A DNA stretch of 64,000 nucleotides. Origin: an uncultured Ectothiorhodospiraceae bacterium (lineage in GTDB: Bacteria; Pseudomonadota; Gammaproteobacteria; UBA6429; Thiohalophilaceae). The stretch spans positions 90,858 to 154,857 of the forward strand of contig CAMYJG010000001.1 in the NCBI GenBank assembly GCA_947258695.1. The letters are read 5' to 3'. The first letter of the stretch is position 1, and each line of letters opens with the position of its first letter. The translations under genes were made by a program, and so were the position numbers. A model generated the notes under the pieces. That model did not search any database. It was not told the DNA's origin and saw only the letters and a list, made by a program, of their open reading frames with translations. Of the stretch, positions 1-64,000 are shown one piece after another.

Positions 1-19
1 CGTCAGGTAATTAAATTTC

Positions 20-47
20 TAAAGTATATATAAAGACTGGTCGATAT
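20..47 (+). promoter_or_regulatory. Candidate sigma-28 (FliA) promoter of motAB
   Basis: TAAA at 20-23 is followed, after 16 bases, by GTCGATAT, which matches six of eight bases of the sigma-28 -10 element GCCGATAA. The usual spacing is 15, so this is an imperfect match. It lies about 75 bases upstream of motA, a gene class often read by FliA, which is encoded in this window. Inference from motif and position only. Confidence 0.4.
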
Positions 48-121
48 GAATTGTAATGATTACCAAGATAAAGTATAAAAATATTAATTTTTACTCAGCT
101 ATTTAGGATCTGTTAAGAAAA

Positions 122-976
122 ATGAAATTTATTATTGGGCTTATTATGGTTTGTGGCTGTGTTGTGTCAGGCTATGTGCTTGCTGGCGGCTATCTTGCGG
201 CACTTTGGCAACCATTTGAGATTATAATCATATTAGGGGGCGCCACTGGCGCATTCATTATTGCTTTTCCAAAAAAAGTTATTGTCGGCACTCTGAAGGG
301 GCTAATTGGTCTACTTAAGGGACAAAAATATAAGAAAGAAACCTATATGGAATTATTAGGTTTAATGTTCAAGCTTTTCTCTAAGGCACGTAAAGAAGGA
401 TTAATGGCACTTGAGGCTGACATTGAAGAACCCCATGAGAGTGAAATATTTAAAGAAGTCCCCAAACTTTTAGCTAACCATCACTTGATTGATTTTATTT
501 GTGATTATTTACGCCTAATGGTCGGCGGTAACATGAATGCATTTGAGTTAGAAAGCTTAATGGATATTGAACTGGAAACCCATCATCATGAAGCTGAAGC
601 ACCCAGTCATGCATTACAAAACATGGCAGATGGGTTGCCCGCATTTGGTATCGTAGCTGCTGTAATGGGCGTGGTAATTACCATGGGGTATATAAGTGAA
701 CCCCCCGAAGTTCTCGGCCATCATGTAGGTGCGGCTTTAGTCGGAACCTTCCTCGGTATTTTAATGGGCTACGGCTTTGCTGGTCCGATGGCAGCATCGA
801 TGGGTGAACAAGCAAAAGAAGAAGGTTTGATCTTTGGTTGTGCCAAAACATGTATTATTGCGACTCTCAATGGTTATACCCCGCAAATTGCTGTTGAATT
901 TGGACGAAAAGCCCTAACCAGTGATTTAAAACCAAGCTTTATGGAACTTGAAGAATATGTCAAGGGACAAAAATAG
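122..976 (+). CDS. motA: Flagellar motor stator protein MotA
   Basis: Proton-channel stator subunit that, with MotB, couples ion flow to flagellar rotation in the inner membrane. The 284-residue product has the MotA layout: two N-terminal membrane segments (about 1-50), a large cytoplasmic loop with charged residues that contact FliG, and two C-terminal membrane segments (about 170-225) with the family-typical GLPAFGIVAAVMGVV. Length is normal. motB follows 35 bases downstream. A second stator pair (motC/motD) lies at 20.8-22.4 kb, so this organism has dual stators, as in Pseudomonas. Confidence 0.95.
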   Translation: MKFIIGLIMVCGCVVSGYVLAGGYLAALWQPFEIIIILGGATGAFIIAFPKKVIVGTLKGLIGLLKGQKYKKETYMELLGLMFKLFSKARKEGLMALEADIEEPHESEIFKEVPKLLANHHLIDFICDYLRLMVGGNMNAFELESLMDIELETHHHEAEAPSHALQNMADGLPAFGIVAAVMGVVITMGYISEPPEVLGHHVGAALVGTFLGILMGYGFAGPMAASMGEQAKEEGLIFGCAKTCIIATLNGYTPQIAVEFGRKALTSDLKPSFMELEEYVKGQK

Positions 977-1011
977 TTTTATTGTATAATCCTACCTATA
1001 TAGACAATTAA

Positions 1012-1944
1012 GTGGCAGATGATAAAAAACAACCGATAGTCATCAAGAAGATCGTCAAAGGTGGCGGTCATCATGGCGGTGCATGGAAAGTTGCTTATGC
1101 AGATTTCGTAACCGCAATGATGGCATTCTTTCTCTTGCTTTGGCTTCTTGGCATAAGTGATGAAGCCATGCGTGGTGGTATATCTGACATGTTTCGAAAT
1201 CCTTCTCCCTTAATCGGCCCCGGTGGAGCCAGTACCAGCATGATTAAACTTGGTGGTACTAAAGAAATCCCACATGGTGAAGGTGAAAAACTTAGCAAGC
1301 AATCTGAAATTGAAAAGAAAGAGGACGTTATTTCAGATGATGCTGAAAATAAAGATGAGACTGAAAAAGAAAAAATTGTATTAGACCAACTACTGATTAA
1401 ATTAAAAGAAACCATCGAGCGGAGCGAGATGCTTAGTGACTTCAAGGATCAAATGCTGTTAGAAGTCACGCCTGAAGGACTGCGGATTCAAATTATTGAT
1501 AAAGATAAACGCCCAATGTTTGCTTCTGGTAGTGAAAAACTTAAACCTTATACCCGCGTTATTCTACAAGAAGTAGCAAAAACAATTGCCAAGCACACTA
1601 AAAATAAAATAAGTATTACTGGTCATACCGATGTATCAGGCTTTGGTAAAGGTATTATTGAGTATGAAACTGTTGATGGAGAAGTTTTGCGCAAACAGTA
1701 TAGTAACTGGGAGTTATCCAGTGATCGGGCTAACGCTGCTCGCAGGGCACTGGTTAAAGGCGGACTACCGGAAAATCAGATAGGCAGAGTAGTCGGACTG
1801 GCATCTACCGTTCTATTTGATAAAAAGAATTCTTATAATTCAGTTAACAGACGAATAAGTATAATCGTCATGAATAACGATACCGTTAAAAAAATCGCCG
1901 ATTACGAAGGTAAAATAATACCCGGGGTAAATAAAAAAAGGTAG
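1012..1944 (+). CDS. motB: Flagellar motor stator protein MotB
   Basis: Peptidoglycan-anchoring stator subunit paired with MotA. The start is GTG, chosen because the product then begins with the family-typical MADDKKQPIVIKK stretch; no strong ribosome-binding site is visible. The single membrane helix (about 27-47) carries the channel Asp in VAYADFVTAMMAFFLLLW. After a charged linker comes an OmpA-like domain (about 165-290) with TGHTD, the SNWELSSDRA motif and NRRISI. Length 310 residues is normal. It forms a two-gene unit with motA. Confidence 0.95.
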   Translation: MADDKKQPIVIKKIVKGGGHHGGAWKVAYADFVTAMMAFFLLLWLLGISDEAMRGGISDMFRNPSPLIGPGGASTSMIKLGGTKEIPHGEGEKLSKQSEIEKKEDVISDDAENKDETEKEKIVLDQLLIKLKETIERSEMLSDFKDQMLLEVTPEGLRIQIIDKDKRPMFASGSEKLKPYTRVILQEVAKTIAKHTKNKISITGHTDVSGFGKGIIEYETVDGEVLRKQYSNWELSSDRANAARRALVKGGLPENQIGRVVGLASTVLFDKKNSYNSVNRRISIIVMNNDTVKKIADYEGKIIPGVNKKR

Positions 1945-1962
1945 CTTACTAATTATTTATAA

Positions 1963-2865
1963 TTACCTGGTTTCGGTCAGCGATGCAATAATGCGCTGAT
2001 AACTATCCCAGCGTTTTTTACTTATTTTATTTTCATCCACTGCATTTAGAAGTACACAGCCCGGTTCATTCTTGTGAGCACAATTTCTGAATTTGCAATA
2101 ACCTAAATATGGTTTGAACTCGATAAAACCATTTGCAATCTCAGGTTCTGATAATTTTACTAAGCCAAACTCACGCACACCGGGTGAATCAATGATTTGT
2201 CCTTTATCGTTATCTAAGAAATAAAGGTAAGCTGTTGTTGTGGTGTGTTTGCCTTTACCTGTTGCCTGTGAAATTTCTCCGACGCGGGCATCAGACTTGA
2301 GCAGTGAATTAATTAATGATGATTTTCCCACACCTGATTGCCCGACAAATATATTATTATTATTTTTTAAGTGGTTTTTAAGTGAATCCAGACCATGTTC
2401 TTGCTTAGCGCTGGTATAAATAACTGTGTAACCAATATCCTGGTAAAGTTTTAACCTTTTTTTTAGTTCAGTAATCTCCTGTTGAGAGCATAAATCTGTT
2501 TTGTTTAAAACAATAATAGGAGTTAGATGGCTGTTTTCGGCAGCGACCAGGTAACGATCAATTAAACCTTCATTAAGGGCGGGTTTGTTGGCAACAACAA
2601 TAAATACCTGGTCTATATTGGAAGCAATAATACGTAGCTTATTATTTATATCCGGTCGTTGTAATATAGAACGACGTTCTTCAATTGCCGTAATTACACC
2701 CGAATTTTCACTCTCAGCTTGCCATATAACATTGTCGCCACAAACTAACTGACCGACTGACTTACGTTGTTGGCATTGGATAAATTGATCAGTGTTATCT
2801 TTGACTAAGGTGTATCGACGGTAGGCAGCAATAACGATACCTTGCTGTGCTTTAATATCATTCAT
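1963..2865 (-). CDS. rsgA: Ribosome small subunit-dependent GTPase A
   Basis: Late 30S ribosome assembly GTPase. It has an N-terminal OB-fold, then a circularly permuted G domain in which NKTD (G4) precedes the P-loop GQSGVGKSSLIN and DSPG (G3). A C-terminal zinc-binding segment (C-x4/5-C-x-H-x5-C pattern around CKFRNCAHKNEPGC) completes the family signature. At 300 residues the length is typical. It lies convergent to motB with an 18-base gap. The motA-motB-rsgA-orn neighbourhood is conserved in pseudomonads. Confidence 0.95.
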   Translation of the reverse strand: MNDIKAQQGIVIAAYRRYTLVKDNTDQFIQCQQRKSVGQLVCGDNVIWQAESENSGVITAIEERRSILQRPDINNKLRIIASNIDQVFIVVANKPALNEGLIDRYLVAAENSHLTPIIVLNKTDLCSQQEITELKKRLKLYQDIGYTVIYTSAKQEHGLDSLKNHLKNNNNIFVGQSGVGKSSLINSLLKSDARVGEISQATGKGKHTTTTAYLYFLDNDKGQIIDSPGVREFGLVKLSEPEIANGFIEFKPYLGYCKFRNCAHKNEPGCVLLNAVDENKISKKRWDSYQRIIASLTETR

Positions 2866-2875
2866 TAATTGATGT

Positions 2876-3214
2876 TTACTGTGAAATTATTTTCTCGATA
2901 TGTGCTGCACATATAAAATCATAAATTGTAATACCACCTGCAGAGTGTGTTAGAAATGCAATATCACACTTATTATACCCAAAACAGATGTCAGGATGAT
3001 GATCTTCTGCCTGAATTATATTTGCAATGGTATTGATAAATTCCAGTGTTTGCTCGTAGTTTTTGAACTTTACTGAGCGCGTCAGGTATTTATTATTGTT
3101 TTCTTTTAGGAGAATTTTCCAACCAGGTATTTCTGTCAGATATTGTTCTATCTGGATATCACTGAGAAGTGTTGCTGGTATTTCTTGCTGACAGTGTTGT
3201 TCACATAAGTCCAT
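2876..3214 (-). CDS. phhB: Pterin-4a-carbinolamine dehydratase
   Basis: Dehydrates 4a-hydroxytetrahydrobiopterin, recycling the pterin cofactor of aromatic amino acid hydroxylases. The 112-residue product carries the family signature EDHHPD followed at the right distances by Tyr, His (LTHSAGG) and Asp (IYD). It ends 10 bases before rsgA on the same strand and begins 6 bases after the cytochrome gene, so the three are probably co-transcribed. No phenylalanine hydroxylase gene is present in the window, so the in vivo partner is unknown. Confidence 0.9.
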   Translation of the reverse strand: MDLCEQHCQQEIPATLLSDIQIEQYLTEIPGWKILLKENNNKYLTRSVKFKNYEQTLEFINTIANIIQAEDHHPDICFGYNKCDIAFLTHSAGGITIYDFICAAHIEKIISQ

Positions 3215-3220
3215 GAACAG

Positions 3221-3523
3221 TTATTTTGTATATTTATAATAATTGGTATTTAAGTATTGGACTACATCATTAACATGATCGGCAGGCCAGGGGACACCGA
3301 GGCTGTCTCGACAACGGTTAACTTGCTTGACTAAGCCCTGGTAGCTATCAATTCGTCTATTCTCACGAGTGTATATACCTGAACCATCACCACCCTGCAT
3401 ATTAACATGACAGCTAGTGCAGTTACTGTCATGTAATTCTTTGCCATTTACAATATCTGCTTTTACGGATACAGACACAAGCAAACTACAAATCAGAGTC
3501 AAGATGGCGAACACATGCTTCAT
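3221..3523 (-). CDS. Small periplasmic c-type cytochrome
   Basis: A signal peptide (about residues 1-22, ending VKA-D) precedes one haem-binding CTSCH motif (about 35-39). The 100-residue product ends with the VVQYLNTNYYKY helix common to a family of short gammaproteobacterial monohaem cytochromes. A distal Met ligand is not obvious; a single Met in VNMQGG is the only candidate after the haem motif. Two further Cys/Trp-rich turns (NRCRDSL, VPWP) follow. The electron partner is unknown. It sits between phhB and the broken M48 peptidase gene. Confidence 0.8.
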   Translation of the reverse strand: MKHVFAILTLICSLLVSVSVKADIVNGKELHDSNCTSCHVNMQGGDGSGIYTRENRRIDSYQGLVKQVNRCRDSLGVPWPADHVNDVVQYLNTNYYKYTK

Positions 3524-3553
3524 AATATTTATAAACCTTCTGGTTATTATCTT

Positions 3554-4728
3554 TTAGCTAATTTTAGCTGATAAATGTGCAACACGCACGGGAGCAGGAG
3601 GATGTGAATCATGAAAAGCGGAATATAGCGGATCTGGTGTTAAAGTATTCGCATTATCACGATACAGTTTAACCAAAGCTTTAATTAACGTTTGTGGCTG
3701 ACTTTGTTCCGCGGCAAAATCATCCGCCTCAAACTCATGTTTTCTGCTTAAAAATGACATTACTGGTTGCAGGTAAATACTGAATAAAGGCATGACCATA
3801 CTAAATAACACAAGTGCCATGTAATTTGAGGCATGACTTACCCCCAGTGCCTGGTAAAATGCATCCTGTTTTATTAGCCAGGCAAGAATACCGAGTCCTA
3901 CCAGGGTAATCACGGCATTTAATATGAGCCCCTTGCGCACATGATGGTGTCAAAAAAGACAATACGTTTATTTTTTCCAAGGCCGGTAAAGTAAGCATTA
4001 CCATGACTTGAACGTTTAGAACCATCCATTACAAAAATACCGTTGCTAGCAAAGCCGCAGCGATCCATTAATGTGGTGATTCTTTCTTTGAGTTCTTTAT
4101 TTTCCAACGGCATGAACTTATTAAATAATGGTGCGATAAATGTTGGGAAAATCCACGAGATCAACAGGCCAAAGCCAAGTAAAACGGCCCATACATAGAC
4201 CCACCATAGTGGCGAAGCATCTTGCATTAACCATAATATGCCCGTAACCAGTGGTACAGCTAAAACAATCGTCAATGCTGTTTGTATTATGGTATCTTTA
4301 ATAAATTGTAGTGCAGTCATTCTGTTGAAACCAAAGCGTTGCTCAATCTTGAATGTTCGGAAAAGATTAAAAGGCAAATCAATAATGGCAGAAATAAACA
4401 TCACGCTGAAGATAACGGCTAAGCCGGTCACTATTTCACTGTATTCTAATGAACGCATGAAATGATCAACCCATTCCAAACCGCCACCTAAAGTCCATAC
4501 AAGTAGTAAGATACCGCCGTAGAGTAACTCAACTTTATTAATAGCCAGTTTTGCACTGTTATAATCCGCCGCTTTTTGGTGCTGTTCTAATGTAATTTGT
4601 TGGGAAAAAGCATCAGGCACGGAAGAGCGGTGTGCCGGGATTGCGTTTGATTTCCCGTTGAGTAGCCGGAGTTGGCCAATCAGTTAAAAAAGCAGGGCTA
4701 AAACAAATAAAATACTATACGTTTCCAT
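3554..4728 (-). pseudogene. Degenerate M48 family (Ste24-like) membrane metallopeptidase
   Basis: Two ORF-track pieces belong to one Ste24-type M48 peptidase. The upstream piece (VPDAFSQQI through RIVFFDTI) has the membrane segments and the region before the active site. The downstream piece (VRKGLILNAV onward) has the second zinc-ligand region KHEFEADDFAAEQ. The stretch that should join them, including the zinc motif HExxH, is absent, and the frame shifts at about 3940-3951. The N-terminus, [14 protein letters not shown] from the ATG at 4728, reaches a TAA in a poly-T run. Reading on to VPDAF needs two compensating single-base shifts. The product cannot be an active peptidase as written. Assembly error is the alternative. 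Confidence 0.8.
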
Positions 4729-4836
4729 AATTACCATTATATATTTAAATTAAGATCGGCAGGCAGATTAGCGTTTGCTAGAATGTTTAGCAAGTCAAAA
4801 AAACATGAATTCGACAAAAATAAAAAAGGGTATTTT

Positions 4837-5379
4837 ATGAGCCAAAATGCGAGTAATTTAATCTGGATTGACCTGGAAATGACAGGCCTTGATACTCAAA
4901 ACGATTATATTATTGAAATTGCAACAATAGTAACGGATAGCGAGCTGAATGAAATCGCTGAAGGGCCCATGTTGGCGATCCATCAAAGCGATGAAATTAT
5001 GCAAGCGATGGATGAATGGAATACAAATCAGCATGGTAAATCTGGTTTAACTGAACGTGTAAAAAATAGTACGTTATCCGTCGCTGATGCCGAAAGAGAA
5101 ACGTTACAATTTCTAAGTAAATATGTACCGAAAGGGGCTTCACCGATGTGTGGCAATAGCATTTGCCAGGATAGACGTTTTATGGCTCGACTTATGCCCG
5201 AACTCGAAGACTACTTTCTGTATCGAAACCTGGATGTAAGCTCAATTAAAGAGCTGGCTAAACGCTGGTCACCTGAGATAGCTAAAGGTGTTGTTAAATC
5301 AGGCGCTCATCTTGCACTCGATGATACCCGTGATTCTATCAATGAATTACGTTATTACCGCGAAAAATTCTTCAAATAA
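4837..5379 (+). CDS. orn: Oligoribonuclease
   Basis: 3'-5' exoribonuclease that degrades two- to five-base RNAs and pGpG, the end product of cyclic di-GMP breakdown. I chose the internal ATG at 4837 over the ORF-track start because AAGGG sits 7 bases upstream and the product is then [19 protein letters not shown]..., about 180 residues as in E. coli. The DEDDh catalytic residues are visible in DLEMTGLD, in the middle Asp region and in [12 protein letters not shown]. It stands alone between the M48 remnant and the flagellar block. Confidence 0.95.
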
Positions 5380-5449
5380 CTTCCTAACAGTTCAAGCTAG
5401 TCTATATATTAAGATAATGATTAACATTTGATTGTTATCGACACATAAA

Positions 5450-5481
5450 TATAACGATAGGGTCATGAATTTGTCGTTATA
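5450..5481. repeat. Inverted repeat upstream of the fliL sigma-54 promoter
   Basis: TATAACGA (5450-5457) and TCGTTATA (5474-5481) are perfect inverted arms separated by 16 bases. The centre lies roughly 130 bases upstream of the predicted fliL transcription start, a distance typical of activator sites at sigma-54 promoters. A role as binding site for a FleQ-type activator is inference; the arms do not match a consensus I can cite with certainty. Confidence 0.35.
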
Positions 5482-5572
5482 GATTGGATTTCTTACGTCA
5501 ATGCTTTGGCGTTACTGAAATTTGCCTCTGTAACTAATTGTTTTAATTGGTTTTATTGCTTTTGTTGATTGC

Positions 5573-5588
5573 TGGTATATGTTTTGCA
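5573..5588 (+). promoter_or_regulatory. Sigma-54 promoter of the fliL operon
   Basis: TGGTATATGTTTTGCA has the invariant GG (-24) and GC (-12) exactly ten bases apart and a full TTGCA -12 box; consensus is TGGCACG-N4-TTGCA. It ends 47 bases before the fliL ATG. In polar-flagellate gammaproteobacteria this operon is RpoN/FleQ-dependent, which fits. Confidence 0.7.
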
Positions 5589-5635
5589 TTAGAGTCAATA
5601 GAGAATAAAACCCTGCACTACGGGAATAAGTGAGA

Positions 5636-6196
5636 ATGGCAGAAGAAGAACTAGAACTCGATGTAACACAGAAGAAAGGCAGCAAGACAACCGTTATCTT
5701 GCTAGTCGTCTTGATTCTACTGGTATTAATCTTTGGTGGAGTAGCCGCCTGGTTATTGCTAGGTAATGATGACAGCAGTTCATCCAGTGATGATGCTGAT
5801 AAACCATTATTACCATTATCGTACTTAACATTAGTGCCGGAATTTATTATTAATTTTGGTCCGGCTTCTAAAGTGCGTTACTTACAGGTTGATTTACAGA
5901 TAGCCAGTCGCGATGAAGATGCTTTAAAAACAGTGAACACCTATCGACCCGTTTTACGTAATGACATCCTGGTGTTATTAAGCGGCCAGACATTCAATGA
6001 CCTCAAAGATCGCCCTGGCAAAGAAGCATTACAAAAGAAACTACTAAACACTATCAATAAAGTAGTGCTTTCTGCTGGTAAGACTTCAGAACCAGCAGAA
6101 GACAGTGACAAACAGAATACGACAGAGGACGCCGGTGCCGAAGCTAAACAGGGTCCTATTGAAAACGTTTATTTTACCAGCTTTATTATGCAGTAA
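5636..6196 (+). CDS. fliL: Flagellar basal body-associated protein FliL
   Basis: Inner-membrane protein that supports the stator units at the basal body. The ATG at 5636 gives MAEEELELDV...; an in-frame GTG six bases upstream is the alternative. One membrane helix (about residues 20-45, TTVILLVVLILLVLIFG) is followed by a Ser/Asp-rich linker and the FliL periplasmic domain with VPEFIINF and LQVDLQIASRD. The C-terminal part carries an acidic, low-complexity insertion (about 150-175) before the terminal VYFTSFIMQ. It is first in the operon, 9 bases before fliM. Confidence 0.93.
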   Translation: MAEEELELDVTQKKGSKTTVILLVVLILLVLIFGGVAAWLLLGNDDSSSSSDDADKPLLPLSYLTLVPEFIINFGPASKVRYLQVDLQIASRDEDALKTVNTYRPVLRNDILVLLSGQTFNDLKDRPGKEALQKKLLNTINKVVLSAGKTSEPAEDSDKQNTTEDAGAEAKQGPIENVYFTSFIMQ

Positions 6197-6205
6197 GGAA
6201 TCAAG

Positions 6206-7243
6206 ATGTCTGTTAATGAACTTTTATCACAAGACGAAATTGATGCACTGTTACATGGTGTCGATGATGGTGAAGTAGAAACAGAAAACGACCTTGAGCT
6301 GCAAGATGGCGTTGCCCGTGAATTCGATTTTGCCGCACACGATCGCATTGTGCGCGGTCGCTTGCCAACACTGGAAATGATTAACGAACGGTTTGCGCGC
6401 AGTTTTCGTATAAGCCTGTTTAACATGTTACGTCGCTCTGCTGAAATATCAGTAAGCGGTGTACAAATGGTTAAATTTTCAGAATATATTCATAGTATGT
6501 TCGTCCCAACCAGCCTGAATATAGTAAAAATTCATCCTTTACGAGGATCAGCTTTATGCGTCTTCGATCCAAAATTAGTTTTTATACTTGTGGATAATTA
6601 TTATGGTGGCGTTGGTCGTCATGCAAAAATTGAAGGCCGTGAGTTTTCTGCTACTGAACAACGGGTTATTAGTCTGGTGTTAAAAGATGCATTTAAAGAC
6701 CTGGAGAATGCGTGGAAGCCAGTCATGCATGTAGATTTTGAATTTTCTAGCATGGAGGTAAATCCTCAATTTGCCAACATAGTCAGCCCTACCGAAGTTG
6801 TGGTGGTTTCTACTTTTCATGTTGAGTTAGATGGCGGTGGTGGTGACTTTATGGTGACCATACCTTACTCAATGGTAGAACCTATCCGGGATTTACTTGA
6901 TGCAGGTATTGCCAGTGATGTAGCAGATAAAGACGAACGCTGGGTTATTTCACTTCGTGAAGAAATAAAACTCGCAGAGGTCGACATATCATGCAGTTTA
7001 ACTGAAGTTGAATTACCTCTTGAAAAAGTTCTGAATTTAAAAGAAGGAGACATTTTACCTATATCTATGCCTGACACGGTGACACTACGAGCAGAAGATA
7101 TACCGGTATTAAGGGGAAAAGTTGGCGAATCTAGAGGAAGCAAGGCTGTAAAAATAATAGAAGCAGTTGATCATAAGATAGATAAAGAGTTGGCTGGTTT
7201 AAGTGTAACGAAAATAGAAAATAAAGGTGAGCATCATGAGTGA
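6206..7243 (+). CDS. fliM: Flagellar motor switch protein FliM
   Basis: C-ring component that binds phospho-CheY and sets rotation direction. The N-terminus LLSQDEIDALLHG is the CheY-binding EIDALL peptide. A CheC-like middle domain (about 45-230) and a C-terminal SpoA/FliN-like domain (about 255-325, with LKEGDILPI) follow. Length 345 is normal. A ribosome-binding site (AAGGAA) precedes the ATG. Its last eight bases overlap the fliN start. Confidence 0.97.
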   Translation: MSVNELLSQDEIDALLHGVDDGEVETENDLELQDGVAREFDFAAHDRIVRGRLPTLEMINERFARSFRISLFNMLRRSAEISVSGVQMVKFSEYIHSMFVPTSLNIVKIHPLRGSALCVFDPKLVFILVDNYYGGVGRHAKIEGREFSATEQRVISLVLKDAFKDLENAWKPVMHVDFEFSSMEVNPQFANIVSPTEVVVVSTFHVELDGGGGDFMVTIPYSMVEPIRDLLDAGIASDVADKDERWVISLREEIKLAEVDISCSLTEVELPLEKVLNLKEGDILPISMPDTVTLRAEDIPVLRGKVGESRGSKAVKIIEAVDHKIDKELAGLSVTKIENKGEHHE

Positions 7244-7652
7244 TGGTGACGACGATACTATGGATGATTGGGCTGCTGCAATGGAAGAAGCAGGTACGCC
7301 AATGGAAGAAAGTGATTCAACATCTGTATTAGGTGCGGAAAGTGTTTCTCTGGACAAGTTACAAGCTAGTGAAAGTTCAGGTACCGCCGAAGATCTTAAT
7401 CTCGATGTAATTTTAGATATACCGGTGACCATCTCAATGGAAATCGGCAGTACTAAAATTAACATTCGTAATTTATTACAACTAAATCAGGGCTCGGTAG
7501 TAGAACTTGATCGAATGGCTGGTGAGCCTCTGGATGTTGTAGTAAATGGTACTTTAATAGCACATGGAGAAGTCGTTGTTGTTAATGAAAAGTTTGGCAT
7601 ACGGTTAACCGATATTATTAGCCCTGCTGAACGAGTTAAAAAGCTTAAGTAG
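7236..7652 (+). CDS. fliN: Flagellar motor switch protein FliN
   Basis: C-ring protein forming the lower ring with FliM and contacting the export ATPase complex. The ATG at 7236, preceded by AAAGGTGAG, is preferred over the upstream in-frame start of the ORF track. An acidic N-terminal extension of about 50 residues precedes the SpoA domain, with VTISMEIGSTKINIRNLL, LNQGSVVELDR and GEVVVVNEKFGIRLTDI. It overlaps fliM by 8 bases, suggesting translational coupling. Confidence 0.96.
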   Translation: MSDGDDDTMDDWAAAMEEAGTPMEESDSTSVLGAESVSLDKLQASESSGTAEDLNLDVILDIPVTISMEIGSTKINIRNLLQLNQGSVVELDRMAGEPLDVVVNGTLIAHGEVVVVNEKFGIRLTDIISPAERVKKLK

Positions 7653-7665
7653 TCGGTGCTTGAAA

Positions 7666-8115
7666 ATGCGTTTTATTACATCTTTCTTTTTATTGACTTA
7701 TGTACAGCTTTGCAATGCGGCAGTAGAAGCCAATACGACTAGAAACAATAACATTCCTTCGTTAACGAATGAACCTGTTGGCCTTGGTAATTATCTGCAA
7801 ATGTTCTTTGGTTTATTTATCATTGTTGCACTAATAATTGGTATGGCCTGGTTTATGCGCCGTATGGGCAGTATGAGTGGCGTTACAACCGGAAACTTGA
7901 AAGTTCTTGGCGGTATCTCGGTAGGACAACGGGAACGGGTAGTGTTAGTACAAGCAGGTGATACTCAGCTATTAGTTGGTGTTGCACCGGGAGAAGTGCG
8001 TACCTTACACGTAATGGATGAAAAAATTGTAAACACCGAATCAAGCCATACAGGTAACGTTTCTGGTTTTGCTGATAAATTACAAGCAGCAATAAAAAAA
8101 CGGAGTACCTCATGA
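7666..8115 (+). CDS. fliO: Flagellar biosynthesis protein FliO
   Basis: Membrane chaperone for FliP during export-gate assembly. The ATG at 7666 gives [18 protein letters not shown], a signal-like first segment. A second membrane helix (about 48-68, [19 protein letters not shown]) precedes the cytoplasmic FliO domain with [21 protein letters not shown] and [11 protein letters not shown]. About 149 residues, normal for the family. Its stop overlaps the fliP start (ATGA). Confidence 0.92.
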
Positions 8116-8879
8116 GAATAAAGCAAAATAGCTTTATCTCATTAATGACAGGCATAGTCATTTTTCTTGCATTAATACCGCTACAATCAGTTTCTGCAGA
8201 GTCAGGTTTGCAAGCAGTTACCGTCACAACTACGGCAAGTGGTGAGCAATCATATTCTGTCAGTATTCAAATATTAATGTTAATGACGGTCTTAACATTT
8301 TTGCCCGCCGCATTAATGATGATGACGTCTTTTACCCGAATAATTATAGTTTTGTCTATTTTACGCCAGGCACTAGGATTAATGCAGGCGCCCTCATCAC
8401 AAACACTGATTGGATTATCCTTGTTTTTAACTTTTTTTATAATGGCTCCCGTTTTTGATCGCATTAATACCGAAGCATTACAGCCATACTTAAATGAAAA
8501 AATCACTATACAAGATGCAGCAAATGCAGCAGGCAAACCGTTGCGACACTTTATGTTTGGTCAAACCCGGGAAGCAGACATAATGACTTTTTCACAGATT
8601 GCTGGCCATGATAAATTTAATTCACATGCAGAAGTACCTTTTTCTATATTGGTACCTGCCTTTGTTACCAGCGAATTAAAAACGGCTTTTCAAATTGGTT
8701 TTTTATTATTCATACCTTTTCTGATTATTGATTTAGTCGTAGCCAGTGTATTGATGTCTATGGGTATGATGATGTTGTCGCCTATGGTTATCTCTTTACC
8801 ATTTAAAATTATGCTGTTTGTATTAGTGGATGGGTGGAACCTAATAATCGGCACATTAGCTTCCAGCTTTTACGTTTAA
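8112..8879 (+). CDS. fliP: Flagellar type III export protein FliP
   Basis: Core subunit of the FliPQR export gate. A cleavable signal peptide (about 1-29) is followed by four membrane segments; family-typical stretches include [18 protein letters not shown] and [13 protein letters not shown]. It ends with [16 protein letters not shown]. Length 255 is standard. The start overlaps fliO by four bases. Confidence 0.97.
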
Positions 8880-8890
8880 GAGGATATATT

Positions 8891-9160
8891 ATGAGTCCTG
8901 AAGATGTACTAACGATATTTCAATACGCATTACAGGTTTTATTAATGTTAATACTCGTGATACTTATTCCTGCATTACTCGTCGGCTTGTTAGTCAGCAT
9001 GTTTCAGGCAGCAACACAAATCAATGAGATGACATTAAGTTTTATTCCTAAACTAATTATTACTGTTATCACGTTAATGATTGCTGGGCCATGGATGCTA
9101 CGCTTAATTATTGAATATAGTCAGCAACTAATACGTGATATCCCATACCTGGTTGGTTAA
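8891..9160 (+). CDS. fliQ: Flagellar type III export protein FliQ
   Basis: Small two-helix export-gate subunit. The ATG at 8891, preceded by AAGAGGATATATT, gives an 89-residue MSPEDVLTIFQYALQ... product, the usual length. The longer ORF-track start runs back into fliP and is not supported. Membrane segments lie at about 15-40 and 53-75, with LLVSMFQAATQINEMTLSFIPK between them. Confidence 0.96.
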   Translation: MSPEDVLTIFQYALQVLLMLILVILIPALLVGLLVSMFQAATQINEMTLSFIPKLIITVITLMIAGPWMLRLIIEYSQQLIRDIPYLVG

Positions 9161-9162
9161 TT

Positions 9163-9936
9163 GTGATTATTCCTGCTGCAGAAATAACCGCTTTAATTGG
9201 CGCTTACTTATGGCCATTATTCCGGGTTTCAGCCATGGTCGCAGCAGCACCTGTTTTCGGTACACGCAGCGTACCAGCAAAAGTTAAAATCATGATTGCT
9301 TTAGCAATCACGTCCATCCTTGTACCTATCTTGCCAGTACCAGAGGTCAATGTATTCAGCCCGCTAGCAATTATAATTATTGCTCAGCAAATATTAATTG
9401 GATTGATTATCGGCTTTAGTGTGCAACTTGTTTTTAGTGCCGTCATTACCGGCGGACAAATTGTTGCAATGCAAATGGGTTTAGGTTTTTCATTGATGGT
9501 TGACCCGCAAAATGGTGCACAATCTCCTGTATTAAGCCAGTTTTATATAGTCTTGGTTATGCTGGTTTACCTGGCAATCAATGGGCACCTTGTTTTAGTT
9601 GAAGTACTGGCCGAAAGCTTCAGAACAATGCCAATCTCCGCACAAGGTTTGGTTGCTGATGACTTTATGCAAGTTGTACGTTGGGGTACTAATATTTTTG
9701 CAGGTGGTATGGCCATCGCATTACCTGCTATTGCCTCTTTACTAGTGGTAAATATTGCTTTTGGTGTTATGACACGTTCAGCGCCACAACTTAATATCTT
9801 TGCTATTGGTTTTCCAATTACTATGTTATTAGGTTTTGCACTGGTAATGGTGACATTACCTAATGTTGGTCCAAAATCAATTACCTTGTTCAGTGATGTC
9901 TATCACTTGATACAATCGATTCTAGGTATTAAGTAA
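9163..9936 (+). CDS. fliR: Flagellar type III export protein FliR
   Basis: Export-gate subunit with about six membrane helices. The GTG start two bases after fliQ gives MIIPAAEITALIGAYLWPLFR, matching family N-termini; residues such as PVFGTRSVPAKVKI and GLGFSLMVDPQNGAQSPVLSQF are conserved in FliR. Length 257 is normal. Its last base is the first base of flhB (TAATG overlap). Confidence 0.96.
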   Translation: MIIPAAEITALIGAYLWPLFRVSAMVAAAPVFGTRSVPAKVKIMIALAITSILVPILPVPEVNVFSPLAIIIIAQQILIGLIIGFSVQLVFSAVITGGQIVAMQMGLGFSLMVDPQNGAQSPVLSQFYIVLVMLVYLAINGHLVLVEVLAESFRTMPISAQGLVADDFMQVVRWGTNIFAGGMAIALPAIASLLVVNIAFGVMTRSAPQLNIFAIGFPITMLLGFALVMVTLPNVGPKSITLFSDVYHLIQSILGIK

Positions 9937-11072
9937 TGGCTGAAGATACTGGTCAGGAACGTACCGAACAGCCCACCCCGCGACGAATTCAGCAAGCGCG
10001 GGAAAAGGGCCAGGTCCCCACATCACGTGAATTAAATACTATGTTGATGATGTTAATTGCCGGAACCAGCATTATGTTTATTGGCCCAGGCATCGTTACA
10101 GACTTTCAGGATATGTTTCATCGCTACTTGAATATAAGCCGCGAAAATATTTTCGATATCACTTCTATGCCTGTGATGCTTGAAACTGCAATTATTGATG
10201 CACTAATAACATTATCACCTTTTTTTGCATTAATGGTTATATCCGCTGTAGCCGGACCATTAATGATGGGAGGAGTGACCTTCAGCACCCAGGCAATGTC
10301 ATTTAAATGGGAAAAATTAAATCCTGTTACCGGGCTTGGACGCGTTTTTTCTAAGAAAGGTTTGGTAGAACTGGTTAAAGCATTAGTGAAATTTATTATT
10401 ATTGCTACAACCGCCATATTATTTTTATATACACAGATTGATGTTTATCTTGGCCTGGGTAGTGAACCATTAGTTCAAGCATTACCACATATGGCCAACT
10501 TATTGATCTGGTCTTTTCTAGCTATTGCTTCTGTACTCGTTTTCATCGCTTTAATTGATGTGCCATTCCAGATTTACGATTACACACAACAATTAAAAAT
10601 GACATTCCAGGAAATACGGGATGAGAACAAAGATACAGAAGGTAATCCAGATGTGCGTGGTCGTGTTAAAACTGTACAACGTGAAATGGCTCAGCGCCGT
10701 ATGATGGCAGAAGTACCTAAAGCGGATGTTATTATAACCAACCCGGAGCATTATTCTGTTGCTATTAAGTACGATCAAGACTCAATGACTGCACCAGTCG
10801 TAGTTGCAAAGGGTGTAGATATTATCGCAATGCAAATCAGAACGATTGCACGTGAACACGAAGTGCCGATATTACAGGCGCCACCATTAGCACGTGCTTT
10901 ACATCATACCACCGAAATCGATGAAGAAATTCCGGCTGCCTTATATTTAGCTGTTGCTCAGGTATTAGCCTACATCTTTAAATTACGCACTGATTCTCGT
11001 TGGCATAAAAAGAAAAAAGAACACAAGTTAAGCAACCTTCCCATCCCGGAAGACATGCAATTTGATAAATAA
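9936..11072 (+). CDS. flhB: Flagellar export switch protein FlhB
   Basis: Substrate-specificity switch of the flagellar export apparatus. Four membrane helices fill residues about 30-215, after the family N-terminus [19 protein letters not shown]. The cytoplasmic domain has the autocleavage region, which reads [13 protein letters not shown] here: the usual NPTH is NPEH. The scissile Asn-Pro pair is kept. C-terminal residues [14 protein letters not shown] are conserved. Length 378 is normal. Confidence 0.95.
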
Positions 11073-11095
11073 ACTTAATAGTTAAAGGTATAAAA

Positions 11096-13068
11096 GTGGC
11101 AGAGCAAACTGTTTTAGTTGATAACATGAAAAGTATGACCCGCAACGGTTTAGGTGCACCGCTATTATTATTGGTTATGATGGCCATGATAGTCGTGCCC
11201 CTGGCACCATTTATGCTGGATGTTTTTTTTAGCTTTAATATTTCACTTGCCCTGGTTGTTCTATTAGTGACTGTATATAGCCTGCGACCTTTAGACTTTT
11301 CATTATTTCCAACCATCTTGCTGGTGACAACATTATTAAGGCTTGCTTTAAATGTTGCCTCAACACGTATAGTTTTACTCGAAGGTCATACCGGTGGTGA
11401 TGCCGCTGGTCAGGTAATAAAAGCATTTGGTGAATTTGTAATTGGTGGTAATTATGCAGTTGGTATTATCGTATTCGCCATCTTGGTAATCATTAACTTT
11501 GTAGTTATTACTAAAGGTGCAACACGTATATCTGAAGTAAGCGCGCGTTTTACTTTAGATGCCATGCCCGGTAAACAAATGGCTATCGATGCTGACTTAA
11601 ATGCTGGCCTGATAGATTCTGATGACGCACGTCGATTAATATACTCGGTGGTTTAGTGATTGGCATGCTACAACATGATCTGAGCTTTGCTGTAGCGGCT
11701 AAAAATTATGTTTTATTAACTGTCGGTGATGGTCTGGTTGCTCAAATTCCAGCCCTGTTACTTTCCACAGCGGCAGGTATTATCGTTACACGTGTATCCA
11801 GCACCCAGGATATGGGTGAACAGGTATTAAGTCAGTTGTTTAAAAAGCCAAAAGCTCTGGCTGTTACTGCATCTATTCTTGGTGTTATGGGTATTATTCC
11901 AGGAATGCCACATTTTGCTTTTTTAACCTTAGCTATTGCCAGTGGACTTGCGGCGTACTTCTTATATCAGAAACAAGCACAACCTGTTGTTGAAGAGCCG
12001 ACTGTTGAGAAGGTGGAACAACCTCCAGAAAGTCGTGAATTAAGTTGGGATGATGTCACACCCGTCGACACTATCGGGCTCGAAGTTGGCTACCGCCTGA
12101 TTCCTATGGTCGACAAAGATCAAGGTGGCCAGTTAATGGCAAGAATTAAAGGTGTACGAAAAAAACTATCTCAGGAGCTGGGCTTTCTTATTCCGGCAGT
12201 GCATATTCGGGATAACCTGGAATTACCACCAAATGGATACCGTATTACATTAATGGGTGTCAGCGTTGGTGAAGCGGATATACAGCCGGAAAAAGATATG
12301 GCGATTAATCCGGGCCAGGTATATGGCACGATATCCGGAGTAGAAACAAAAGATCCTGCTTTTGGTTTGGATGCTTTGTGGATTGAAGGCGCACAACGTG
12401 ATCATGCACAGACATTAGGATATACCGTCGTTGACTCTAATACCGTGATAGCGACTCATTTAAGCCAGTTATTACAAACACATGCCAATGAATTACTCGG
12501 CCATGAAGAAGTACAACACTTATTGGATAAACTCGCTGAATCAGCACCTAAGCTGGTAGAGAACCTGGTACCCGATACCTTGAACTTAGGCATTATTGTT
12601 AAAGTACTTCAAAGCTTGCTAGCTGAAGGCATTCCGGTCCGTGATATACGGACGATCGCCGAAACATTGGCAGAACATGCCAGTCGAAGTCAGGATCCTG
12701 ACGAACTCACAACAGCAGTTCGTACCTCACTAGGACGTATGATCGTCCAACAAATCAATGGCATGGCGGCTGAGCTCTCTGTTATCACCCTGGATCCAAA
12801 TCTGGAACAGTTGTTGCATCAAGCAGTACAGGCAGACGGAGTAGGTGGCGTCGAACCAGGTTTAGCTGAGCGCTTATTTACGGCTTTACAAGAAAGCGTT
12901 CAGAAACAAGAAGCAATGGGACAACCTGCAGTACTTCTTGTTTCAGGCCTGATTAGAACGATGTTAGCCAGGTTTGTAAAACATACCATTCCTAACTTAC
13001 ATGTTCTGTCATATAACGAGATTCCTAGTGACAAACAGATTCGAATTGTTGCAACCGTTGGACAATAA
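11096..13068 (+). pseudogene. flhA: Flagellar export protein FlhA, split by a frameshifting internal deletion
   Basis: Two ORFs, 11096-11656 and 11656-13068, are the N- and C-terminal parts of FlhA. The first starts at GTG, has membrane helices and ends inside [10 protein letters not shown] before running into TAG. The second frame enters as [15 protein letters not shown] and runs through the last membrane helices and the whole cytoplasmic domain without further damage. About 34 residues expected between DDARR and INILGG are missing; in relatives they hold the strongly conserved ADFYGSMDGASKFVRGDA stretch. The break is near 11634 and the missing length is 3n+1. As written the gene cannot make intact FlhA, which flagellar assembly needs. 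An assembly error is possible because all neighbours are intact. Confidence 0.85.
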
Positions 13069-13158
13069 GACTCAGATGAGCATTGAAGCTCACCAGGGAT
13101 CAGTAAATACGATATAGCCTTGGACTGTAAACAGTCTGATTAACTGGGGCAGAGAAAG

Positions 13159-14496
13159 ATGAATATAAAACGATTTGTAGCCGATGATATGCGAACCGCA
13201 TTGCGTAAAGTGAGTGAAACACTGGGTCCTGATGCCGTGATTTTATCAAACAATCGAATAGATGAAGGAATCGAGATTGTTGCTGCCATTGATTATGATG
13301 AATCATTAATTGGTGAACCTGAAACAAGTTCAGAAATTAAACAAAATCCTTTTATTCATAATGATGCAGAAGTTACGTCCTCTCATATTGAAAAAAGAAA
13401 TCGTGATGCCGCGTATGATGATCTGCGTTACGGCAGAAACATCCCTGTAACTGATGACAAGCCTTTAACAAAACCATATCAACCGACTAACTTTTCCGCT
13501 CAGCCCGAGTTACAACAGCATGCACAAGTGAATGAACATTTATGGACTGAAGAACCTGCTTTTATGGAAATGCAGTCGGAACTAAAATCATTAAGAGGTT
13601 TACTGGTAAATCAATTATCCGGTCTAAGCTGGGGCAATGAAGTTCAATACCATCCATTACGTGCACGACTATTACAACGCCTAATGTCATTAGGCCTGAG
13701 TCCAAAACTTGCAAAAGACATCGCTGCAAATGTTAACGAAGAAAAAGATTTTGAACACAACTGGCGTCTGGCTTTAGGAGAGCTCGCTCATCGTCTGCCA
13801 GTTGGAGAAAATGAAATTATTGAAAAAGGCGGTGTCGTTGCACTTGTTGGTGCTACTGGTGTTGGTAAAACAACAACCATTGCCAAGCTTGCAGCCCGTT
13901 ATACTTTAAAACATGGCCCACATCGTGTGGCTTTAATTACTACGGATAATTACCGTGTCGCAGCACAGGAGCAACTACGCAGCTATGCACGTATCATGGG
14001 TATCCCCATGCGTATTACAGGTGATGCAGATAGTTTGCGTGAAGCCCTTGATAGCCTGCGAGACAAGGAGTTAATTTTAATTGATACCGCCGGTATGAGT
14101 CAGCGCGATATGATGTTAAATAAACAGTTTGCTATGTTGCAAGCAGAGGGTTTACCCCTGATAAAAATATACCTGACATTAGCAACTAATTGTCAACGCG
14201 GGGTGCTCAATGAAACAGGTGATAAATTTAAAGAAATGAATTTATCTGGCTGCATATTAACTAAAGTTGATGAAACAACCAGCATGGGTGGCGCTTTAAC
14301 AGTTGCCATCGAAAACGACCTGGAAATTTCATATTTTTGTGATGGCCAGCAAGTACCTGAAGATATTCATTTAGCCCGGGCTCACAATATTGTAAGTCGA
14401 AGTGTCTCTGTTATGCAGCATATGGCAACGACGAATAGTTACGATGAGACGACATCACTCACAGTAGGTGGTATGGTAGCAAATGGAAATGGTTGA
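13159..14496 (+). CDS. flhF: Flagellar placement GTPase FlhF
   Basis: SRP-family GTPase that fixes the pole at which the flagellum forms. The N-terminal B domain starts MNIKRFVADDMRTALRKVSETLGPDAVILS, typical of FlhF. A poorly conserved linker (about 60-150) precedes the NG domain with P-loop GATGVGKTTTIAKLAARY, TTDNYRVAAQEQLRSY, DTAGMSQRD and TKVDE. Length 445 is in the family range. It overlaps fleN by 14 bases. Confidence 0.96.
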   Translation: MNIKRFVADDMRTALRKVSETLGPDAVILSNNRIDEGIEIVAAIDYDESLIGEPETSSEIKQNPFIHNDAEVTSSHIEKRNRDAAYDDLRYGRNIPVTDDKPLTKPYQPTNFSAQPELQQHAQVNEHLWTEEPAFMEMQSELKSLRGLLVNQLSGLSWGNEVQYHPLRARLLQRLMSLGLSPKLAKDIAANVNEEKDFEHNWRLALGELAHRLPVGENEIIEKGGVVALVGATGVGKTTTIAKLAARYTLKHGPHRVALITTDNYRVAAQEQLRSYARIMGIPMRITGDADSLREALDSLRDKELILIDTAGMSQRDMMLNKQFAMLQAEGLPLIKIYLTLATNCQRGVLNETGDKFKEMNLSGCILTKVDETTSMGGALTVAIENDLEISYFCDGQQVPEDIHLARAHNIVSRSVSVMQHMATTNSYDETTSLTVGGMVANGNG

Positions 14497-15379
14497 TATT
14501 GTAGATTTTCCCGATAAACTCGATCAAGCCGCAGGATTAAGACGAATGGCAAAACCAAAGCCCGTTAGAGTTATAACAATTGCAAGTGGTAAAGGGGGTG
14601 TTGGAAAAACCAACGTTTCAGTTAACCTCGCTGTAGCACTTGCTTCTCAAAATAAAAATGTCACTATACTGGATGCTGATTTAGGCCTGGCAAATATTGA
14701 TGTCATGCTAGGTCTCCATTCAGACAAAAACTTGTCGCATGTTATGAAAGGCGAATGCGAACTTGAAGAAATATTACTTGATGGCCCTAATGGCATAAAA
14801 GTTATACCTGCATCTTCTGGTATTAAAAATATGGCAGAGATGTCTCCTGCAGAACATGCCGGTCTGGTAAGCGCTTTTAGCGAACTTAGTCATGATATAG
14901 ATGTATTATTAGTTGATTCAGCAGCAGGCATTTCAGAAAGTGTAGTGAGCTTTTCACGTGCAGCACAGGAAGTCATTATAGTTGTATGTGATGAACCTGC
15001 TTCTATTACTGATGCCTATGCTTTAATAAAACTTCTCAGTAGTGAACAAGATATATTTAAATTTCATGTTTTAGCTAACATGGTGTCTGGTCCACAGCAA
15101 GGCAGGGAAGTGTATGACAAGTTAGCGAAAGTATCGAATCGTTTTCTTGATGTTGCGTTAGATTATATCGGTCATATACCTTACGATGAGCACTTACAGA
15201 AGGCTGTTAAGCGTCAAAAATCCGTCGTTGAAGTCTTTCCACGCAGCAGAGCAGCGCAATCATTTCAAACATTGTCAAAAAAGGTAAACAATTGGCCTAT
15301 ACCCACTGCATCAGGTGGACACCTTGAGTTTTTTGTGGAAAGGTTAGTGTCGGGATCAACATTGGAGGTTCTGCCATGA
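14483..15379 (+). CDS. fleN: Flagellar number regulator FleN (FlhG), ParA/MinD-type ATPase
   Basis: Limits flagellar number by antagonising FlhF and the master regulator FleQ. A short N-terminal helix with DQAAGLRRM, the FlhF-activating motif region, precedes a deviant Walker A (SGKGGVGKTN), the switch DADLGLANID and the VDSAAGI motif. The C-terminal amphipathic helix is present. Length 298. The start overlaps flhF and the stop overlaps the fliA start, a tight flhF-fleN-fliA unit. Confidence 0.95.
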   Translation: MEMVDIVDFPDKLDQAAGLRRMAKPKPVRVITIASGKGGVGKTNVSVNLAVALASQNKNVTILDADLGLANIDVMLGLHSDKNLSHVMKGECELEEILLDGPNGIKVIPASSGIKNMAEMSPAEHAGLVSAFSELSHDIDVLLVDSAAGISESVVSFSRAAQEVIIVVCDEPASITDAYALIKLLSSEQDIFKFHVLANMVSGPQQGREVYDKLAKVSNRFLDVALDYIGHIPYDEHLQKAVKRQKSVVEVFPRSRAAQSFQTLSKKVNNWPIPTASGGHLEFFVERLVSGSTLEVLP

Positions 15380-16104
15380 ATGGCATAGCAGCATATTCAG
15401 AACAACAACCTAACTATACCGATGATATGGTAGAGCGTCATGCACCTCTCGTTAAGAGAATTGCATGTCATTTAATTAACCGTTTACCTGCTTGCGTACA
15501 ACTTGAAGACATGGTTCAGGCTGGCATGATTGGTTTGTTAGAAGCTACCGGAAAGTATGACGAATCACAAGGCGCCAGTTTCGAAACATATGCTGGCATT
15601 CGTATTCGTGGTTCAATGTTAGATGAAATTCGTAAGAACGATTGGGCGCCTCGCTCAGTTCATCGTAAAGCCCGGCAAGTAGCCGAAGCAGTCCGCGAAA
15701 TTGAAAACGAACATGGCAGAGATGCACGAGATATAGAAATTGCCGAAACTCTCGACATGAGTTTAGGTGAATATTACAAAATTCTGCAGGATAATAGTTA
15801 CCATAAAGTACTTAGTGTCGATGATACTAGTGTCACAACTGGTGAGACTATGCTTGATAGCATGTCTGATAATGCGCCAGGCATTCTTGATGGTATGCAT
15901 AAAGATGATATGCAAAAACTGTTATCAGAAGCGATCGCAGGATTACCTGAACGCGAACGTTTAGTCATGGCGCTTTATTACGATGAAGAACTTAATTTGC
16001 GCGAAATAGGCGCTGTTATGGGTGTCAGCGAATCACGTGTTAGCCAGATTCATAGTCAGGCTATTATTCGCTTACAATCACGTATGTCTGTTCGTCCTGA
16101 ATGA
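15376..16104 (+). CDS. fliA: RNA polymerase sigma factor FliA (sigma-28)
   Basis: Directs transcription of late flagellar and chemotaxis genes. Region 2 includes HAPLVKRIACHLINRLPACVQLEDMVQAGMIGLLEA and the DNA-melting segment RIRGSMLDEIRKNDW. Region 3 is RSVHRKARQVAEAVRE, and region 4 has LPERERLVMALYYDEELNLREIGAVMGVSESRVSQIHSQA. Length 242 is normal. A matching sigma-28 promoter is visible upstream of cheY. The anti-sigma factor FlgM is not in the window. Confidence 0.97.
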   Translation: MNGIAAYSEQQPNYTDDMVERHAPLVKRIACHLINRLPACVQLEDMVQAGMIGLLEATGKYDESQGASFETYAGIRIRGSMLDEIRKNDWAPRSVHRKARQVAEAVREIENEHGRDARDIEIAETLDMSLGEYYKILQDNSYHKVLSVDDTSVTTGETMLDSMSDNAPGILDGMHKDDMQKLLSEAIAGLPERERLVMALYYDEELNLREIGAVMGVSESRVSQIHSQAIIRLQSRMSVRPE

Positions 16105-16237
16105 GAGTAACGCTAAATTATCCATACTTTTATTCACGTTACTTTCACTTTTTACCCACTTTTTGACCAAAACCCTCTCTAAAATAATTATTTAAAAAGA
16201 TTTCAACACTTTTTAAACATTGTTTTCTTCTTTTCCT

Positions 16238-16264
16238 TAAGAAATCTCGCTAACTGGCCGATAA
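16238..16264 (+). promoter_or_regulatory. Sigma-28 (FliA) promoter of the chemotaxis genes
   Basis: TAAG (16238-16241), 15 bases, then a perfect GCCGATAA -10 element (16257-16264). Spacing matches the FliA consensus TAAA-N15-GCCGATAA. The predicted start lies about 80 bases before cheY. The rest of the 251-base gap after fliA holds no ORF that I can support. Confidence 0.75.
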
Positions 16265-16355
16265 CTTTCATAACTATAGTGATAATTCTTGCTTTAATAC
16301 GCCTTTATTATAGTCAGGAATAATCGGTTTAAATGTGTACTGCGGAGGATAACTT

Positions 16356-16739
16356 GTGGACACGGATATGAAAATTCTTGTTGTAGATGATTTTTCTACA
16401 ATGCGTCGAATAATTAAAAATTTACTACGAGACTTGGGCTTCAATAATACCAGTGAAGCTGATGATGGGTTAACTGCATTACCAATGCTAAAGAGTGGTG
16501 ACTTTGATTTATTAGTCACTGACTGGAATATGCCTGGTATGCAAGGGATTGATTTGCTCAAGGCCGTAAGAGCAGACGAAAACCTACAAAATATACCTGT
16601 CTTAATGGTAACAGCTGAACAGAAAAAAGAACAAATTGTTGAAGCTGCTCAGGCTGGTGTTAATGGCTATATTGTAAAACCCTTTACTGCTTTAATCCTA
16701 AAAGAAAAGCTAGAAAAGATTTTTGCACGCATTAATTAA
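16356..16739 (+). CDS. cheY: Chemotaxis response regulator CheY
   Basis: Single receiver domain that carries the signal from CheA to the FliM switch. The start is GTG, with a strong GGAGGA seven bases upstream. Visible receiver residues: acidic pair in VVDDFSTMRR, phosphoacceptor Asp in LLVTDWNMPGMQG, the Thr in MVTAEQKK, and Lys in YIVKPFTA. Length 127 is standard. cheZ follows after 20 bases. Confidence 0.97.
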   Translation: MDTDMKILVVDDFSTMRRIIKNLLRDLGFNNTSEADDGLTALPMLKSGDFDLLVTDWNMPGMQGIDLLKAVRADENLQNIPVLMVTAEQKKEQIVEAAQAGVNGYIVKPFTALILKEKLEKIFARIN

Positions 16740-16759
16740 TGTAGTTAGGGATTTAAATC

Positions 16760-17497
16760 ATGATAGAAGACGAAGAACTTATTACTGACGACAATATTGC
16801 CAGGGTAAAAGATCTGTTAGTTTGCATGGAAAAAGGTCATGAAGAAGAGGCAATTGAAATCATTGATGAGTTAACGACAATTCGTGAGACTGAACTTTAC
16901 CAGGATATGGGTAAGCTGACTCGAGAATTACATGATGCAATTTCAAATTTTGGTGTTGATGATTCAATAAGTATCATGGCAGAAAAAAGTATTCCCGATG
17001 CCCGGGAAAGATTGAATTATGTTATTTCTAAAACAGATGAAGCTGCAAATAGCACTTTAGAAGCGATTGAAGAATCAATTCCGATATGTGACAACTTAAA
17101 TGATCAGGCATCAGAATTGCATACATCATGGCAGAAGTTTACTAATCGAGAGTTATCGGCTGATGAGTTTCGTGCTTTAAGTAAAAATATTGAGGCGTTT
17201 TTCACAAAAACTCAAGATATGGGAACAGTAAAAGACCATTTAACGGCTATATTGCTTGCACAAGAATACCAGGATTTAACCGGACAAATAATCAAGAAAG
17301 TGATTAACCTGGTAGGTGAAGTAGAAGATAAATTAATAGGATTAATACAAATAACCGGCGCTCCACAGGTTGATGAAAGTAAAGCAAAAGATGATGCCGC
17401 AGAACTGGATGGCCCACCTGTTCCAGGCCTTGCACACAAAGATACAGTATCAGGCCAGGATGAAGTAGATGATTTACTTTCTAGCCTGGGATTTTAA
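16760..17497 (+). CDS. cheZ: Protein phosphatase CheZ
   Basis: Removes phosphate from CheY. The long helical hairpin contains LLAQEYQDLTGQIIKKVINLV, with the catalytic Gln region. The acidic linker ends in the C-terminal CheY-binding peptide DDLLSSLGF. Length 245 is normal. It lies between cheY and cheA in the expected order. Confidence 0.95.
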   Translation: MIEDEELITDDNIARVKDLLVCMEKGHEEEAIEIIDELTTIRETELYQDMGKLTRELHDAISNFGVDDSISIMAEKSIPDARERLNYVISKTDEAANSTLEAIEESIPICDNLNDQASELHTSWQKFTNRELSADEFRALSKNIEAFFTKTQDMGTVKDHLTAILLAQEYQDLTGQIIKKVINLVGEVEDKLIGLIQITGAPQVDESKAKDDAAELDGPPVPGLAHKDTVSGQDEVDDLLSSLGF

Positions 17498-17521
17498 TAA
17501 TGAAGTTGGAAATTTAGTACT

Positions 17522-19696
17522 ATGGATGATGAATTACTAGAGGATTTTTTAATTGAAGCAGGCGAAATTCTTGAGCAACTGAATGAACAGTTGGTTGAAC
17601 TCGAGAATAGTCCTGAAGATTCAGATCTATTAAATGCCGTTTTTCGTGGATTCCATACGATTAAAGGCGGTGCAGGTTTCCTAGCAATAGATGTGATGGT
17701 TGCAATTTGTCATCGTACTGAAGATATTTTTAATATGCTTCGTAATGATGAAATTAAAATTGATAACCATCTGATGGATACAGTTTTACCGGTACTGGAT
17801 GTATTAAACGCTCAGTTTGATGCATTACGCAGTGGTGAAGATCCCGAGGCGGCAGAGCCAGAATTATTAAGTGGACTAGAAGCTATAATCTCAGGTGACA
17901 GTGCAGCAACAGAAAGTCCTGACGAAGTACCTCCAGAACCAGCTGCAGAACAAAGTGAATCTGAAGATATTACTGATGATGAGTTTGAAGCCATGCTTGA
18001 TGAGGCTGCTGCTAAAAAAGCTGAATCAGATACAGGTTCTTCATCAGATGAAATAACAGATGAAGAATTTGAATCGCTACTTGATGACTTGCATGGTAAA
18101 GGTAAGTTCTCTGAAGAACCAATTTCTACTCCTGAAACAACAAGCACAGCAACAAATAGTGATGAAATAAATGAAGATGAATTTGAATCACTGTTAGATG
18201 ATATACATGGCAAAGGGTCTTTCTCAGCTGATAGTGCTTCAGCTAAAGCCAATGCCACAGATAAAAATGAAAAGAGCTTCGAAGAAAGTAAAAAAGATGA
18301 TGAAATCTCAGAAGATGAATTTGAAGCACTTTTAGATGATATACATGGTAAAGGTTCATTTTCAGCCGGTTCAGAAGAAGCAGCTGAAGATAAGCCTAAA
18401 GTTGAAGCCACACCTCCAGCTAAGACGAAGCCACCAGCTAAAAAAGAAAAGCCGATAGCAGAGACAAAAGCGACAACGCCTGATAAAGAAGCTAAACCAA
18501 AAGCAGTTAAAGACGCTAAGCCTGCTGCTGAAACATCAGTGCGTGTTGATACAAGTCGACTCGATGAAATTATGAATATGGTTGGTGAGTTAGTATTAGT
18601 AAGAAATCGTATATCACGTTTAGGTTCAGATGGTGGCGATTCTTCAAGCGAAGAAATGTCAAAAGCCATTGCTAATCTTGATTTAGTTACTGCTGATTTA
18701 CAATTATCAGTTATGAAAACAAGAATGCAACCTATCAAAAAAGTCTTTGGTCGTTTCCCCCGGGTTGTTCGTGACTTGGCACGCAGTCTTAAAAAAGACA
18801 TTAAGCTTGATATGGTTGGGGAAGATACCGATCTTGATAAAAATTTAGTGGAAGCGTTGGCTGATCCTTTAGTCCATCTGGTCAGAAACTCAGTTGATCA
18901 TGGTGTAGAAATGCCAGACGAACGTGAAAAAGCAGGAAAACCACGTCAGGGTAATGTTGTGCTCTCTGCCTCACAAGAAGGTGATCATATTTTATTATCA
19001 ATTACTGATGATGGCGGTGGAATGGATGCCGATAAGCTTAGAAACATCGCAATCAACAAAGGCATACATGATAAAGAATCCGCCTCACGCTTAACTGATG
19101 TTGAATGTTATAACCTGATCTTTGCTCCTGGTTTTTCTACTAAGGAAGAAATTTCAGATATATCAGGTCGCGGTGTCGGTATGGACGTGGTCAAAACAAG
19201 CATCACATCTTTAAATGGATCAATAGAAATTGATTCCGAGTTAGGAAAAGGTACCATTATCAACATTAAGGTACCACTGACACTGGCGATTATGTCTACC
19301 TTAATGGTCAGGTTAAAAGAGCAGCTTTTCTCATTACCATTAGTGAATGTGAATGAAATATTCCACCTGGATTTAACCAAGACTAATGTCATGGATGGTA
19401 AACGTGTCGTACTTGTCAGGGGTAAAACCTTGCCTCTTTATTATCTCAACAACTGGTTAGTAAATGGTGAAAGTAATGCACCTTTACCAAAAGAAGGGCA
19501 TGTAGTTGTTGTACATATTGGAACGCAAAAAGTTGGCTTTATTGTTGATGAATTAATTGGTCAGGAAGAAGTTGTTATAAAACCACTCGGTGCAATGTTA
19601 CATGGTATTTCAGGTTTGGCAGGAGCGACGATAACCGGTGATGGAGGAATTGCGCTTATCCTTGATATTCCGGGTTTAATGAAAATGTATGCGTAA
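17522..19696 (+). CDS. cheA: Chemotaxis histidine kinase CheA
   Basis: Receptor-coupled kinase that phosphorylates CheY and CheB. Domains: HPt (1-110) with phospho-His45 in FRGFHTIKGGAGF; a long linker (about 115-345) that lacks a recognisable P2 fold and instead holds four acidic repeats followed by a Lys/Ala/Pro-rich stretch; dimerisation helices starting RVDTSRLDEIMNMVGELVLVRNR; kinase domain with the N box LVHLVRNSVDHGVE, DDGGGMD and SGRGVGMDVVK; and a C-terminal CheW-like domain. Total 724 residues. ParP, encoded downstream, is expected to contact this protein at the pole. Confidence 0.97.
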   Translation: MDDELLEDFLIEAGEILEQLNEQLVELENSPEDSDLLNAVFRGFHTIKGGAGFLAIDVMVAICHRTEDIFNMLRNDEIKIDNHLMDTVLPVLDVLNAQFDALRSGEDPEAAEPELLSGLEAIISGDSAATESPDEVPPEPAAEQSESEDITDDEFEAMLDEAAAKKAESDTGSSSDEITDEEFESLLDDLHGKGKFSEEPISTPETTSTATNSDEINEDEFESLLDDIHGKGSFSADSASAKANATDKNEKSFEESKKDDEISEDEFEALLDDIHGKGSFSAGSEEAAEDKPKVEATPPAKTKPPAKKEKPIAETKATTPDKEAKPKAVKDAKPAAETSVRVDTSRLDEIMNMVGELVLVRNRISRLGSDGGDSSSEEMSKAIANLDLVTADLQLSVMKTRMQPIKKVFGRFPRVVRDLARSLKKDIKLDMVGEDTDLDKNLVEALADPLVHLVRNSVDHGVEMPDEREKAGKPRQGNVVLSASQEGDHILLSITDDGGGMDADKLRNIAINKGIHDKESASRLTDVECYNLIFAPGFSTKEEISDISGRGVGMDVVKTSITSLNGSIEIDSELGKGTIINIKVPLTLAIMSTLMVRLKEQLFSLPLVNVNEIFHLDLTKTNVMDGKRVVLVRGKTLPLYYLNNWLVNGESNAPLPKEGHVVVVHIGTQKVGFIVDELIGQEEVVIKPLGAMLHGISGLAGATITGDGGIALILDIPGLMKMYA
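17966..18370 (+). repeat. Four-copy acidic repeat within the CheA linker
   Basis: Coding repeat of the form D-E-I-x-E/D-D-E-F-E-A/S-L-L-D-D-I-H-G-K-G-x-F-S, at about CheA residues 149-160 (degenerate, EFEAMLDE), 178-197, 215-236 and 261-282. The last three are near identical at protein level but differ in codons, so the duplication is not very recent. They occupy the place where P2 usually binds CheY/CheB. Function is unknown; docking motifs are one possibility. Confidence 0.8.
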
Positions 19697-19744
19697 ATTA
19701 TATTATCTTAGTGATATGAATAAATACGTAGTGAGGAAAGGTGA

Positions 19745-20830
19745 ATGCCAACCCGTGTTTTAATTGTAGATGACTCCGGATTTTTTCGGCGTCGGGTAAA
19801 AGAAATACTTGAAGAAGATCCAATGATAACGGTAATTGGTGATGCGGCTAATGGTCAGGAAGCAATTGATAAGTCGGCAGAGTTAAAACCGGATGTCATA
19901 ACCATGGATATTGAAATGCCGGTGCTGGATGGGATTAAAGCTACAAAAAAAATCATGGAAGTAAATCCAACGCCTATCGTTATGTTTTCTTCATTAACCA
20001 CTGAAGGTGCTAAAGCCACATTAGAAGCGCTTGAAGCAGGTGCGTTAGATTTTTTACCTAAGCGTTTTGAAGATATTTCACAAGATCGAGATGAAGCTAA
20101 AAAATTACTCTGTCAACGAGTACGTGCAATTGCACAGCAAAAACACAGCTTAAAGAAAATAGCGCCTAAAGTTAAGGTAGATAAGACCGAGCCTGTTAAG
20201 TCCAAACCCACAACGGTAACAGCAGCGACAAATAAAGCTCCTGTTAGAATAGGTAAAAGCGGTGGAGTTGATTTGGTTGCGATTGGCACTTCAACAGGAG
20301 GGCCACTAGCATTACAAACGGTTCTTGTCGATTTACCCGCTAACTTTTCAAAACCCATTATCATTGTTCAACACATGCCTGCAACATTCACTCCTGCCTT
20401 TGCTAAGCGTTTAGATCAGTTATGTAAAATCACTGTTAAAGAAGCAGTTGATGGTGACAAATTACAACCCGGAGTCGCCTTGTTAGCACCGGGTGGAAAA
20501 CAAATGTTAATTGAAGGACGAGCAGGTAGTGCCACAGTAAAAATTATTGATAGTGAACCAAGTTTAACCTACAAACCCTCTGTCGATATTACTTTCAGAT
20601 CAGTTAACAAAGTATTTCCAGCAAAAACCCTGGCAATTGTATTAACGGGTATGGGTGCAGATGGAAGAGAAGGAGCACGTAGTTTAAAAACTCAAGGTTC
20701 AGAAATATGGGCGCAAGATGAAGAAAGTAGTGTGGTTTATGGTATGCCAGCCGCCGTTGTTGATGCCGGTTTGGCGGATAACATTCTAAGCCTGGACGAT
20801 GTCTCTAAAGCAATTATTAAACGAATATGA
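19745..20830 (+). CDS. cheB: Chemotaxis response regulator and methylesterase CheB
   Basis: Demethylates or deamidates chemoreceptors when phosphorylated by CheA. The receiver domain (1-125) has VDDSGFFRRRV and phosphoacceptor Asp in VITMDIEMPVLDG. A linker of about 45 residues precedes the esterase domain with the catalytic Ser in AIGTSTGGP, His in IVQHMPATFTPAFAKRL and Asp in LTGMGADGREGA. Length 361. A ribosome-binding site (GAGGAAAGG) precedes the ATG. The methyltransferase cheR is not in the window. It overlaps motC by four bases. Confidence 0.97.
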   Translation: MPTRVLIVDDSGFFRRRVKEILEEDPMITVIGDAANGQEAIDKSAELKPDVITMDIEMPVLDGIKATKKIMEVNPTPIVMFSSLTTEGAKATLEALEAGALDFLPKRFEDISQDRDEAKKLLCQRVRAIAQQKHSLKKIAPKVKVDKTEPVKSKPTTVTAATNKAPVRIGKSGGVDLVAIGTSTGGPLALQTVLVDLPANFSKPIIIVQHMPATFTPAFAKRLDQLCKITVKEAVDGDKLQPGVALLAPGGKQMLIEGRAGSATVKIIDSEPSLTYKPSVDITFRSVNKVFPAKTLAIVLTGMGADGREGARSLKTQGSEIWAQDEESSVVYGMPAAVVDAGLADNILSLDDVSKAIIKRI

Positions 20831-21573
20831 AAATTGATTTTTTAACAATTTCAGGTTTATTAATAGGTGTTGCAGCCATTCTGGTTGGACAACACCTTGA
20901 AGGTGGTGCGATATCTACTTTAATTAATGGCCCTGCAGCATTAATTGTAATTGGCGGTACCCTGGGTGCAGTTATGTTGCAATCACCTATATTAATTTTT
21001 GTGCGTGCGATAAAAATGTTGTGGTGGACGATTAATACACCTCAGTTTGATACTGAAGCAGTGATACAAAAAATATTAAGCTGGAGTAACATTGCTCGCC
21101 GTGAAGGATTGCTCGGGCTAGAAAATCTTGAAGATGCGGAAACTGATCGTTTTTCAAAAAAAGGGTTACAACTATTGATAGATGGTAGCGAGCCTGAAGC
21201 AATACGTACGATACTAGAAGTTGATATTCATACCCGGGAGAATTTTGATTTACAGGCAGCACGGGTTTACGAAAGTATGGGAGGGTATAGTCCTACCATT
21301 GGTATTATTGGTGCAGTATTAGGATTGATACAGGTGATGGGTAATCTTTCTGATCCGGGTAAACTAGGTGGAGGGATTGCAGTTGCCTTTGTTGCAACAA
21401 TATATGGTGTTGCATTGGCTAACCTTGTTTTTCTCCCTGTTGCAAATAAACTCAAAAGCATTGTAACGACTGACGCTCATTTCAGCGAAATGATTATTGA
21501 AGGCCTAGTATCAATCGCTGAAGGTGAGAATCCTCGTAACATTGAGACTAAATTGTTAGGTTTCTTGCGCTAA
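20827..21573 (+). CDS. motC: Second flagellar stator subunit MotC (MotA family)
   Basis: MotA/PomA-type stator ion-channel subunit of 248 residues. It has N-terminal membrane segments (about 5-45, with GPAALIVIGGTLGAVML), a cytoplasmic loop with SNIARREGLLGLE, and two C-terminal helices (about 150-200, SPTIGIIGAVLGLIQVMG and GGGIAVAFVATIYGVALANL). Its place between cheB and motD is the MotCD position of Pseudomonas. Together with motAB it gives two stator sets. Ion specificity cannot be read with certainty. Confidence 0.93.
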   Translation: MKIDFLTISGLLIGVAAILVGQHLEGGAISTLINGPAALIVIGGTLGAVMLQSPILIFVRAIKMLWWTINTPQFDTEAVIQKILSWSNIARREGLLGLENLEDAETDRFSKKGLQLLIDGSEPEAIRTILEVDIHTRENFDLQAARVYESMGGYSPTIGIIGAVLGLIQVMGNLSDPGKLGGGIAVAFVATIYGVALANLVFLPVANKLKSIVTTDAHFSEMIIEGLVSIAEGENPRNIETKLLGFLR

Positions 21574-21592
21574 ATGTTAGCAGGAATCAATT

Positions 21593-22441
21593 ATGGCAAG
21601 AAAAAAACCCATATCTCATGAATCTGATAATACTGATCGTTGGATGGTATCCTATGCTGACTTCGTAACATTATTATTTGCCTTTTTTGTTGTGATGTAT
21701 GCAATATCATCAGTTAATGAAGGAAAATACCGGGTTTTAGCAGACACCATGACGGATGCTTTTAAGGTAGCTCCTAAATCACCCGATCCTATTCAAATAG
21801 GTAAAGAATCAAAAGCTGTTAGTAGTACCTCTCAAAATGAAATTATAAAAACTATTAAAGTTCTGCCAAAACCCGAACGTACTTATGAACGTGAAATGAA
21901 GCAGATAGCAGAAACTGTCAGTCAGTCTGTTCAACCACTTATCGATAAAAAATTGATTAAAGTTACCCAGCATAAACTCTGGGTAGAAATTGAGATGAAC
22001 AGTAAAATTCTGTTTTCTAGTGCGGATTCTGAATTAGAAGATGAAGCTTTACCTGCTTTAAAATCTTTAGCACAAGTACTAAAAGCTCTGCCAAATGCGA
22101 TTGATGTTGAAGGTCATACTGATAATATCCCTATCAATAACGAATTATTTCCATCTAACTGGGAATTATCAGCTTCTCGAGCTGCCAGTGTTGTACATTT
22201 ATTTACAAAATATGGGGTAAATCCTAGCCGCTTGTCTTCGATCGGTTACGCTGAATACAGACCAATAGCAAGTAATAGTACAGCAGATGGCCGTTTACGT
22301 AACCGTAGAGTAAAAGTCGTTATTCTGGCGGATAAAAATGCGCGCCGAATAGTAGAAATTGATCGCGATATAGGCCAAGCTGAAAGAAGTAATAGTACGT
22401 CAACAAACGGCAAAAATGCAGGCGCGGAAGGTGGATCGTGA
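21593..22441 (+). CDS. motD: Second flagellar stator subunit MotD (MotB family)
   Basis: Stator subunit that anchors MotC to peptidoglycan. The membrane helix carries the channel Asp in WMVSYADFVTLLFAFFVVMYAIS. The OmpA-like domain (about 135-250) has EGHTDNIPI, NWELSASRA and NRRVKVVI. Length 282. The last four bases overlap the parC start. A Ser/Gly-rich tail of about 25 residues follows the OmpA domain. Confidence 0.94.
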   Translation: MARKKPISHESDNTDRWMVSYADFVTLLFAFFVVMYAISSVNEGKYRVLADTMTDAFKVAPKSPDPIQIGKESKAVSSTSQNEIIKTIKVLPKPERTYEREMKQIAETVSQSVQPLIDKKLIKVTQHKLWVEIEMNSKILFSSADSELEDEALPALKSLAQVLKALPNAIDVEGHTDNIPINNELFPSNWELSASRAASVVHLFTKYGVNPSRLSSIGYAEYRPIASNSTADGRLRNRRVKVVILADKNARRIVEIDRDIGQAERSNSTSTNGKNAGAEGGS

Positions 22442-23235
22442 AAATCTGGGCAGTAGCCAATCAGAAAGGCGGGGTGGGTAAAACTACAACCGCGGTATCA
22501 CTTGCAGGTCACCTGGCGACTCAAGGTTCACGCGTATTACTTGTCGATATGGATCCGCAAGGTTCAATGACGTCTTACTTTGGTTATGATCCAGATGACA
22601 TGCCCCGAAGCATATATAACTTGTTTCAACTGGATGATTTTTCTTATCAAAATATTTCACCACTACTCACTGATACCAAGGTAGATTATTTAAAACTTTT
22701 ACCCGCATCTACAGCATTAGCGACACTGGATCGGCAGCTCGGTACTAAAGAGGGTAAAGGACTGGTACTTAAGAAAACATTGTCCTCGTTAGATCAACAC
22801 TTTGATTATGTACTAATTGACTGTTTACCCATGTTAGGCATTCTTATGGTTAATGCTTTAGCTGCGTGTGATACATTATTATTACCTGTGCAAACCGAAT
22901 TTTTAGCACTTAAAGGTTTAGATAGAATGATGCATACACTGGATATGATTACTAAATCCAGGAAAATACCACTTCCTTCAACAATTGTTCCTACTATGTT
23001 CGACAGACGTACACGCGCATCGACTGAAAGCTTAAGGGCATTAAGAGAAAAGTACCAGGATAAAGTCTGGGATTCAGTGATTCCGGTTGATACACAGTTC
23101 AGAGAGGCTAGTCGTCGTGGTTTACCAATTTCTTTAATGAATAAATCTTCTCGTGGTTCTAAAGCTTATGCGGCATTATTACATGCTTTATTGCATCCTA
23201 AACAAGAACCACATTTAAAACTGGTTAGCTCTTAA
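22438..23235 (+). CDS. parC: ParA-family ATPase ParC, polar positioning of chemotaxis arrays
   Basis: Deviant-Walker ATPase (QKGGVGKTTTAVSLAGHL, VDMDPQGSMTSYFG) of 265 residues. Position directly after motCD and before a CheW-domain protein is that of ParC in Vibrio and Pseudomonas, where it places chemotaxis arrays at the pole. It is therefore unlikely to be a chromosome-partition ParA; no parB or parS is adjacent. The start overlaps motD by four bases. Confidence 0.88.
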   Translation: MKIWAVANQKGGVGKTTTAVSLAGHLATQGSRVLLVDMDPQGSMTSYFGYDPDDMPRSIYNLFQLDDFSYQNISPLLTDTKVDYLKLLPASTALATLDRQLGTKEGKGLVLKKTLSSLDQHFDYVLIDCLPMLGILMVNALAACDTLLLPVQTEFLALKGLDRMMHTLDMITKSRKIPLPSTIVPTMFDRRTRASTESLRALREKYQDKVWDSVIPVDTQFREASRRGLPISLMNKSSRGSKAYAALLHALLHPKQEPHLKLVSS

Positions 23236-23236
23236 C

Positions 23237-23998
23237 ATGGCTAAAAATAACTCAAATACCCTGGTAGATGAGAAGCTTGCTGTCTCATTATTTCTTGACT
23301 CACTGTTACGTGAGCCCGAGGTTGAAACAGTAGAAACGACACCTGAAATTAAACCTGTTATTGAAGTTCAGCAACCTGAGGTTAAACTTACACCAGATAT
23401 TGAGTTAAAAGAAACAATTCCAGAGCCTGTTGTTGAAGTTAAACCTGATGTATCTGTTCAAGTTGAAGACAAGATAGATACTAAACATGAGACAACGACG
23501 GATGCAAAACCCGCTTCAATTATTCCGGAATGGGCTAACGAACCTTTTCAAATTTTACTTTTTGAAGTAGCAGGACTAAAACTAGCCGTTCCCCTTATAG
23601 AGTTATGTGGTGTCATAGAGTGGAAAGATGAAGTTACTGAAATGCCAGGACATGCCGATTTTTACATGGGAATTCTGCGACATTTAAATTATAAAATTGC
23701 CGTCATTGATACTGCACGAATGGTATTACCCTCAAATAAGCTTGCACAATTGGCAGGTGATAATCCACGTGAGCGCGTCAATCATATCGTTTTGATTGAT
23801 GACTACCGCTGGGGACTGGCCTGCGACAATATTGGCGAAGTGATTACAATTCAGCCTGACGAAGTCCGTTGGAAAACGTCAAAAAATAGCCGCAACTGGT
23901 TAGCCGGCACCGTTATTGAACATATGTGTGCTTTATTAAATAGCGAGGGCTTTGCAGTTATGTTAGAAAATGGTCAGGAACCCCATGAACGGCCATAA
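23237..23998 (+). CDS. parP: CheW-domain protein ParP, partner of ParC and CheA
   Basis: A 253-residue protein with a Pro/Glu/Val-rich N-terminal half (about 1-95, with repeated EVKP and EIKP units) and a C-terminal CheW-like domain (about 105-245; FQILLFEVAGLKLAVPLIELCGVIEW). In Vibrio the AIF part of ParP binds CheA and ParC and keeps arrays polar. The start is one base after parC. The call rests on gene order and the CheW fold. Confidence 0.8.
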   Translation: MAKNNSNTLVDEKLAVSLFLDSLLREPEVETVETTPEIKPVIEVQQPEVKLTPDIELKETIPEPVVEVKPDVSVQVEDKIDTKHETTTDAKPASIIPEWANEPFQILLFEVAGLKLAVPLIELCGVIEWKDEVTEMPGHADFYMGILRHLNYKIAVIDTARMVLPSNKLAQLAGDNPRERVNHIVLIDDYRWGLACDNIGEVITIQPDEVRWKTSKNSRNWLAGTVIEHMCALLNSEGFAVMLENGQEPHERP

Positions 23999-24041
23999 AC
24001 CATACAAAAAACATAGCAATAGGGCAATTCAATACTAAAAT

Positions 24042-24057
24042 TGGCATAGTAAATGCA
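24042..24057 (+). promoter_or_regulatory. Upstream sigma-54-like element before cheW
   Basis: TGGCATAGTAAATGCA has GG and GC ten bases apart and differs from TGGCACG-N4-TTGCA at few positions. The predicted start is near 24068, leaving a leader of about 65 bases. It would allow cheW to be read independently of the FliA-driven cheY transcript. Confidence 0.5.
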
Positions 24058-24079
24058 GATTATATTTATAGTCGGTCAT

Positions 24080-24097
24080 GTGCCAGAATATTGGCAC
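24080..24097. repeat. Inverted repeat GTGCCA-N6-TGGCAC before cheW
   Basis: Perfect six-base arms with a six-base spacer. The right arm forms the -24 box of the second sigma-54-like element, so a protein bound here could block it. Operator function is inference. Confidence 0.4.
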
Positions 24098-24107
24098 GTA
24101 TTAGGCC
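24092..24107 (+). promoter_or_regulatory. Downstream sigma-54-like element before cheW
   Basis: TGGCACGTATTAGGCC has a perfect TGGCACG -24 box and GC at the right spacing, but the -12 box reads AGGC instead of TTGC. The predicted start near 24118 would leave only about 15 bases before the cheW ATG, just enough for the AGGAGA ribosome-binding site. Confidence 0.4.
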
Positions 24108-24132
24108 AGCTAAAGAAACAGGAGAATAATAA

Positions 24133-24609
24133 ATGAATGATGTTGTAGACGAAAATGATGATTCGATTGTCCAATGGGTAACGTTTCATCTTGAAAATGA
24201 AAAATACGGCATCAAGGTTATGCAGGTTCAAGAAGTTTTGCGTATGACAGAAATTGCTCCTGTACCAGGTGCACCACATTATGTACTCGGCATTATTAAT
24301 TTACGTGGTAATGTTGTTACAGTTATTGATACTCGTCGACGTTTTGGTCTTCCTGATGTCGAAAATGATGACGAAACGCGTATTGTGATTGTTGAAGCAA
24401 ACAACAATGTTGTCGGAATCCTGGTAGATAGTGTTGCTGAAGTAGTTGACTTAAGTATGGCAGAGGTAGAAACAGCACCTAATGTTGGTAACGATGAAAG
24501 TTCAAAATATATTCAGGGTGTTTCAAGCCGTGAAGATGAGTTGCTAATACTGGTGGACGTGAATAAATTACTGTCCGATGAGGAATGGCAAGAGGTTGCT
24601 TCTTTGTAA
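24133..24609 (+). CDS. cheW: Chemotaxis coupling protein CheW
   Basis: Adaptor linking chemoreceptors to CheA. The 158-residue single CheW domain has WVTFHLENEKYGIKVMQVQEVLR, PGAPHYVLGIINLRGNVVTVIDTRRRFGL and VVGILVDSVAEVVDL. A strong AGGAGA lies before the ATG. A 134-base gap upstream holds the sigma-54-like elements, so it may have its own promoter besides read-through from parP. Confidence 0.96.
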   Translation: MNDVVDENDDSIVQWVTFHLENEKYGIKVMQVQEVLRMTEIAPVPGAPHYVLGIINLRGNVVTVIDTRRRFGLPDVENDDETRIVIVEANNNVVGILVDSVAEVVDLSMAEVETAPNVGNDESSKYIQGVSSREDELLILVDVNKLLSDEEWQEVASL

Positions 24610-24639
24610 CTGAAGTAACTCGTCAGTCATTATGGTGAT

Positions 24640-24822
24640 ATGGTAGATATAGGAACATCTGATAAAATCACAAATTTATGGCCAACCCCTCCAAGTCGAC
24701 CAGCGGATAAATCTGGTCTCAAAGATAAGTCATCTAAAGATAATCAGCGCAATAAAAAACATAAACGTAATAGTGAAGTTAAAGAGGATGGACCCGGAAA
24801 AAACATTGATGAATACGTATAA
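24640..24822 (+). CDS. Small basic protein of the flagellar/chemotaxis block
   Basis: A 60-residue, Lys/Asp/Asn-rich, probably disordered protein. It begins with DKITNLWPTPPSRPADK and ends in IDEYV; small proteins of this shape with an IDEY-type end are found at the same place in pseudomonads. There is no strong ribosome-binding site. Position between cheW and the DUF2802 gene, in the same direction, supports a real gene. Function unknown. Confidence 0.6.
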   Translation: MVDIGTSDKITNLWPTPPSRPADKSGLKDKSSKDNQRNKKHKRNSEVKEDGPGKNIDEYV

Positions 24823-24864
24823 CGTTTCATTAATTTAATATCACTAAGCATAGCGAGAATACCA

Positions 24865-25329
24865 ATGGATGCACTTACTCAATACTTAAATATTTTTTCT
24901 GTAACTGAATGGTTGATGTCAGCAGTTGTTGTTGTCTTAATTATTAGTTTGATTTCCATAAAACGACAACGAAAATTACAGCTTGAACAAAATCTATCAA
25001 TGCAATCATTACAACGAGATTTACGCGCACTGGCTAATGCGGCTGTTGGTGTTGGTGGAAGGGTATTAGAAATTGAACGTCATCAACGTAAACGACCAAC
25101 GGTTGTTGCAACAGACAAAGTTACTCATCAATCTCAACCTCAACAAAGTGTCCCAATTAACCATGCTGCCCCTGTTGATTTTTATACAAACTCGAATCAA
25201 CCATATGAACAGGCGATTCGAATGGCACAAACAGGTGCAAGTACAGATGATATTATAAATGTCTGCGGATTGAGTAAGTCTGAGGCCGAACTGGTGGCCA
25301 TGATGCATCGTTTAGATCAAGCATCATAA
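24865..25329 (+). CDS. DUF2802 protein, last gene of the flagellar/chemotaxis block
   Basis: A 154-residue protein with one N-terminal membrane helix (about 15-33, WLMSAVVVVLIISLISI), a coiled, charged segment (about 35-75), a Gln/Pro-rich linker and a C-terminal helical part (about 112-150; YEQAIRMAQTGASTDDIINVCGLSKSEAELVAMMH) resembling a helix-turn-helix. This architecture and its place after cheW match the DUF2802 family. Function unknown. A terminator follows. Confidence 0.75.
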   Translation: MDALTQYLNIFSVTEWLMSAVVVVLIISLISIKRQRKLQLEQNLSMQSLQRDLRALANAAVGVGGRVLEIERHQRKRPTVVATDKVTHQSQPQQSVPINHAAPVDFYTNSNQPYEQAIRMAQTGASTDDIINVCGLSKSEAELVAMMHRLDQAS

Positions 25330-25336
25330 ATAAAAA

Positions 25337-25364
25337 AAGCCCTGTAGAATGATTTACAGGGCTT
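25337..25364. terminator. Bidirectional terminator between the DUF2802 gene and rne
   Basis: A perfect ten-base stem, AAGCCCTGTA / TACAGGGCTT, with an eight-base loop. Seven A bases on the left supply the U-tract for the minus-strand rne transcript; the plus-strand side has a weaker T-rich tail. Confidence 0.85.
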
Positions 25365-25409
25365 GTTCATTTAAAAATCCATTTACTAGCTTACATAACA
25401 AAAGAATCT

Positions 25410-27731
25410 TTAATCATCTGATTTAGTAAAGACTTGTTGTAACTCTGCTTTATTCGCTTGCGGAGCAGGAGCTGGTGCAGTGGCTTCCTTCTTAGCTGAT
25501 TCAACAACTTTAGGTTTAGTATCCTGAGGTTTTGCATCAGCAACCTTGCTTATAGTCTCAACAACATTAGTCGGCGCTTTTGTTTCAACTTGAGTCATAG
25601 CGGGTTTTTCAGTCTTTACCTTTTCTACCTGGGGTTTAGGTGTTTCATGAAAAACGGGGGCATCAGGCTTCGTTTCACCGGGTTTCGTTGCTGGTGCTGA
25701 CTGCTTTGCCGCGCTCTGTTGTGCAACAGCTGCAGGCTTGTTTTCAGTTTTAGCTTTATTAGCCTCCTGCTGATTAGGTGCCGCCGCTTTATTTTCAGCA
25801 GAACTTACCTGTTGGTTTGCACTTTCATTTTGATTACGCCCACCACGGCGACGGCCGCCACGCTTACCACGACGATTTTGAGATTGTGACTGATTAGCAT
25901 CTTGTTTATTGCCTTTAGTCTCTTTTTTATCACGTGGCTCATGTGTTTTTTTAGACTGCTGTTGCTTTTGCTTATTATCAGCTGCTTTACGTTGTTGCGT
26001 GTTTCCTGGACGGCGATTTTGTTGTCCGCTGCGTCGACTTTGATTACGACCATTGTTGCGACGACGCTGTCCGTTATTAGCCGGTTTGGTTTTTTTATTT
26101 TCGTTTTCGCCAAAGAAAAAACGCCATATACGCGTTAAAATATTCGGTTGTGTTTGTTTGGCAGCTGGTCGAGGTGAAGCCGGACTAACCGATTTAACCA
26201 CAGGTTCTTCTTTTGTAACTTTACGCGTTTCAGGGGTAACTAGATTTTCTAAACCCGGTTCTGCTGAAGTATCAATTAAGTTATAACTGCTTTGAGATGC
26301 ATCTTCAGAGGACTGTTCGGTATCATCCTCCTCCCAATTTTTCATAAACAAGGCTTCTACTTGATAGCCCGCTTGTTTTAACAAGAATGCAGCAACATCG
26401 ACCGGTACCTGGGCAACAATACGTGCAGTTTTTTCTTTCATCGATTCTTCTTCGACTATGCGAAGAATCGATAATGCACTCGACTCAATTCCTCGAATCG
26501 TACCTTGACCACTACAACGTGGACACACTAACTGACTGGATTCGCCTAAAGATGAACGTAAACGCTGACGAGACATTTCAAGTAAGCCAAACCTGGAAAT
26601 ACGGCCAACCTGAACACGTGCTCGATCAAGTTTTAATGCGTCACGCATTCTATTTTCAACTTCACGTTGATTTTTAGCCGGTGTCATATCAATGAAATCA
26701 ATAACAACCAGCCCACCTAAGTCACGTAATCTTAACTGACGCGCAATTTCATCTGCTGCTTCAAGATTTGTATTTAGTGCAGTTTCCTCAATATCTCCGC
26801 CTTTTGTTGCACGTGCAGAGTTAATATCAATAGAGATTAAGGCTTCGGTATGATCAATAACTAACGAGCCACCTGATGGTAACCGAACTTCACGTTGAAA
26901 AGCCGACTCTATTTGGGTCTCTATCTGGTAACGGGTAAATAAGGGAACCGGATCATCATAGAGTTTAATTTTATGCAGATTATTTGGCATAACCTGCTCC
27001 ATAAACTGACGTGCCTGCTCATAGATAGAGGGCTCATCAATGATGACTTCATTTATATCGCTGCGGAAGTAGTCACGAATGGTTCTGGTGATTAAACTGC
27101 TTTCCTGGTAAATCAAGAAAGGAGCTGGGCGATCTTTCGATGCACTATCAATTGAACCCCACAGGTTCATCAAGTAATCTAAATCCCACTGAAGTTCTTC
27201 AACACTTTTGCCAATACCCGCAGTACGAATAATTAATCCCATATCAGATGGAATATCCAGTGCTGCCAGTGCATCACGTGCTTCACTACGCGCTTCACCT
27301 TCAATTCGTCGTGATACCCCACCGGCTCGAGGGTTATTTGGCATTAAAACGGAGTAACGACCAGCAAGGCTGATAAATGTCGTTAGCGCGGCACCTTTAT
27401 TGCCACGTTCTTCCTTGGCCACCTGTATAACGATTTCCTGACCTTCACGAACCACTTCTTTGATATTGACGCGCCCCGATATATCGACGCCTTCTTTGAA
27501 ATAGATACGGGAAATTTCTTTGAGGGGCAAAAACCCATGGCGCTCAGATCCATAATCAACAAACGCGGCTTCTAAGCTGGGTTCGACTCGGGTGATTTTG
27601 CCTTTGTAGATATTGGACTTCTTGGTTTCGCGGATTGCGGTTTCGATGTCCAGGTCATATAAACGTTGGCCATCAACCAACGCCACACGCAACTCTTCTG
27701 ACTGAGTTGCATTAAATAGCATTCTCTTCAT
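25410..27731 (-). CDS. rne: Ribonuclease E
   Basis: Essential endoribonuclease for mRNA decay and rRNA/tRNA processing, and scaffold of the degradosome. The S1 domain (about 38-120) precedes the catalytic core with [10 protein letters not shown] and [15 protein letters not shown], and the zinc-link CPRCSGQG. After about residue 480 the protein is a low-complexity scaffold: Arg/Asn/Gln-rich ([24 protein letters not shown]), then Lys/Ala/Pro-rich. At 773 residues it is shorter than E. coli RNase E but keeps an RNA-binding Arg-rich tail. Divergent from rluC, as in E. coli. Confidence 0.96.
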
Positions 27732-28188
27732 TTTTAAACCTTTATCTGGCGCTCAACCACCGGGGGATTCGGCATAGCCGATCAGTTGGACTGTCTGTTA
27801 ATTAAAACCCGCTGGTAAAAACTAATTACCTGAAAAATATCTCCAGAAGGAGTCGCCAGATTTTAATAAACTATCAGTCTCCACCGGCCTGTTTCGATTC
27901 TGGCCGTGGGAGCGCAGTTAATATTTTTTACGTACCTCCTGCAAACAGAATTAATGTGATGCAGGAGCTCTTTCTTCTATCAACATCCGATTACATCGAA
28001 TGTTGCTAAACTCTCTATTCGGTGTTTATAAAATTTGCTGCTATCACAACCTCAGAAAAACAGATCAAGTGATATGCAAACCGGAATAATTTTGCGTGTA
28101 ATTCCAAACACTTGTATTCAATATACCAGTGTTAGCTTGAAGCATCAACGCTTGATTTAACTGGCTTTAATCCTGATACAATAGATAA
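27732..28188 (-). promoter_or_regulatory. Long structured leader of rne
   Basis: There is no ORF in this 457-base rne-rluC gap. On the minus strand it can form several hairpins: 27881-27910 (CCACCGGCC / GGCCGTGGG, one irregular position), 27936-27967 (perfect CTCCTGCA / TGCAGGAG, 16-base loop) and 27981-28005 (CAACATCCGAT / ATCGAATGTTG, one mismatch). RNase E in E. coli is autoregulated through a structured 5' leader of comparable length; equivalence here is inference. The rluC promoter overlaps the distal end. Confidence 0.55.
28174..28182 (+). promoter_or_regulatory. Extended -10 promoter of rluC
   Basis: TGATACAAT is an extended -10 element (TGN-TACAAT) with a weak TTGATT (28152-28157) 19 bases upstream. 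Only six bases separate it from the rluC ATG, so the transcript would start at or next to the start codon. No Shine-Dalgarno sequence is visible. Confidence 0.45.
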
Positions 28189-29175
28189 ATGACAGCAAAC
28201 CATCAAAAATCTCCCGCTAGCGCAACGCCAAAAGTCCAATTTGTCGAGATTAGCGCCGATCATGCAGGGCAGCGTATCGATAATTACCTATTATGCAAAT
28301 TAAAGGGCGTTCCTAAGAGCATGGTATATCGAATATTGCGTAAAGGAGAGGTCAGGGTCAATAAAGGGCGTATTAAGCCAGAGTATCGCCTGAAACAGGG
28401 AGATTTGGTTAGAATTCCACCAGTTCGCCAATCTGAGAAAAAAACAGGTGGTAAAGCGTCTGATGCGGTACTACGGGATATTGAGTCCCGAATTCTATAT
28501 GAAGATAAGCGAATACTTGTTATTAATAAGCCTTCTGGGCTCGCGGTCCATGGTGGTAGTGGCCTCAGTTACGGTCTAATTGAGACATTACGAGAACTTC
28601 GACCAAATGATAAACAACTTGAACTGGTTCATCGCTTGGACAGGGATACCTCGGGCTGCCTGATTGTGGCTAAAAAGCGTAGTGCATTAAGACGACTACA
28701 TGAACAATTACGCGAAGGTTCGATGGACAAACGTTATCTGGCCTTACTAAAAGGTAAATGGGAGGGCACCAGTAAATGGGTAGATGCACCTTTATTGAAA
28801 AATGTCATTCGCTCTGGTGAGCGTTTAGTTTTTGTCGATGAAAAAGGTAAAGATGCGCGTACCCAATTTATTCCATTTTCGGTTGCTAAAGAAGCCAGCT
28901 TGATGGAAGTAAAACTTGATACTGGACGTACACACCAAATCAGGGTGCATGCTCAACACTTGGGATACCCTATTGCCGGTGATAGTAAATATGGTGACGA
29001 TGAATTTAATCGAGAATTAAAAAAAATAGGACTCAAGCGGTTGTTCTTACATGCCTTTTCTCTGAGATTCCACTTACCTGACGTAGAAACCGGAGAAAAT
29101 GTCCCCATTAAGGTAGAAGCACCACTCGATGATAAATTGTTAAAAGTATTAAAAAAACTTGAAATTGAAGTATGA
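28189..29175 (+). CDS. rluC: 23S rRNA pseudouridine synthase RluC
   Basis: Converts uridines 955, 2504 and 2580 (E. coli numbering) of 23S rRNA to pseudouridine. An S4 RNA-binding domain (about 20-80; RIDNYLLCKLKGVPKSMVYRILRKGEVRVN) precedes the catalytic domain with the Asp motif HRLDRDTSGCLIVAK and LDTGRTHQIRVHAQHLGYPIAGDSKYG. Length 328. Divergent from rne, the position of rluC in many gammaproteobacteria, which separates it from RluA and RluD. Confidence 0.94.
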   Translation: MTANHQKSPASATPKVQFVEISADHAGQRIDNYLLCKLKGVPKSMVYRILRKGEVRVNKGRIKPEYRLKQGDLVRIPPVRQSEKKTGGKASDAVLRDIESRILYEDKRILVINKPSGLAVHGGSGLSYGLIETLRELRPNDKQLELVHRLDRDTSGCLIVAKKRSALRRLHEQLREGSMDKRYLALLKGKWEGTSKWVDAPLLKNVIRSGERLVFVDEKGKDARTQFIPFSVAKEASLMEVKLDTGRTHQIRVHAQHLGYPIAGDSKYGDDEFNRELKKIGLKRLFLHAFSLRFHLPDVETGENVPIKVEAPLDDKLLKVLKKLEIEV

Positions 29176-29188
29176 AGGCTGAATTACT

Positions 29189-29842
29189 GTGAATCACAAT
29201 GCTAAACTGATTGTATTTGACTGGGATGGAACTCTGATGGACTCAGCTGCTCATATTGTCTCATGTTTAAATAATGCAATAACAGAACTTGATTTAGCAC
29301 CGAAGACCACCGATGAACTTAAAAACATTATTGGTTTAGGATTACGCGAAGCTTTATTTGCTCTCTATCCAAATGCCAGTGACAATGAACTGACAGAGCT
29401 TGTGGCACGTTACCGTGAACATTTTTTCGATCAAAAAGCCGATCCTTGTGAGTTATTTGCCGGTGCACGTGAATTAGTGGAAGAATTAAATACAAACGAA
29501 TACTTTTTAGCTGTTGCCACAGGAAAAGGGCGCAATGGGCTAGATAAGGTCTTAAATGAAACCGGTATGGCTGAGTTTTTTCCTGTAACCCGGTGTGCCG
29601 ACGAATCACACTCAAAACCGCACCCTCAAATGCTACTGGAAATCATTGATTATTACGGTGTTAATCCGAAAGACACCATAATGGTTGGTGACTCTGAATA
29701 TGATTTACTCATGGCCAATAACGCACAAACTCATTCAGTTGCAGTCAGTTACGGCGTGCATGAAAAACAACGTTTGCTTGATTGCCAACCATTAACTTGT
29801 TTGGATAACATGCAAGAGCTACATCAATGGCTGTTAAACTAA
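29189..29842 (+). CDS. HAD-IA family hydrolase, phosphoglycolate phosphatase-like
   Basis: A GTG start gives a 217-residue HAD phosphatase with nucleophile motif FDWDGTLMDS, a helical cap, motif II Thr in AVATGKG, Lys region SKPHPQM and acidic motif MVGDSEYDLLMA. The rluC-HAD-sppA order is common in Pseudomonas. The natural substrate cannot be read from sequence; Gph-like or other small phosphate esters are possible. Confidence 0.85.
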   Translation: MNHNAKLIVFDWDGTLMDSAAHIVSCLNNAITELDLAPKTTDELKNIIGLGLREALFALYPNASDNELTELVARYREHFFDQKADPCELFAGARELVEELNTNEYFLAVATGKGRNGLDKVLNETGMAEFFPVTRCADESHSKPHPQMLLEIIDYYGVNPKDTIMVGDSEYDLLMANNAQTHSVAVSYGVHEKQRLLDCQPLTCLDNMQELHQWLLN

Positions 29843-29870
29843 AACCTAAAGATACTTGTAATTAAATAAC

Positions 29871-30860
29871 ATGAAAACATTTTTTAAAAAATTAAAGGAT
29901 AAACTCAGCATGACTGATGAGCTAAAAAATTCAAGTAAAGAAGAATGGCAATCTGAGGTTATCAGTAAACTGGCTTTTGCCGCTGTCAATGAGCAACGAC
30001 GTGCACGACGTTGGGGTATCTTTTTTAAAGCTCTGTTCTTTATCTATTTACTAGTTTTGTTAATTACCGCCATGTCTGGCCCTGATGGTAGTAGTAATTT
30101 AAGTAAAGCCAGTGTTCATACTGCACTAATAGAAGTACAGGGTGTAATAGCTGATGGTGCAGAAGCGAGTGCAGATAATATTATCCAGGGACTACGGGCA
30201 GCCTTTAAAGAGCCTAAAGCCAAAGCAATAATATTACGTATAAACAGTCCTGGAGGTAGCCCGGTACAAGCCGGCTATGTTTACGATGAAGTTAAACGCC
30301 TACGTAAAAAACATACCAACAAAAAAGTCTATGCCGTGGTAACCGATATGTGTGCATCGGGTGGCTATTATATCGCAGTTGCTGCCGATGAAATTTATGC
30401 CGACAAAGCCAGTATCGTTGGCTCAATCGGTGTTTTAATGAATGGCTTTGGATTTACTAAAGCAATGGAAAAAATGGGTGTGGAGCGCCGCTTATATACT
30501 GCAGGTGAAAGCAAAGGGTTTCTTGATCCTTTTTCAGAAGTTAAGCAATCAGATAAACAACACATACAATCCTTACTAGGTACAATTCATAAACAATTTA
30601 TTGATACGGTAAAAGAAGGCCGTGGTAAAAAGCTGGTTACAGATGAAAATCTATTTTCTGGTTTAATCTGGACAGGAGAAGAGAGTGTGGCGCTAGGTTT
30701 AACAGATGGCCTGGGTAGTAGTAGTTTTGTTGCCCGTGAAATCATTGAAGCTGAAAAAATTATTGATTACACGCCAAGACCAAATTACCTGGATCGTTTT
30801 GCAGATCGTTTAGGTGTTGCCATGGCGGGAATATTTGAACGTCAGTTTAATTTGAAGTAA
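29871..30860 (+). CDS. sppA: S49 family signal peptide peptidase (SppA-like)
   Basis: Membrane-anchored serine protease that degrades cleaved signal peptides. A cytoplasmic N-terminal stretch of about 45 residues precedes one membrane helix (about 48-68, FFKALFFIYLLVLLITAMS). The protease domain has INSPGGSPVQAG, the catalytic Ser in DMCASGGYYIAVAADEIYA and the catalytic Lys region GESKGFLDPFSE. Length 329 fits the short one-domain SppA type rather than the long E. coli form. Confidence 0.88.
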   Translation: MKTFFKKLKDKLSMTDELKNSSKEEWQSEVISKLAFAAVNEQRRARRWGIFFKALFFIYLLVLLITAMSGPDGSSNLSKASVHTALIEVQGVIADGAEASADNIIQGLRAAFKEPKAKAIILRINSPGGSPVQAGYVYDEVKRLRKKHTNKKVYAVVTDMCASGGYYIAVAADEIYADKASIVGSIGVLMNGFGFTKAMEKMGVERRLYTAGESKGFLDPFSEVKQSDKQHIQSLLGTIHKQFIDTVKEGRGKKLVTDENLFSGLIWTGEESVALGLTDGLGSSSFVAREIIEAEKIIDYTPRPNYLDRFADRLGVAMAGIFERQFNLK

Positions 30861-30870
30861 TTAAATTTAT

Positions 30871-30899
30871 AGAGATAGATCTAGAATAGATCTATCTCT
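30871..30899. terminator. Perfect 12-base hairpin after sppA
   Basis: AGAGATAGATCT / AGATCTATCTCT with a five-base loop is a perfect stem immediately downstream of sppA. The T-tract is weak, so it may be an RNA-stabilising hairpin or weak terminator. The left half of the loop contains the stop codon of the small minus-strand ORF. Confidence 0.6.
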
Positions 30900-31066
30900 C
30901 CACTCGCTGCTTCATCGGTACTTTCAAAACGTCTTTTCTCATCAACTAATTTACTTAGCAAATCTAATAAAGATAAACTGGAAGCTTCAGCATGCTGCAT
31001 ATTAAGTAATAGTTGCTCTTGAATTTCACTATTGGTTTTCCAGTTTCCTCCAAGCATATTAATCAA
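30881..31066 (-). CDS. Small helical hypothetical protein
   Basis: A 61-residue ORF starting at TTG (31066) or at an internal ATG (31057). The sequence looks protein-like: EIQEQLLLNMQHAEASSLSLLDLLSKLVDEKRRFES is a plausible pair of amphipathic helices, and it ends in GEIDLF. It lies convergent to sppA and its last codons form part of the perfect hairpin. I recognise no family. It could be a chance ORF. Confidence 0.4.
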   Translation of the reverse strand: MINMLGGNWKTNSEIQEQLLLNMQHAEASSLSLLDLLSKLVDEKRRFESTDEAASGEIDLF

Positions 31067-31190
31067 TACATAAATATAAAGATGAGAAAATAAAGTTGAT
31101 TTTTAACGACTTTCTGTCAACCATTCTTAGCTAGCTGCGTTTTATTTATATTAATAAGAATTTAATAAATTGTTTTTCGGGAGATTTTTC

Positions 31191-32018
31191 GTGCTAAAGA
31201 AGTTCATTTTAATCATAATCCCTTGTTTTTTAATAATTTTTACAACTTCAGCAAATGAGCGTAATACAACGCTTAGTTTAGAGGTGGGAAAAGATGAACA
31301 AGGCAACACCAATTCTATGCTCAGCGCTGATCTCACGCTCAACAAGAAAATGCATGTATTTTTTGGTGTCGGAAACAGCAAAACTCCGTCGGGTAATGAC
31401 GTTATTGATAATAACCTGGCGTTTGTAGGTTTATCGAACAGGTTTACTCAAGATTGGAAATTAACGGGAATGATTGAGTACTCTGGATTAAAAGATGCAT
31501 TTACCATGGTCTCAACAAGTGCTGCAATGCGATATAGTCATCCAAATGTATTTGTTGAATTAGTGCCTGCTTTTAGACGTATTCGGCTAACGACACTCGG
31601 CAACAGGCAATTAATTGTCAACAGTACGGCGCTTGGTGTTAAATCGGGTGTTTATTTAGGTGATCATTTTCGCTTAAGTGGTAGTGCATATTCATACAAT
31701 TATTCCAGTGATGTGAGCAAACTTGCATCTTTTAATAGCATTCGTTTTTTTGATTTTAAAACTTTATTTCTCTCTTCAGGCTTACTTAAAGAATCATATA
31801 ATATTGAAACCGGTTTAGATTTTAATAGTTTTTCCATATCGGCTGGAAAAAACCACAGCGTTTCCGCAATCGATTTTACGGATAGCGATTATGGCTATTT
31901 AGTACTGGATTACTTTTTTTCAGATGCCTGGAGTATGAGTGTGTTGGCTGGAAAATATGAGGACATACCAGAAGATGAAAATAATTTTTCGTCTTTAAGG
32001 GTAAATTATTCCTTTTAG
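31191..32018 (+). CDS. Putative outer-membrane beta-barrel protein
   Basis: The GTG at 31191, with CGGGAG eight bases upstream, gives a 275-residue product with a clear signal peptide (MLKKFILIIIPCFLIIFTTSANE). The rest alternates hydrophobic and polar residues in short strands with Asn/Ser/Asp turns and ends in VNYSF, a C-terminal Phe typical of barrels inserted by the BAM machinery. About twelve short strands can be proposed. I recognise no specific family; porin or YaiO-like proteins are candidates. It stands alone between two hairpins. Confidence 0.6.
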   Translation: MLKKFILIIIPCFLIIFTTSANERNTTLSLEVGKDEQGNTNSMLSADLTLNKKMHVFFGVGNSKTPSGNDVIDNNLAFVGLSNRFTQDWKLTGMIEYSGLKDAFTMVSTSAAMRYSHPNVFVELVPAFRRIRLTTLGNRQLIVNSTALGVKSGVYLGDHFRLSGSAYSYNYSSDVSKLASFNSIRFFDFKTLFLSSGLLKESYNIETGLDFNSFSISAGKNHSVSAIDFTDSDYGYLVLDYFFSDAWSMSVLAGKYEDIPEDENNFSSLRVNYSF

Positions 32019-32024
32019 ATTTTG

Positions 32025-32055
32025 AACTGCTCTTTCTGTTTCAGCGAGAGCAGTT
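32025..32055. terminator. Hairpin between the barrel-protein gene and maf
   Basis: AACTGCTCT / AGAGCAGTT form a nine-base stem with a 13-base loop between convergent genes. The plus-strand side is followed by an A-rich stretch and the minus-strand side by T-poor sequence after AAAATC, so termination strength is uncertain. Confidence 0.55.
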
Positions 32056-32629
32056 ATAAAATAAAAAAGCTTTCATTTTCTAACATTCTGACTAATCGAA
32101 TCAAAGGTAACCCCATTAAAGTATTCGGGTCGTCACCTTCGAGCTTATCAAATAAAACAATGCCTAATGCTTCTGACTTAAAACTGCCTGCGCAATTATA
32201 AGGCTGTTCTTTTTGTAAGTAGCTTTCAATGAGTTGTTCATCGAGTTCGCGAAAGACAACACTAAAAGGAACAACTTCAGATTGATATTGTTTTGTTGCT
32301 GAGTTGTACAAACAAAGCCCGGTATAAAATATCACTGTTTTACCCGATGCTTTTTTTAATTGCTTAACTGCATTTTCATGTGTGTGTGGTTTACCCATTA
32401 TTTCATTCTTGATAACTGAAACCTGATCAGAACCAATCACCAGGGCATCATCAACCTTATCGGCTATCGCTTTTGCTTTTTCAATAGATAAACGTTCAAC
32501 CAGTTGTTGCGGTGTTTCATTATCACATGCAGCTTCATCTATTTCTGGTGAAGCTGTATCAAAATCAATACCCAGTTTATCCAGGATAGCTTTTCGAAAA
32601 GGGGAGGTTGATGCAAGAATAAGTTTCAT
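32054..32629 (-). CDS. maf: Maf-family nucleotide pyrophosphatase
   Basis: Hydrolyses non-canonical nucleoside triphosphates. The ATG at 32629 gives MKLILASTSPFRKAILDKLG, the family N-terminus; the longer ORF-track start runs into the upstream repeat and is rejected. Conserved motifs include SPEIDE, the catalytic Asp region VIGSDQV and GAGSF-like CAGSFKSEALG. About 191 residues. The MKLILASTS and rluC/yceD neighbourhood point to the YceF (7-methyl-GTP) subgroup. Confidence 0.9.
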   Translation of the reverse strand: MKLILASTSPFRKAILDKLGIDFDTASPEIDEAACDNETPQQLVERLSIEKAKAIADKVDDALVIGSDQVSVIKNEIMGKPHTHENAVKQLKKASGKTVIFYTGLCLYNSATKQYQSEVVPFSVVFRELDEQLIESYLQKEQPYNCAGSFKSEALGIVLFDKLEGDDPNTLMGLPLIRLVRMLENESFFIL

Positions 32630-32645
32630 ATCGGGATTATAAAGA

Positions 32646-32863
32646 ATTGCCACGAAGGACACAAAGAACACCAAGAAAACATATAAAAAACCACGGGGAA
32701 CACGGGGAGGGCACGGGGACATAAATTTCAAATTAAAAATTATCTATTGCCTTCCCAGTGTACTCCGTGTGGCCCAGGCCAGTCTCTCAACTATAAGCCT
32801 CACCATTTCCCAAGTGGTTCAAGCTTTTCTTTTCTTCGTGTTCTTTGTGTCCTTCGTGGCAAT
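32646..32863. repeat. Nested inverted-repeat element, copy A
   Basis: The 218-base element has 34-base terminal arms (32646-32679 and 32830-32863) that are inverted copies with one mismatch, beginning ATTGCCACGAAGGACACAAA. Inside lies a second, imperfect pair of G/C-rich arms, one reading CCACGGGGAACACGGGGAG. The element fills the space between pycB and maf, ending two bases before the pycB stop codon. A related copy is at 39280-39454. No ORF or target-site duplication is clear. Resembles a non-autonomous palindromic element. Confidence 0.85.
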
Positions 32864-32865
32864 CT

Positions 32866-34677
32866 TTAGCCAATTTCAATTAGGGTTTCATCCGGTGTGA
32901 CACTATCACCCTTGGCAACATGGATTGCTGCAACAACACCTGATATTGATGCCTGGATTTCGGTTTCCATTTTCATTGCTTCTGTAATTAATACTGGATC
33001 GCCGGCTTTTATCTCATCGCCAATATTGACCAGCACCTCTATTATAACCCCCGGCATAGATGTCGTTATATGACCCGCTTCTGTTGCCCGAGGCCGTTTA
33101 CCACTTGCCGATGATTTACGTGACTGGTTATCATCTAGCTCTAATTCACTTAAGGTTTCAACCATGATTTCTTCAGGTACGCCATCAATACTTAAATAAT
33201 ACGGACGCATGTCCTGTGTTCGATGACCTGCACCGGTTAATCCAATGTGATAAGTTTCACCGTGTATAGTGACATTAAATTCTGTCGCAGCACTATGCCC
33301 ATTACCATCAACGTTTGCTGGTTCAAGTGCTTCTGGAACAAGTTTACCTTTGTCACGTTCTTCTAAAAACGTACGACCTATATCAGGGAACATCGCATAG
33401 GTTAATACATCATCTTCGTTATGCGCCAGGTTACCGATTTCTTTTCTTAGTTTATCCATTTCATCAGCCAGTAAATCTGCAGGTCGACAATCAATGACAT
33501 CTTCATTGCCAATTGCCATCTGTCTGACTTGCGGACTTACTTTTCCCGGCGCTTTACCATAGCGGCCTTGTAAATATAGTTTTACTTCATTGGTAATGGT
33601 CTTATAACGCTCACCGCTTAAGACATTGAGAACCGCCTGGGTACCGACTATTTGTGAAGTCGGTGTGACTAATGGCGGATAACCGAGTTCTTTTCTAACC
33701 AACGGAATTTCGCTAAGCACATCATTCATACGAGTAAGTGCATCCTGCTCTTTTAACTGGTTAGACAAATTAGAAATCATACCTCCCGGCACCTGGTTTA
33801 CCTGAACCCGGGTATCTAGTCCTGTAAATTCACTTTCAAATTGATGGTATTTTTTTCTTACCTCGTAAAAGTAAAAACCAATTTCCTGTAACGCAACAAG
33901 ATCAAGTTCACTGTCAAACTCAGTATTTTTAAAAGCGGCGACCATACTTTCTGTTGGAGGGTGACTGGTTCCATCAGCAAAAGAAGATATCGCCGTATCA
34001 ATACCAAAAGCGCCATTTTCAACAGCCTTATATTGACAAATACTTGATAAGCCGGAAGTAGCATGCGAATGTAAATGAACCGGGATACTCACCTGATCAA
34101 CTAATGCCTTTACTAAATCAGCTGTGACCACAGGTGTTAGTAAACCTGCCATGTCTTTAATTACAATACTGTCGCAACCCATTTTTTCCAACTCACGACC
34201 AAGACTGATAAAATACTGTAAATTGTGATCAGGGCTGGTGGTATAACAAATTGCACCCTGAGCATGTTTATTAACTTGTTTCACCGTATCAATCGATGTT
34301 TTGATGTTACGCAAATCATTCATAGCATCGAAAATACGAAAAACATCAATTCCATTTTCAGCAGCTTGTTTTACAAAGGCGCGAACAACATCATCAGCAT
34401 AATGACGATAGCCTAATAAGTTTTGACCACGCAATAGCATTTGAAGACGGGTATTGGGTAAAGCCTGTCGAAGTAAACGTAAACGTTGCCATGGGTCTTC
34501 TTTTAAATAACGGACACATGCATCAAACGTTGCACCACCCCAAACCTCAAGGGACCAGTAACCTATTTTATCCAGTCGATCACAGATGGGTAACATGTCT
34601 TCAGTACGCATTCGTGTTGCAATCAGTGACTGATGAGCATCACGTAAAATAGTGTCTGTAATATTTACTTTCGACAT
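32866..34677 (-). CDS. pycB: Pyruvate carboxylase subunit B (carboxyltransferase and biotin carrier)
   Basis: Transfers carboxyl from biotin to pyruvate, giving oxaloacetate. The HMGL-like barrel starts ITDTILRDAHQSLIATRMRTEDM and contains MLLRGQNLLGYRHYADD and the metal-binding HLHSHATSG. A conserved carboxylase domain follows, then the biotinyl domain with the biotin site EAMKMETEI at the C-terminus. Length 603. The near-identical oxaloacetate decarboxylase alpha chain is the alternative, but the adjacent biotin carboxylase and absence of beta/gamma membrane subunits favour anaplerotic pyruvate carboxylase. Confidence 0.9.
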   Translation of the reverse strand: MSKVNITDTILRDAHQSLIATRMRTEDMLPICDRLDKIGYWSLEVWGGATFDACVRYLKEDPWQRLRLLRQALPNTRLQMLLRGQNLLGYRHYADDVVRAFVKQAAENGIDVFRIFDAMNDLRNIKTSIDTVKQVNKHAQGAICYTTSPDHNLQYFISLGRELEKMGCDSIVIKDMAGLLTPVVTADLVKALVDQVSIPVHLHSHATSGLSSICQYKAVENGAFGIDTAISSFADGTSHPPTESMVAAFKNTEFDSELDLVALQEIGFYFYEVRKKYHQFESEFTGLDTRVQVNQVPGGMISNLSNQLKEQDALTRMNDVLSEIPLVRKELGYPPLVTPTSQIVGTQAVLNVLSGERYKTITNEVKLYLQGRYGKAPGKVSPQVRQMAIGNEDVIDCRPADLLADEMDKLRKEIGNLAHNEDDVLTYAMFPDIGRTFLEERDKGKLVPEALEPANVDGNGHSAATEFNVTIHGETYHIGLTGAGHRTQDMRPYYLSIDGVPEEIMVETLSELELDDNQSRKSSASGKRPRATEAGHITTSMPGVIIEVLVNIGDEIKAGDPVLITEAMKMETEIQASISGVVAAIHVAKGDSVTPDETLIEIG

Positions 34678-34695
34678 TAACTAATTTCCTTAAGC

Positions 34696-36114
34696 TTAAA
34701 TACCGGCATTTGCTGCTAATGCTGCGGCAACTGCTGCTGCAACTTCGCGTGTAGAACGTTTAACCGAATAGTTGGTTAATTCCGGATGCTTATCAACAAA
34801 CCCGGTATTAAATTCCCCTGTTTGAAAGTCAGCCGAAGCAAGAATTTCAATATAATAAGGGATAGTTGTTTTAACACCATGCAGAGTAATATCTCTTAAT
34901 GCGCGACGGGAGCGATCAATTAATGAATCCCAATCCATCGCCCAAACAACAAGTTTGGCACACATCGAGTCATAGTATGGGGGAATAACATAACCACTAT
35001 AAATTGCACCATCAGTACGAACACCTGGACCGCCTGCAGCAAAATAACGATTAATCTTGCCAAAGCTGGGAAGAAAATCATTTTGTGGATCTTCAGCATT
35101 AATTCTAAATTCCATGGCAAAACCACGCCGAGTAATATCCGATTGCTGGTAGCGTAATTTTAATCCTGAAGCGATTCTGATTTGTTCCTGAACAATATCG
35201 ATACCGGTTATTTCTTCGGTGACAGTATGCTCAACCTGTAACCGGGTGTTCATTTCCATAAAATAAAAATTGTCATCTTCATCGAGTAAAAATTCAACCG
35301 TACCTGCATTCTTATAACCAGAAGCTAAACAGGCTTTAACGGCTAAACTACCAATATAATGACGCTGTTCATCAGATAACTGGGGAGAAGGGGCTATTTC
35401 AATGAGTTTTTGATGGCGTCGTTGAATAGAACAATCACGTTCATATAAATGAATTGCATTACCGTGATGATCAGCTAGTACCTGCACCTCAATATGACGA
35501 GGATCAGCGATAAATTTTTCAATAAAAACTTCTGCACTGCCAAACGCTTTTTGGGCCTCGGAAATAACACGCGGGTAGTTTCGAATTAGTTCCAGTTCTG
35601 TATCACAGCGCCTGATACCCCGGCCACCACCACCAGAAGTCGCCTTTAACATGAGAGGGAATCCGATTTCACTGGCTATGCTTTTTGCTTCATCGAGATC
35701 GGCAACATTACCATCACTGCCTGGTGTCACAGGAATACCGGCTTTTACCATGGTTTGTCGGGCAACCGTTTTATCACCGAGCAGGTGAATGGTTTGAGCT
35801 TCAGGACCGACGAAGTAAACGCCGCGACGTTGACAGGTTTCTGCTAGTTCCGGATTTTCTGAGAGAAAACCATAGCCTGGATGTAAAGCGTCACAGCCAG
35901 TAGCAACAGCTATATTGACTAAATGGTGAGCATTGAGGTATCCAGCGACAGTATCAGGGCCTAAACTATAGGCTTCATCGGCTTTTTTCACGTGCAGAGC
36001 ATAGCGATCTGCCTCTGCATAGACCGCAACCGACTTTATTCCCATTTCTGCACACGCCCGTACTATTCGGACCGCAATTTCACCTCGATTAGCAATTAAC
36101 AGCTTTTTTATCAT
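34696..36114 (-). CDS. pycA: Pyruvate carboxylase subunit A (biotin carboxylase)
   Basis: ATP-dependent carboxylation of biotin. The 472-residue ATP-grasp protein has the N-terminal LIANRGEIAVRIVRACAEMG, glycine-rich loop KATSGGGGRGIRR, YERDCSIQRRHQKLIEIAPSP and the catalytic segment MEMNTRLQVEHTVTEEITGID. The Ala-rich tail (VAAAVAAALAANAGI) is not seen in AccC. It is 18 bases upstream of pycB on the same strand, so the pair is an operon. AccC of fatty-acid synthesis is less likely because accB is not adjacent. Confidence 0.9.
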   Translation of the reverse strand: MIKKLLIANRGEIAVRIVRACAEMGIKSVAVYAEADRYALHVKKADEAYSLGPDTVAGYLNAHHLVNIAVATGCDALHPGYGFLSENPELAETCQRRGVYFVGPEAQTIHLLGDKTVARQTMVKAGIPVTPGSDGNVADLDEAKSIASEIGFPLMLKATSGGGGRGIRRCDTELELIRNYPRVISEAQKAFGSAEVFIEKFIADPRHIEVQVLADHHGNAIHLYERDCSIQRRHQKLIEIAPSPQLSDEQRHYIGSLAVKACLASGYKNAGTVEFLLDEDDNFYFMEMNTRLQVEHTVTEEITGIDIVQEQIRIASGLKLRYQQSDITRRGFAMEFRINAEDPQNDFLPSFGKINRYFAAGGPGVRTDGAIYSGYVIPPYYDSMCAKLVVWAMDWDSLIDRSRRALRDITLHGVKTTIPYYIEILASADFQTGEFNTGFVDKHPELTNYSVKRSTREVAAAVAAALAANAGI

Positions 36115-36304
36115 TCGTTTTTATAGCCTTGCTATTTATGGGGAAATAGGGCGATTTTTCACCTGCGCAATTTCAAATACCTATGTATGTAAAACGCTGA
36201 CAACTGTCAAGTTAAGGATAAATTACTGACTGGTTAATTTTTAACCAAAAATCATGGAACAAACGGATTTTTAAGGGTTTTTTTCTCATTTTAAGCCACT
36301 TTTT

Positions 36305-36333
36305 TTGACAGAAGGTAATCACCTCGATACAAT
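36305..36333 (+). promoter_or_regulatory. Strong sigma-70 promoter of yceD-rpmF
   Basis: TTGACA (36305-36310), 17 bases, TACAAT (36328-36333): near-consensus. Only nine bases separate it from the yceD ATG at 36343, so the message should begin one to three bases before the start codon. No ribosome-binding site is seen there. Confidence 0.7.
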
Positions 36334-36342
36334 CCGCGGCCT

Positions 36343-36888
36343 ATGTCAGGGCAGCATCAACGACTACCTCTGGAAGTGGATCCTTTTCGTCTAGCGACAA
36401 GAGAAGAACACCTGCAGGGCACAATTCCCCTAAAACAGATGAAGCGGCTAACAAGTGCGCTTTTAAACGACGAGGGAGATGTATTTATTGATGTCGGGTT
36501 CTCAGTCGATATTAACCATGTTGTTTTATTAACAGGGCAAATAAAAGCTGATACTAAACTCATATGTCAGCGCTGTATGGAAGAGATGCAACTTCCAATA
36601 GAAATTGATTTTCAACTTGCTTTTGCAAAGTCAGAAGCTGAAATGGAAAGGTTACCTGAAGGATATGAGGCAACCCTGGTAGAAGATACCCCGATCATGT
36701 TATCGGATATTATTGAGGATGAAATCCTCCTGGCTTTACCGACCATACCTAAGCATCAGGATGAAAATTGTCATTCAGATAAACTGGCAGAGAGTTGGAA
36801 CAAGCAACAGGATATAGAAACAAATACTGAGAATGTTAAGCAGGATAACCCGTTTGATATTCTTGCAAGTTTAAAGACAGATAAGTAA
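36343..36888 (+). CDS. yceD: YceD/DUF177 protein, 23S rRNA accumulation-related
   Basis: A 181-residue DUF177 protein. Its N-terminus [19 protein letters not shown] aligns with YceD proteins, which supports the start at 36343. The Cys pair in [10 protein letters not shown] and the acidic C-terminal half with HQDENC are family features. YceD is always next to rpmF and is linked to 23S rRNA processing or accumulation. It may be translated from a leaderless message. Confidence 0.9.
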
Positions 36889-36902
36889 CTCGAGGCTTTA
36901 TC

Positions 36903-37082
36903 ATGGCTGTACAACAGAACAAAAAATCACCTTCACGTCGCGGTATGCGCCGTTCACATGACGCGTTGACAGGTAGCGCTACATCAATAGATTCTACTTC
37001 AGGTGAAACACACTTGCGTCATCACGTGACTGCAGATGGTTTTTATCGTGGTAAAAAGGTTATTGAAACTAAAGGTGAATAA
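36903..37082 (+). CDS. rpmF: 50S ribosomal protein L32
   Basis: A 59-residue protein, too short for the ORF track, that begins [20 protein letters not shown] and continues with the L32 stretch [24 protein letters not shown]-like ribosome-binding site (aactcgaggc) lies just upstream. It has no zinc-binding Cys residues, so it is the C-minus type. The place between yceD and plsX is conserved across proteobacteria. Confidence 0.96.
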
Positions 37083-37170
37083 GCTACTCGTTTGAGTATA
37101 TTCACTCTGGTTTAATCTTTGCAGTATTTATCAATACCCGGCAAAGAAAATAATAATTATTTTATAAATG

Positions 37171-37203
37171 AGACCTCTGCAACATTAATTGCATTGGTCT
37201 TTT
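37171..37203 (+). terminator. Hairpin with T-tail after rpmF
   Basis: AGACC-TC-TGCA / TGCA-TT-GGTCT form an interrupted stem, with an eight-base loop, followed directly by TTTTG. It could partly terminate the yceD-rpmF transcript and lower the read-through into plsX. Confidence 0.5.
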
Positions 37204-37208
37204 GCATT

Positions 37209-37236
37209 TACGGGATATGGGAAACTATATCCCGTA
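37209..37236 (+). repeat. Stem-loop upstream of plsX
   Basis: TACGGGATA / TATCCCGTA is a perfect nine-base stem with a ten-base loop, 27 bases before the plsX ATG. There is no strong T-tract. An attenuator or RNA-processing role is inference. Confidence 0.45.
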
Positions 37237-37263
37237 TTTGCTTCTACATGGACACCATAACTA

Positions 37264-38295
37264 ATGGGTAAATCGCAAGTAACGATATCACTCGATTGTA
37301 TGGGCGGCGACTACGGCGCCTCAATTGTGATACCTGCGGCAATTGATGCTTTAAAAAAGTATAATCAGCTATCGTTAATACTCGTCGGTGATGAAGGCAC
37401 TATTGAAAAAGCGCTGGGGGATAACCTGGCAAACTTCTCTAGCCGTCTTTCGATTCAACATGCCAGCCAGGTAGTGGGTTCTGATGAAGCGCCTTCATTA
37501 GCACTACGTGGTAAAAAAGATTCTTCTATGCGGGTTGCTATCAACCTTGTTAAAGAGGGTAAAGCACAGGCTTCTGTTAGTGCGGGTAATACCGGCGCCT
37601 TAATGGCAACAGCGCGTTTTGTTTTAAAAACATTACCTGGCATCGATCGTCCTGCTATTTGCAGTACCTTGCCTAATTCACATAACCCAACTGGTTTTAC
37701 TCATGTATTGGATCTGGGAGCAAACGTTGATTCCTCTGCAGAATCACTGCTCGAGTTTGCTTTTATGGGTGATGCACTTGCTGAAGCAGTGTTTGATTTA
37801 GATTCTCCTTCAATCGGCTTATTAAATATTGGTGAAGAAGAAATAAAAGGCAATGAAATAGTTAAAGAAGCTTCGCGCTTACTGTCCAATAGCAACTTAA
37901 ACTACGTTGGTTACGTTGAAGGTGATGGTATCTTTTTAGGTTCTGTCGATGTTGTTGTTTGTGATGGTTTTATTGGCAATGTCATGTTAAAAACGACTGA
38001 AGGTGCTGCTAAGATGATTACCAGTTTTCTAAAAGATGAATATAAAGCCAGTATTTTTTCCAAGCTGGCTGCATTACTATCTTTGCCAGCACTAAAAAGA
38101 TTTAAAAAACGAGTCGATCCACGTGAGTATAACGGTGCCAGCTTTTTAGGTTTACAAGGTATCGTAGTTAAAAGCCATGGTGGAGCGGATGCTTATTCAT
38201 TTTGTAACGCCATTCATGTTGCAATGCTTGAAGTTGAGAAAGATGTCCCATCTTTAATCAGCCAGAAAGTAGAAAGCCAGTTGATGGCGAGGTAA
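37264..38295 (+). CDS. plsX: Phosphate acyltransferase PlsX
   Basis: Makes acyl-phosphate from acyl-ACP for phospholipid synthesis. The 343-residue product begins [19 protein letters not shown] and contains [35 protein letters not shown] and [17 protein letters not shown], all PlsX signatures. It precedes fabH by five bases. Confidence 0.96.
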
Positions 38296-38300
38296 ACGAT

Positions 38301-39269
38301 TTGATCTATTCAAGAATTACAGGCACAGGTGGTTATCTGCCAGAAAAAGTGGTCACCAATGCTGATCTGGAAAAAATTGTTGATACGACAGATGAATGGA
38401 TTACTGAACGTACAGGAATTAAGAAACGCCACCTGGTGGTAGAAGGTGAAACAACCTGTGATCTTGCAGAAAAAGCTGCAACAGATGCTATAAACGCAGC
38501 TGGATTATCTAATGATGATATCGACTTGATTATTGTCGCTACCACGACACCTGATCGTGTTTTTCCCAGTACCGCTTGTTTATTACAAGACCGACTCGAC
38601 ATTCATGGCTGTACTGCATTTGATGTACAAGCAGTATGCACCGGTTTTGTTTACGCATTAGGTGTTGCAGATAAATTTATTAAGTCTGGCTCACATAAAA
38701 AAGCCTTAGTAATTGGTGCAGAAACCATGTCACGTACCGTTGACTGGAATGATCGTACTACCTGCGTCTTATTTGGTGATGGTGCCGGTGCCGTTGTGAT
38801 TGAAGCAAGTGAAGAGCCGGGTATCTTGTCCACGCATTTACATGCTGATGGTAAATACAAAGAGTTGCTCACCATTCCTGCAGGTGTTTCTGAAAACCCT
38901 GATTTATTCCAGTCAGGTGAAGCCTATATGCAAATGAAAGGCAATGAAGTATTTAAAATGGCCGTTAATACATTAGGTCGTATTGTTGATGAAACATTAG
39001 CTGCCAACAACATGGAAAAATCTGACATTGATTGGTTAGTGCCACACCAGGCCAATATTCGCATTATTAATGCAACGGCAAAAAAATTAAGTATGTCAAC
39101 TGATCATGTGGTTGTTACTGTGCATGAACATGGTAATACTTCGGCTGCCTCTGTACCACTGGCTTTAAACGTAGCAGTGCGTGATGGTCGCATCAAGCGT
39201 GGTGAAACAATTTTACTTGAAGCCTTTGGTGGTGGTTTTACCTGGGGTTCAGCGTTAATCAAATACTAA
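38301..39269 (+). CDS. fabH: Beta-ketoacyl-ACP synthase III
   Basis: Condenses acetyl-CoA with malonyl-ACP, the first step of fatty-acid elongation. The catalytic triad is visible: Cys in [13 protein letters not shown], His in VPHQANIRI, and Asn in [11 protein letters not shown]. The N-terminal [15 protein letters not shown] is typical. Length 322. The start codon is TTG after GGCGAGG. Its stop is followed within 11 bases by repeat copy B. Confidence 0.96.
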
Positions 39270-39279
39270 ATATATTATA

Positions 39280-39454
39280 GCCACCAAGGGCACAAAGAAC
39301 ACGAAGGAAAAGATTAAAAAACCACGGGGAACACGGGGAGCACAGGGATATAAATTTAAAATTAATAGTTATATATTGCCTTCCCTGTGCTCCCCGTGAC
39401 CCCAGTGGTTTTTATGTTTTTTATTTTCTTGGTGTTCTTCGTGTCCTTGGTGGC
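39280..39454. repeat. Nested inverted-repeat element, copy B
   Basis: A 175-base element related to copy A. Terminal arms of about 31 bases (39280-39311 and 39424-39454) begin GCCACCAAGGGCACAAAGAA and match in inverted orientation with a few differences. Inner arms contain CCACGGGGAACACGGGGAG and its partner TCCCTGTGCTCCCCGTG. It lies between fabH and fabD and would sit in their joint transcript as a long hairpin. Copies A and B share the arrangement but differ in the inner spacer. Confidence 0.85.
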
Positions 39455-39477
39455 CAAAAATAAATAAGGGTTAATCA

Positions 39478-40398
39478 ATGTCTCTAGCATTTATCTTTCC
39501 AGGTCAAGGTTCACAGTCTGTGGGTATGTTAAAAGACCTGTCTGAAAACTTTTCAGAAGTATCTTCAACATTTCAGCAAGCATCCGATGCTTTAGGGTTT
39601 GACCTCTGGTCTCTTGTTCAGGACGGACCAGCAGAAAAATTAAATAGCACCGATATTACTCAACCGGCTATGTTGGCTTCAGGTGTCGCAACCTGGCGTA
39701 TCTGGCAAGCAAAGGGTGGAGCTATGCCAGCAATCATGGCAGGGCACAGTTTAGGTGAATATACCGCTTTAGTTTGTGCTGGCAGCTTAGACTTTACAGA
39801 CGCCGTAAAACTCGTTTCTCAACGTGGTCAATTTATGATGCAAGCGGTACCGGCAGGCACTGGTGCAATGGCTGCTATCTTAGGTTTGGATGATGAGGTT
39901 GTTCGCCAGGTTTGTCTGGATGCGGCTGAAGGCGAAGTACTTGAAGCGGTAAATTACAATTCGCCGGGTCAGGTGGTGGTTGCAGGTAACAAAACGGCTA
40001 TCGAACGTGTGACAGTATTAGCCAAAGAAAAGGGGGCTAAGCGAGCCCTGGAGTTACCGGTCAGTGTGCCATCTCATTGTGCTTTAATGAAACCTGCTGC
40101 CGAACAACTGGCAGAGGTACTCAAAGGTATTACATTGAAAACGCCTTCTATACCCGTTATCAATAATGTCGATGTTGCAACAGCCGAATCAGAATCAGAT
40201 ATTAAAGATGCATTAACCCGCCAACTTTTTAGTCCGGTACGCTGGGTTGAAACGGTTGAAAAAATGGCGGCCGAGGGTGCGGACACCATGATCGAATGCG
40301 GTCCAGGCAAAGTCTTGCTAGGTCTTAATAAACGAATTAATAAAGCAATCGCCACAACGGCATTGCTGGATACAGCATCTATTGACGCTGCATTATAA
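39478..40398 (+). CDS. fabD: Malonyl-CoA:ACP transacylase
   Basis: Loads malonyl groups onto acyl carrier protein. Signature stretches: FIFPGQGSQSVGML, the nucleophile Ser in MAGHSLGEYTALVCAG, the Arg region VKLVSQRGQFMM, and active-site His in VPSHCALM. Length 306 is normal. The TAAGGG before the ATG provides a ribosome-binding site just outside the repeat element. Confidence 0.96.
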   Translation: MSLAFIFPGQGSQSVGMLKDLSENFSEVSSTFQQASDALGFDLWSLVQDGPAEKLNSTDITQPAMLASGVATWRIWQAKGGAMPAIMAGHSLGEYTALVCAGSLDFTDAVKLVSQRGQFMMQAVPAGTGAMAAILGLDDEVVRQVCLDAAEGEVLEAVNYNSPGQVVVAGNKTAIERVTVLAKEKGAKRALELPVSVPSHCALMKPAAEQLAEVLKGITLKTPSIPVINNVDVATAESESDIKDALTRQLFSPVRWVETVEKMAAEGADTMIECGPGKVLLGLNKRINKAIATTALLDTASIDAAL

Positions 40399-40418
40399 AT
40401 ATTAAAGAGGAATACAAT

Positions 40419-41162
40419 ATGTCTTTAGAAAATGAAATTGCATTTGTATCCGGTGCCAGCCGTGGTATCGGTAAGGAAATAGCACTTGCTCTAGGTGCAC
40501 ACGGTGCGACAGTCATTGGTACAGCTACATCAGAAAATGGTGCAGAAAACATCTCTAACTATCTGAAAGAAAACAATATTTCAGGAAAAGGTATGATGAT
40601 GAATGTCACCGATCAAGACAGTATTACTAATACGGTCAAAACCATTACAGATGAGTTTGGTACGCCGACAATCCTGGTCAATAATGCGGGTATTACGCGT
40701 GACAATCTAGTGATGCGCATGAAAGATGAAGAGTGGGATGCCATTATGGATACCAATCTAAGCTCTATTTTCAAAGTCAGTAAAGCCTGTTTACGCGGCA
40801 TGATGAAGGCGAAAAGAGGCCGAATCATTAGTATTGCCTCAGTGGTTGGTGTCACCGGTAATGCTGGCCAGGCGAATTACTCTGCGGCTAAAGCCGGCGT
40901 CATCGGTTTTAGTAAATCCCTCGCACGTGAAGTCGGCTCACGCGGTATTACGGTTAATGTTGTGGCACCGGGCTTTATTGACACAGATATGACCCGCGCA
41001 CTGCCAGAAGCACAACGAGAGGCTTTATTAGGCCAAATTTCATTGGGTAGACTCGGTGATGCGGCTGAAATAGCCCATGCTGTGGCCTTTTTAGCGTCTC
41101 CTGGTGCAGGCTATATCACGGGTGAAACGATCCATGTCAATGGTGGCATGCATATGAGCTAA
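40419..41162 (+). CDS. fabG: 3-oxoacyl-ACP reductase
   Basis: NADPH-dependent reduction of 3-oxoacyl-ACP. Short-chain dehydrogenase motifs: cofactor loop SGASRGIGKEIA, NNAGITRDNLVMRM, the catalytic Ser/Tyr/Lys set in ISIASVVG and YSAAKAGVIGFSK, and APGFIDTDMT. Length 247. An AGAGGAA site precedes the ATG. Confidence 0.96.
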   Translation: MSLENEIAFVSGASRGIGKEIALALGAHGATVIGTATSENGAENISNYLKENNISGKGMMMNVTDQDSITNTVKTITDEFGTPTILVNNAGITRDNLVMRMKDEEWDAIMDTNLSSIFKVSKACLRGMMKAKRGRIISIASVVGVTGNAGQANYSAAKAGVIGFSKSLAREVGSRGITVNVVAPGFIDTDMTRALPEAQREALLGQISLGRLGDAAEIAHAVAFLASPGAGYITGETIHVNGGMHMS

Positions 41163-41251
41163 TCTCTGAAATAATCAGAAATAAAGTAGCAGAATTGATT
41201 CAACAAAATATGTGATTTATTTGGCTAAAATGGCCAAGAATGTAGAATATA

Positions 41252-41280
41252 GCGGGCGTATACAATACAATACCGCCCGC
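41252..41280 (+). promoter_or_regulatory. Hairpin in the acpP leader
   Basis: GCGGGCG / CGCCCGC form a perfect seven-base stem with a 15-base A/T loop that includes TATACAAT, possibly a -10 element. A second palindrome, TTGGC / GCCAA-type, lies 30 bases upstream. A separate promoter before acpP is usual, but which element drives it here is unclear. Confidence 0.4.
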
Positions 41281-41317
41281 AGCGTCAATCGAATAAAAAC
41301 TGGAGGAATTGACCAAA

Positions 41318-41551
41318 ATGAGCAGCATTGAAGAACGTGTATCAAAAATCGTAATTGAGCAATTAGGTGTTAAAGAAGAAGAAGTAACGAAAGATGCTTC
41401 ATTCGTAGACGACTTAGGTGCTGATTCACTCGACACAGTAGAATTAGTGATGGCTCTGGAAGAAGAGTTTGAAACTGAAATTCCTGATGAAGATGCAGAA
41501 AAAATTACTACGGTTGCAGAAGCGGTTAACTACATTAACGCTAACAGCTAA
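41318..41551 (+). CDS. acpP: Acyl carrier protein
   Basis: Carrier of growing acyl chains on a phosphopantetheine arm. The ATG at 41318, preceded by TGGAGGAATT, gives the standard 77-residue product [17 protein letters not shown]. The attachment Ser is in [21 protein letters not shown]. The longer ORF-track start at TTG is not needed. Confidence 0.97.
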
Positions 41552-41571
41552 TACTGCTGAATCGTAAAATG

Positions 41572-41615
41572 AAACCGCTCCATAATGCAGCAATGCATTT
41601 TGGTAGCGGTTTTTT
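41572..41615 (+). terminator. Terminator between acpP and fabF
   Basis: Outer stem AAACCGCT / AGCGGTTT and inner stem AATGCA / TGCATT, followed by a run of T (TTTTTTATTTT). It looks like a good intrinsic terminator. It would let acpP be made in excess over fabF. Confidence 0.8.
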
Positions 41616-41685
41616 ATTTTCTGCCCTGAGTAAAGTGGGTAGAAAAGTATAGTTAAGATTTACTAAATTATATTGAGATTAAATA

Positions 41686-42930
41686 ATGTCTAAACGTCGT
41701 GTAGTTGTAACAGGAATGGGAATGCTTTCTCCAGTTGGTAATTCAGTTGAAGAAAGCTGGAAAAATATTCTTGCTGGAAAAAGTGGTGTTGAAACAATTA
41801 CTAAATTTGATGCTTCAGCTTTTGCTACAACATTCAGTGCCTCAGTAAAAAACTTTGATGTTACCAGCATCATGTCTGCTAAAGACTCACGAAAAATGGA
41901 TAATTTTATTCACTACGGCATAGCCGCTGCGATTGAAGCAATAGAAGATTCAGGTTTGGAAACAACCGATGAAAATGCACATCGTATCGGTGTTTCTATC
42001 GGTTCAGGTATAGGTGGGTTAGGCACTATTGAATCAAATTATGAAAAGTATTCTAACGCCGATAAGAACCCTCGTAAAATTTCTCCTTTTATAATCCCCG
42101 CGACTATTATCAATATGATTTCAGGTAACCTTTCTATTCGTTATGGTTACAAAGGTCCTAACTATGCCATCACAACCGCGTGTGCAACAGCAACACATAG
42201 TATTGGTGATGCGGCTCGTATGATTGAACATGGTGATGCCGATGTTATGATTACCGGTGGAGCAGAAGATGCCACGACTATTTTAGGCTTGGGTGGTTTT
42301 GCTGCAGCCCGTGCTTTGTCATCACGTAATGATGATCCTGCTACTGCAAGTCGCCCATGGGATAAAGATCGTGATGGTTTTGTGCTGGGTGATGGCGCTG
42401 GCGTTATTGTTATTGAAGAATATGAACACGCGAAAAAACGTGGTGCTAAAATTTATGCTGAAGTAATTGGCTTTGGCATGAGCGGAGATGCTTACCATAT
42501 GACATCACCTTCTGTCGGTGGAGAAGGTGCAAGTCGCTGTATGAATAACGCACTTAACGATGCTGGCATTAATCCAACTGAAGTCAATTACGTTAACGCA
42601 CATGGCACCTCTACACCTGCCGGTGATATCGCAGAAGTACAAGCGGCTAAACTCACTTTTGGTGACCATGCTAATAAGTTAGCGATGAGTTCAACCAAAT
42701 CAATGACCGGTCACTTACTGGGTGCAGCGGGTGGTATTGAAGCTATCTTTGCAGTTCAAGCAATTAAAGACCAGGTTGCACCGCCTACTATTAATATATT
42801 TAATGCTGATGAAGGCTGTGATTTAAACTTTGTTCCAGACACACCGCAAGAAATGACGATTGATGTCTCAGTATCAAACTCTTTCGGTTTTGGTGGAACA
42901 AACGGGACGCTTGTTTTCCGTAAGGTTTAA
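41686..42930 (+). CDS. fabF: Beta-ketoacyl-ACP synthase II
   Basis: Elongating condensing enzyme. Catalytic Cys in [19 protein letters not shown], His in [11 protein letters not shown] and His in [15 protein letters not shown]. The start [19 protein letters not shown] and end [17 protein letters not shown] are typical. Length 414. It follows acpP after a terminator. Confidence 0.97.
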
Positions 42931-42964
42931 GTTATATAACCAATAACTGCAGCATTATTCGTTT

Positions 42965-44353
42965 ATGCAGCATACACTATCAAACGCTAACCCTTTAGAT
43001 GCAAAAGGGTTAACAATTTCACATAAGCAAGGCCAACACGACTTGTTAGCTCTGCATCAGCGAAATCCAGACCGATATCCTTTTTTACTTGAAAGTGTCG
43101 CCTCATCAACTGATCAAAGTAACTCATCTCGTTTTGATATTCTATTTGCCTTTCCACAAGAAACATTAACCTTATCCAGCGAATATACGTTAAGTGGCAT
43201 CAAGGGTATAAGCGGTAATGATTTTTTAAATAACCTCAATCACTGGTGGCAATCAACGCGTGATACGTCCATTAGTTGTGAATACCTGCCATTTTATGGC
43301 GGTTGGTTTATCTACCTTGGTTATGAACTCGCCAAACAAATTGAACCATCATTAAACCTTAAACATTCACCGATAGTAAATGCTTACGCAACACGAATTC
43401 CTGCAGCGATTATTTATGATCACCATAACGACATCACCTATACTGTTTGCGAAGAAAATTTCGATTATCATCAGCAACTCATCCACGATATTGGAGAACA
43501 GCGATCATCTTTAGTACATTCAGCTATTAAATTAAGTCATGTTGATGAAGAAGATGAGCAGCAATACCTGACGTCTATAAAAAAAGTAAAACAATATATT
43601 TACGATGGCGATATTTTCCAGGCTAATTTATCGCGTCTTTGGAAAGTAACCGAATGTAATGCTGATGATACCGCTATTTATAATAAATTACGCCAGACAA
43701 ACCCGGCTCCATTTGCCGGTTTAGCCAGGCATAATAATTTTTCAGTTATTAGTTCATCACCAGAGCGGCTGATTAGTGTTAAAAATGGCTTAGCTCAAAC
43801 ACGCCCCATTGCAGGAACACGCCGTCGTGAGAAAGAAAAACATAAGGATGAAGCTTTAAAATCTGAACTTATTGCGCACCCAAAAGAACGTGCAGAACAT
43901 ATCATGTTAATTGATCTTGAGCGTAATGATTTAGGGCGTATCTGTACTCCAGGCTCAATCAAGGTTGATGAACTCATGATTCTGGAATCATATGCTCATG
44001 TTCACCACATTGTATCTAATGTCTGTGGCCAACTAAAAACTGGTGTCTTACCTGGTGATGTTATCAGGGCAGTATTTCCAGGTGGAACGATAACCGGTTG
44101 CCCCAAGGTACGCTGCATGGAGATAATCGCCGAACTTGAGCAGCAAGCAAGAGGTGCCTATACCGGTTCTATGGGTTATCTGAATCATAATGGTGATATG
44201 GATATAAATATATTAATTAGAACAATTATGCTGGAAAAGAATACACTGTCTTTTCGAGCTGGTGCAGGGCTGGTAGCCGATTCAATCGCTGAGGATGAAT
44301 TAGAAGAGACACGACATAAAGCACGAGGAATGCTGCTTGCATTACAAGAATAA
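42965..44353 (+). CDS. pabB: Aminodeoxychorismate synthase component I
   Basis: Chorismate-binding enzyme that, with a glutamine amidotransferase subunit, forms aminodeoxychorismate for folate. The 462-residue product has an N-terminal TrpE/PabB domain (FYGGWFIYLGYELAKQIEP) and the chorismate domain with GDIFQANLSR, SSSPERLIS, RPIAGTRRR, ERNDLGRI, VFPGGTITGCPKVR and GSMGYLN. It reads PIAGT where E. coli PabB has PIKGT. Location directly before pabC supports PabB rather than TrpE. Confidence 0.88.
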   Translation: MQHTLSNANPLDAKGLTISHKQGQHDLLALHQRNPDRYPFLLESVASSTDQSNSSRFDILFAFPQETLTLSSEYTLSGIKGISGNDFLNNLNHWWQSTRDTSISCEYLPFYGGWFIYLGYELAKQIEPSLNLKHSPIVNAYATRIPAAIIYDHHNDITYTVCEENFDYHQQLIHDIGEQRSSLVHSAIKLSHVDEEDEQQYLTSIKKVKQYIYDGDIFQANLSRLWKVTECNADDTAIYNKLRQTNPAPFAGLARHNNFSVISSSPERLISVKNGLAQTRPIAGTRRREKEKHKDEALKSELIAHPKERAEHIMLIDLERNDLGRICTPGSIKVDELMILESYAHVHHIVSNVCGQLKTGVLPGDVIRAVFPGGTITGCPKVRCMEIIAELEQQARGAYTGSMGYLNHNGDMDINILIRTIMLEKNTLSFRAGAGLVADSIAEDELEETRHKARGMLLALQE

Positions 44354-44377
44354 CTGTTTAAATATTAATCATAGCAA

Positions 44378-45208
44378 ATGACTGAGATACTGATAAACGG
44401 AGAAGCTAAAAGCACGATCAGCGTATTAGATCGCGGCTTACAATATGGCGATGGTTTATATGAAACCATGGCGGTTCGCTATGGCGATATACCCTTATGG
44501 GAATCGCACTGGCAACGATTACTGCTGGGTTGTGAAAAGCTCTCAATCCCATATCCAGAAAAGGAATTATTAGAAAAAGAAATACAACTCATCTGTAAAG
44601 AAAAAAAAGAAAAACTGTTTGTGCTTAAATTAATTATTACCCGTGGGGAAGGCAACAGAGGTTATTATTTTACTGCCGACCAAGCTATATCCAGGATTAT
44701 TAGTTATCATTCATGGCCAGATTATCCGGATCAATATCAAGATGAAGGCGTTGTTGTGCGTTATTGTGATACCACGCTATCAGAGAACCCGCGTTTAGCC
44801 GGTATAAAACACCTGAATCGCTTAGAGCAAGTACTTGCAAGAAATGAATGGGACACGGATGACTTTCAGGAAGGACTCATGTTAACTCAGCAAGGCCATG
44901 TTATTGATGGCACTATGAGTAATATATTTGCGGTTAAAGATAATAAACTATTTACACCGGGACTGAGTAAATCAGGGGTTGCAGGTGTTATGCGTAAAAC
45001 TATTATAGAACTAGCAAAAAACAGTGGTATTCCTGTCTATGAAAAAGATTTCACTAAAAGTGAAGTAGAACTGGCAGATGAATTATTTTTATCTAACAGT
45101 TTATTTGGTATATGGCCAATACGTATTATAGCTAAGACACGCTATACCAAAGTTGGAAATATAACCCGTGATTTACAACAAGAAGTTAACAAAGTATGTC
45201 CACAGTAA
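44378..45208 (+). CDS. pabC: Aminodeoxychorismate lyase
   Basis: PLP enzyme that releases pyruvate to yield para-aminobenzoate. Fold-type IV features: LDRGLQYGDGLYETMAV at the N-terminus, catalytic Lys in RLAGIKHLNRLEQVLARNE, and the EGLMLTQQGHVIDGTMSNIF stretch. Length 276. It follows pabB after 24 bases and overlaps mltG by 13 bases. Confidence 0.92.
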   Translation: MTEILINGEAKSTISVLDRGLQYGDGLYETMAVRYGDIPLWESHWQRLLLGCEKLSIPYPEKELLEKEIQLICKEKKEKLFVLKLIITRGEGNRGYYFTADQAISRIISYHSWPDYPDQYQDEGVVVRYCDTTLSENPRLAGIKHLNRLEQVLARNEWDTDDFQEGLMLTQQGHVIDGTMSNIFAVKDNKLFTPGLSKSGVAGVMRKTIIELAKNSGIPVYEKDFTKSEVELADELFLSNSLFGIWPIRIIAKTRYTKVGNITRDLQQEVNKVCPQ

Positions 45209-46233
45209 ATAAAATAATAACAATTAGTGTTACCGCATTATTAGCTATTAGCATATGGCTATGGTCTTCCTATCAACAGGCGTTGGACAACAACTTAAAT
45301 ATTGATAGTGAAGTTGTAGAGTACAGCATTAAATCAGGGAGTTCTCTTTCAGCGGTGATTTATGATTTAGCGAATAAAAACATTATTAAACAACCGCGCT
45401 TTCTACTATGGTATGCCCGCGTTCATGGTCTTGCGAATAAAATGAAAACCGGGGATTACCGTTTAACTGCTGATTTATCAACCAAGCAATTTCTCGACAA
45501 TATATTTTCTGGAAAGGTTATCCAGTATTCCTTTACCATTATCGAAGGATGGAGTTTCAAGCAGTTGATTGCTGAATTAAACAAGCACCCTCAAATAAAA
45601 CATACTATTGAAGATCTCAGCCCTCAAGATATTATGCTCAAGCTCGGTTTGGATGGACATTATGAAGGGCAGTTTTTACCTGATACCTATTATTTTCCTA
45701 AAAACTTAACTGATACAGAATTTTTGAAACGTGCATACCAATCAATGCAAACTGCGTTAAAACAGGAATGGGAAAACAGGGCGGTTGGCTTGATTTATAA
45801 AACACCCTATGAAGCGTTGATCATGGCCTCAATAGTCGAAAAAGAAACCGGGCAAGCCAGCGAACGTAAACAAATATCCGGTGTATTTTTAAGACGACTT
45901 GAAAAACGAATGCGCTTACAAACTGATCCAACTGTTATCTACGGCATGGGAGACAAGTACAAAGGAAATATCCGGAAACGTGATTTACTTCGTGACACAC
46001 CTTATAACACTTATCGACGTCCTGGATTACCGCCAACACCCATTGCTTTGCCTGGTAGAAAAGCGATTCATGCCGCGCTACACCCGGCAGACGGTGATGC
46101 ACTATACTTTGTATCGCGAGGTGATGGTAGCCATGTATTTTCTGCAACGTTAAAAGAACATAACAAGGCGGTAATCAAATACCAGCTTAAAGGGCGAGTT
46201 CGTTCTTTTTCATCATATAAACACAAAAAATAA
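45196..46233 (+). CDS. mltG: Endolytic murein transglycosylase MltG
   Basis: Cuts nascent glycan strands in the periplasm, setting strand length. A single N-terminal membrane helix (about 6-24) precedes a LysM-like part and the YceG domain. That domain has the catalytic Glu in ASIVEKETGQASER, QTDPTVIYGMG, and the C-terminal YNTYRRPGLPPTPIALPG. Length 345. Its place between pabC and tmk is as in E. coli (yceG). Confidence 0.94.
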   Translation: MSTVNKIITISVTALLAISIWLWSSYQQALDNNLNIDSEVVEYSIKSGSSLSAVIYDLANKNIIKQPRFLLWYARVHGLANKMKTGDYRLTADLSTKQFLDNIFSGKVIQYSFTIIEGWSFKQLIAELNKHPQIKHTIEDLSPQDIMLKLGLDGHYEGQFLPDTYYFPKNLTDTEFLKRAYQSMQTALKQEWENRAVGLIYKTPYEALIMASIVEKETGQASERKQISGVFLRRLEKRMRLQTDPTVIYGMGDKYKGNIRKRDLLRDTPYNTYRRPGLPPTPIALPGRKAIHAALHPADGDALYFVSRGDGSHVFSATLKEHNKAVIKYQLKGRVRSFSSYKHKK

Positions 46234-46247
46234 TTTAAGATTAAACT

Positions 46248-46883
46248 ATGAGTCAGACACAAACAAAAGGTCAGTTTATAACCATTGAAGGCACTGAAGG
46301 TGTTGGTAAAAGTACTAATATGGCTTTTATTGAACAATGGTTAAAAAACTCTGGCATTGAATTAGTCATTACGCGTGAACCAGGTGGAACTGAACTCGGT
46401 GAAAAGTTACGTGCTGTCCTGTTAGATGCTAAAGAAACATCAATGTGTGATGATACCGAATTATTGTTGATGTTTGCTGCACGTGCACAACATTTACATG
46501 AAGTGATCCTTCCTGCATTAAATGCCGGAAAGTGGGTGCTTTGTGATCGCTTTACCGATGCAACATATGCCTATCAAGGTGGCGGACGCGGTATCGATAT
46601 GTCCAGAATCGCGCAGTTAGAGCAGTGGGTACAGGGTGACATTAGACCCGATATGACTATGATTTTAGACTTGCCTATAGATGTTGGGTTAGAACGGGCA
46701 GGAAAACGTAGTGCTCCTGATCGTTTTGAACTCGAAAAACATGATTTTTTTAACAAGGTAAGAAATACATATTTAGCACGAGCAGCCGCTCAACCAGATC
46801 GTTACCAGGTTATTGATGCAGCCCCAGCAATCGACGTTGTACAACAGTCTATCCAGACCGTACTTGAAAAAATGGTTAAATAA
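46248..46883 (+). CDS. tmk: Thymidylate kinase
   Basis: Phosphorylates dTMP to dTDP. P-loop region IEGTEGVGKSTN, TREPGGTELGEKLR, the DRFTDATYAYQGGGRGID segment and LID residues RAGKRSAPDRFE are all present. Length 211. The stop codon directly abuts the holB ATG. Confidence 0.95.
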   Translation: MSQTQTKGQFITIEGTEGVGKSTNMAFIEQWLKNSGIELVITREPGGTELGEKLRAVLLDAKETSMCDDTELLLMFAARAQHLHEVILPALNAGKWVLCDRFTDATYAYQGGGRGIDMSRIAQLEQWVQGDIRPDMTMILDLPIDVGLERAGKRSAPDRFELEKHDFFNKVRNTYLARAAAQPDRYQVIDAAPAIDVVQQSIQTVLEKMVK

Positions 46884-47873
46884 ATGTCTGTAACTTTTCC
46901 GTGGCAAACAACAAGCTGGCAAAACTTGACGAATAGTCAGCAACAGAAACGGCTGGCCCATGGCCTGTTATTCCACGGCGCTAAGGGTATCGGAAAAATG
47001 CTATTTGCTGTCAGTTTTGCTCATTGGCTACTTTGCGAACAACCGCATGCAGATAAACCCTGTGGTGAATGTAAAGCATGTCTTATGCTTAAAGCCGACT
47101 CCAATCCTGATTTACTTTATTTAACTCCAGAAGAAGAAGGTAAAGCCATTAAGGTCGATCAGGTACGAGAACTTATAAATAAAATTTCATTAACCGGTCA
47201 TAGCCAGGGTTACCGGGTCATCATTATTTCACCTGCTGATGCATTAAATATCAATGCCAGTAATAGCCTGTTAAAAACCCTGGAAGAACCACCAGAAAAT
47301 ACGGTTTTAATCCTTATTTCTGATAAACCTTCCAAATTAATGCCTACCATACGTAGCCGTACACAAATGATTCGTTTTGATTTGCCGACCGAAGAACAAA
47401 GCCTGGCTTGGTTAAAGCAACTAGATACCAAGCAACCTGAACTTGTTTTAAAGCTTAGTGGTGGTGCACCATTATCCGCCGCCACCATGTCAGAAAATGA
47501 AGGACTTGCCATTCGAGAAAAGCTGTTTACTAATTGGAAAGAGTTAGCCGCTGGGCAGGCTGATGCGCTTGAAAGTGCCTCCATGTGGGTAAAAGACGGG
47601 CTTAAGGTTTTTGAAAACCTGCCGTTACATTGGGTAAATAGCTGGTTAATCGATATGCTTCGCAGTCTTCATGGAGGACCTATTGAAAGTATGTCTAATG
47701 TAGATTATGCTCAAACCTTGCAGAAATTGGCAGGACAGGTAGACTTAAAGTCATTGTATGGTTTATTAGACAGGTTGAATGACACCATACGATTAAATGA
47801 CACTTCAGCAAACCAACTAATGTTAGTTGAAGGATTATTATTACACTGGGCTGGTTTAAAACGGCAAGTTTGA
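46884..47873 (+). CDS. holB: DNA polymerase III subunit delta'
   Basis: Clamp-loader subunit of the AAA+ fold. It has HGLLFHGAKGIGKMLFAVSFAHWLL with a P-loop-like motif, zinc-binding Cys residues in CGECKACLML, the NASNSLLKTLEEPPENT sensor region and TIRSRTQMIRF. Length 329. The tmk-holB-pilZ-tatD order is conserved in Pseudomonas. Confidence 0.94.
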   Translation: MSVTFPWQTTSWQNLTNSQQQKRLAHGLLFHGAKGIGKMLFAVSFAHWLLCEQPHADKPCGECKACLMLKADSNPDLLYLTPEEEGKAIKVDQVRELINKISLTGHSQGYRVIIISPADALNINASNSLLKTLEEPPENTVLILISDKPSKLMPTIRSRTQMIRFDLPTEEQSLAWLKQLDTKQPELVLKLSGGAPLSAATMSENEGLAIREKLFTNWKELAAGQADALESASMWVKDGLKVFENLPLHWVNSWLIDMLRSLHGGPIESMSNVDYAQTLQKLAGQVDLKSLYGLLDRLNDTIRLNDTSANQLMLVEGLLLHWAGLKRQV

Positions 47874-47901
47874 AGACTTTAGATCAATTAGGAATTAAAT
47901 T

Positions 47902-48252
47902 ATGAATGCAGCCGCGGGAAGACAAGGTATTCTATCCCTGACAATTAAAGACAAAAGCGCACTCTATGCGGCGTATATGCCATTTGTCAGAAATGGTGGT
48001 CTTTTCATTCCAACCAATAAAAGTTATGGATTAGGCGATGAAGTATTTATGCTTTTAACCTTAATGGAAGAAACCGAGAAACTTCCGGTTGCAGGTAAAA
48101 TAATCTGGGTAACGCCAAAAGGTGCTCAAGGTAACCGTGCTGCAGGTATCGGTGTTCAGTTTAGCGACCAGGATGGTGGTGCAGCCCGGACTAAAATCGA
48201 AACTTATTTAGCCGGTGCGTTAAAATCTGATCGCCAAACACATACTATGTAG
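47902..48252 (+). CDS. pilZ: PilZ protein, type IV pilus biogenesis
   Basis: A 116-residue, single PilZ-fold protein. It matches the founding PilZ of Pseudomonas by position (after holB) and by lacking the RxxxR cyclic di-GMP motif at the N-terminus. The body contains VRNGGLFIPTNKSYGLGDEVFMLL and AGIGVQFSD. In Pseudomonas and Xanthomonas this protein works with the pilus ATPase PilB and FimX. Pilus genes themselves are not in the window. Confidence 0.85.
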   Translation: MNAAAGRQGILSLTIKDKSALYAAYMPFVRNGGLFIPTNKSYGLGDEVFMLLTLMEETEKLPVAGKIIWVTPKGAQGNRAAGIGVQFSDQDGGAARTKIETYLAGALKSDRQTHTM

Positions 48253-48276
48253 CAGTTAGCACGATACGAATTATTG

Positions 48277-48306
48277 AAGTCGGGCTTTATAGCCCGACTT
48301 TTATTT
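48277..48306 (+). terminator. Intrinsic terminator after pilZ
   Basis: AAGTCGGGCT / AGCCCGACTT, a perfect ten-base stem with a four-base loop, followed by TTATTT. It ends the fab-tmk-holB-pilZ transcript, at least partly, 24 bases before tatD. Confidence 0.85.
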
Positions 48307-48329
48307 GAATAACTTAAAAAGAATAAACT

Positions 48330-49109
48330 ATGTTTTTAATAGACTCTCACTGCCATCTCGATCGACTTGATCTAGCACCTTATGACGATAATCTTGATAA
48401 GGCTTTAGCCTATGCCAACCAGCTTGGGGTTGGTCATATGTTATGTGTAGCAATCAATATGAATAATTTTAGCGATGTCATTGCTACCGCGAAAAAATAT
48501 GATTTTGTCTCTGCAACCGTCGGCGTTCATCCTAATGAAACAGAAGGCCATGATCCCAGTGCGGATGAATTAATACAATTAGCTGATGATGACGATATTG
48601 TTGCTATTGGTGAAACCGGACTGGATTATTTTCGCAGTGAAGGGGATCTAAGCTGGCAACAAGACCGCTTCAGACGTCATATTTCAGCATCAAAAGAAAC
48701 AAAAAAACCATTAATCATTCACATGCGCGATGCAACAGAAGATACCTTAAAAATCCTTAAACAAGAGAAGGCCGATGAGGTTGGAGGTGTCATGCACTGT
48801 TTTGTCGAAGACTGGGAAACAGCGCAAAGAGCCTTAGATCTAAACTTTATGATTTCTTTTTCAGGAATTGTCACTTTTAAAAACGCGCAGGATTTACAGC
48901 TAGTCGCTAAAAATGTACCTCAAGACAAAATGCTTGTTGAAACTGATTCGCCTTATTTAGCGCCGGTACCATTTCGGGGCAAAAGTAATCAGCCTGCTTA
49001 TGTTGTGAATGTAGCTGAGAAAATTGCTGAATTACGTGAGATGACAATCGAAGACGTTGCGACAGCAACTACTAACAACTACCAGATGTTGTTCGGAAAA
49101 TTAGCTTGA
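48330..49109 (+). CDS. TatD-family metal-dependent hydrolase
   Basis: A TIM-barrel nuclease/hydrolase with metal ligands in IDSHCHLD, GETGLDYFR, IIHMRDA, VMHCFVEDW and VETDSPYLAPVPFRGK. Length 259. Located after pilZ, it corresponds to the YcfH-type TatD protein of the holB neighbourhood. These are 3'-5' DNases or D-aminoacyl-tRNA deacylase-like enzymes; exact substrate not read. Confidence 0.9.
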   Translation: MFLIDSHCHLDRLDLAPYDDNLDKALAYANQLGVGHMLCVAINMNNFSDVIATAKKYDFVSATVGVHPNETEGHDPSADELIQLADDDDIVAIGETGLDYFRSEGDLSWQQDRFRRHISASKETKKPLIIHMRDATEDTLKILKQEKADEVGGVMHCFVEDWETAQRALDLNFMISFSGIVTFKNAQDLQLVAKNVPQDKMLVETDSPYLAPVPFRGKSNQPAYVVNVAEKIAELREMTIEDVATATTNNYQMLFGKLA

Positions 49110-49208
49110 CTACGGCGTGCTAGAATACCGTTTAAACTGCCGTGTTTACTCTATTTACTATGCACCTATATTAATAAAATATATGTTTAGCAATCACTAA
49201 CAATTTAC

Positions 49209-49595
49209 TTATTTTTTGTTGATGATTTTAGGCTTTCTATCTTCGCCAACTGAAACATAGGTTAATATGGCTTCTGCGACTTTTTGAGCTTTTTCTGTTC
49301 CACGCTCCCGTTCTGCCATAACATTTAATGATATACGTAGTGAAGTATTACCAACATGGCTGATTTCTGCATAAATACTGACCAAATCACCAACAAGGAT
49401 AGGCTTTAAGAACTGAAACTTATCAACCGCGACCGTTACCACACGATTACCCACATAACGGTGGGCCGCAATACTTCCGGCTATATCAACCTGTGACATT
49501 AACCAACCACCAAAAATATCACCCGATGCATTTGTGTCAGATGGCATAGGTAACACCCTGATTTCTGGCTGCTTTATATTTTCAGTGGCCATCAT
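49209..49595 (-). CDS. Acyl-CoA thioesterase, YciA-like
   Basis: Hotdog-fold thioesterase of 128 residues with the catalytic region NASGDIFGGWLMSQVDIAG and HRYVGNRVVTVAVDKFQFLKP. It hydrolyses acyl-CoA, possibly relieving CoA sequestration. It overlaps the end of the upstream acyl-CoA ligase gene by 14 bases and so is the last gene of the beta-oxidation operon. Confidence 0.9.
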   Translation of the reverse strand: MMATENIKQPEIRVLPMPSDTNASGDIFGGWLMSQVDIAGSIAAHRYVGNRVVTVAVDKFQFLKPILVGDLVSIYAEISHVGNTSLRISLNVMAERERGTEKAQKVAEAILTYVSVGEDRKPKIINKK

Positions 49596-51384
49596 AAAGT
49601 TCAGTAATTTCAGATTGATATTTACTGTATATTTTATTACGTTTCAGCTTCAACGTTGGTGTAATTAAACCGCTTTCAATATCCCATGGTTTAATAACAA
49701 CATGGATTCGAATAATTTTTGCATAACCGGGAAAGCCAGCAAGCCGATCGTTTATTCTCTGCAATAATATCTTATTAATATTTTCTGTTTTAAGTGATGA
49801 CTCCTCAGCAGGTACAGACTGTTGTTCGGCAAATTCCTTCCAGTTAGCTTCTTCGATGGTAACAATAGCCGATAAAAATGGCTTAGCTTCACCAATAACA
49901 ACAACCTGTTCAAATAAGGAGTCACTTGAAATTGCCAGCTCAAGATCTGAAGGCGGGACTTTTTCACCATTAGACATAACAATAATTTCTTTAATTCGAC
50001 CCGTTATGTAGATATGCTGATCTTTAATCGCGGCTTTGTCACCGGTATGAAAATATCCGTTATCATCAATCACTGCTTTTGTTGCTTCTTCATTTTTCCA
50101 GTAACCCAGCATTACAGTAGGACCTTTCACTAACAGCTCATCATTATCACCCAGCTTAACTTCCAGGTTTCCCATTGCCTGACCAACACTAAACGGATCA
50201 TTATTTTTTAATTTATTCGTTGAAACGACCGGGCTGGTTTCGGTTAAGCCATAACCTTGAGATATTGTTAATCCGAGGCCAATAAATGTTTTGGCAATTT
50301 CAGGGGAAAGTGGCGCACCACCGGATACCGCTAATTCAAGACGACCACCAAGCTTGGCTAAAATTTTTCCTGCGACTAGCGCTTTTAATAATGGCCACAT
50401 TAATAGCTTTGGATGCCAGCTACGTCTTTTTTGCTGAACTAAAAATCGATGCCAGCCAACATTCACAGCTGATTTAAATAAGCCCTGGGCAATGACAGAC
50501 TTTTTACTAAGCTGATCCTGTATTTTATTATAAACACGCTCAAAGATACGTGGCACTGTCACTAATATTGTTGGACGTATCGTTAAAAGATCCTCTCCCA
50601 GTTTTTCAATTGAACGGGCATAGGCAACTTTTGCTCCGATGACCATCGGCATATAGTAACCTGCAGTACGTTCAAACATATGTGATAAGGGAAGAAATGA
50701 CAGGAATATATCAGCAGTATCAAAATGTTCGAAAATAGCTGCGGCGTGTGCATTAGCAAATATATTATGATGACTTAACATCACACCTTTAGGTCGACCG
50801 GTTGTACCTGAGGTATACACGATGGTAGCTAAATCATCTGGTTCAAGCTGGACTCTTTCGATAGTTTCGGTATAGGAGGGTAACCAGTCTTTAACTTGTT
50901 TTAACAAGCTATTATCCATACCTGCTATTGTATCAGGAGTAACAATTCTAATAAGTTCTGGTAAACCTGTTATAGTTCCTGTATTAACATCAGTCAAAAT
51001 ATCCTTGCATAAACCCGGGTCCTCAATAAATAAAATTTTTACTTCTGAATTTTCCAGGATATAACGAATATTTTCTGCGCGATCATTGGTATAAATGGGT
51101 ACAACAACCAGGCCAATACTGTATGCAGCTTGATCAAAAATAACCCAGTCCGGGCTGTTCTTCATCATTATTGCGACACGATCACCTTTAACCAGTCCTT
51201 CATGACGAAAAGCCGTGTGCCAGAGCTCTACAGATTTAGATAAATCGTGCCAGCTTAAATCTTTCCACTCTTCATCATAATAACTGTAAGCGACATTATT
51301 TGCAGAACGTTTTACCCGTTCGTAAAATAACTCGGAAAGATTACTGACAGTAACCGGGGTAATATAGTCTTGTTTATTATTCAT
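49582..51384 (-). CDS. Long-chain fatty acid-CoA ligase
   Basis: AMP-forming enzyme that activates fatty acids. The 600-residue product has the P-loop-like YTSGTTGRPKGVMLSHHNI, GGAPLSPEIAKTF, YGLTETSPVVS, FHTGDKAAI and the catalytic Lys-bearing C-terminal region. It is of the FAA1/FadD15 type (LSFLPLSHMFERTAGYY) rather than classic E. coli FadD. Three bases separate it from the upstream fadJ-like gene. It feeds the pathway encoded by its neighbours. Confidence 0.92.
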   Translation of the reverse strand: MNNKQDYITPVTVSNLSELFYERVKRSANNVAYSYYDEEWKDLSWHDLSKSVELWHTAFRHEGLVKGDRVAIMMKNSPDWVIFDQAAYSIGLVVVPIYTNDRAENIRYILENSEVKILFIEDPGLCKDILTDVNTGTITGLPELIRIVTPDTIAGMDNSLLKQVKDWLPSYTETIERVQLEPDDLATIVYTSGTTGRPKGVMLSHHNIFANAHAAAIFEHFDTADIFLSFLPLSHMFERTAGYYMPMVIGAKVAYARSIEKLGEDLLTIRPTILVTVPRIFERVYNKIQDQLSKKSVIAQGLFKSAVNVGWHRFLVQQKRRSWHPKLLMWPLLKALVAGKILAKLGGRLELAVSGGAPLSPEIAKTFIGLGLTISQGYGLTETSPVVSTNKLKNNDPFSVGQAMGNLEVKLGDNDELLVKGPTVMLGYWKNEEATKAVIDDNGYFHTGDKAAIKDQHIYITGRIKEIIVMSNGEKVPPSDLELAISSDSLFEQVVVIGEAKPFLSAIVTIEEANWKEFAEQQSVPAEESSLKTENINKILLQRINDRLAGFPGYAKIIRIHVVIKPWDIESGLITPTLKLKRNKIYSKYQSEITELYDGH

Positions 51385-51387
51385 TGC

Positions 51388-53421
51388 TTACTCAATTACA
51401 ATTGATTTCCAACCATCATCGGGTTTAAAACGAGAACCATGTCTTTTTTCCAGATTTTCCAGGGCCATTAACACTTGTTCTTGACCGCGATCCTTAACAT
51501 ATTGGAGTGGCCCACCATGAAAAGGAGCAAAACCTGTACCAAAAATGATACCGGCATCGACTAGATCTTTCGATCCTGCAACATGCTCACGAAGACAAGC
51601 CATTGTTTCATTTATTAACCGTAATATCAGCCGTTCCTTAATATCAGTAGGGGCAACATAGTTACTTTTAAGTTGAGGCTTAACCAATTTACCTTTTTTA
51701 AACTGATAAAAACCCTGGCCGGTTTTTTTGCCTAGGATTTTTTTAGCCACTAACTCACGTAAATGTTCAGAAACAGTGATCGGCATCGATTCTGCCAGAT
51801 TTTCTGCCACATGCAGACAAATATCAAGGCCAACCGTATCTGCAAGCTCGATAGGTCCCATAGGCATACCAAATTCTAATGCTATCTTATCAATAACAGT
51901 AATCGGGACACCTTCTTCAAACAAGGTAACGGCTTCTGTCAGGTATGGCATCAAAATACGGTTAACTAAAAAACCCGGTGTGCTAGTAACCGGCAGAGGT
52001 AATTTTTTAATTTTTTTAGTTAAAGTAATGGCCACTTGTTGTGCTTTCTTACTGGTTTTTTCTCCCACAACAATTTCTACCAAAGGCATTTTAGATACCG
52101 GATTAAAAAAATGTAAGCCAACAAGCCGGTCTGGCTTTTTTAAAGAACCCGTTAATTGTTCCAGTGGTATACTTGAAGTGTTAGTTGCGATAACAGCTGT
52201 TCTTTTCATTTTAGGTTCTATTTCTTTAAAAAGATGACACTTAACATTTGCATCTTCAAAAATAGCTTCGATAACAACATCGGCTTTTACCAGGCCATTA
52301 CCTTTAATGTCTGCCGTCAAACGATCTAAGGTACTGTTAACCAGCCGTGTTTGCTTCAAAATTTTCTTATATAACTTTGCTCCTCGTTGTATCACGGCTG
52401 CCAGCGTTTCATGCCGCTGATCTTGTAATGTAACGTTATAACCTTGCAGTGCACACCAGATAGCAATATCACCTCCCATTACGCCACCACCAATCACATG
52501 AATATGATTAATAGAAACAGACTTATCTTTTGCCAGCCCTTTTAGCTCATCGGTAAGTTTAAAAACACGTATTAAGTTCTGTGCTGTTTTGCCAAGCAGA
52601 AGGTGTGCGATTGACTTCGCTTCTTCTTCGAGCATACGAGTTCGGTTATTTAAATGTTTAAGCCATAAATCAATAATCGCATAAGGAGCAGGGTAGTGGG
52701 ACCTGGCAGCACGTTTAGCAACTTTTTTGCTAAGTATTTTCGCCACAAGCGGCCGCACTAAATTACTATTAATAATTTTTTCCCACCAGGGCAATGATTT
52801 AATTTTTGGTGGCTTTAAAACTGTTTGTTTTGCCGCGGTGAGTAAATGGCGTTGAGGAACAGAATAAGTGATTAAGCCGGTTTTCTTCGCCTGGCGTGCT
52901 TTAAGCGAACGCCCTGTTAGAATTAGATCCAGTGCAGCAAAGCTACCCATTCGTTCAATGCTTCTTACCGTACCGCCAAATCCTGGATGAATACCAAGTT
53001 TAACTTCGGGTAAGCCTAAGCGAGAGTCTTCTTCTGCAATTCTATAACGGCAAGCCAGGGCAAGTTCCATGCCCCCACCTAAACAAAAGCCATGAATAAG
53101 CGCTACGGTAGGGCAAGATAAATTTTCTATAGCGTTAAAAATAGCATGGGCACGATTAATATTTACTAATGCAGCCTGCTCAGATTCAAAAGTAGTAAAT
53201 TCATTAATATCTGCACCCGCAATAAATCCACTTTCTTTGTCTGATAGAAAAATGACACCTGTTGGAGGCTTGCTAACCAACTGTTTCACAATTTCTTCAA
53301 GTTCAATAATAACCTGTTCATTTAAAATATTGGCACTGCTTTTAGGCACATTTAAGTGTAACCATGAAATACCATCTTCATCATTTATTATTGTCCAGTT
53401 TTTATATTTCTTTTTTGCCAT
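51388..53421 (-). CDS. fadJ: Fatty acid oxidation multifunctional protein, alpha subunit (FadJ-like)
   Basis: Bifunctional enoyl-CoA hydratase / 3-hydroxyacyl-CoA dehydrogenase. The N-terminal crotonase domain (about 1-190) has FIAGADINEF, FCLGGGMELALACRYRIAEED and LGIHPGFGGTVR. The dehydrogenase starts near 305 with the NAD site IGGGVMGGDIAIWCALQG, then NTSSIPLEQL, GLHFFNPVSKMPLVEIV and the catalytic His region. Length 677. The linker between domains has a basic stretch. FadB of the aerobic complex is the alternative. Confidence 0.9.
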   Translation of the reverse strand: MAKKKYKNWTIINDEDGISWLHLNVPKSSANILNEQVIIELEEIVKQLVSKPPTGVIFLSDKESGFIAGADINEFTTFESEQAALVNINRAHAIFNAIENLSCPTVALIHGFCLGGGMELALACRYRIAEEDSRLGLPEVKLGIHPGFGGTVRSIERMGSFAALDLILTGRSLKARQAKKTGLITYSVPQRHLLTAAKQTVLKPPKIKSLPWWEKIINSNLVRPLVAKILSKKVAKRAARSHYPAPYAIIDLWLKHLNNRTRMLEEEAKSIAHLLLGKTAQNLIRVFKLTDELKGLAKDKSVSINHIHVIGGGVMGGDIAIWCALQGYNVTLQDQRHETLAAVIQRGAKLYKKILKQTRLVNSTLDRLTADIKGNGLVKADVVIEAIFEDANVKCHLFKEIEPKMKRTAVIATNTSSIPLEQLTGSLKKPDRLVGLHFFNPVSKMPLVEIVVGEKTSKKAQQVAITLTKKIKKLPLPVTSTPGFLVNRILMPYLTEAVTLFEEGVPITVIDKIALEFGMPMGPIELADTVGLDICLHVAENLAESMPITVSEHLRELVAKKILGKKTGQGFYQFKKGKLVKPQLKSNYVAPTDIKERLILRLINETMACLREHVAGSKDLVDAGIIFGTGFAPFHGGPLQYVKDRGQEQVLMALENLEKRHGSRFKPDDGWKSIVIE

Positions 53422-53445
53422 AAAATTTCTCTGATTTTTCGATGA

Positions 53446-54756
53446 TTACTTACCACGTTCAATTAACATTGCTCCACCCTGACCACCACCAATACACAAG
53501 CTGGCTATTCCTCTTTTTGCTTTATTTCTTTCTAATACGCTTAACAGATGTAACACAATTCGTGCACCGCTGGCCCCGACAGGGTGACCAATACTGACAC
53601 CACCACCATCAACATTAAGCTTAGCCTGATCGATTTCACCCAGACTGGAATCAAGCCCTAATTCTTCTTTGCAATAAGAGTCATCCTGCCATGCGGCTAA
53701 ACAAGAGAGTACCTGCGCTGCAAAAGCTTCATTAATTTCCCAGTAATTGATATCTTTTATTGATAAATTATTTCTGGTCAGTATAGGCGTCACAGAATGT
53801 ACTGGTCCTAATCCCATCTGCGCAGGTTCTAATCCAGCCCAGTGACTGTCGATCAGTTTTCCCATCACTTTAAGTTTATATTTTTTTACAGCATCTTCAC
53901 TGGCTAATATCAACATAGCAGCCCCATCCGTTATCTGGGCACTATTACCGGCTGTCACATTGCCAAATTGCTTATCAAAGACAGGGCGTAACTTGGCTAA
54001 ACGTTCAACAGATGAATCTGTACGTACACCATCGTCGTTTAAAAATGAATGACCATTCTTATCATACAAAGCTTCTATTTCAGTGAGTGTACCGGCTTCC
54101 TGGGCTGCAGCCAGTCGTTGATGACTCTGAACGGCAAAGGTATCCATCGCGAGACGATCGATCTTAAAGCGATATGCAATATTTTCCGCTGTTTGTCCCA
54201 TTGATAAACCGACAACAGGGTCTGTTAAACCACGAAGTAAACCAATGATAGGTTTAAGATGACGTGGTCGTAGCGCAGCAAATGTTTTAATTTTATCTAA
54301 TGGTTTTTTAGACATTGCCAGGCGACCAAGCCAGCCAACCATATCATTATTAAATAAAACCGGGGCATGACTCATTGCTTCAACACCACCGGCTAATACC
54401 AGGTTAGCTCTGCCGAGTGCAATGTCTTTAGCTGCTGAATCCAGTGCCTGCATACCCGATGCGCAATTTCTCTGTACTGTCCAAGCAGGCACTTTTTTAC
54501 CACAGCCTAAACGTAAAGCAATAACCCTTGCGACATTAGCTTCATCAGGGCCGGGCATCATACAACCGACTACAACTTCATCAAGTTGCTCTGCAGAGAA
54601 AGATTGTCTTGCCATTAATGGCCGAGCACAACCTAACGCCAGGTCAACCGCTGTAAAATTTCCCGGTTTCCCTTTAGCTTTTAAAAAAGGTGTACGACTC
54701 CCATCAACAATATAAACAGGGCTGGGTAAACTTTTTCTATGTACTGGGTTATCCAT
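53446..54756 (-). CDS. fadI: Acetyl-CoA C-acyltransferase (beta-oxidation thiolase)
   Basis: Cleaves 3-ketoacyl-CoA in the last step of beta-oxidation. Thiolase signatures: nucleophile Cys in VQRNCASGMQALDSA, NEAFAAQVL, GGGVSIGHPVGASGARI, and the C-terminal CIGGGQGGAM. Length 436 matches FadI-type thiolases. It overlaps the fadE end by eight bases and precedes fadJ by 24 bases. Confidence 0.9.
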   Translation of the reverse strand: MDNPVHRKSLPSPVYIVDGSRTPFLKAKGKPGNFTAVDLALGCARPLMARQSFSAEQLDEVVVGCMMPGPDEANVARVIALRLGCGKKVPAWTVQRNCASGMQALDSAAKDIALGRANLVLAGGVEAMSHAPVLFNNDMVGWLGRLAMSKKPLDKIKTFAALRPRHLKPIIGLLRGLTDPVVGLSMGQTAENIAYRFKIDRLAMDTFAVQSHQRLAAAQEAGTLTEIEALYDKNGHSFLNDDGVRTDSSVERLAKLRPVFDKQFGNVTAGNSAQITDGAAMLILASEDAVKKYKLKVMGKLIDSHWAGLEPAQMGLGPVHSVTPILTRNNLSIKDINYWEINEAFAAQVLSCLAAWQDDSYCKEELGLDSSLGEIDQAKLNVDGGGVSIGHPVGASGARIVLHLLSVLERNKAKRGIASLCIGGGQGGAMLIERGK

Positions 54757-57016
54757 TTTTATTTCTCTTTAAATCAAAGGTAAAGTCATCAACAGCTATT
54801 ACTTTGTTTCTCGCTTCATTTGCTTGTTGCAAAATACTTTCTTCATCTTTGTCAATAACGCCTTCTTCTAAAGCAGCCTGTAACATGGCGTTATAATCAG
54901 CATAACCAGGACGGAAAGATTTTTGAAATGAGCGTATTTTTTTCTCCACGGCTTCGGCATCTACAACTTTTCGTAGTGCGCTTTCAAGCAGGGTGATCGC
55001 TTCATTATCATCTTCAGGTATAAAAACACCTTCTGTTAAACGATTACGCATCTCTGATGGATTAATTAACAATTTGGCAACTTTATGTCCTAGTTGGTCA
55101 TCTGGTGGGGCATAACGTCTACCCCATGGAAAGATAACCCAACGTAAAAGCATGGCGACAGGGCGATTAGGGAAATTATGTAAAAAACCATTAAAGGCAG
55201 TTTGTATACGTTGCAGATTATACTGGCATGCCCAATCGACAAAGGGCTGGTCAGATTCATACTCGCCCTGATCCTGGTAGTGTTTTAAAACAGCCGATAG
55301 TAAGTAAAGATGACTTAAAATGTCACCTAATCGTGCCGATAATTTTTCTTTTCTTTTTAGAGAACCACCTAGTATCATTAATGATATATCTGTTACCAGG
55401 GCAAATGCAGCACTCATTCGAGTCGCTTGTTTGTAGTATCGCTTAGTTTTTGAATTTACCCTGGCAGGGGTACGAATAAACCACGCATTCGTTAAGCCAT
55501 ATAAAAAACAACGAATCGTGTTGCTAATAAAGAAACGCATATGACCAAACAAGGCACGATCAAACTGTTCTAAGGCTTCATTTTCATCATGCTCAGACAA
55601 CGATTCTAATTCTTTATATATATAAGGATGACTTCGAATTGCCCCCTGACCAAAAATTATCATAGAACGAGTCAGAATATTCGCTCCTTCTACAGTAATA
55701 CTAATGGGAATAGCCTGGTAGGCACGCCCCATGATATTTTTCGGGCCAAGACAAATTCCAGCACCACCTAAAACATCCATAGCGTCGTTAACGACTTTAC
55801 GCATTGATTCAGTTAAGTGGTATTTTACAACAGCAGATATGACAGAAGGTTTTTCACCATTATCTAATGCCGCTAATGTTAATGATCGAGAGGCATCCAT
55901 AATATAAGTTAGCCCGCCAATACGTGCTAAAGCTTCTTCGACGCCTTCAAATTTACCGATTGGCATTTTAAATTGTTGGCGAACACGTGAATAGGCACCT
56001 ACCGATAAACTTGCTAGCTTACCAGCACCAGTACTTAATGCAGGTAATGAAATTGCACGCCCATCAGACAAACATTCCATTAACATGCGCCAACCCTGGC
56101 CAGCTTGATCGACACCGCCAATAATCCAGTCCATGGGAATAAATACATCTTTGCCACTGTTAGGCCCGTTCATAAAAACCATGTTCAAAGGAAAATGACG
56201 ATTACCAATATTTACTCCCTTGGTATTAGTCGGTATCAAAGCCAGTGTAATTCCGAGTTCTTCTTTATCACCGATGAGCTTATCAGGATCATAAAGTTTA
56301 AAAGCTAATCCAAGCAGGGTAGCGACCGGTCCCAATGTTATATAACGCTTGTCCCATGTCAGCCGAATACCTAAGACATCCTTTTTGCCCTCAAATTTAT
56401 CTTTACAGACAATACCAAAATCCGGGATAGCACCCGCATCACTGCCAGCTTTCGGACTGGTTAAAGCAAAGCAGGGGATTTCTTCACCTTTAGCTAAACG
56501 CGGCAGGTAATAATCCTTTTGTTCTTCTGTACCATATTCCATTAGTAACTTTCCTGGCCCTAATGAATTTGGCACCATCACGGTAACAGCGGTTGAAATA
56601 CTGCGGGTCGATATTTTCATCACGACCTGTGAATGCGCGTAAGCAGAAAATTCCTTACCGCCGTAATGCTTTGGGATAATCATGCTGAAAAAGCCATTAT
56701 CCTTAATGTATTGCCAGACATTTTCTGGTAAATCTTTGTCTTCATGGGTGATTTGCCAATCATCCAGCATATTGCACAAGGTAGTCACCGGACCATCCAT
56801 AAAAGCTTTTTCTTCTTTGCTCAAACTCGGCTTCGGTAACGAAAGCAGTTTTTTCCACTTAGGTTTACCGCTAAAAAGTTCTCCATCCCACCAGACAGAT
56901 CCTGCTTCAAGTGCTTCTTGCTCTGTACGAGACATCCTCGGAGTCACTTTCCGGAACAACTTCATTAACGGCGCACTAAACCATTTCAAACGCCAGTTAT
57001 CATTTTTATTATTCAT
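54749..57016 (-). CDS. fadE: Acyl-CoA dehydrogenase FadE
   Basis: FAD-dependent first step of beta-oxidation. The ATG at 57016 with AAGG nine bases upstream is preferred over a TTG further out. The product (about 755 residues) has the FadE-specific N-terminus RMSRTEQEALEAGSVWWDGELFSGKPKW, ACFALTSPKAGSDAG-like substrate loop (FALTSPKAGSDAGAIPD), the PSLSTG-type catalytic region, GGAGICLGPKNIMGRAY, and the FadE C-terminal extension. It is the first gene of the fadE-fadI-fadJ-ligase-thioesterase operon. Confidence 0.93.
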   Translation of the reverse strand: MNNKNDNWRLKWFSAPLMKLFRKVTPRMSRTEQEALEAGSVWWDGELFSGKPKWKKLLSLPKPSLSKEEKAFMDGPVTTLCNMLDDWQITHEDKDLPENVWQYIKDNGFFSMIIPKHYGGKEFSAYAHSQVVMKISTRSISTAVTVMVPNSLGPGKLLMEYGTEEQKDYYLPRLAKGEEIPCFALTSPKAGSDAGAIPDFGIVCKDKFEGKKDVLGIRLTWDKRYITLGPVATLLGLAFKLYDPDKLIGDKEELGITLALIPTNTKGVNIGNRHFPLNMVFMNGPNSGKDVFIPMDWIIGGVDQAGQGWRMLMECLSDGRAISLPALSTGAGKLASLSVGAYSRVRQQFKMPIGKFEGVEEALARIGGLTYIMDASRSLTLAALDNGEKPSVISAVVKYHLTESMRKVVNDAMDVLGGAGICLGPKNIMGRAYQAIPISITVEGANILTRSMIIFGQGAIRSHPYIYKELESLSEHDENEALEQFDRALFGHMRFFISNTIRCFLYGLTNAWFIRTPARVNSKTKRYYKQATRMSAAFALVTDISLMILGGSLKRKEKLSARLGDILSHLYLLSAVLKHYQDQGEYESDQPFVDWACQYNLQRIQTAFNGFLHNFPNRPVAMLLRWVIFPWGRRYAPPDDQLGHKVAKLLINPSEMRNRLTEGVFIPEDDNEAITLLESALRKVVDAEAVEKKIRSFQKSFRPGYADYNAMLQAALEEGVIDKDEESILQQANEARNKVIAVDDFTFDLKRNKNG

Positions 57017-57668
57017 ACTAAAACCTTGTGGCTGCAGCAAAAGGAATACGATATAACAATTGGATATTTTTTAAGGGTATTGGTTCCAAGAAAGGTATTT
57101 AATATAGAGATAATTTCGCACATCCGTATTTATCCTTAAAATTAAAGCGCGTATAAAATATTATTTATTCTAAGTATAGGGTATCTAAATATTTTTATCG
57201 GTAAATTACAATAGTGACTTTAATTAATAGATAATTCCATTAACTATTTAACCAAACTTTACTTTGTAAGACTTATCAAAACCTCAATATAATATTACTT
57301 ATCATTATTAATGAAACTTGATATTACTAAAACATAGTAAGTGATACGTTGACAGAACTCGATTACGATTGATTGACTAACACTGTATGACACAAATCAT
57401 TCACAAAATTTTATATGTTGATAACAACGAGCAAGATTTTCATATTGTTGGATAAGTGTAAGCAATATTATTGAAGGCTAATATTTTGAAATACCTAATA
57501 GTTTGGTGATAGTACAGTATCAAGTAAAAGCGGCATAATATATATTATGTTAAATAGAAAAATATAGAATAATTACTATGATTTTCAATACCTTATGGTC
57601 GTCCAAGTAATTTTCCTACTTAGCAAAGCAACAAATAGTAAATATAGCCATTTACTTTATTCAACATG
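57017..57668. other. Long A/T-rich intergenic region
   Basis: About 650 bases upstream of fadE with no ORF I can support. It should hold the fad operon promoter, but no convincing -35/-10 pair or FadR/PsrA-type operator could be identified. A perfect 16-base palindrome, CATAATATATATTATG, lies at 57534-57549. The region separates the core-metabolism block from the accessory locus and is more A/T-rich than the genes on either side. Confidence 0.6.
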
Positions 57669-58322
57669 TCATTCATTGCTTTTACGCTTAAGTATAAGAC
57701 TAAAGACCAATGGGAAAACAGTAATAACGCCTAATAAAATAACTGTTATCGCAATCGAGTTTAGTTCGCTTGTCGCTATTTCGCTTCCAACATGTGCAAG
57801 CAAGAAGCTTGCTGGCAAAATACCGAAAAAAGTAGCTAGTGCGAATTGAAGATAACTCACTTTAGTTAAACCTGCAGCATAACTAATAACATCAAAAGAT
57901 ATAAATGGAATCAGCCTTGAAACAAAAATTACGCCGACCAGGTGTTTAGAAGAACTTAGCCATGTCGTATCAATTTTATGACCAAAACGTTTTTGGATAA
58001 CCTGGTACCCTAACAACCGAGAAATTGTAAAAGCGATAATCGCACCTAATTCGGCACCTATCAAAATATAGAAAGTACCCCAACCATGACCATAGGCAAA
58101 CCCGGCTGCAATGGCTATTGGTGCGCTTGGTAATGGACTCATAACAATCGCTCCGGTCATGAGCATCACAATTAGCAATGGCCCAAAGCCATTTAATGAG
58201 ACAAGAAAAGATTGTAAATTTTTACTATTGAATAAATCATCCGCTAATCCTGAGATAGCGATAAATATATACAACCCAGTAAACACGGTGAAAAGTATAA
58301 TTCCCGTTATTAACTTTGACAT
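57669..58322 (-). CDS. TVP38/TMEM64 family membrane protein
   Basis: A 217-residue protein with about six hydrophobic segments. It has the family region SPLPSAPIAIAAGFAYGHGWGTFYILIGAELGAIIAFTISRLLG, followed by FVSRLIPFISFDVISYAAGLTKVSY. These VTT/DedA-related proteins are thought to be lipid scramblases or transporters. It is 56 bases downstream of the ABC ATPase gene on the same strand, so it may belong to that operon. Similar proteins often lie next to mercuric-reductase-like or metal genes. Role here unknown. Confidence 0.8.
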   Translation of the reverse strand: MSKLITGIILFTVFTGLYIFIAISGLADDLFNSKNLQSFLVSLNGFGPLLIVMLMTGAIVMSPLPSAPIAIAAGFAYGHGWGTFYILIGAELGAIIAFTISRLLGYQVIQKRFGHKIDTTWLSSSKHLVGVIFVSRLIPFISFDVISYAAGLTKVSYLQFALATFFGILPASFLLAHVGSEIATSELNSIAITVILLGVITVFPLVFSLILKRKSNE

Positions 58323-58378
58323 TTACTTATTCTCGGACTCATCGATAATTAATTCCAATAACTTAACTTAGGTATCCA

Positions 58379-59218
58379 TTAGACTACGTATGATTCTTGA
58401 TTATTTTCAAACCGTTCATGACAACGTTTTGAACAAAAATAGTATTTTTTTCCTTTATATTGACTTACTAAATTAGCAGTCCATTCATCAACATGCATCC
58501 CACAGACAGGATCTTTCACCCATGAATGCTTCTCAGATTTACGGTCATGTAACTGGCCATCTTCAAGCCATAAAATACGATCAGCAATATCTTCAACTCG
58601 TGGGTCATGAGTCACCATAATTACCGCATAACCTTCATCGCGGGCAATATCATGCAATATCATCATGACTTCCTGCCCTGTCTGTGAATCCAGGTTACCG
58701 GTGGGTTCATCTGCCAGAATTAGCTTAGGTTCATTGATCAATGCTCGAGCTATTGCCACACGCTGTTTTTCTCCACCAGATAGGGTACTGGGAAACGCAT
58801 TACGGCGATGAGCCAGGCCGAGTTTTTCGATAAGTCTATTTGCCCGATTTTTAACTCCCACTCTACCCTCAGGTCGTAATTGTGAAGGAAACAAGATATT
58901 TTCTTCGACAGTCAACGCATCCAGCAAGTTAAAGGTTTGGAAAATAAAACCAATTTTTAATGCCCTGATATTAGGCAGATCTGATTCCTTTAATTCTGTA
59001 ACATTAATACCTTCAATCTCAATATTGCCCTGTGAAGGTTTTAATAAACTACCTAACATAGATAATAATGTTGTTTTACCTGAACCAGATGGCCCCATCA
59101 CTAACACCAGTTCACCAGCTTTGATAGAAAGAGAGACATTATCTACTGCTTTTACTTCGGTATGACCACTACCAAACACCTTTGACAAATTACTGGCTTT
59201 TAAGATCGGTATCATCAT
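58379..59218 (-). CDS. ABC transporter ATPase fused to a C-terminal YHS metal-binding domain
   Basis: Residues 1-225 form a MacB/LolD-type ATPase with Walker [10 protein letters not shown] (42-50), Q-loop FIFQTFNL, signature [15 protein letters not shown] (146-160), Walker [13 protein letters not shown] and H-loop VTHD. After a short linker, residues 236-275 are a YHS/TRASH-type domain: DPVCGM (236-241), [12 protein letters not shown] (259-270), with Cys239, Cys262, Cys266 and His267 as likely ligands. YHS domains usually occur in copper/silver P-type ATPases and metal chaperones; attachment to an ABC ATPase is unusual. It lies 9 bases after its permease gene. Confidence 0.9.
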
Positions 59219-59227
59219 TATTTTCCC

Positions 59228-60337
59228 TCACACATGAAAAGCTGTTGCTGGATCCATTCTAAGTACAAGATATGTAGGTAATATTGCACCCAGTATTGTT
59301 ACTAACAATGCAATAATACCTAGTTGCATCAATGCTTCGTTAGATACCAGGATGGTTAACTGCGGCACTAATGATGGAATACCTGGCACCACTAACAAAG
59401 CAAATAAAACAGCTAATAGAAAACCTAACAACGTCACTATTCCTGTCTGTATCATGACACTGTAAAAAATTGAAATGTTCGACGCACCAAGTGCCTTAAT
59501 AATGGCAATCTCTCTACGCTTACGCATCACCAGGGAATAAGCACTAAATCCTACGATCAAAGCAGCAAGGACCGAGCAAATCACTGTCATCATCACAATA
59601 ACTTCAACACCCATTTGTCTAGCCAGGGCAAAATCATTAGCTATAAAATCATCATGTGGCAAAGCATTGATTTTTTCTACTTCCTCCATAATTTTGCTGG
59701 CTAACACCTTGGGTTCAACATTGTCATGCGCATCGACAAGTAAGTAACTATAGGTACCCGATGACGACAAAATATCTTCCAAATCTGAAAATGGAACAAA
59801 TAAAACAGAATTCGCAGATGAAAATGTACCCTTTGACAATCCCACAACGTTAAATTCTTTATCTGTAATACTTAGCGTATCGCCAATTTTTACGCCAGTA
59901 ATGTGAGATAACACATCAGGTATTATTGCTTCCCTGGGATTTTGAATTTGTCGCCCTGCACTCATGGCCCATGGCCCTGCCCTTTTCGCATCAGGTAACA
60001 GTCCCACGATAAACGCAAACATCTCCGTATCTCCAGCTCTTATCACATTATTAAGATATAAAATGGGTGTAACATTTTTGACTTCAGGCATACTGGCAAT
60101 CTTGTCAGCTTTCCAGTCCCACACAAAAGACATGGCCATATGCATATTGCCTACTCCGGACTGCATCACCCAGACATCCGGCTTGACGTTATTAGGATAA
60201 GCAATTATTTGTTCAGTCTCACCACGCCAAACGGCATCAAAAAAAATCACCAGAATAAATGCGCAAGCAATGCCTGCTGCACTTCCGATTAAACTACCTT
60301 TTTGGCTAAATAGTGATTTCCATGCCCATTTCAGCAT
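59228..60337 (-). CDS. FtsX/MacB-type ABC permease, second of pair
   Basis: A 369-residue permease: one N-terminal membrane helix (about 15-35, LIGSAAGIACAFILVIFFDAVW), a large periplasmic domain (about 40-245), and three C-terminal helices (about 250-355) with RKRREIAIIKALGASNISIFYSVMIQ, the FtsX coupling motif. Such mechanotransmission-type permeases move lipoproteins, peptides or small molecules across the envelope rather than importing ions. It starts two bases after the first permease gene ends. Confidence 0.85.
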   Translation of the reverse strand: MLKWAWKSLFSQKGSLIGSAAGIACAFILVIFFDAVWRGETEQIIAYPNNVKPDVWVMQSGVGNMHMAMSFVWDWKADKIASMPEVKNVTPILYLNNVIRAGDTEMFAFIVGLLPDAKRAGPWAMSAGRQIQNPREAIIPDVLSHITGVKIGDTLSITDKEFNVVGLSKGTFSSANSVLFVPFSDLEDILSSSGTYSYLLVDAHDNVEPKVLASKIMEEVEKINALPHDDFIANDFALARQMGVEVIVMMTVICSVLAALIVGFSAYSLVMRKRREIAIIKALGASNISIFYSVMIQTGIVTLLGFLLAVLFALLVVPGIPSLVPQLTILVSNEALMQLGIIALLVTILGAILPTYLVLRMDPATAFHV

Positions 60338-60339
60338 TT

Positions 60340-61470
60340 TTATGCTCCCTGGAATGCCATAACAGGATCAGAACCTCTAATGATATGCAAAGGTATTAAT
60401 GAACCCAGGAAAGAAAAAACCAGGCAGGCTAGCAACGTATGAATGAAAACGATTGGTTCAAAAAGCCGGATTAAATACACAGGAGAATTCGTTTCTATAT
60501 AAACTGAAAGACTAAGCGCTATAAAAATACCAATTGGTATTGCAATTAGCAGTAAAATTAGTGATTGCGATAAGACTGCAAAAAATAGTTTTTTAAACGG
60601 GAAACCCAATGCTTTCAATACAGCAAAGTTTTTAATCCTGCTACGAATATCTGCATACATTATCAAGCCAACGACCAACAGGCCAATCACATAGCCAATA
60701 GTCACTAACAACCCCATGATAGGTTTATAAAACACCTTCCCCATACTCACATCGTTATTAGATAGTTGCTCCGGGGTAACTACATCAACCGTTGACACTT
60801 TTGCTTCAATATCTTTGGCAATCTTGTCGCGATCTGCCTGAGCATCGAGCTCAACTAACATATAACTTAAAAGTGGGAAGGTACTGAGATCTGGCGCAAT
60901 CTGTGACTCAATAAATAAATCAAGCATGCCATCATAATTAATGAAGGCAAATGGCATCATGAACGCGGCTTCATCAGTAAAGCCAGATACCTTGAAGGTA
61001 AAATCTGTGACAGAAAAGTTATCGCCCAGCTTTATGTTATATTTTTTTGCCAGTGAATGATCTATAACAATATCCCGAGCATCTTTTATGCCTTTACCAA
61101 GAATAATACGAGATGGGCCACCTTTTGTATCATAAACCAGCACATAAACGGGGGTGCGTATATTGTCTTTATTATAAATGATGGGCACAGCTGTTATTGG
61201 GTGCGCTTCTTTAACACCAGGCACATCTTCAATATCCATTCGTGATAACTGGGGAATAGACGATCGAACAGCAATAAAATTTGTTACTCCTGACTGAGTG
61301 GCAATTAAATCAGCATTACGTTTGAGAACAATTTGTTTGAGTTGGTAGTACTGGCCTTGTTCAAAACCTTCAAGCACAAGGATGACAGCAATAACCGATC
61401 CTATAGCCAATGCTGTAAGCAGGGCCTTTATTTTATCATATTGTAATTGTCGCCAAGCCAGCCTAAACAC
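60340..61470 (-). CDS. FtsX/MacB-type ABC permease, first of pair
   Basis: A 376-residue permease paralogous in architecture to its neighbour: N-terminal helix (about 15-34, KALLTALAIGSVIAVILVLEGF), periplasmic domain, and three C-terminal helices with RIKNFAVLKALGFPFKKLFFAVLSQS. The periplasmic part includes TQSGVTNFIAVRSSIPQ, which parallels MQSGVGNMHMAMSF in the second permease, so the two probably arose by duplication and form a heterodimer. This resembles DevC-type pairs. It is first in the operon, after a 145-base gap. Confidence 0.85.
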   Translation of the reverse strand: MFRLAWRQLQYDKIKALLTALAIGSVIAVILVLEGFEQGQYYQLKQIVLKRNADLIATQSGVTNFIAVRSSIPQLSRMDIEDVPGVKEAHPITAVPIIYNKDNIRTPVYVLVYDTKGGPSRIILGKGIKDARDIVIDHSLAKKYNIKLGDNFSVTDFTFKVSGFTDEAAFMMPFAFINYDGMLDLFIESQIAPDLSTFPLLSYMLVELDAQADRDKIAKDIEAKVSTVDVVTPEQLSNNDVSMGKVFYKPIMGLLVTIGYVIGLLVVGLIMYADIRSRIKNFAVLKALGFPFKKLFFAVLSQSLILLLIAIPIGIFIALSLSVYIETNSPVYLIRLFEPIVFIHTLLACLVFSFLGSLIPLHIIRGSDPVMAFQGA

Positions 61471-61615
61471 TCTTTTATATTCTCGTTATATCCACCAGAA
61501 TTAATATTTAAACCAATCTTTAATAGTGTAATTTATAATCTTGTTAGGTTGAACCAGAATAAGCAATAAAAATATTATTGACGACAAGACAATCATATAA
61601 ATTATAACGTTTTAG

Positions 61616-61837
61616 TTATCCTGATGTAATATCAGGTTGAAACCCTTTGGCACGGAGTTGCTCCATCAAAATAGTCGGCATATTTTCGTGGCTCTCATAT
61701 TCAATTGTAAGATTATGTGGATCATGCCGAGGATGCTCCACATCAACCACATGCGGCAAAGCTAAAATCTCATGTTTTAGTTTTACGATTTCTCGAGTGG
61801 TAAGAGATTCCCCAATATATACATTAACACAATTCAT
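61616..61837 (-). CDS. Small HMA-like (ferredoxin-fold) protein without CxxC
   Basis: A 73-residue protein with a predicted beta-alpha-beta-beta-alpha-beta order: VNVYIGE, TREIVKLKHEILALPHV, VDVEHPR/LTIEYES, NMPTILMEQLRAKGFQPDI. That is the heavy-metal-associated fold, and VVDVEH...LTIEYE resembles HMA strands. The canonical CxxC is missing; only Cys3 and three His residues (HPRHDPH) could bind metal. It sits alone between the propeller gene and the permease pair on the same strand. The fold call is by eye. Confidence 0.6.
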   Translation of the reverse strand: MNCVNVYIGESLTTREIVKLKHEILALPHVVDVEHPRHDPHNLTIEYESHENMPTILMEQLRAKGFQPDITSG

Positions 61838-61964
61838 TCAATACACTCCTTCTTTACAGTCCGGTAATTAACTAGGATTATATTCTTAGACAGTAAAATT
61901 TACTACCAAGTACTCCAACCTCCACAAATAAAACACGGTGGGTAATTTTAGATTATATATCTTA

Positions 61965-62954
61965 TTAATTCACAATCGCCATCTGATGTGCTTCACCAGC
62001 AGGCAGTTTAATTTCATTAATCACTTTCAATGTTTTTTGATCAATAACCCAGATAACGGGTTTCTTCCGACTTGAAACATAAACCTTACCTGTCCCTGTT
62101 ATGGTATTTAAATGGTACGGCGCAGGCGACAAAGGTAATTCGCGCTTTTTACCATTTTCAGTATTTATAGCAACCAGCTTGTTTTCTTTTTTACTACTTA
62201 CAAAAAGCGTTGTCCCGTCATCGCCAATATCTAGTCCATGCACAGCTTTTCCGATTTTGTAAGTAGAGGTAATGTTTCCTGTTTTCACCGATATAGCTGA
62301 TACTTGCCCTTTTCTAGGATTTGATACAAATATGGTTTTTTGATCTCCAGAAAAAGCCATGTGTTCTGGAGCAGGCCCTGATTCAAGCGTTCTAGCAACC
62401 TTCCAGCTTGATATATTGATCTCACTCAAGTTGTTTGCACCCGTATTACTAACATAGGCTCGTTTACCATCTTTTGTTACAAGAATATAATTTGGTACTC
62501 GTCCTGTTTTAATCGTTTTAATTATTTCATTGTTTTCAAGATCAAGAACACTGACATTACCTTTCATGGCATGCGTGGATAAAACATACCGTCCATCTGG
62601 TGTTATTCCCTGGTGATGAGTCCAGCCTGATACTGAGATGGTTGACATTACATGACCGTGCGCAGGGTGAATAAAATACAGTTTACTGTTTGGTGTATTC
62701 GCAGGCTTTCCTTTTGGAATAGGCGTTTGCTTAAGACTGCCTGCTATAAGGTATTCACCATCGGGTGTTGCCACTAAACCATGTGGATTATCAACATCAG
62801 AATAACTGGCTGTAATTTTATCTGTCGCAGCATCTACGGCTATCACCTGGTTTCCTGATCCAAGAGGGATGTAAACCGTAGGAGATGCATAAACAAAAGA
62901 CGAAAGTATTGAGCAAACACCTGTTATTAAATATTTCTTTATTTTAATATTCAT
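61965..62954 (-). CDS. Secreted YncE/YVTN-type beta-propeller with recurring His
   Basis: A signal peptide (about 1-23, ending VYA-S) leads a 329-residue propeller of about seven blades, each with an x-DG-x turn and YVS/FVS strands. At the same point in nearly every blade a His occurs: NPHGLVATPDG, THHQGITPDG, PEHMAFSGD, VHGLDIGDDG, PYHLNTITG and AHQMAIVN; only PNYILVTKDG lacks it. Such a ring could bind a metal at the central channel. The cytochrome c gene lies 27 bases upstream, so both are probably periplasmic partners. No enzymatic activity can be assigned. Confidence 0.8.
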   Translation of the reverse strand: MNIKIKKYLITGVCSILSSFVYASPTVYIPLGSGNQVIAVDAATDKITASYSDVDNPHGLVATPDGEYLIAGSLKQTPIPKGKPANTPNSKLYFIHPAHGHVMSTISVSGWTHHQGITPDGRYVLSTHAMKGNVSVLDLENNEIIKTIKTGRVPNYILVTKDGKRAYVSNTGANNLSEINISSWKVARTLESGPAPEHMAFSGDQKTIFVSNPRKGQVSAISVKTGNITSTYKIGKAVHGLDIGDDGTTLFVSSKKENKLVAINTENGKKRELPLSPAPYHLNTITGTGKVYVSSRKKPVIWVIDQKTLKVINEIKLPAGEAHQMAIVN

Positions 62955-62981
62955 TTATTTATCCTTATTTCATAATTAAGT

Positions 62982-63332
62982 TCAGTGATTCAAATTTAGC
63001 GTAAGTAAAACGCGCATATACTCAATCGATTTTAAAAGTTGCTTATCAGATAACTTATCATTACCACCCTTTGGCGGCATCATCATTGATGCGCCAGGCG
63101 TTTCAATTCCTTTTTTTATTAACTTCAATAGTTTGTTATTAGATTTTTTTGACCATGTTTGGTTTTCAACCAAATCTGGAACACCTGGCATAGAACCTCT
63201 TCCATCATCACCATGACATAAAGCACAGTTTTGCATATATATATCTTTTCCTGATTCCGCATTGGCAAGATTCTCATAAAAGAAGATAATTACAAACATA
63301 TAAAATAAAGTGATAATTTTGGATATTTTCAT
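62982..63332 (-). CDS. Periplasmic monohaem cytochrome c
   Basis: A signal peptide (about 1-26, ANAESGK) precedes the haem motif CALCHGDDGRGS (class I cytochrome c). The distal Met is likely one of those in GASMMMPPKGGNDKLSD. The C-terminal helix SIEYMRVLL completes the fold. Length 116. It lies just upstream of the propeller gene and 14 bases downstream of the SHOCT gene, pointing to one transcript. Confidence 0.88.
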   Translation of the reverse strand: MKISKIITLFYMFVIIFFYENLANAESGKDIYMQNCALCHGDDGRGSMPGVPDLVENQTWSKKSNNKLLKLIKKGIETPGASMMMPPKGGNDKLSDKQLLKSIEYMRVLLTLNLNH

Positions 63333-63346
63333 TAACTCAGTTCCAT

Positions 63347-63574
63347 TTATTTATTTTCAATATTTTTTCGCAACCTTCGATATTCAGCTTCGTTTATCTC
63401 ACCACTTGCAAGACGTTTATTTAGAATATCAAGTACTTCATCTTCATTATTTACGCTTTTCCCATTATTCCCTGAGATAACATTTGCAAGCAGATAGAAT
63501 ATAGCGAAAATAATTAACAACCAGATAATCCACATAAAACCACCACCAAAAATACCATGCCAACCGTCCATCAT
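63347..63574 (-). CDS. SHOCT-domain small membrane protein
   Basis: A 75-residue protein: a Gly/Trp/Met-rich start (MMDGWHGIFGGGFMW), one membrane helix (about 14-34, IIWLLIIFAIFYLLANVIS), and a C-terminal SHOCT motif (about 46-73; LDILNKRLASGEINEAEYRRLRKNI). Such proteins are common near copper and other metal-response genes. The ATG has a TGAG site upstream. Function unknown; SHOCT motifs probably mediate oligomerisation. Confidence 0.8.
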   Translation of the reverse strand: MMDGWHGIFGGGFMWIIWLLIIFAIFYLLANVISGNNGKSVNNEDEVLDILNKRLASGEINEAEYRRLRKNIENK

Positions 63575-63651
63575 TACTCACCTCATATAGTTTAATTAAA
63601 TACTGTTTAATACGTAATGCTTTAACATTTTTATTTATTAAATAATTAAAA

Positions 63652-64000
63652 TCAGTCCACAACCTTGCTACGACACCATACACAATCACAATCCACATGT
63701 TGACATGCGGAATCGTTACGTAGACTTTTTATCCTGAGTTTTGCAAGGGGTAATAATAATGACTTGATAAACATCGGTTGATAATGATGGTATAAAAGCT
63801 GGCGCACATCCTGACATCTTGAGACGTATGTCAGGAACCAGCGGAAGCCATGGTTCCTTAACAAGCTGTATAGTGCTCGATTCACAATAGAAACATTTAG
63901 CATGTCTTTGAATTCCGTATGCCATCTTGCATCATAGTCAGTACCTTGCAAAATACACTTGGCGGCCAATATGCCTGAATTAATAGCGTAGCGCATACCA
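63652..64000 (-). CDS. FAD-dependent oxidoreductase (geranylgeranyl reductase-like), C-terminal part
   Basis: The reading frame is open to the window edge, so the N-terminal, FAD-binding part lies outside. The visible 115 residues begin GMRYAINSGILAAKCILQG, which looks like the last FAD-contact helix of NAD(P)/FAD-dependent oxidoreductases of the geranylgeranyl reductase type. The helical region with NRALYSLLRNHGF follows. It ends in a Cys-rich tail, CQHVDCDCVWC, which could hold a metal or Fe-S site. It would be the most upstream visible gene of the accessory locus; the true start is unseen. Confidence 0.6.
   Translation of the reverse strand, partial: GMRYAINSGILAAKCILQGTDYDARWHTEFKDMLNVSIVNRALYSLLRNHGFRWFLTYVSRCQDVRQLLYHHYQPMFIKSLLLPLAKLRIKSLRNDSACQHVDCDCVWCRSKVVD

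Follow-up and report, generated by a model that had tools for sequence, protein, structure and literature searches.

A secreted seven-bladed propeller with a NosZ-like histidine ring, encoded beside a cytochrome c in copper-resistance clusters

A small secreted beta-propeller encoded in the window (the whole stretch of 64,000 nucleotides that was analysed) carries seven conserved histidines which, in a structural model, ring the rim of its central channel, and their distribution over the blades resembles that of the CuZ site of nitrous-oxide reductase (NosZ). In copper-resistance clusters it is encoded on its own next to a cytochrome c, which makes it likely that this is a copper enzyme, or a protein that holds copper, not studied before. 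The explanation that accounts best for the evidence as a whole, with a probability of about one half, is a periplasmic multi-copper propeller that serves to detoxify copper and works in redox together with the cytochrome c. CuZ, the site in nitrous-oxide reductase, is often described as unique. Members of the propeller family are currently annotated as 'YncE family protein', and a search of the open literature returned no copper role of YncE-like propellers and nothing on the family itself.

The propeller gene and its product

The propeller is the last gene of a minus-strand run consisting of a SHOCT protein, a cytochrome c and the propeller (63574..61965; Table 1); the genes upstream of this run are cut because the contig, and with it the window, stops on that side. 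Inspection by eye indicates a Sec-type signal peptide at the start of the protein. With YncE the propeller shares the fold and a generic annotation: it belongs to the Pfam family YNCE (PF21783; 53 bits, gathering score 27.1) but falls far short of the equivalog model for E. coli YncE (NF052280; 67 bits, cut-off 400), and none of the NCBIfam equivalog models passes its own cut-off with this protein. An AlphaFold (AF2) model based on 62 aligned sequences has a mean pLDDT of 95.8 and a pTM of 0.90. When this model was used for a Foldseek search, generic YVTN and other seven-bladed propellers were returned, the best being 1l0q (TM 0.84), with NosZ as one among many and not singled out by the fold. 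The protein gives no cupredoxin match in Pfam, and its chain closes at residue 329 with the inner strand of blade I.

Table 1. Features of the propeller gene and its surroundings in the window
Feature	Position	Strand	Remarks
Propeller gene	61965..62954	(-)	329-aa secreted seven-bladed beta-propeller, YncE/YVTN class; ORF, Pfam, AF2 model
H323, ring His of blade I (Velcro closure)	61986..61988	(-)	AHQM; 62/62; strand E326-328
H58, ring His of blade II	62781..62783	(-)	PHG; 62/62; strand E57-62
H113-H114, His doublet of blade III	62613..62618	(-)	THHQG; both 62/62; just before strand E115-117
N155, ring position of His-less blade IV	62490..62492	(-)	PNY (N155/Y156); N in 60/62
H198, ring His of blade V	62361..62363	(-)	PEH(M); 61/61 with a residue there; strand E199-201
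H239, ring His of blade VI	62238..62240	(-)	VHG; 62/62; strand E238-243
H281, ring His of blade VII	62112..62114	(-)	PYH(L); 62/62; strand E279-285
H128, eighth invariant His	62571..62573	(-)	62/62; blade III, where the second strand (E123-128) ends
H96-x-x-H99-x-H101 cluster	62652..62669	(-)	In the c-d turn of blade II; about 55/62 have it
Single-haem cytochrome c	62982..63332	(-)	116 aa, secreted, CALCH; directly upstream of propeller; Pfam Cytochrome_CBB3 2.8e-13
SHOCT-domain membrane protein	63347..63574	(-)	First of run; Pfam SHOCT 27.5 bits vs 27
73-aa protein	61616..61837	(-)	Downstream of propeller; by eye perhaps HMA-like; Pfam gives no significant match
Two MacB/FtsX-type ABC permeases	60340-61470, 59228-60337	(-)	Pfam
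ABC ATPase with C-terminal YHS domain	58379..59218	(-)	Pfam ABC_tran, YHS 58.6 bits

A conserved ring of seven histidines

Blades are numbered here from the Velcro closure, where the C-terminus provides the inner strand of blade I. The innermost strand of a YVTN propeller blade begins after a P-x-G turn. Histidine occupies position x or x+1 of this turn in six of the seven blades of the propeller, which gives the layout H,H,HH,–,H,H,H for blades I to VII. The original prediction, made from the letters alone, had placed His at an equivalent position in six of seven blades, and all six motifs that it named (PHG, THHQG, PEHM, VHG, PYHL, AHQM) are indeed present. Seven of the 11 histidines among the 304 residues of the mature protein fall into the 14 slots at the blade starts (P = 2e-8 by the hypergeometric test, a guide value, as the slots were picked from the motifs themselves). 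None of 20,001 shuffles brought His into six or more blades, whichever of 21 registers was tried. The AlphaFold model puts each ring histidine either at the beginning of an innermost strand or one to three residues ahead of it, and hence on the modelled rim of the central channel rather than on the outer loops, a location that the original prediction had named as speaking against it.

Conservation had been proposed as a check on the ring, and the outcome is clear-cut: all seven ring histidines are kept in the 62 homologues aligned, as is H128, the one exception being a gap at H198 in a single sequence, and this invariance holds down to 33% identity. Eleven further homologues, found on alphaproteobacterial and Halomonas plasmids and in genomes sampled across the phylum, retain the ring down to about 28% identity. 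A purely structural ring that binds no metal, with His merely tolerated in the PxG turns, might be expected of a common fold in which these turns accept many residues. Such a reading is rendered very improbable by the invariance of the ring, by the residues M, Q, L and K that fill the equivalent slots of the solved YVTN propeller 1l0q, and by a motif scan of NirF-like control propellers in related genomes, which found no such His ring. The ring position of blade IV, Asn in 60 of the 62 sequences, is Tyr in the other two, Glu in two distant homologues and Asp at the equivalent place in L-NosZ, discussed below.

Accessory histidines occur outside the ring. From propeller topology, H128 is expected on the ring side. 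The HxxHxH cluster is typical of close homologues (gamma/betaproteobacterial type) and missing in distant members. Most of the latter, the alphaproteobacterial type among them, bear a conserved DEHAAHH-type insertion instead (L107-L111, L148-L150, L152-L154). It is located in blade II, in the b-c loop that follows the second strand, which by the same topology is on the ring side. The cluster and the insertion are plausible copper-collecting elements.

Relation to NosZ and L-NosZ

The ligands of CuZ in NosZ are distributed as H490 in blade I, H132/H133 in blade II, H181 in blade III, none in blade IV, H323 in blade V, H378 in blade VI and H429 in blade VII (PMC11573801). In both proteins, seven histidines come from six blades, blade IV is empty, and the C-terminal strand that completes blade I contributes a His of its own; only the place of the doublet differs, blade II in NosZ (H,HH,H,–,H,H,H) and blade III in the propeller. 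Counting from the doublet rather than from the Velcro closure would falsely set the empty blade of the propeller apart from that of NosZ. The comparison with CuZ put forward in the original prediction is therefore borne out, down to the single HH pair and the same empty blade IV. NosZ differs from the propeller in having a C-terminal cupredoxin domain with CuA.

The blade-III doublet has a counterpart in clade III NosZ (L-NosZ). Two such proteins (L120, L121), both above the NF052460 cut-off, read EPH / DLHE / (I,V)HH / PDY / PHG / PLH / GH, which corresponds to H,H,HH,(D/N),H,H,H; with these two sequences taken to represent the L-NosZ family, the doublet falls in the same blade as in the propeller, and Asp stands where the propeller family has Asn. 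Looked at more finely, the residue used (x or x+1) is the same in the two families in blades I, III, IV and VII, exchanged in V and VI, and ambiguous in II; because of the difference in blades V and VI, the fine geometry of the two rings is not the same. L-NosZ moreover runs on beyond the propeller into a C-terminal part that bears a cupredoxin-like CxxxC motif; in the propeller family nothing follows the propeller, and its genes lie in copper islands. A detailed description of L-NosZ was not found in a literature search.

Against the L-NosZ cut-off of 700 bits (NF052460), the propeller scores 64 and a paralogue in its own genome 75, compared with 750-790 for L-NosZ members, those identified in this analysis lying at 753-786. 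A comparison of the propeller profile with L-NosZ by hhalign reaches 97.5% probability, with the best alignments in a rotated blade register, and the profile alignment to NosZ is weak. Since the alignment to L-NosZ is strong but blade-rotated, the common layout may reflect either shared ancestry or convergence on one scaffold. In the PDB, chains of thiocyanate dehydrogenase (TcDH) and of NosZ are matched by the family profile at about 1e-5 to 1e-4.

No NosZ, NosL or NosD was detected in the propeller's own genome, which is 95% complete; several propeller-bearing relatives do have nos genes, and the propeller and nos systems occur independently of each other. Both findings speak against N2O reduction, and likewise against a CuZ cluster with a sulfide bridge assembled by the Nos machinery. 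Lacking a CuA domain, scoring far below the family cut-offs and encoded in a genome in which no nos genes were found, the propeller is not a NosZ. A stand-alone nitrous-oxide reductase in which the cytochrome c replaces the CuA domain would accommodate the CuZ-like plan, the doublet placed as in L-NosZ and the several host species that are denitrifiers by name, but it is made very unlikely by the same missing nos genes, the low L-NosZ score, the rotated and weak alignments and a genomic setting of copper resistance.

Relation to thiocyanate dehydrogenase (TcDH)

TcDH is a three-copper propeller enzyme (PMC9456337, PMC6504805) that is exported by the Tat route (PMC6504805) and passes its electrons to cytochrome c (PMC9456337); its active-site residues are H135, H136, H206, D314, H381, H437, H482 and H528 (PMC6504805). 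Compared by published residue lists, TcDH, a copper enzyme, resembles the propeller in its periplasmic location, in a similar His series round the channel and, as proposed here, in having a cytochrome c partner. It differs in being larger, in its Tat export, against a Sec-type signal on the propeller, and in having the HH pair first in the series. Going by residue order, Asp314 of TcDH seems to correspond to the blade in which the propeller family has Asn. The propeller might, like TcDH, oxidise a small sulfur or nitrogen compound with the cytochrome c as acceptor, and many hosts of the family are sulfur oxidisers. Such an activity is improbable in light of the difference in export signal, of the apparent one at Asp314, and of the occurrence of the family in Accumulibacter and Rubrivivax and in the copper islands of Halomonas and members of the Roseobacter group. 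When TcDH was sought with the family profile in genomes of sulfur oxidisers and denitrifiers, the matches outside the family resembled propellers of NirF, NirS or NosZ type by size and motif, apart from one further His-rich propeller. A distant propeller frame in Thioalkalivibrio denitrificans (L133, G390:C122; 100 bits to the family profile) carries His at many of its blade starts, in the motifs KHG, PHY, AHHG, GHA and GHV, and possibly represents a second His-ring propeller family.

Copper islands and the adjoining cytochrome c

The genomic setting of the family is copper resistance, a point that the original prediction did not contain: a copper gene lies nearby in 75 of 84 loci collected from alpha-, beta- and gammaproteobacteria. 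Forty-two of the loci are well flanked (at least 5 kb on both sides); among these, a copper gene is present in 37, a copper P-type ATPase in 35, a SHOCT protein in 25 and a multicopper oxidase in 21, as counted with profiles run on six-frame ORFs and with neighbour classes taken from sequence clustering or, for annotated plasmids, from RefSeq names. As a rough estimate, where a 3 Mb genome encodes a few ATPases of this kind, a random gene would lie near one in only a few per cent of cases. On annotated plasmid islands containing the propeller, genes for CueR, CopB, the multicopper oxidase (MCO), YHS, SHOCT and DUF5676 recur.

Cytochrome c is found in 28 of the 42 well-flanked loci, and in 23 it is encoded within 1.5 kb on the same strand, so that the adjacent cytochrome pointed out in the original prediction is a real and recurrent feature. 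The profiles found no cytochrome c on the six-frame ORFs of the other 14 loci, and it is therefore perhaps not an obligate partner.

The own-genome paralogue of the propeller, 75% identical, follows CusC, CusB, CusA, DUF411, SHOCT and cytochrome c genes and precedes a second cytochrome c; the order SHOCT, cytochrome c, propeller is common to this locus and the window. The paralogue island (L112, G000:C5:28000-47000) is of copper/silver type; its CusB has a C-terminal CusF-like part, and glutaredoxin-like, YHS and DUF5676 genes come after the second cytochrome c.

Proposed function

The propeller quite probably has a role in copper resistance, and its ring very probably binds copper. That the ring holds a multinuclear centre, with more than one ion, is favoured by a narrow measure. 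In the mechanism proposed, the propeller would take up excess periplasmic copper, and a multi-copper centre at the channel rim would be built on H323, H58, H113/H114, H198, H239 and H281. N155 would occupy the empty blade, and the plan would be that of CuZ in NosZ and of the tri-copper site of TcDH. Cu(I) would be oxidised and the electron handed to the small cytochrome c encoded beside the propeller, the 116-aa protein being the proposed electron partner. The propeller would in this way be a cytochrome-coupled, oxygen-independent counterpart of the multicopper cuprous oxidases. The recurrent cytochrome c, taken together with the electron transfer from TcDH to cytochrome c, suggests by analogy a redox role, for which we judge the chances to be slightly below even; Cu(I) as the specific substrate is a more tentative proposal. 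The islands often have a multicopper oxidase, so that a second Cu(I) oxidase would be partly redundant, which counts against this explanation, as do the 14 loci in which no cytochrome c was found and the different His register from L-NosZ in blades V and VI.

The main competitor is a copper buffer or metallochaperone without redox function, in which the ring, H128 and the His-rich loop would hold periplasmic copper for efflux or for cuproproteins, and the cytochrome would be a separate gene of the island. A precedent exists in AztD, an eight-bladed zinc metallochaperone propeller with a three-His zinc site in its pore, encoded in a zinc ABC operon (PMC6689063); it has in common with the propeller a periplasmic location, pore histidines and a role in metal homeostasis. 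The prevalence of copper islands and the DEHAAHH or HxxHxH segment also suit a buffer. An invariant ring of seven histidines, by contrast, seems more than a chaperone needs, the recurrent adjoining cytochrome c points to redox, and the score with the AztD model (NF038015) is 27.6 bits against a cut-off of 400. A buffer or chaperone consequently appears the less probable of the two, as a sizeable minority possibility beside the redox-active multi-copper propeller.

Should the redox-active propeller be a stand-alone, seven-His multi-copper cuprous oxidase, independent of O2, linked to cytochrome c and with the CuZ plan in place without Nos maturation genes or CuA, it would constitute a new class of copper enzyme; that much is doubtful. 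If true, the seven-His propeller site would have a second use, in a small single-domain protein on copper-resistance islands and plasmids, and would offer a simple model for loading such sites without the Nos machinery. It could also explain detoxification of Cu(I) where multicopper oxidases have no oxygen.

Neighbouring genes and distribution

Downstream of the propeller in the window lie the 73-aa protein and the MacB-type ABC genes. The ATPase is of LolD/MacB type and, with the two MacB-like permeases, makes up an unusual metal-linked exporter. Only a few loci besides this one have MacB-type ABC genes near the propeller, and it is uncertain that the permeases and the YHS ATPase belong to the same functional unit as the propeller. 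On the other side of the run, a minus-strand gene cut at the contig end (63652-63999) looks by eye like the C-terminal part of an FAD-dependent oxidoreductase; a similar oxidoreductase is present in the paralogue island (L112:2639-3787).

The propeller family is rare: a sample of 399 genomes from across the phylum has it in 4, and a set of 96 relatives in 20, a patchy distribution that fits mobile resistance islands. On plasmid pP73B of Celeribacter indicus (L154), a homologue has TniQ/TniB and a gene for a Mu-type transposase next to it and a copper P-type ATPase nearby; judging by this locus, the propeller may travel on transposons.
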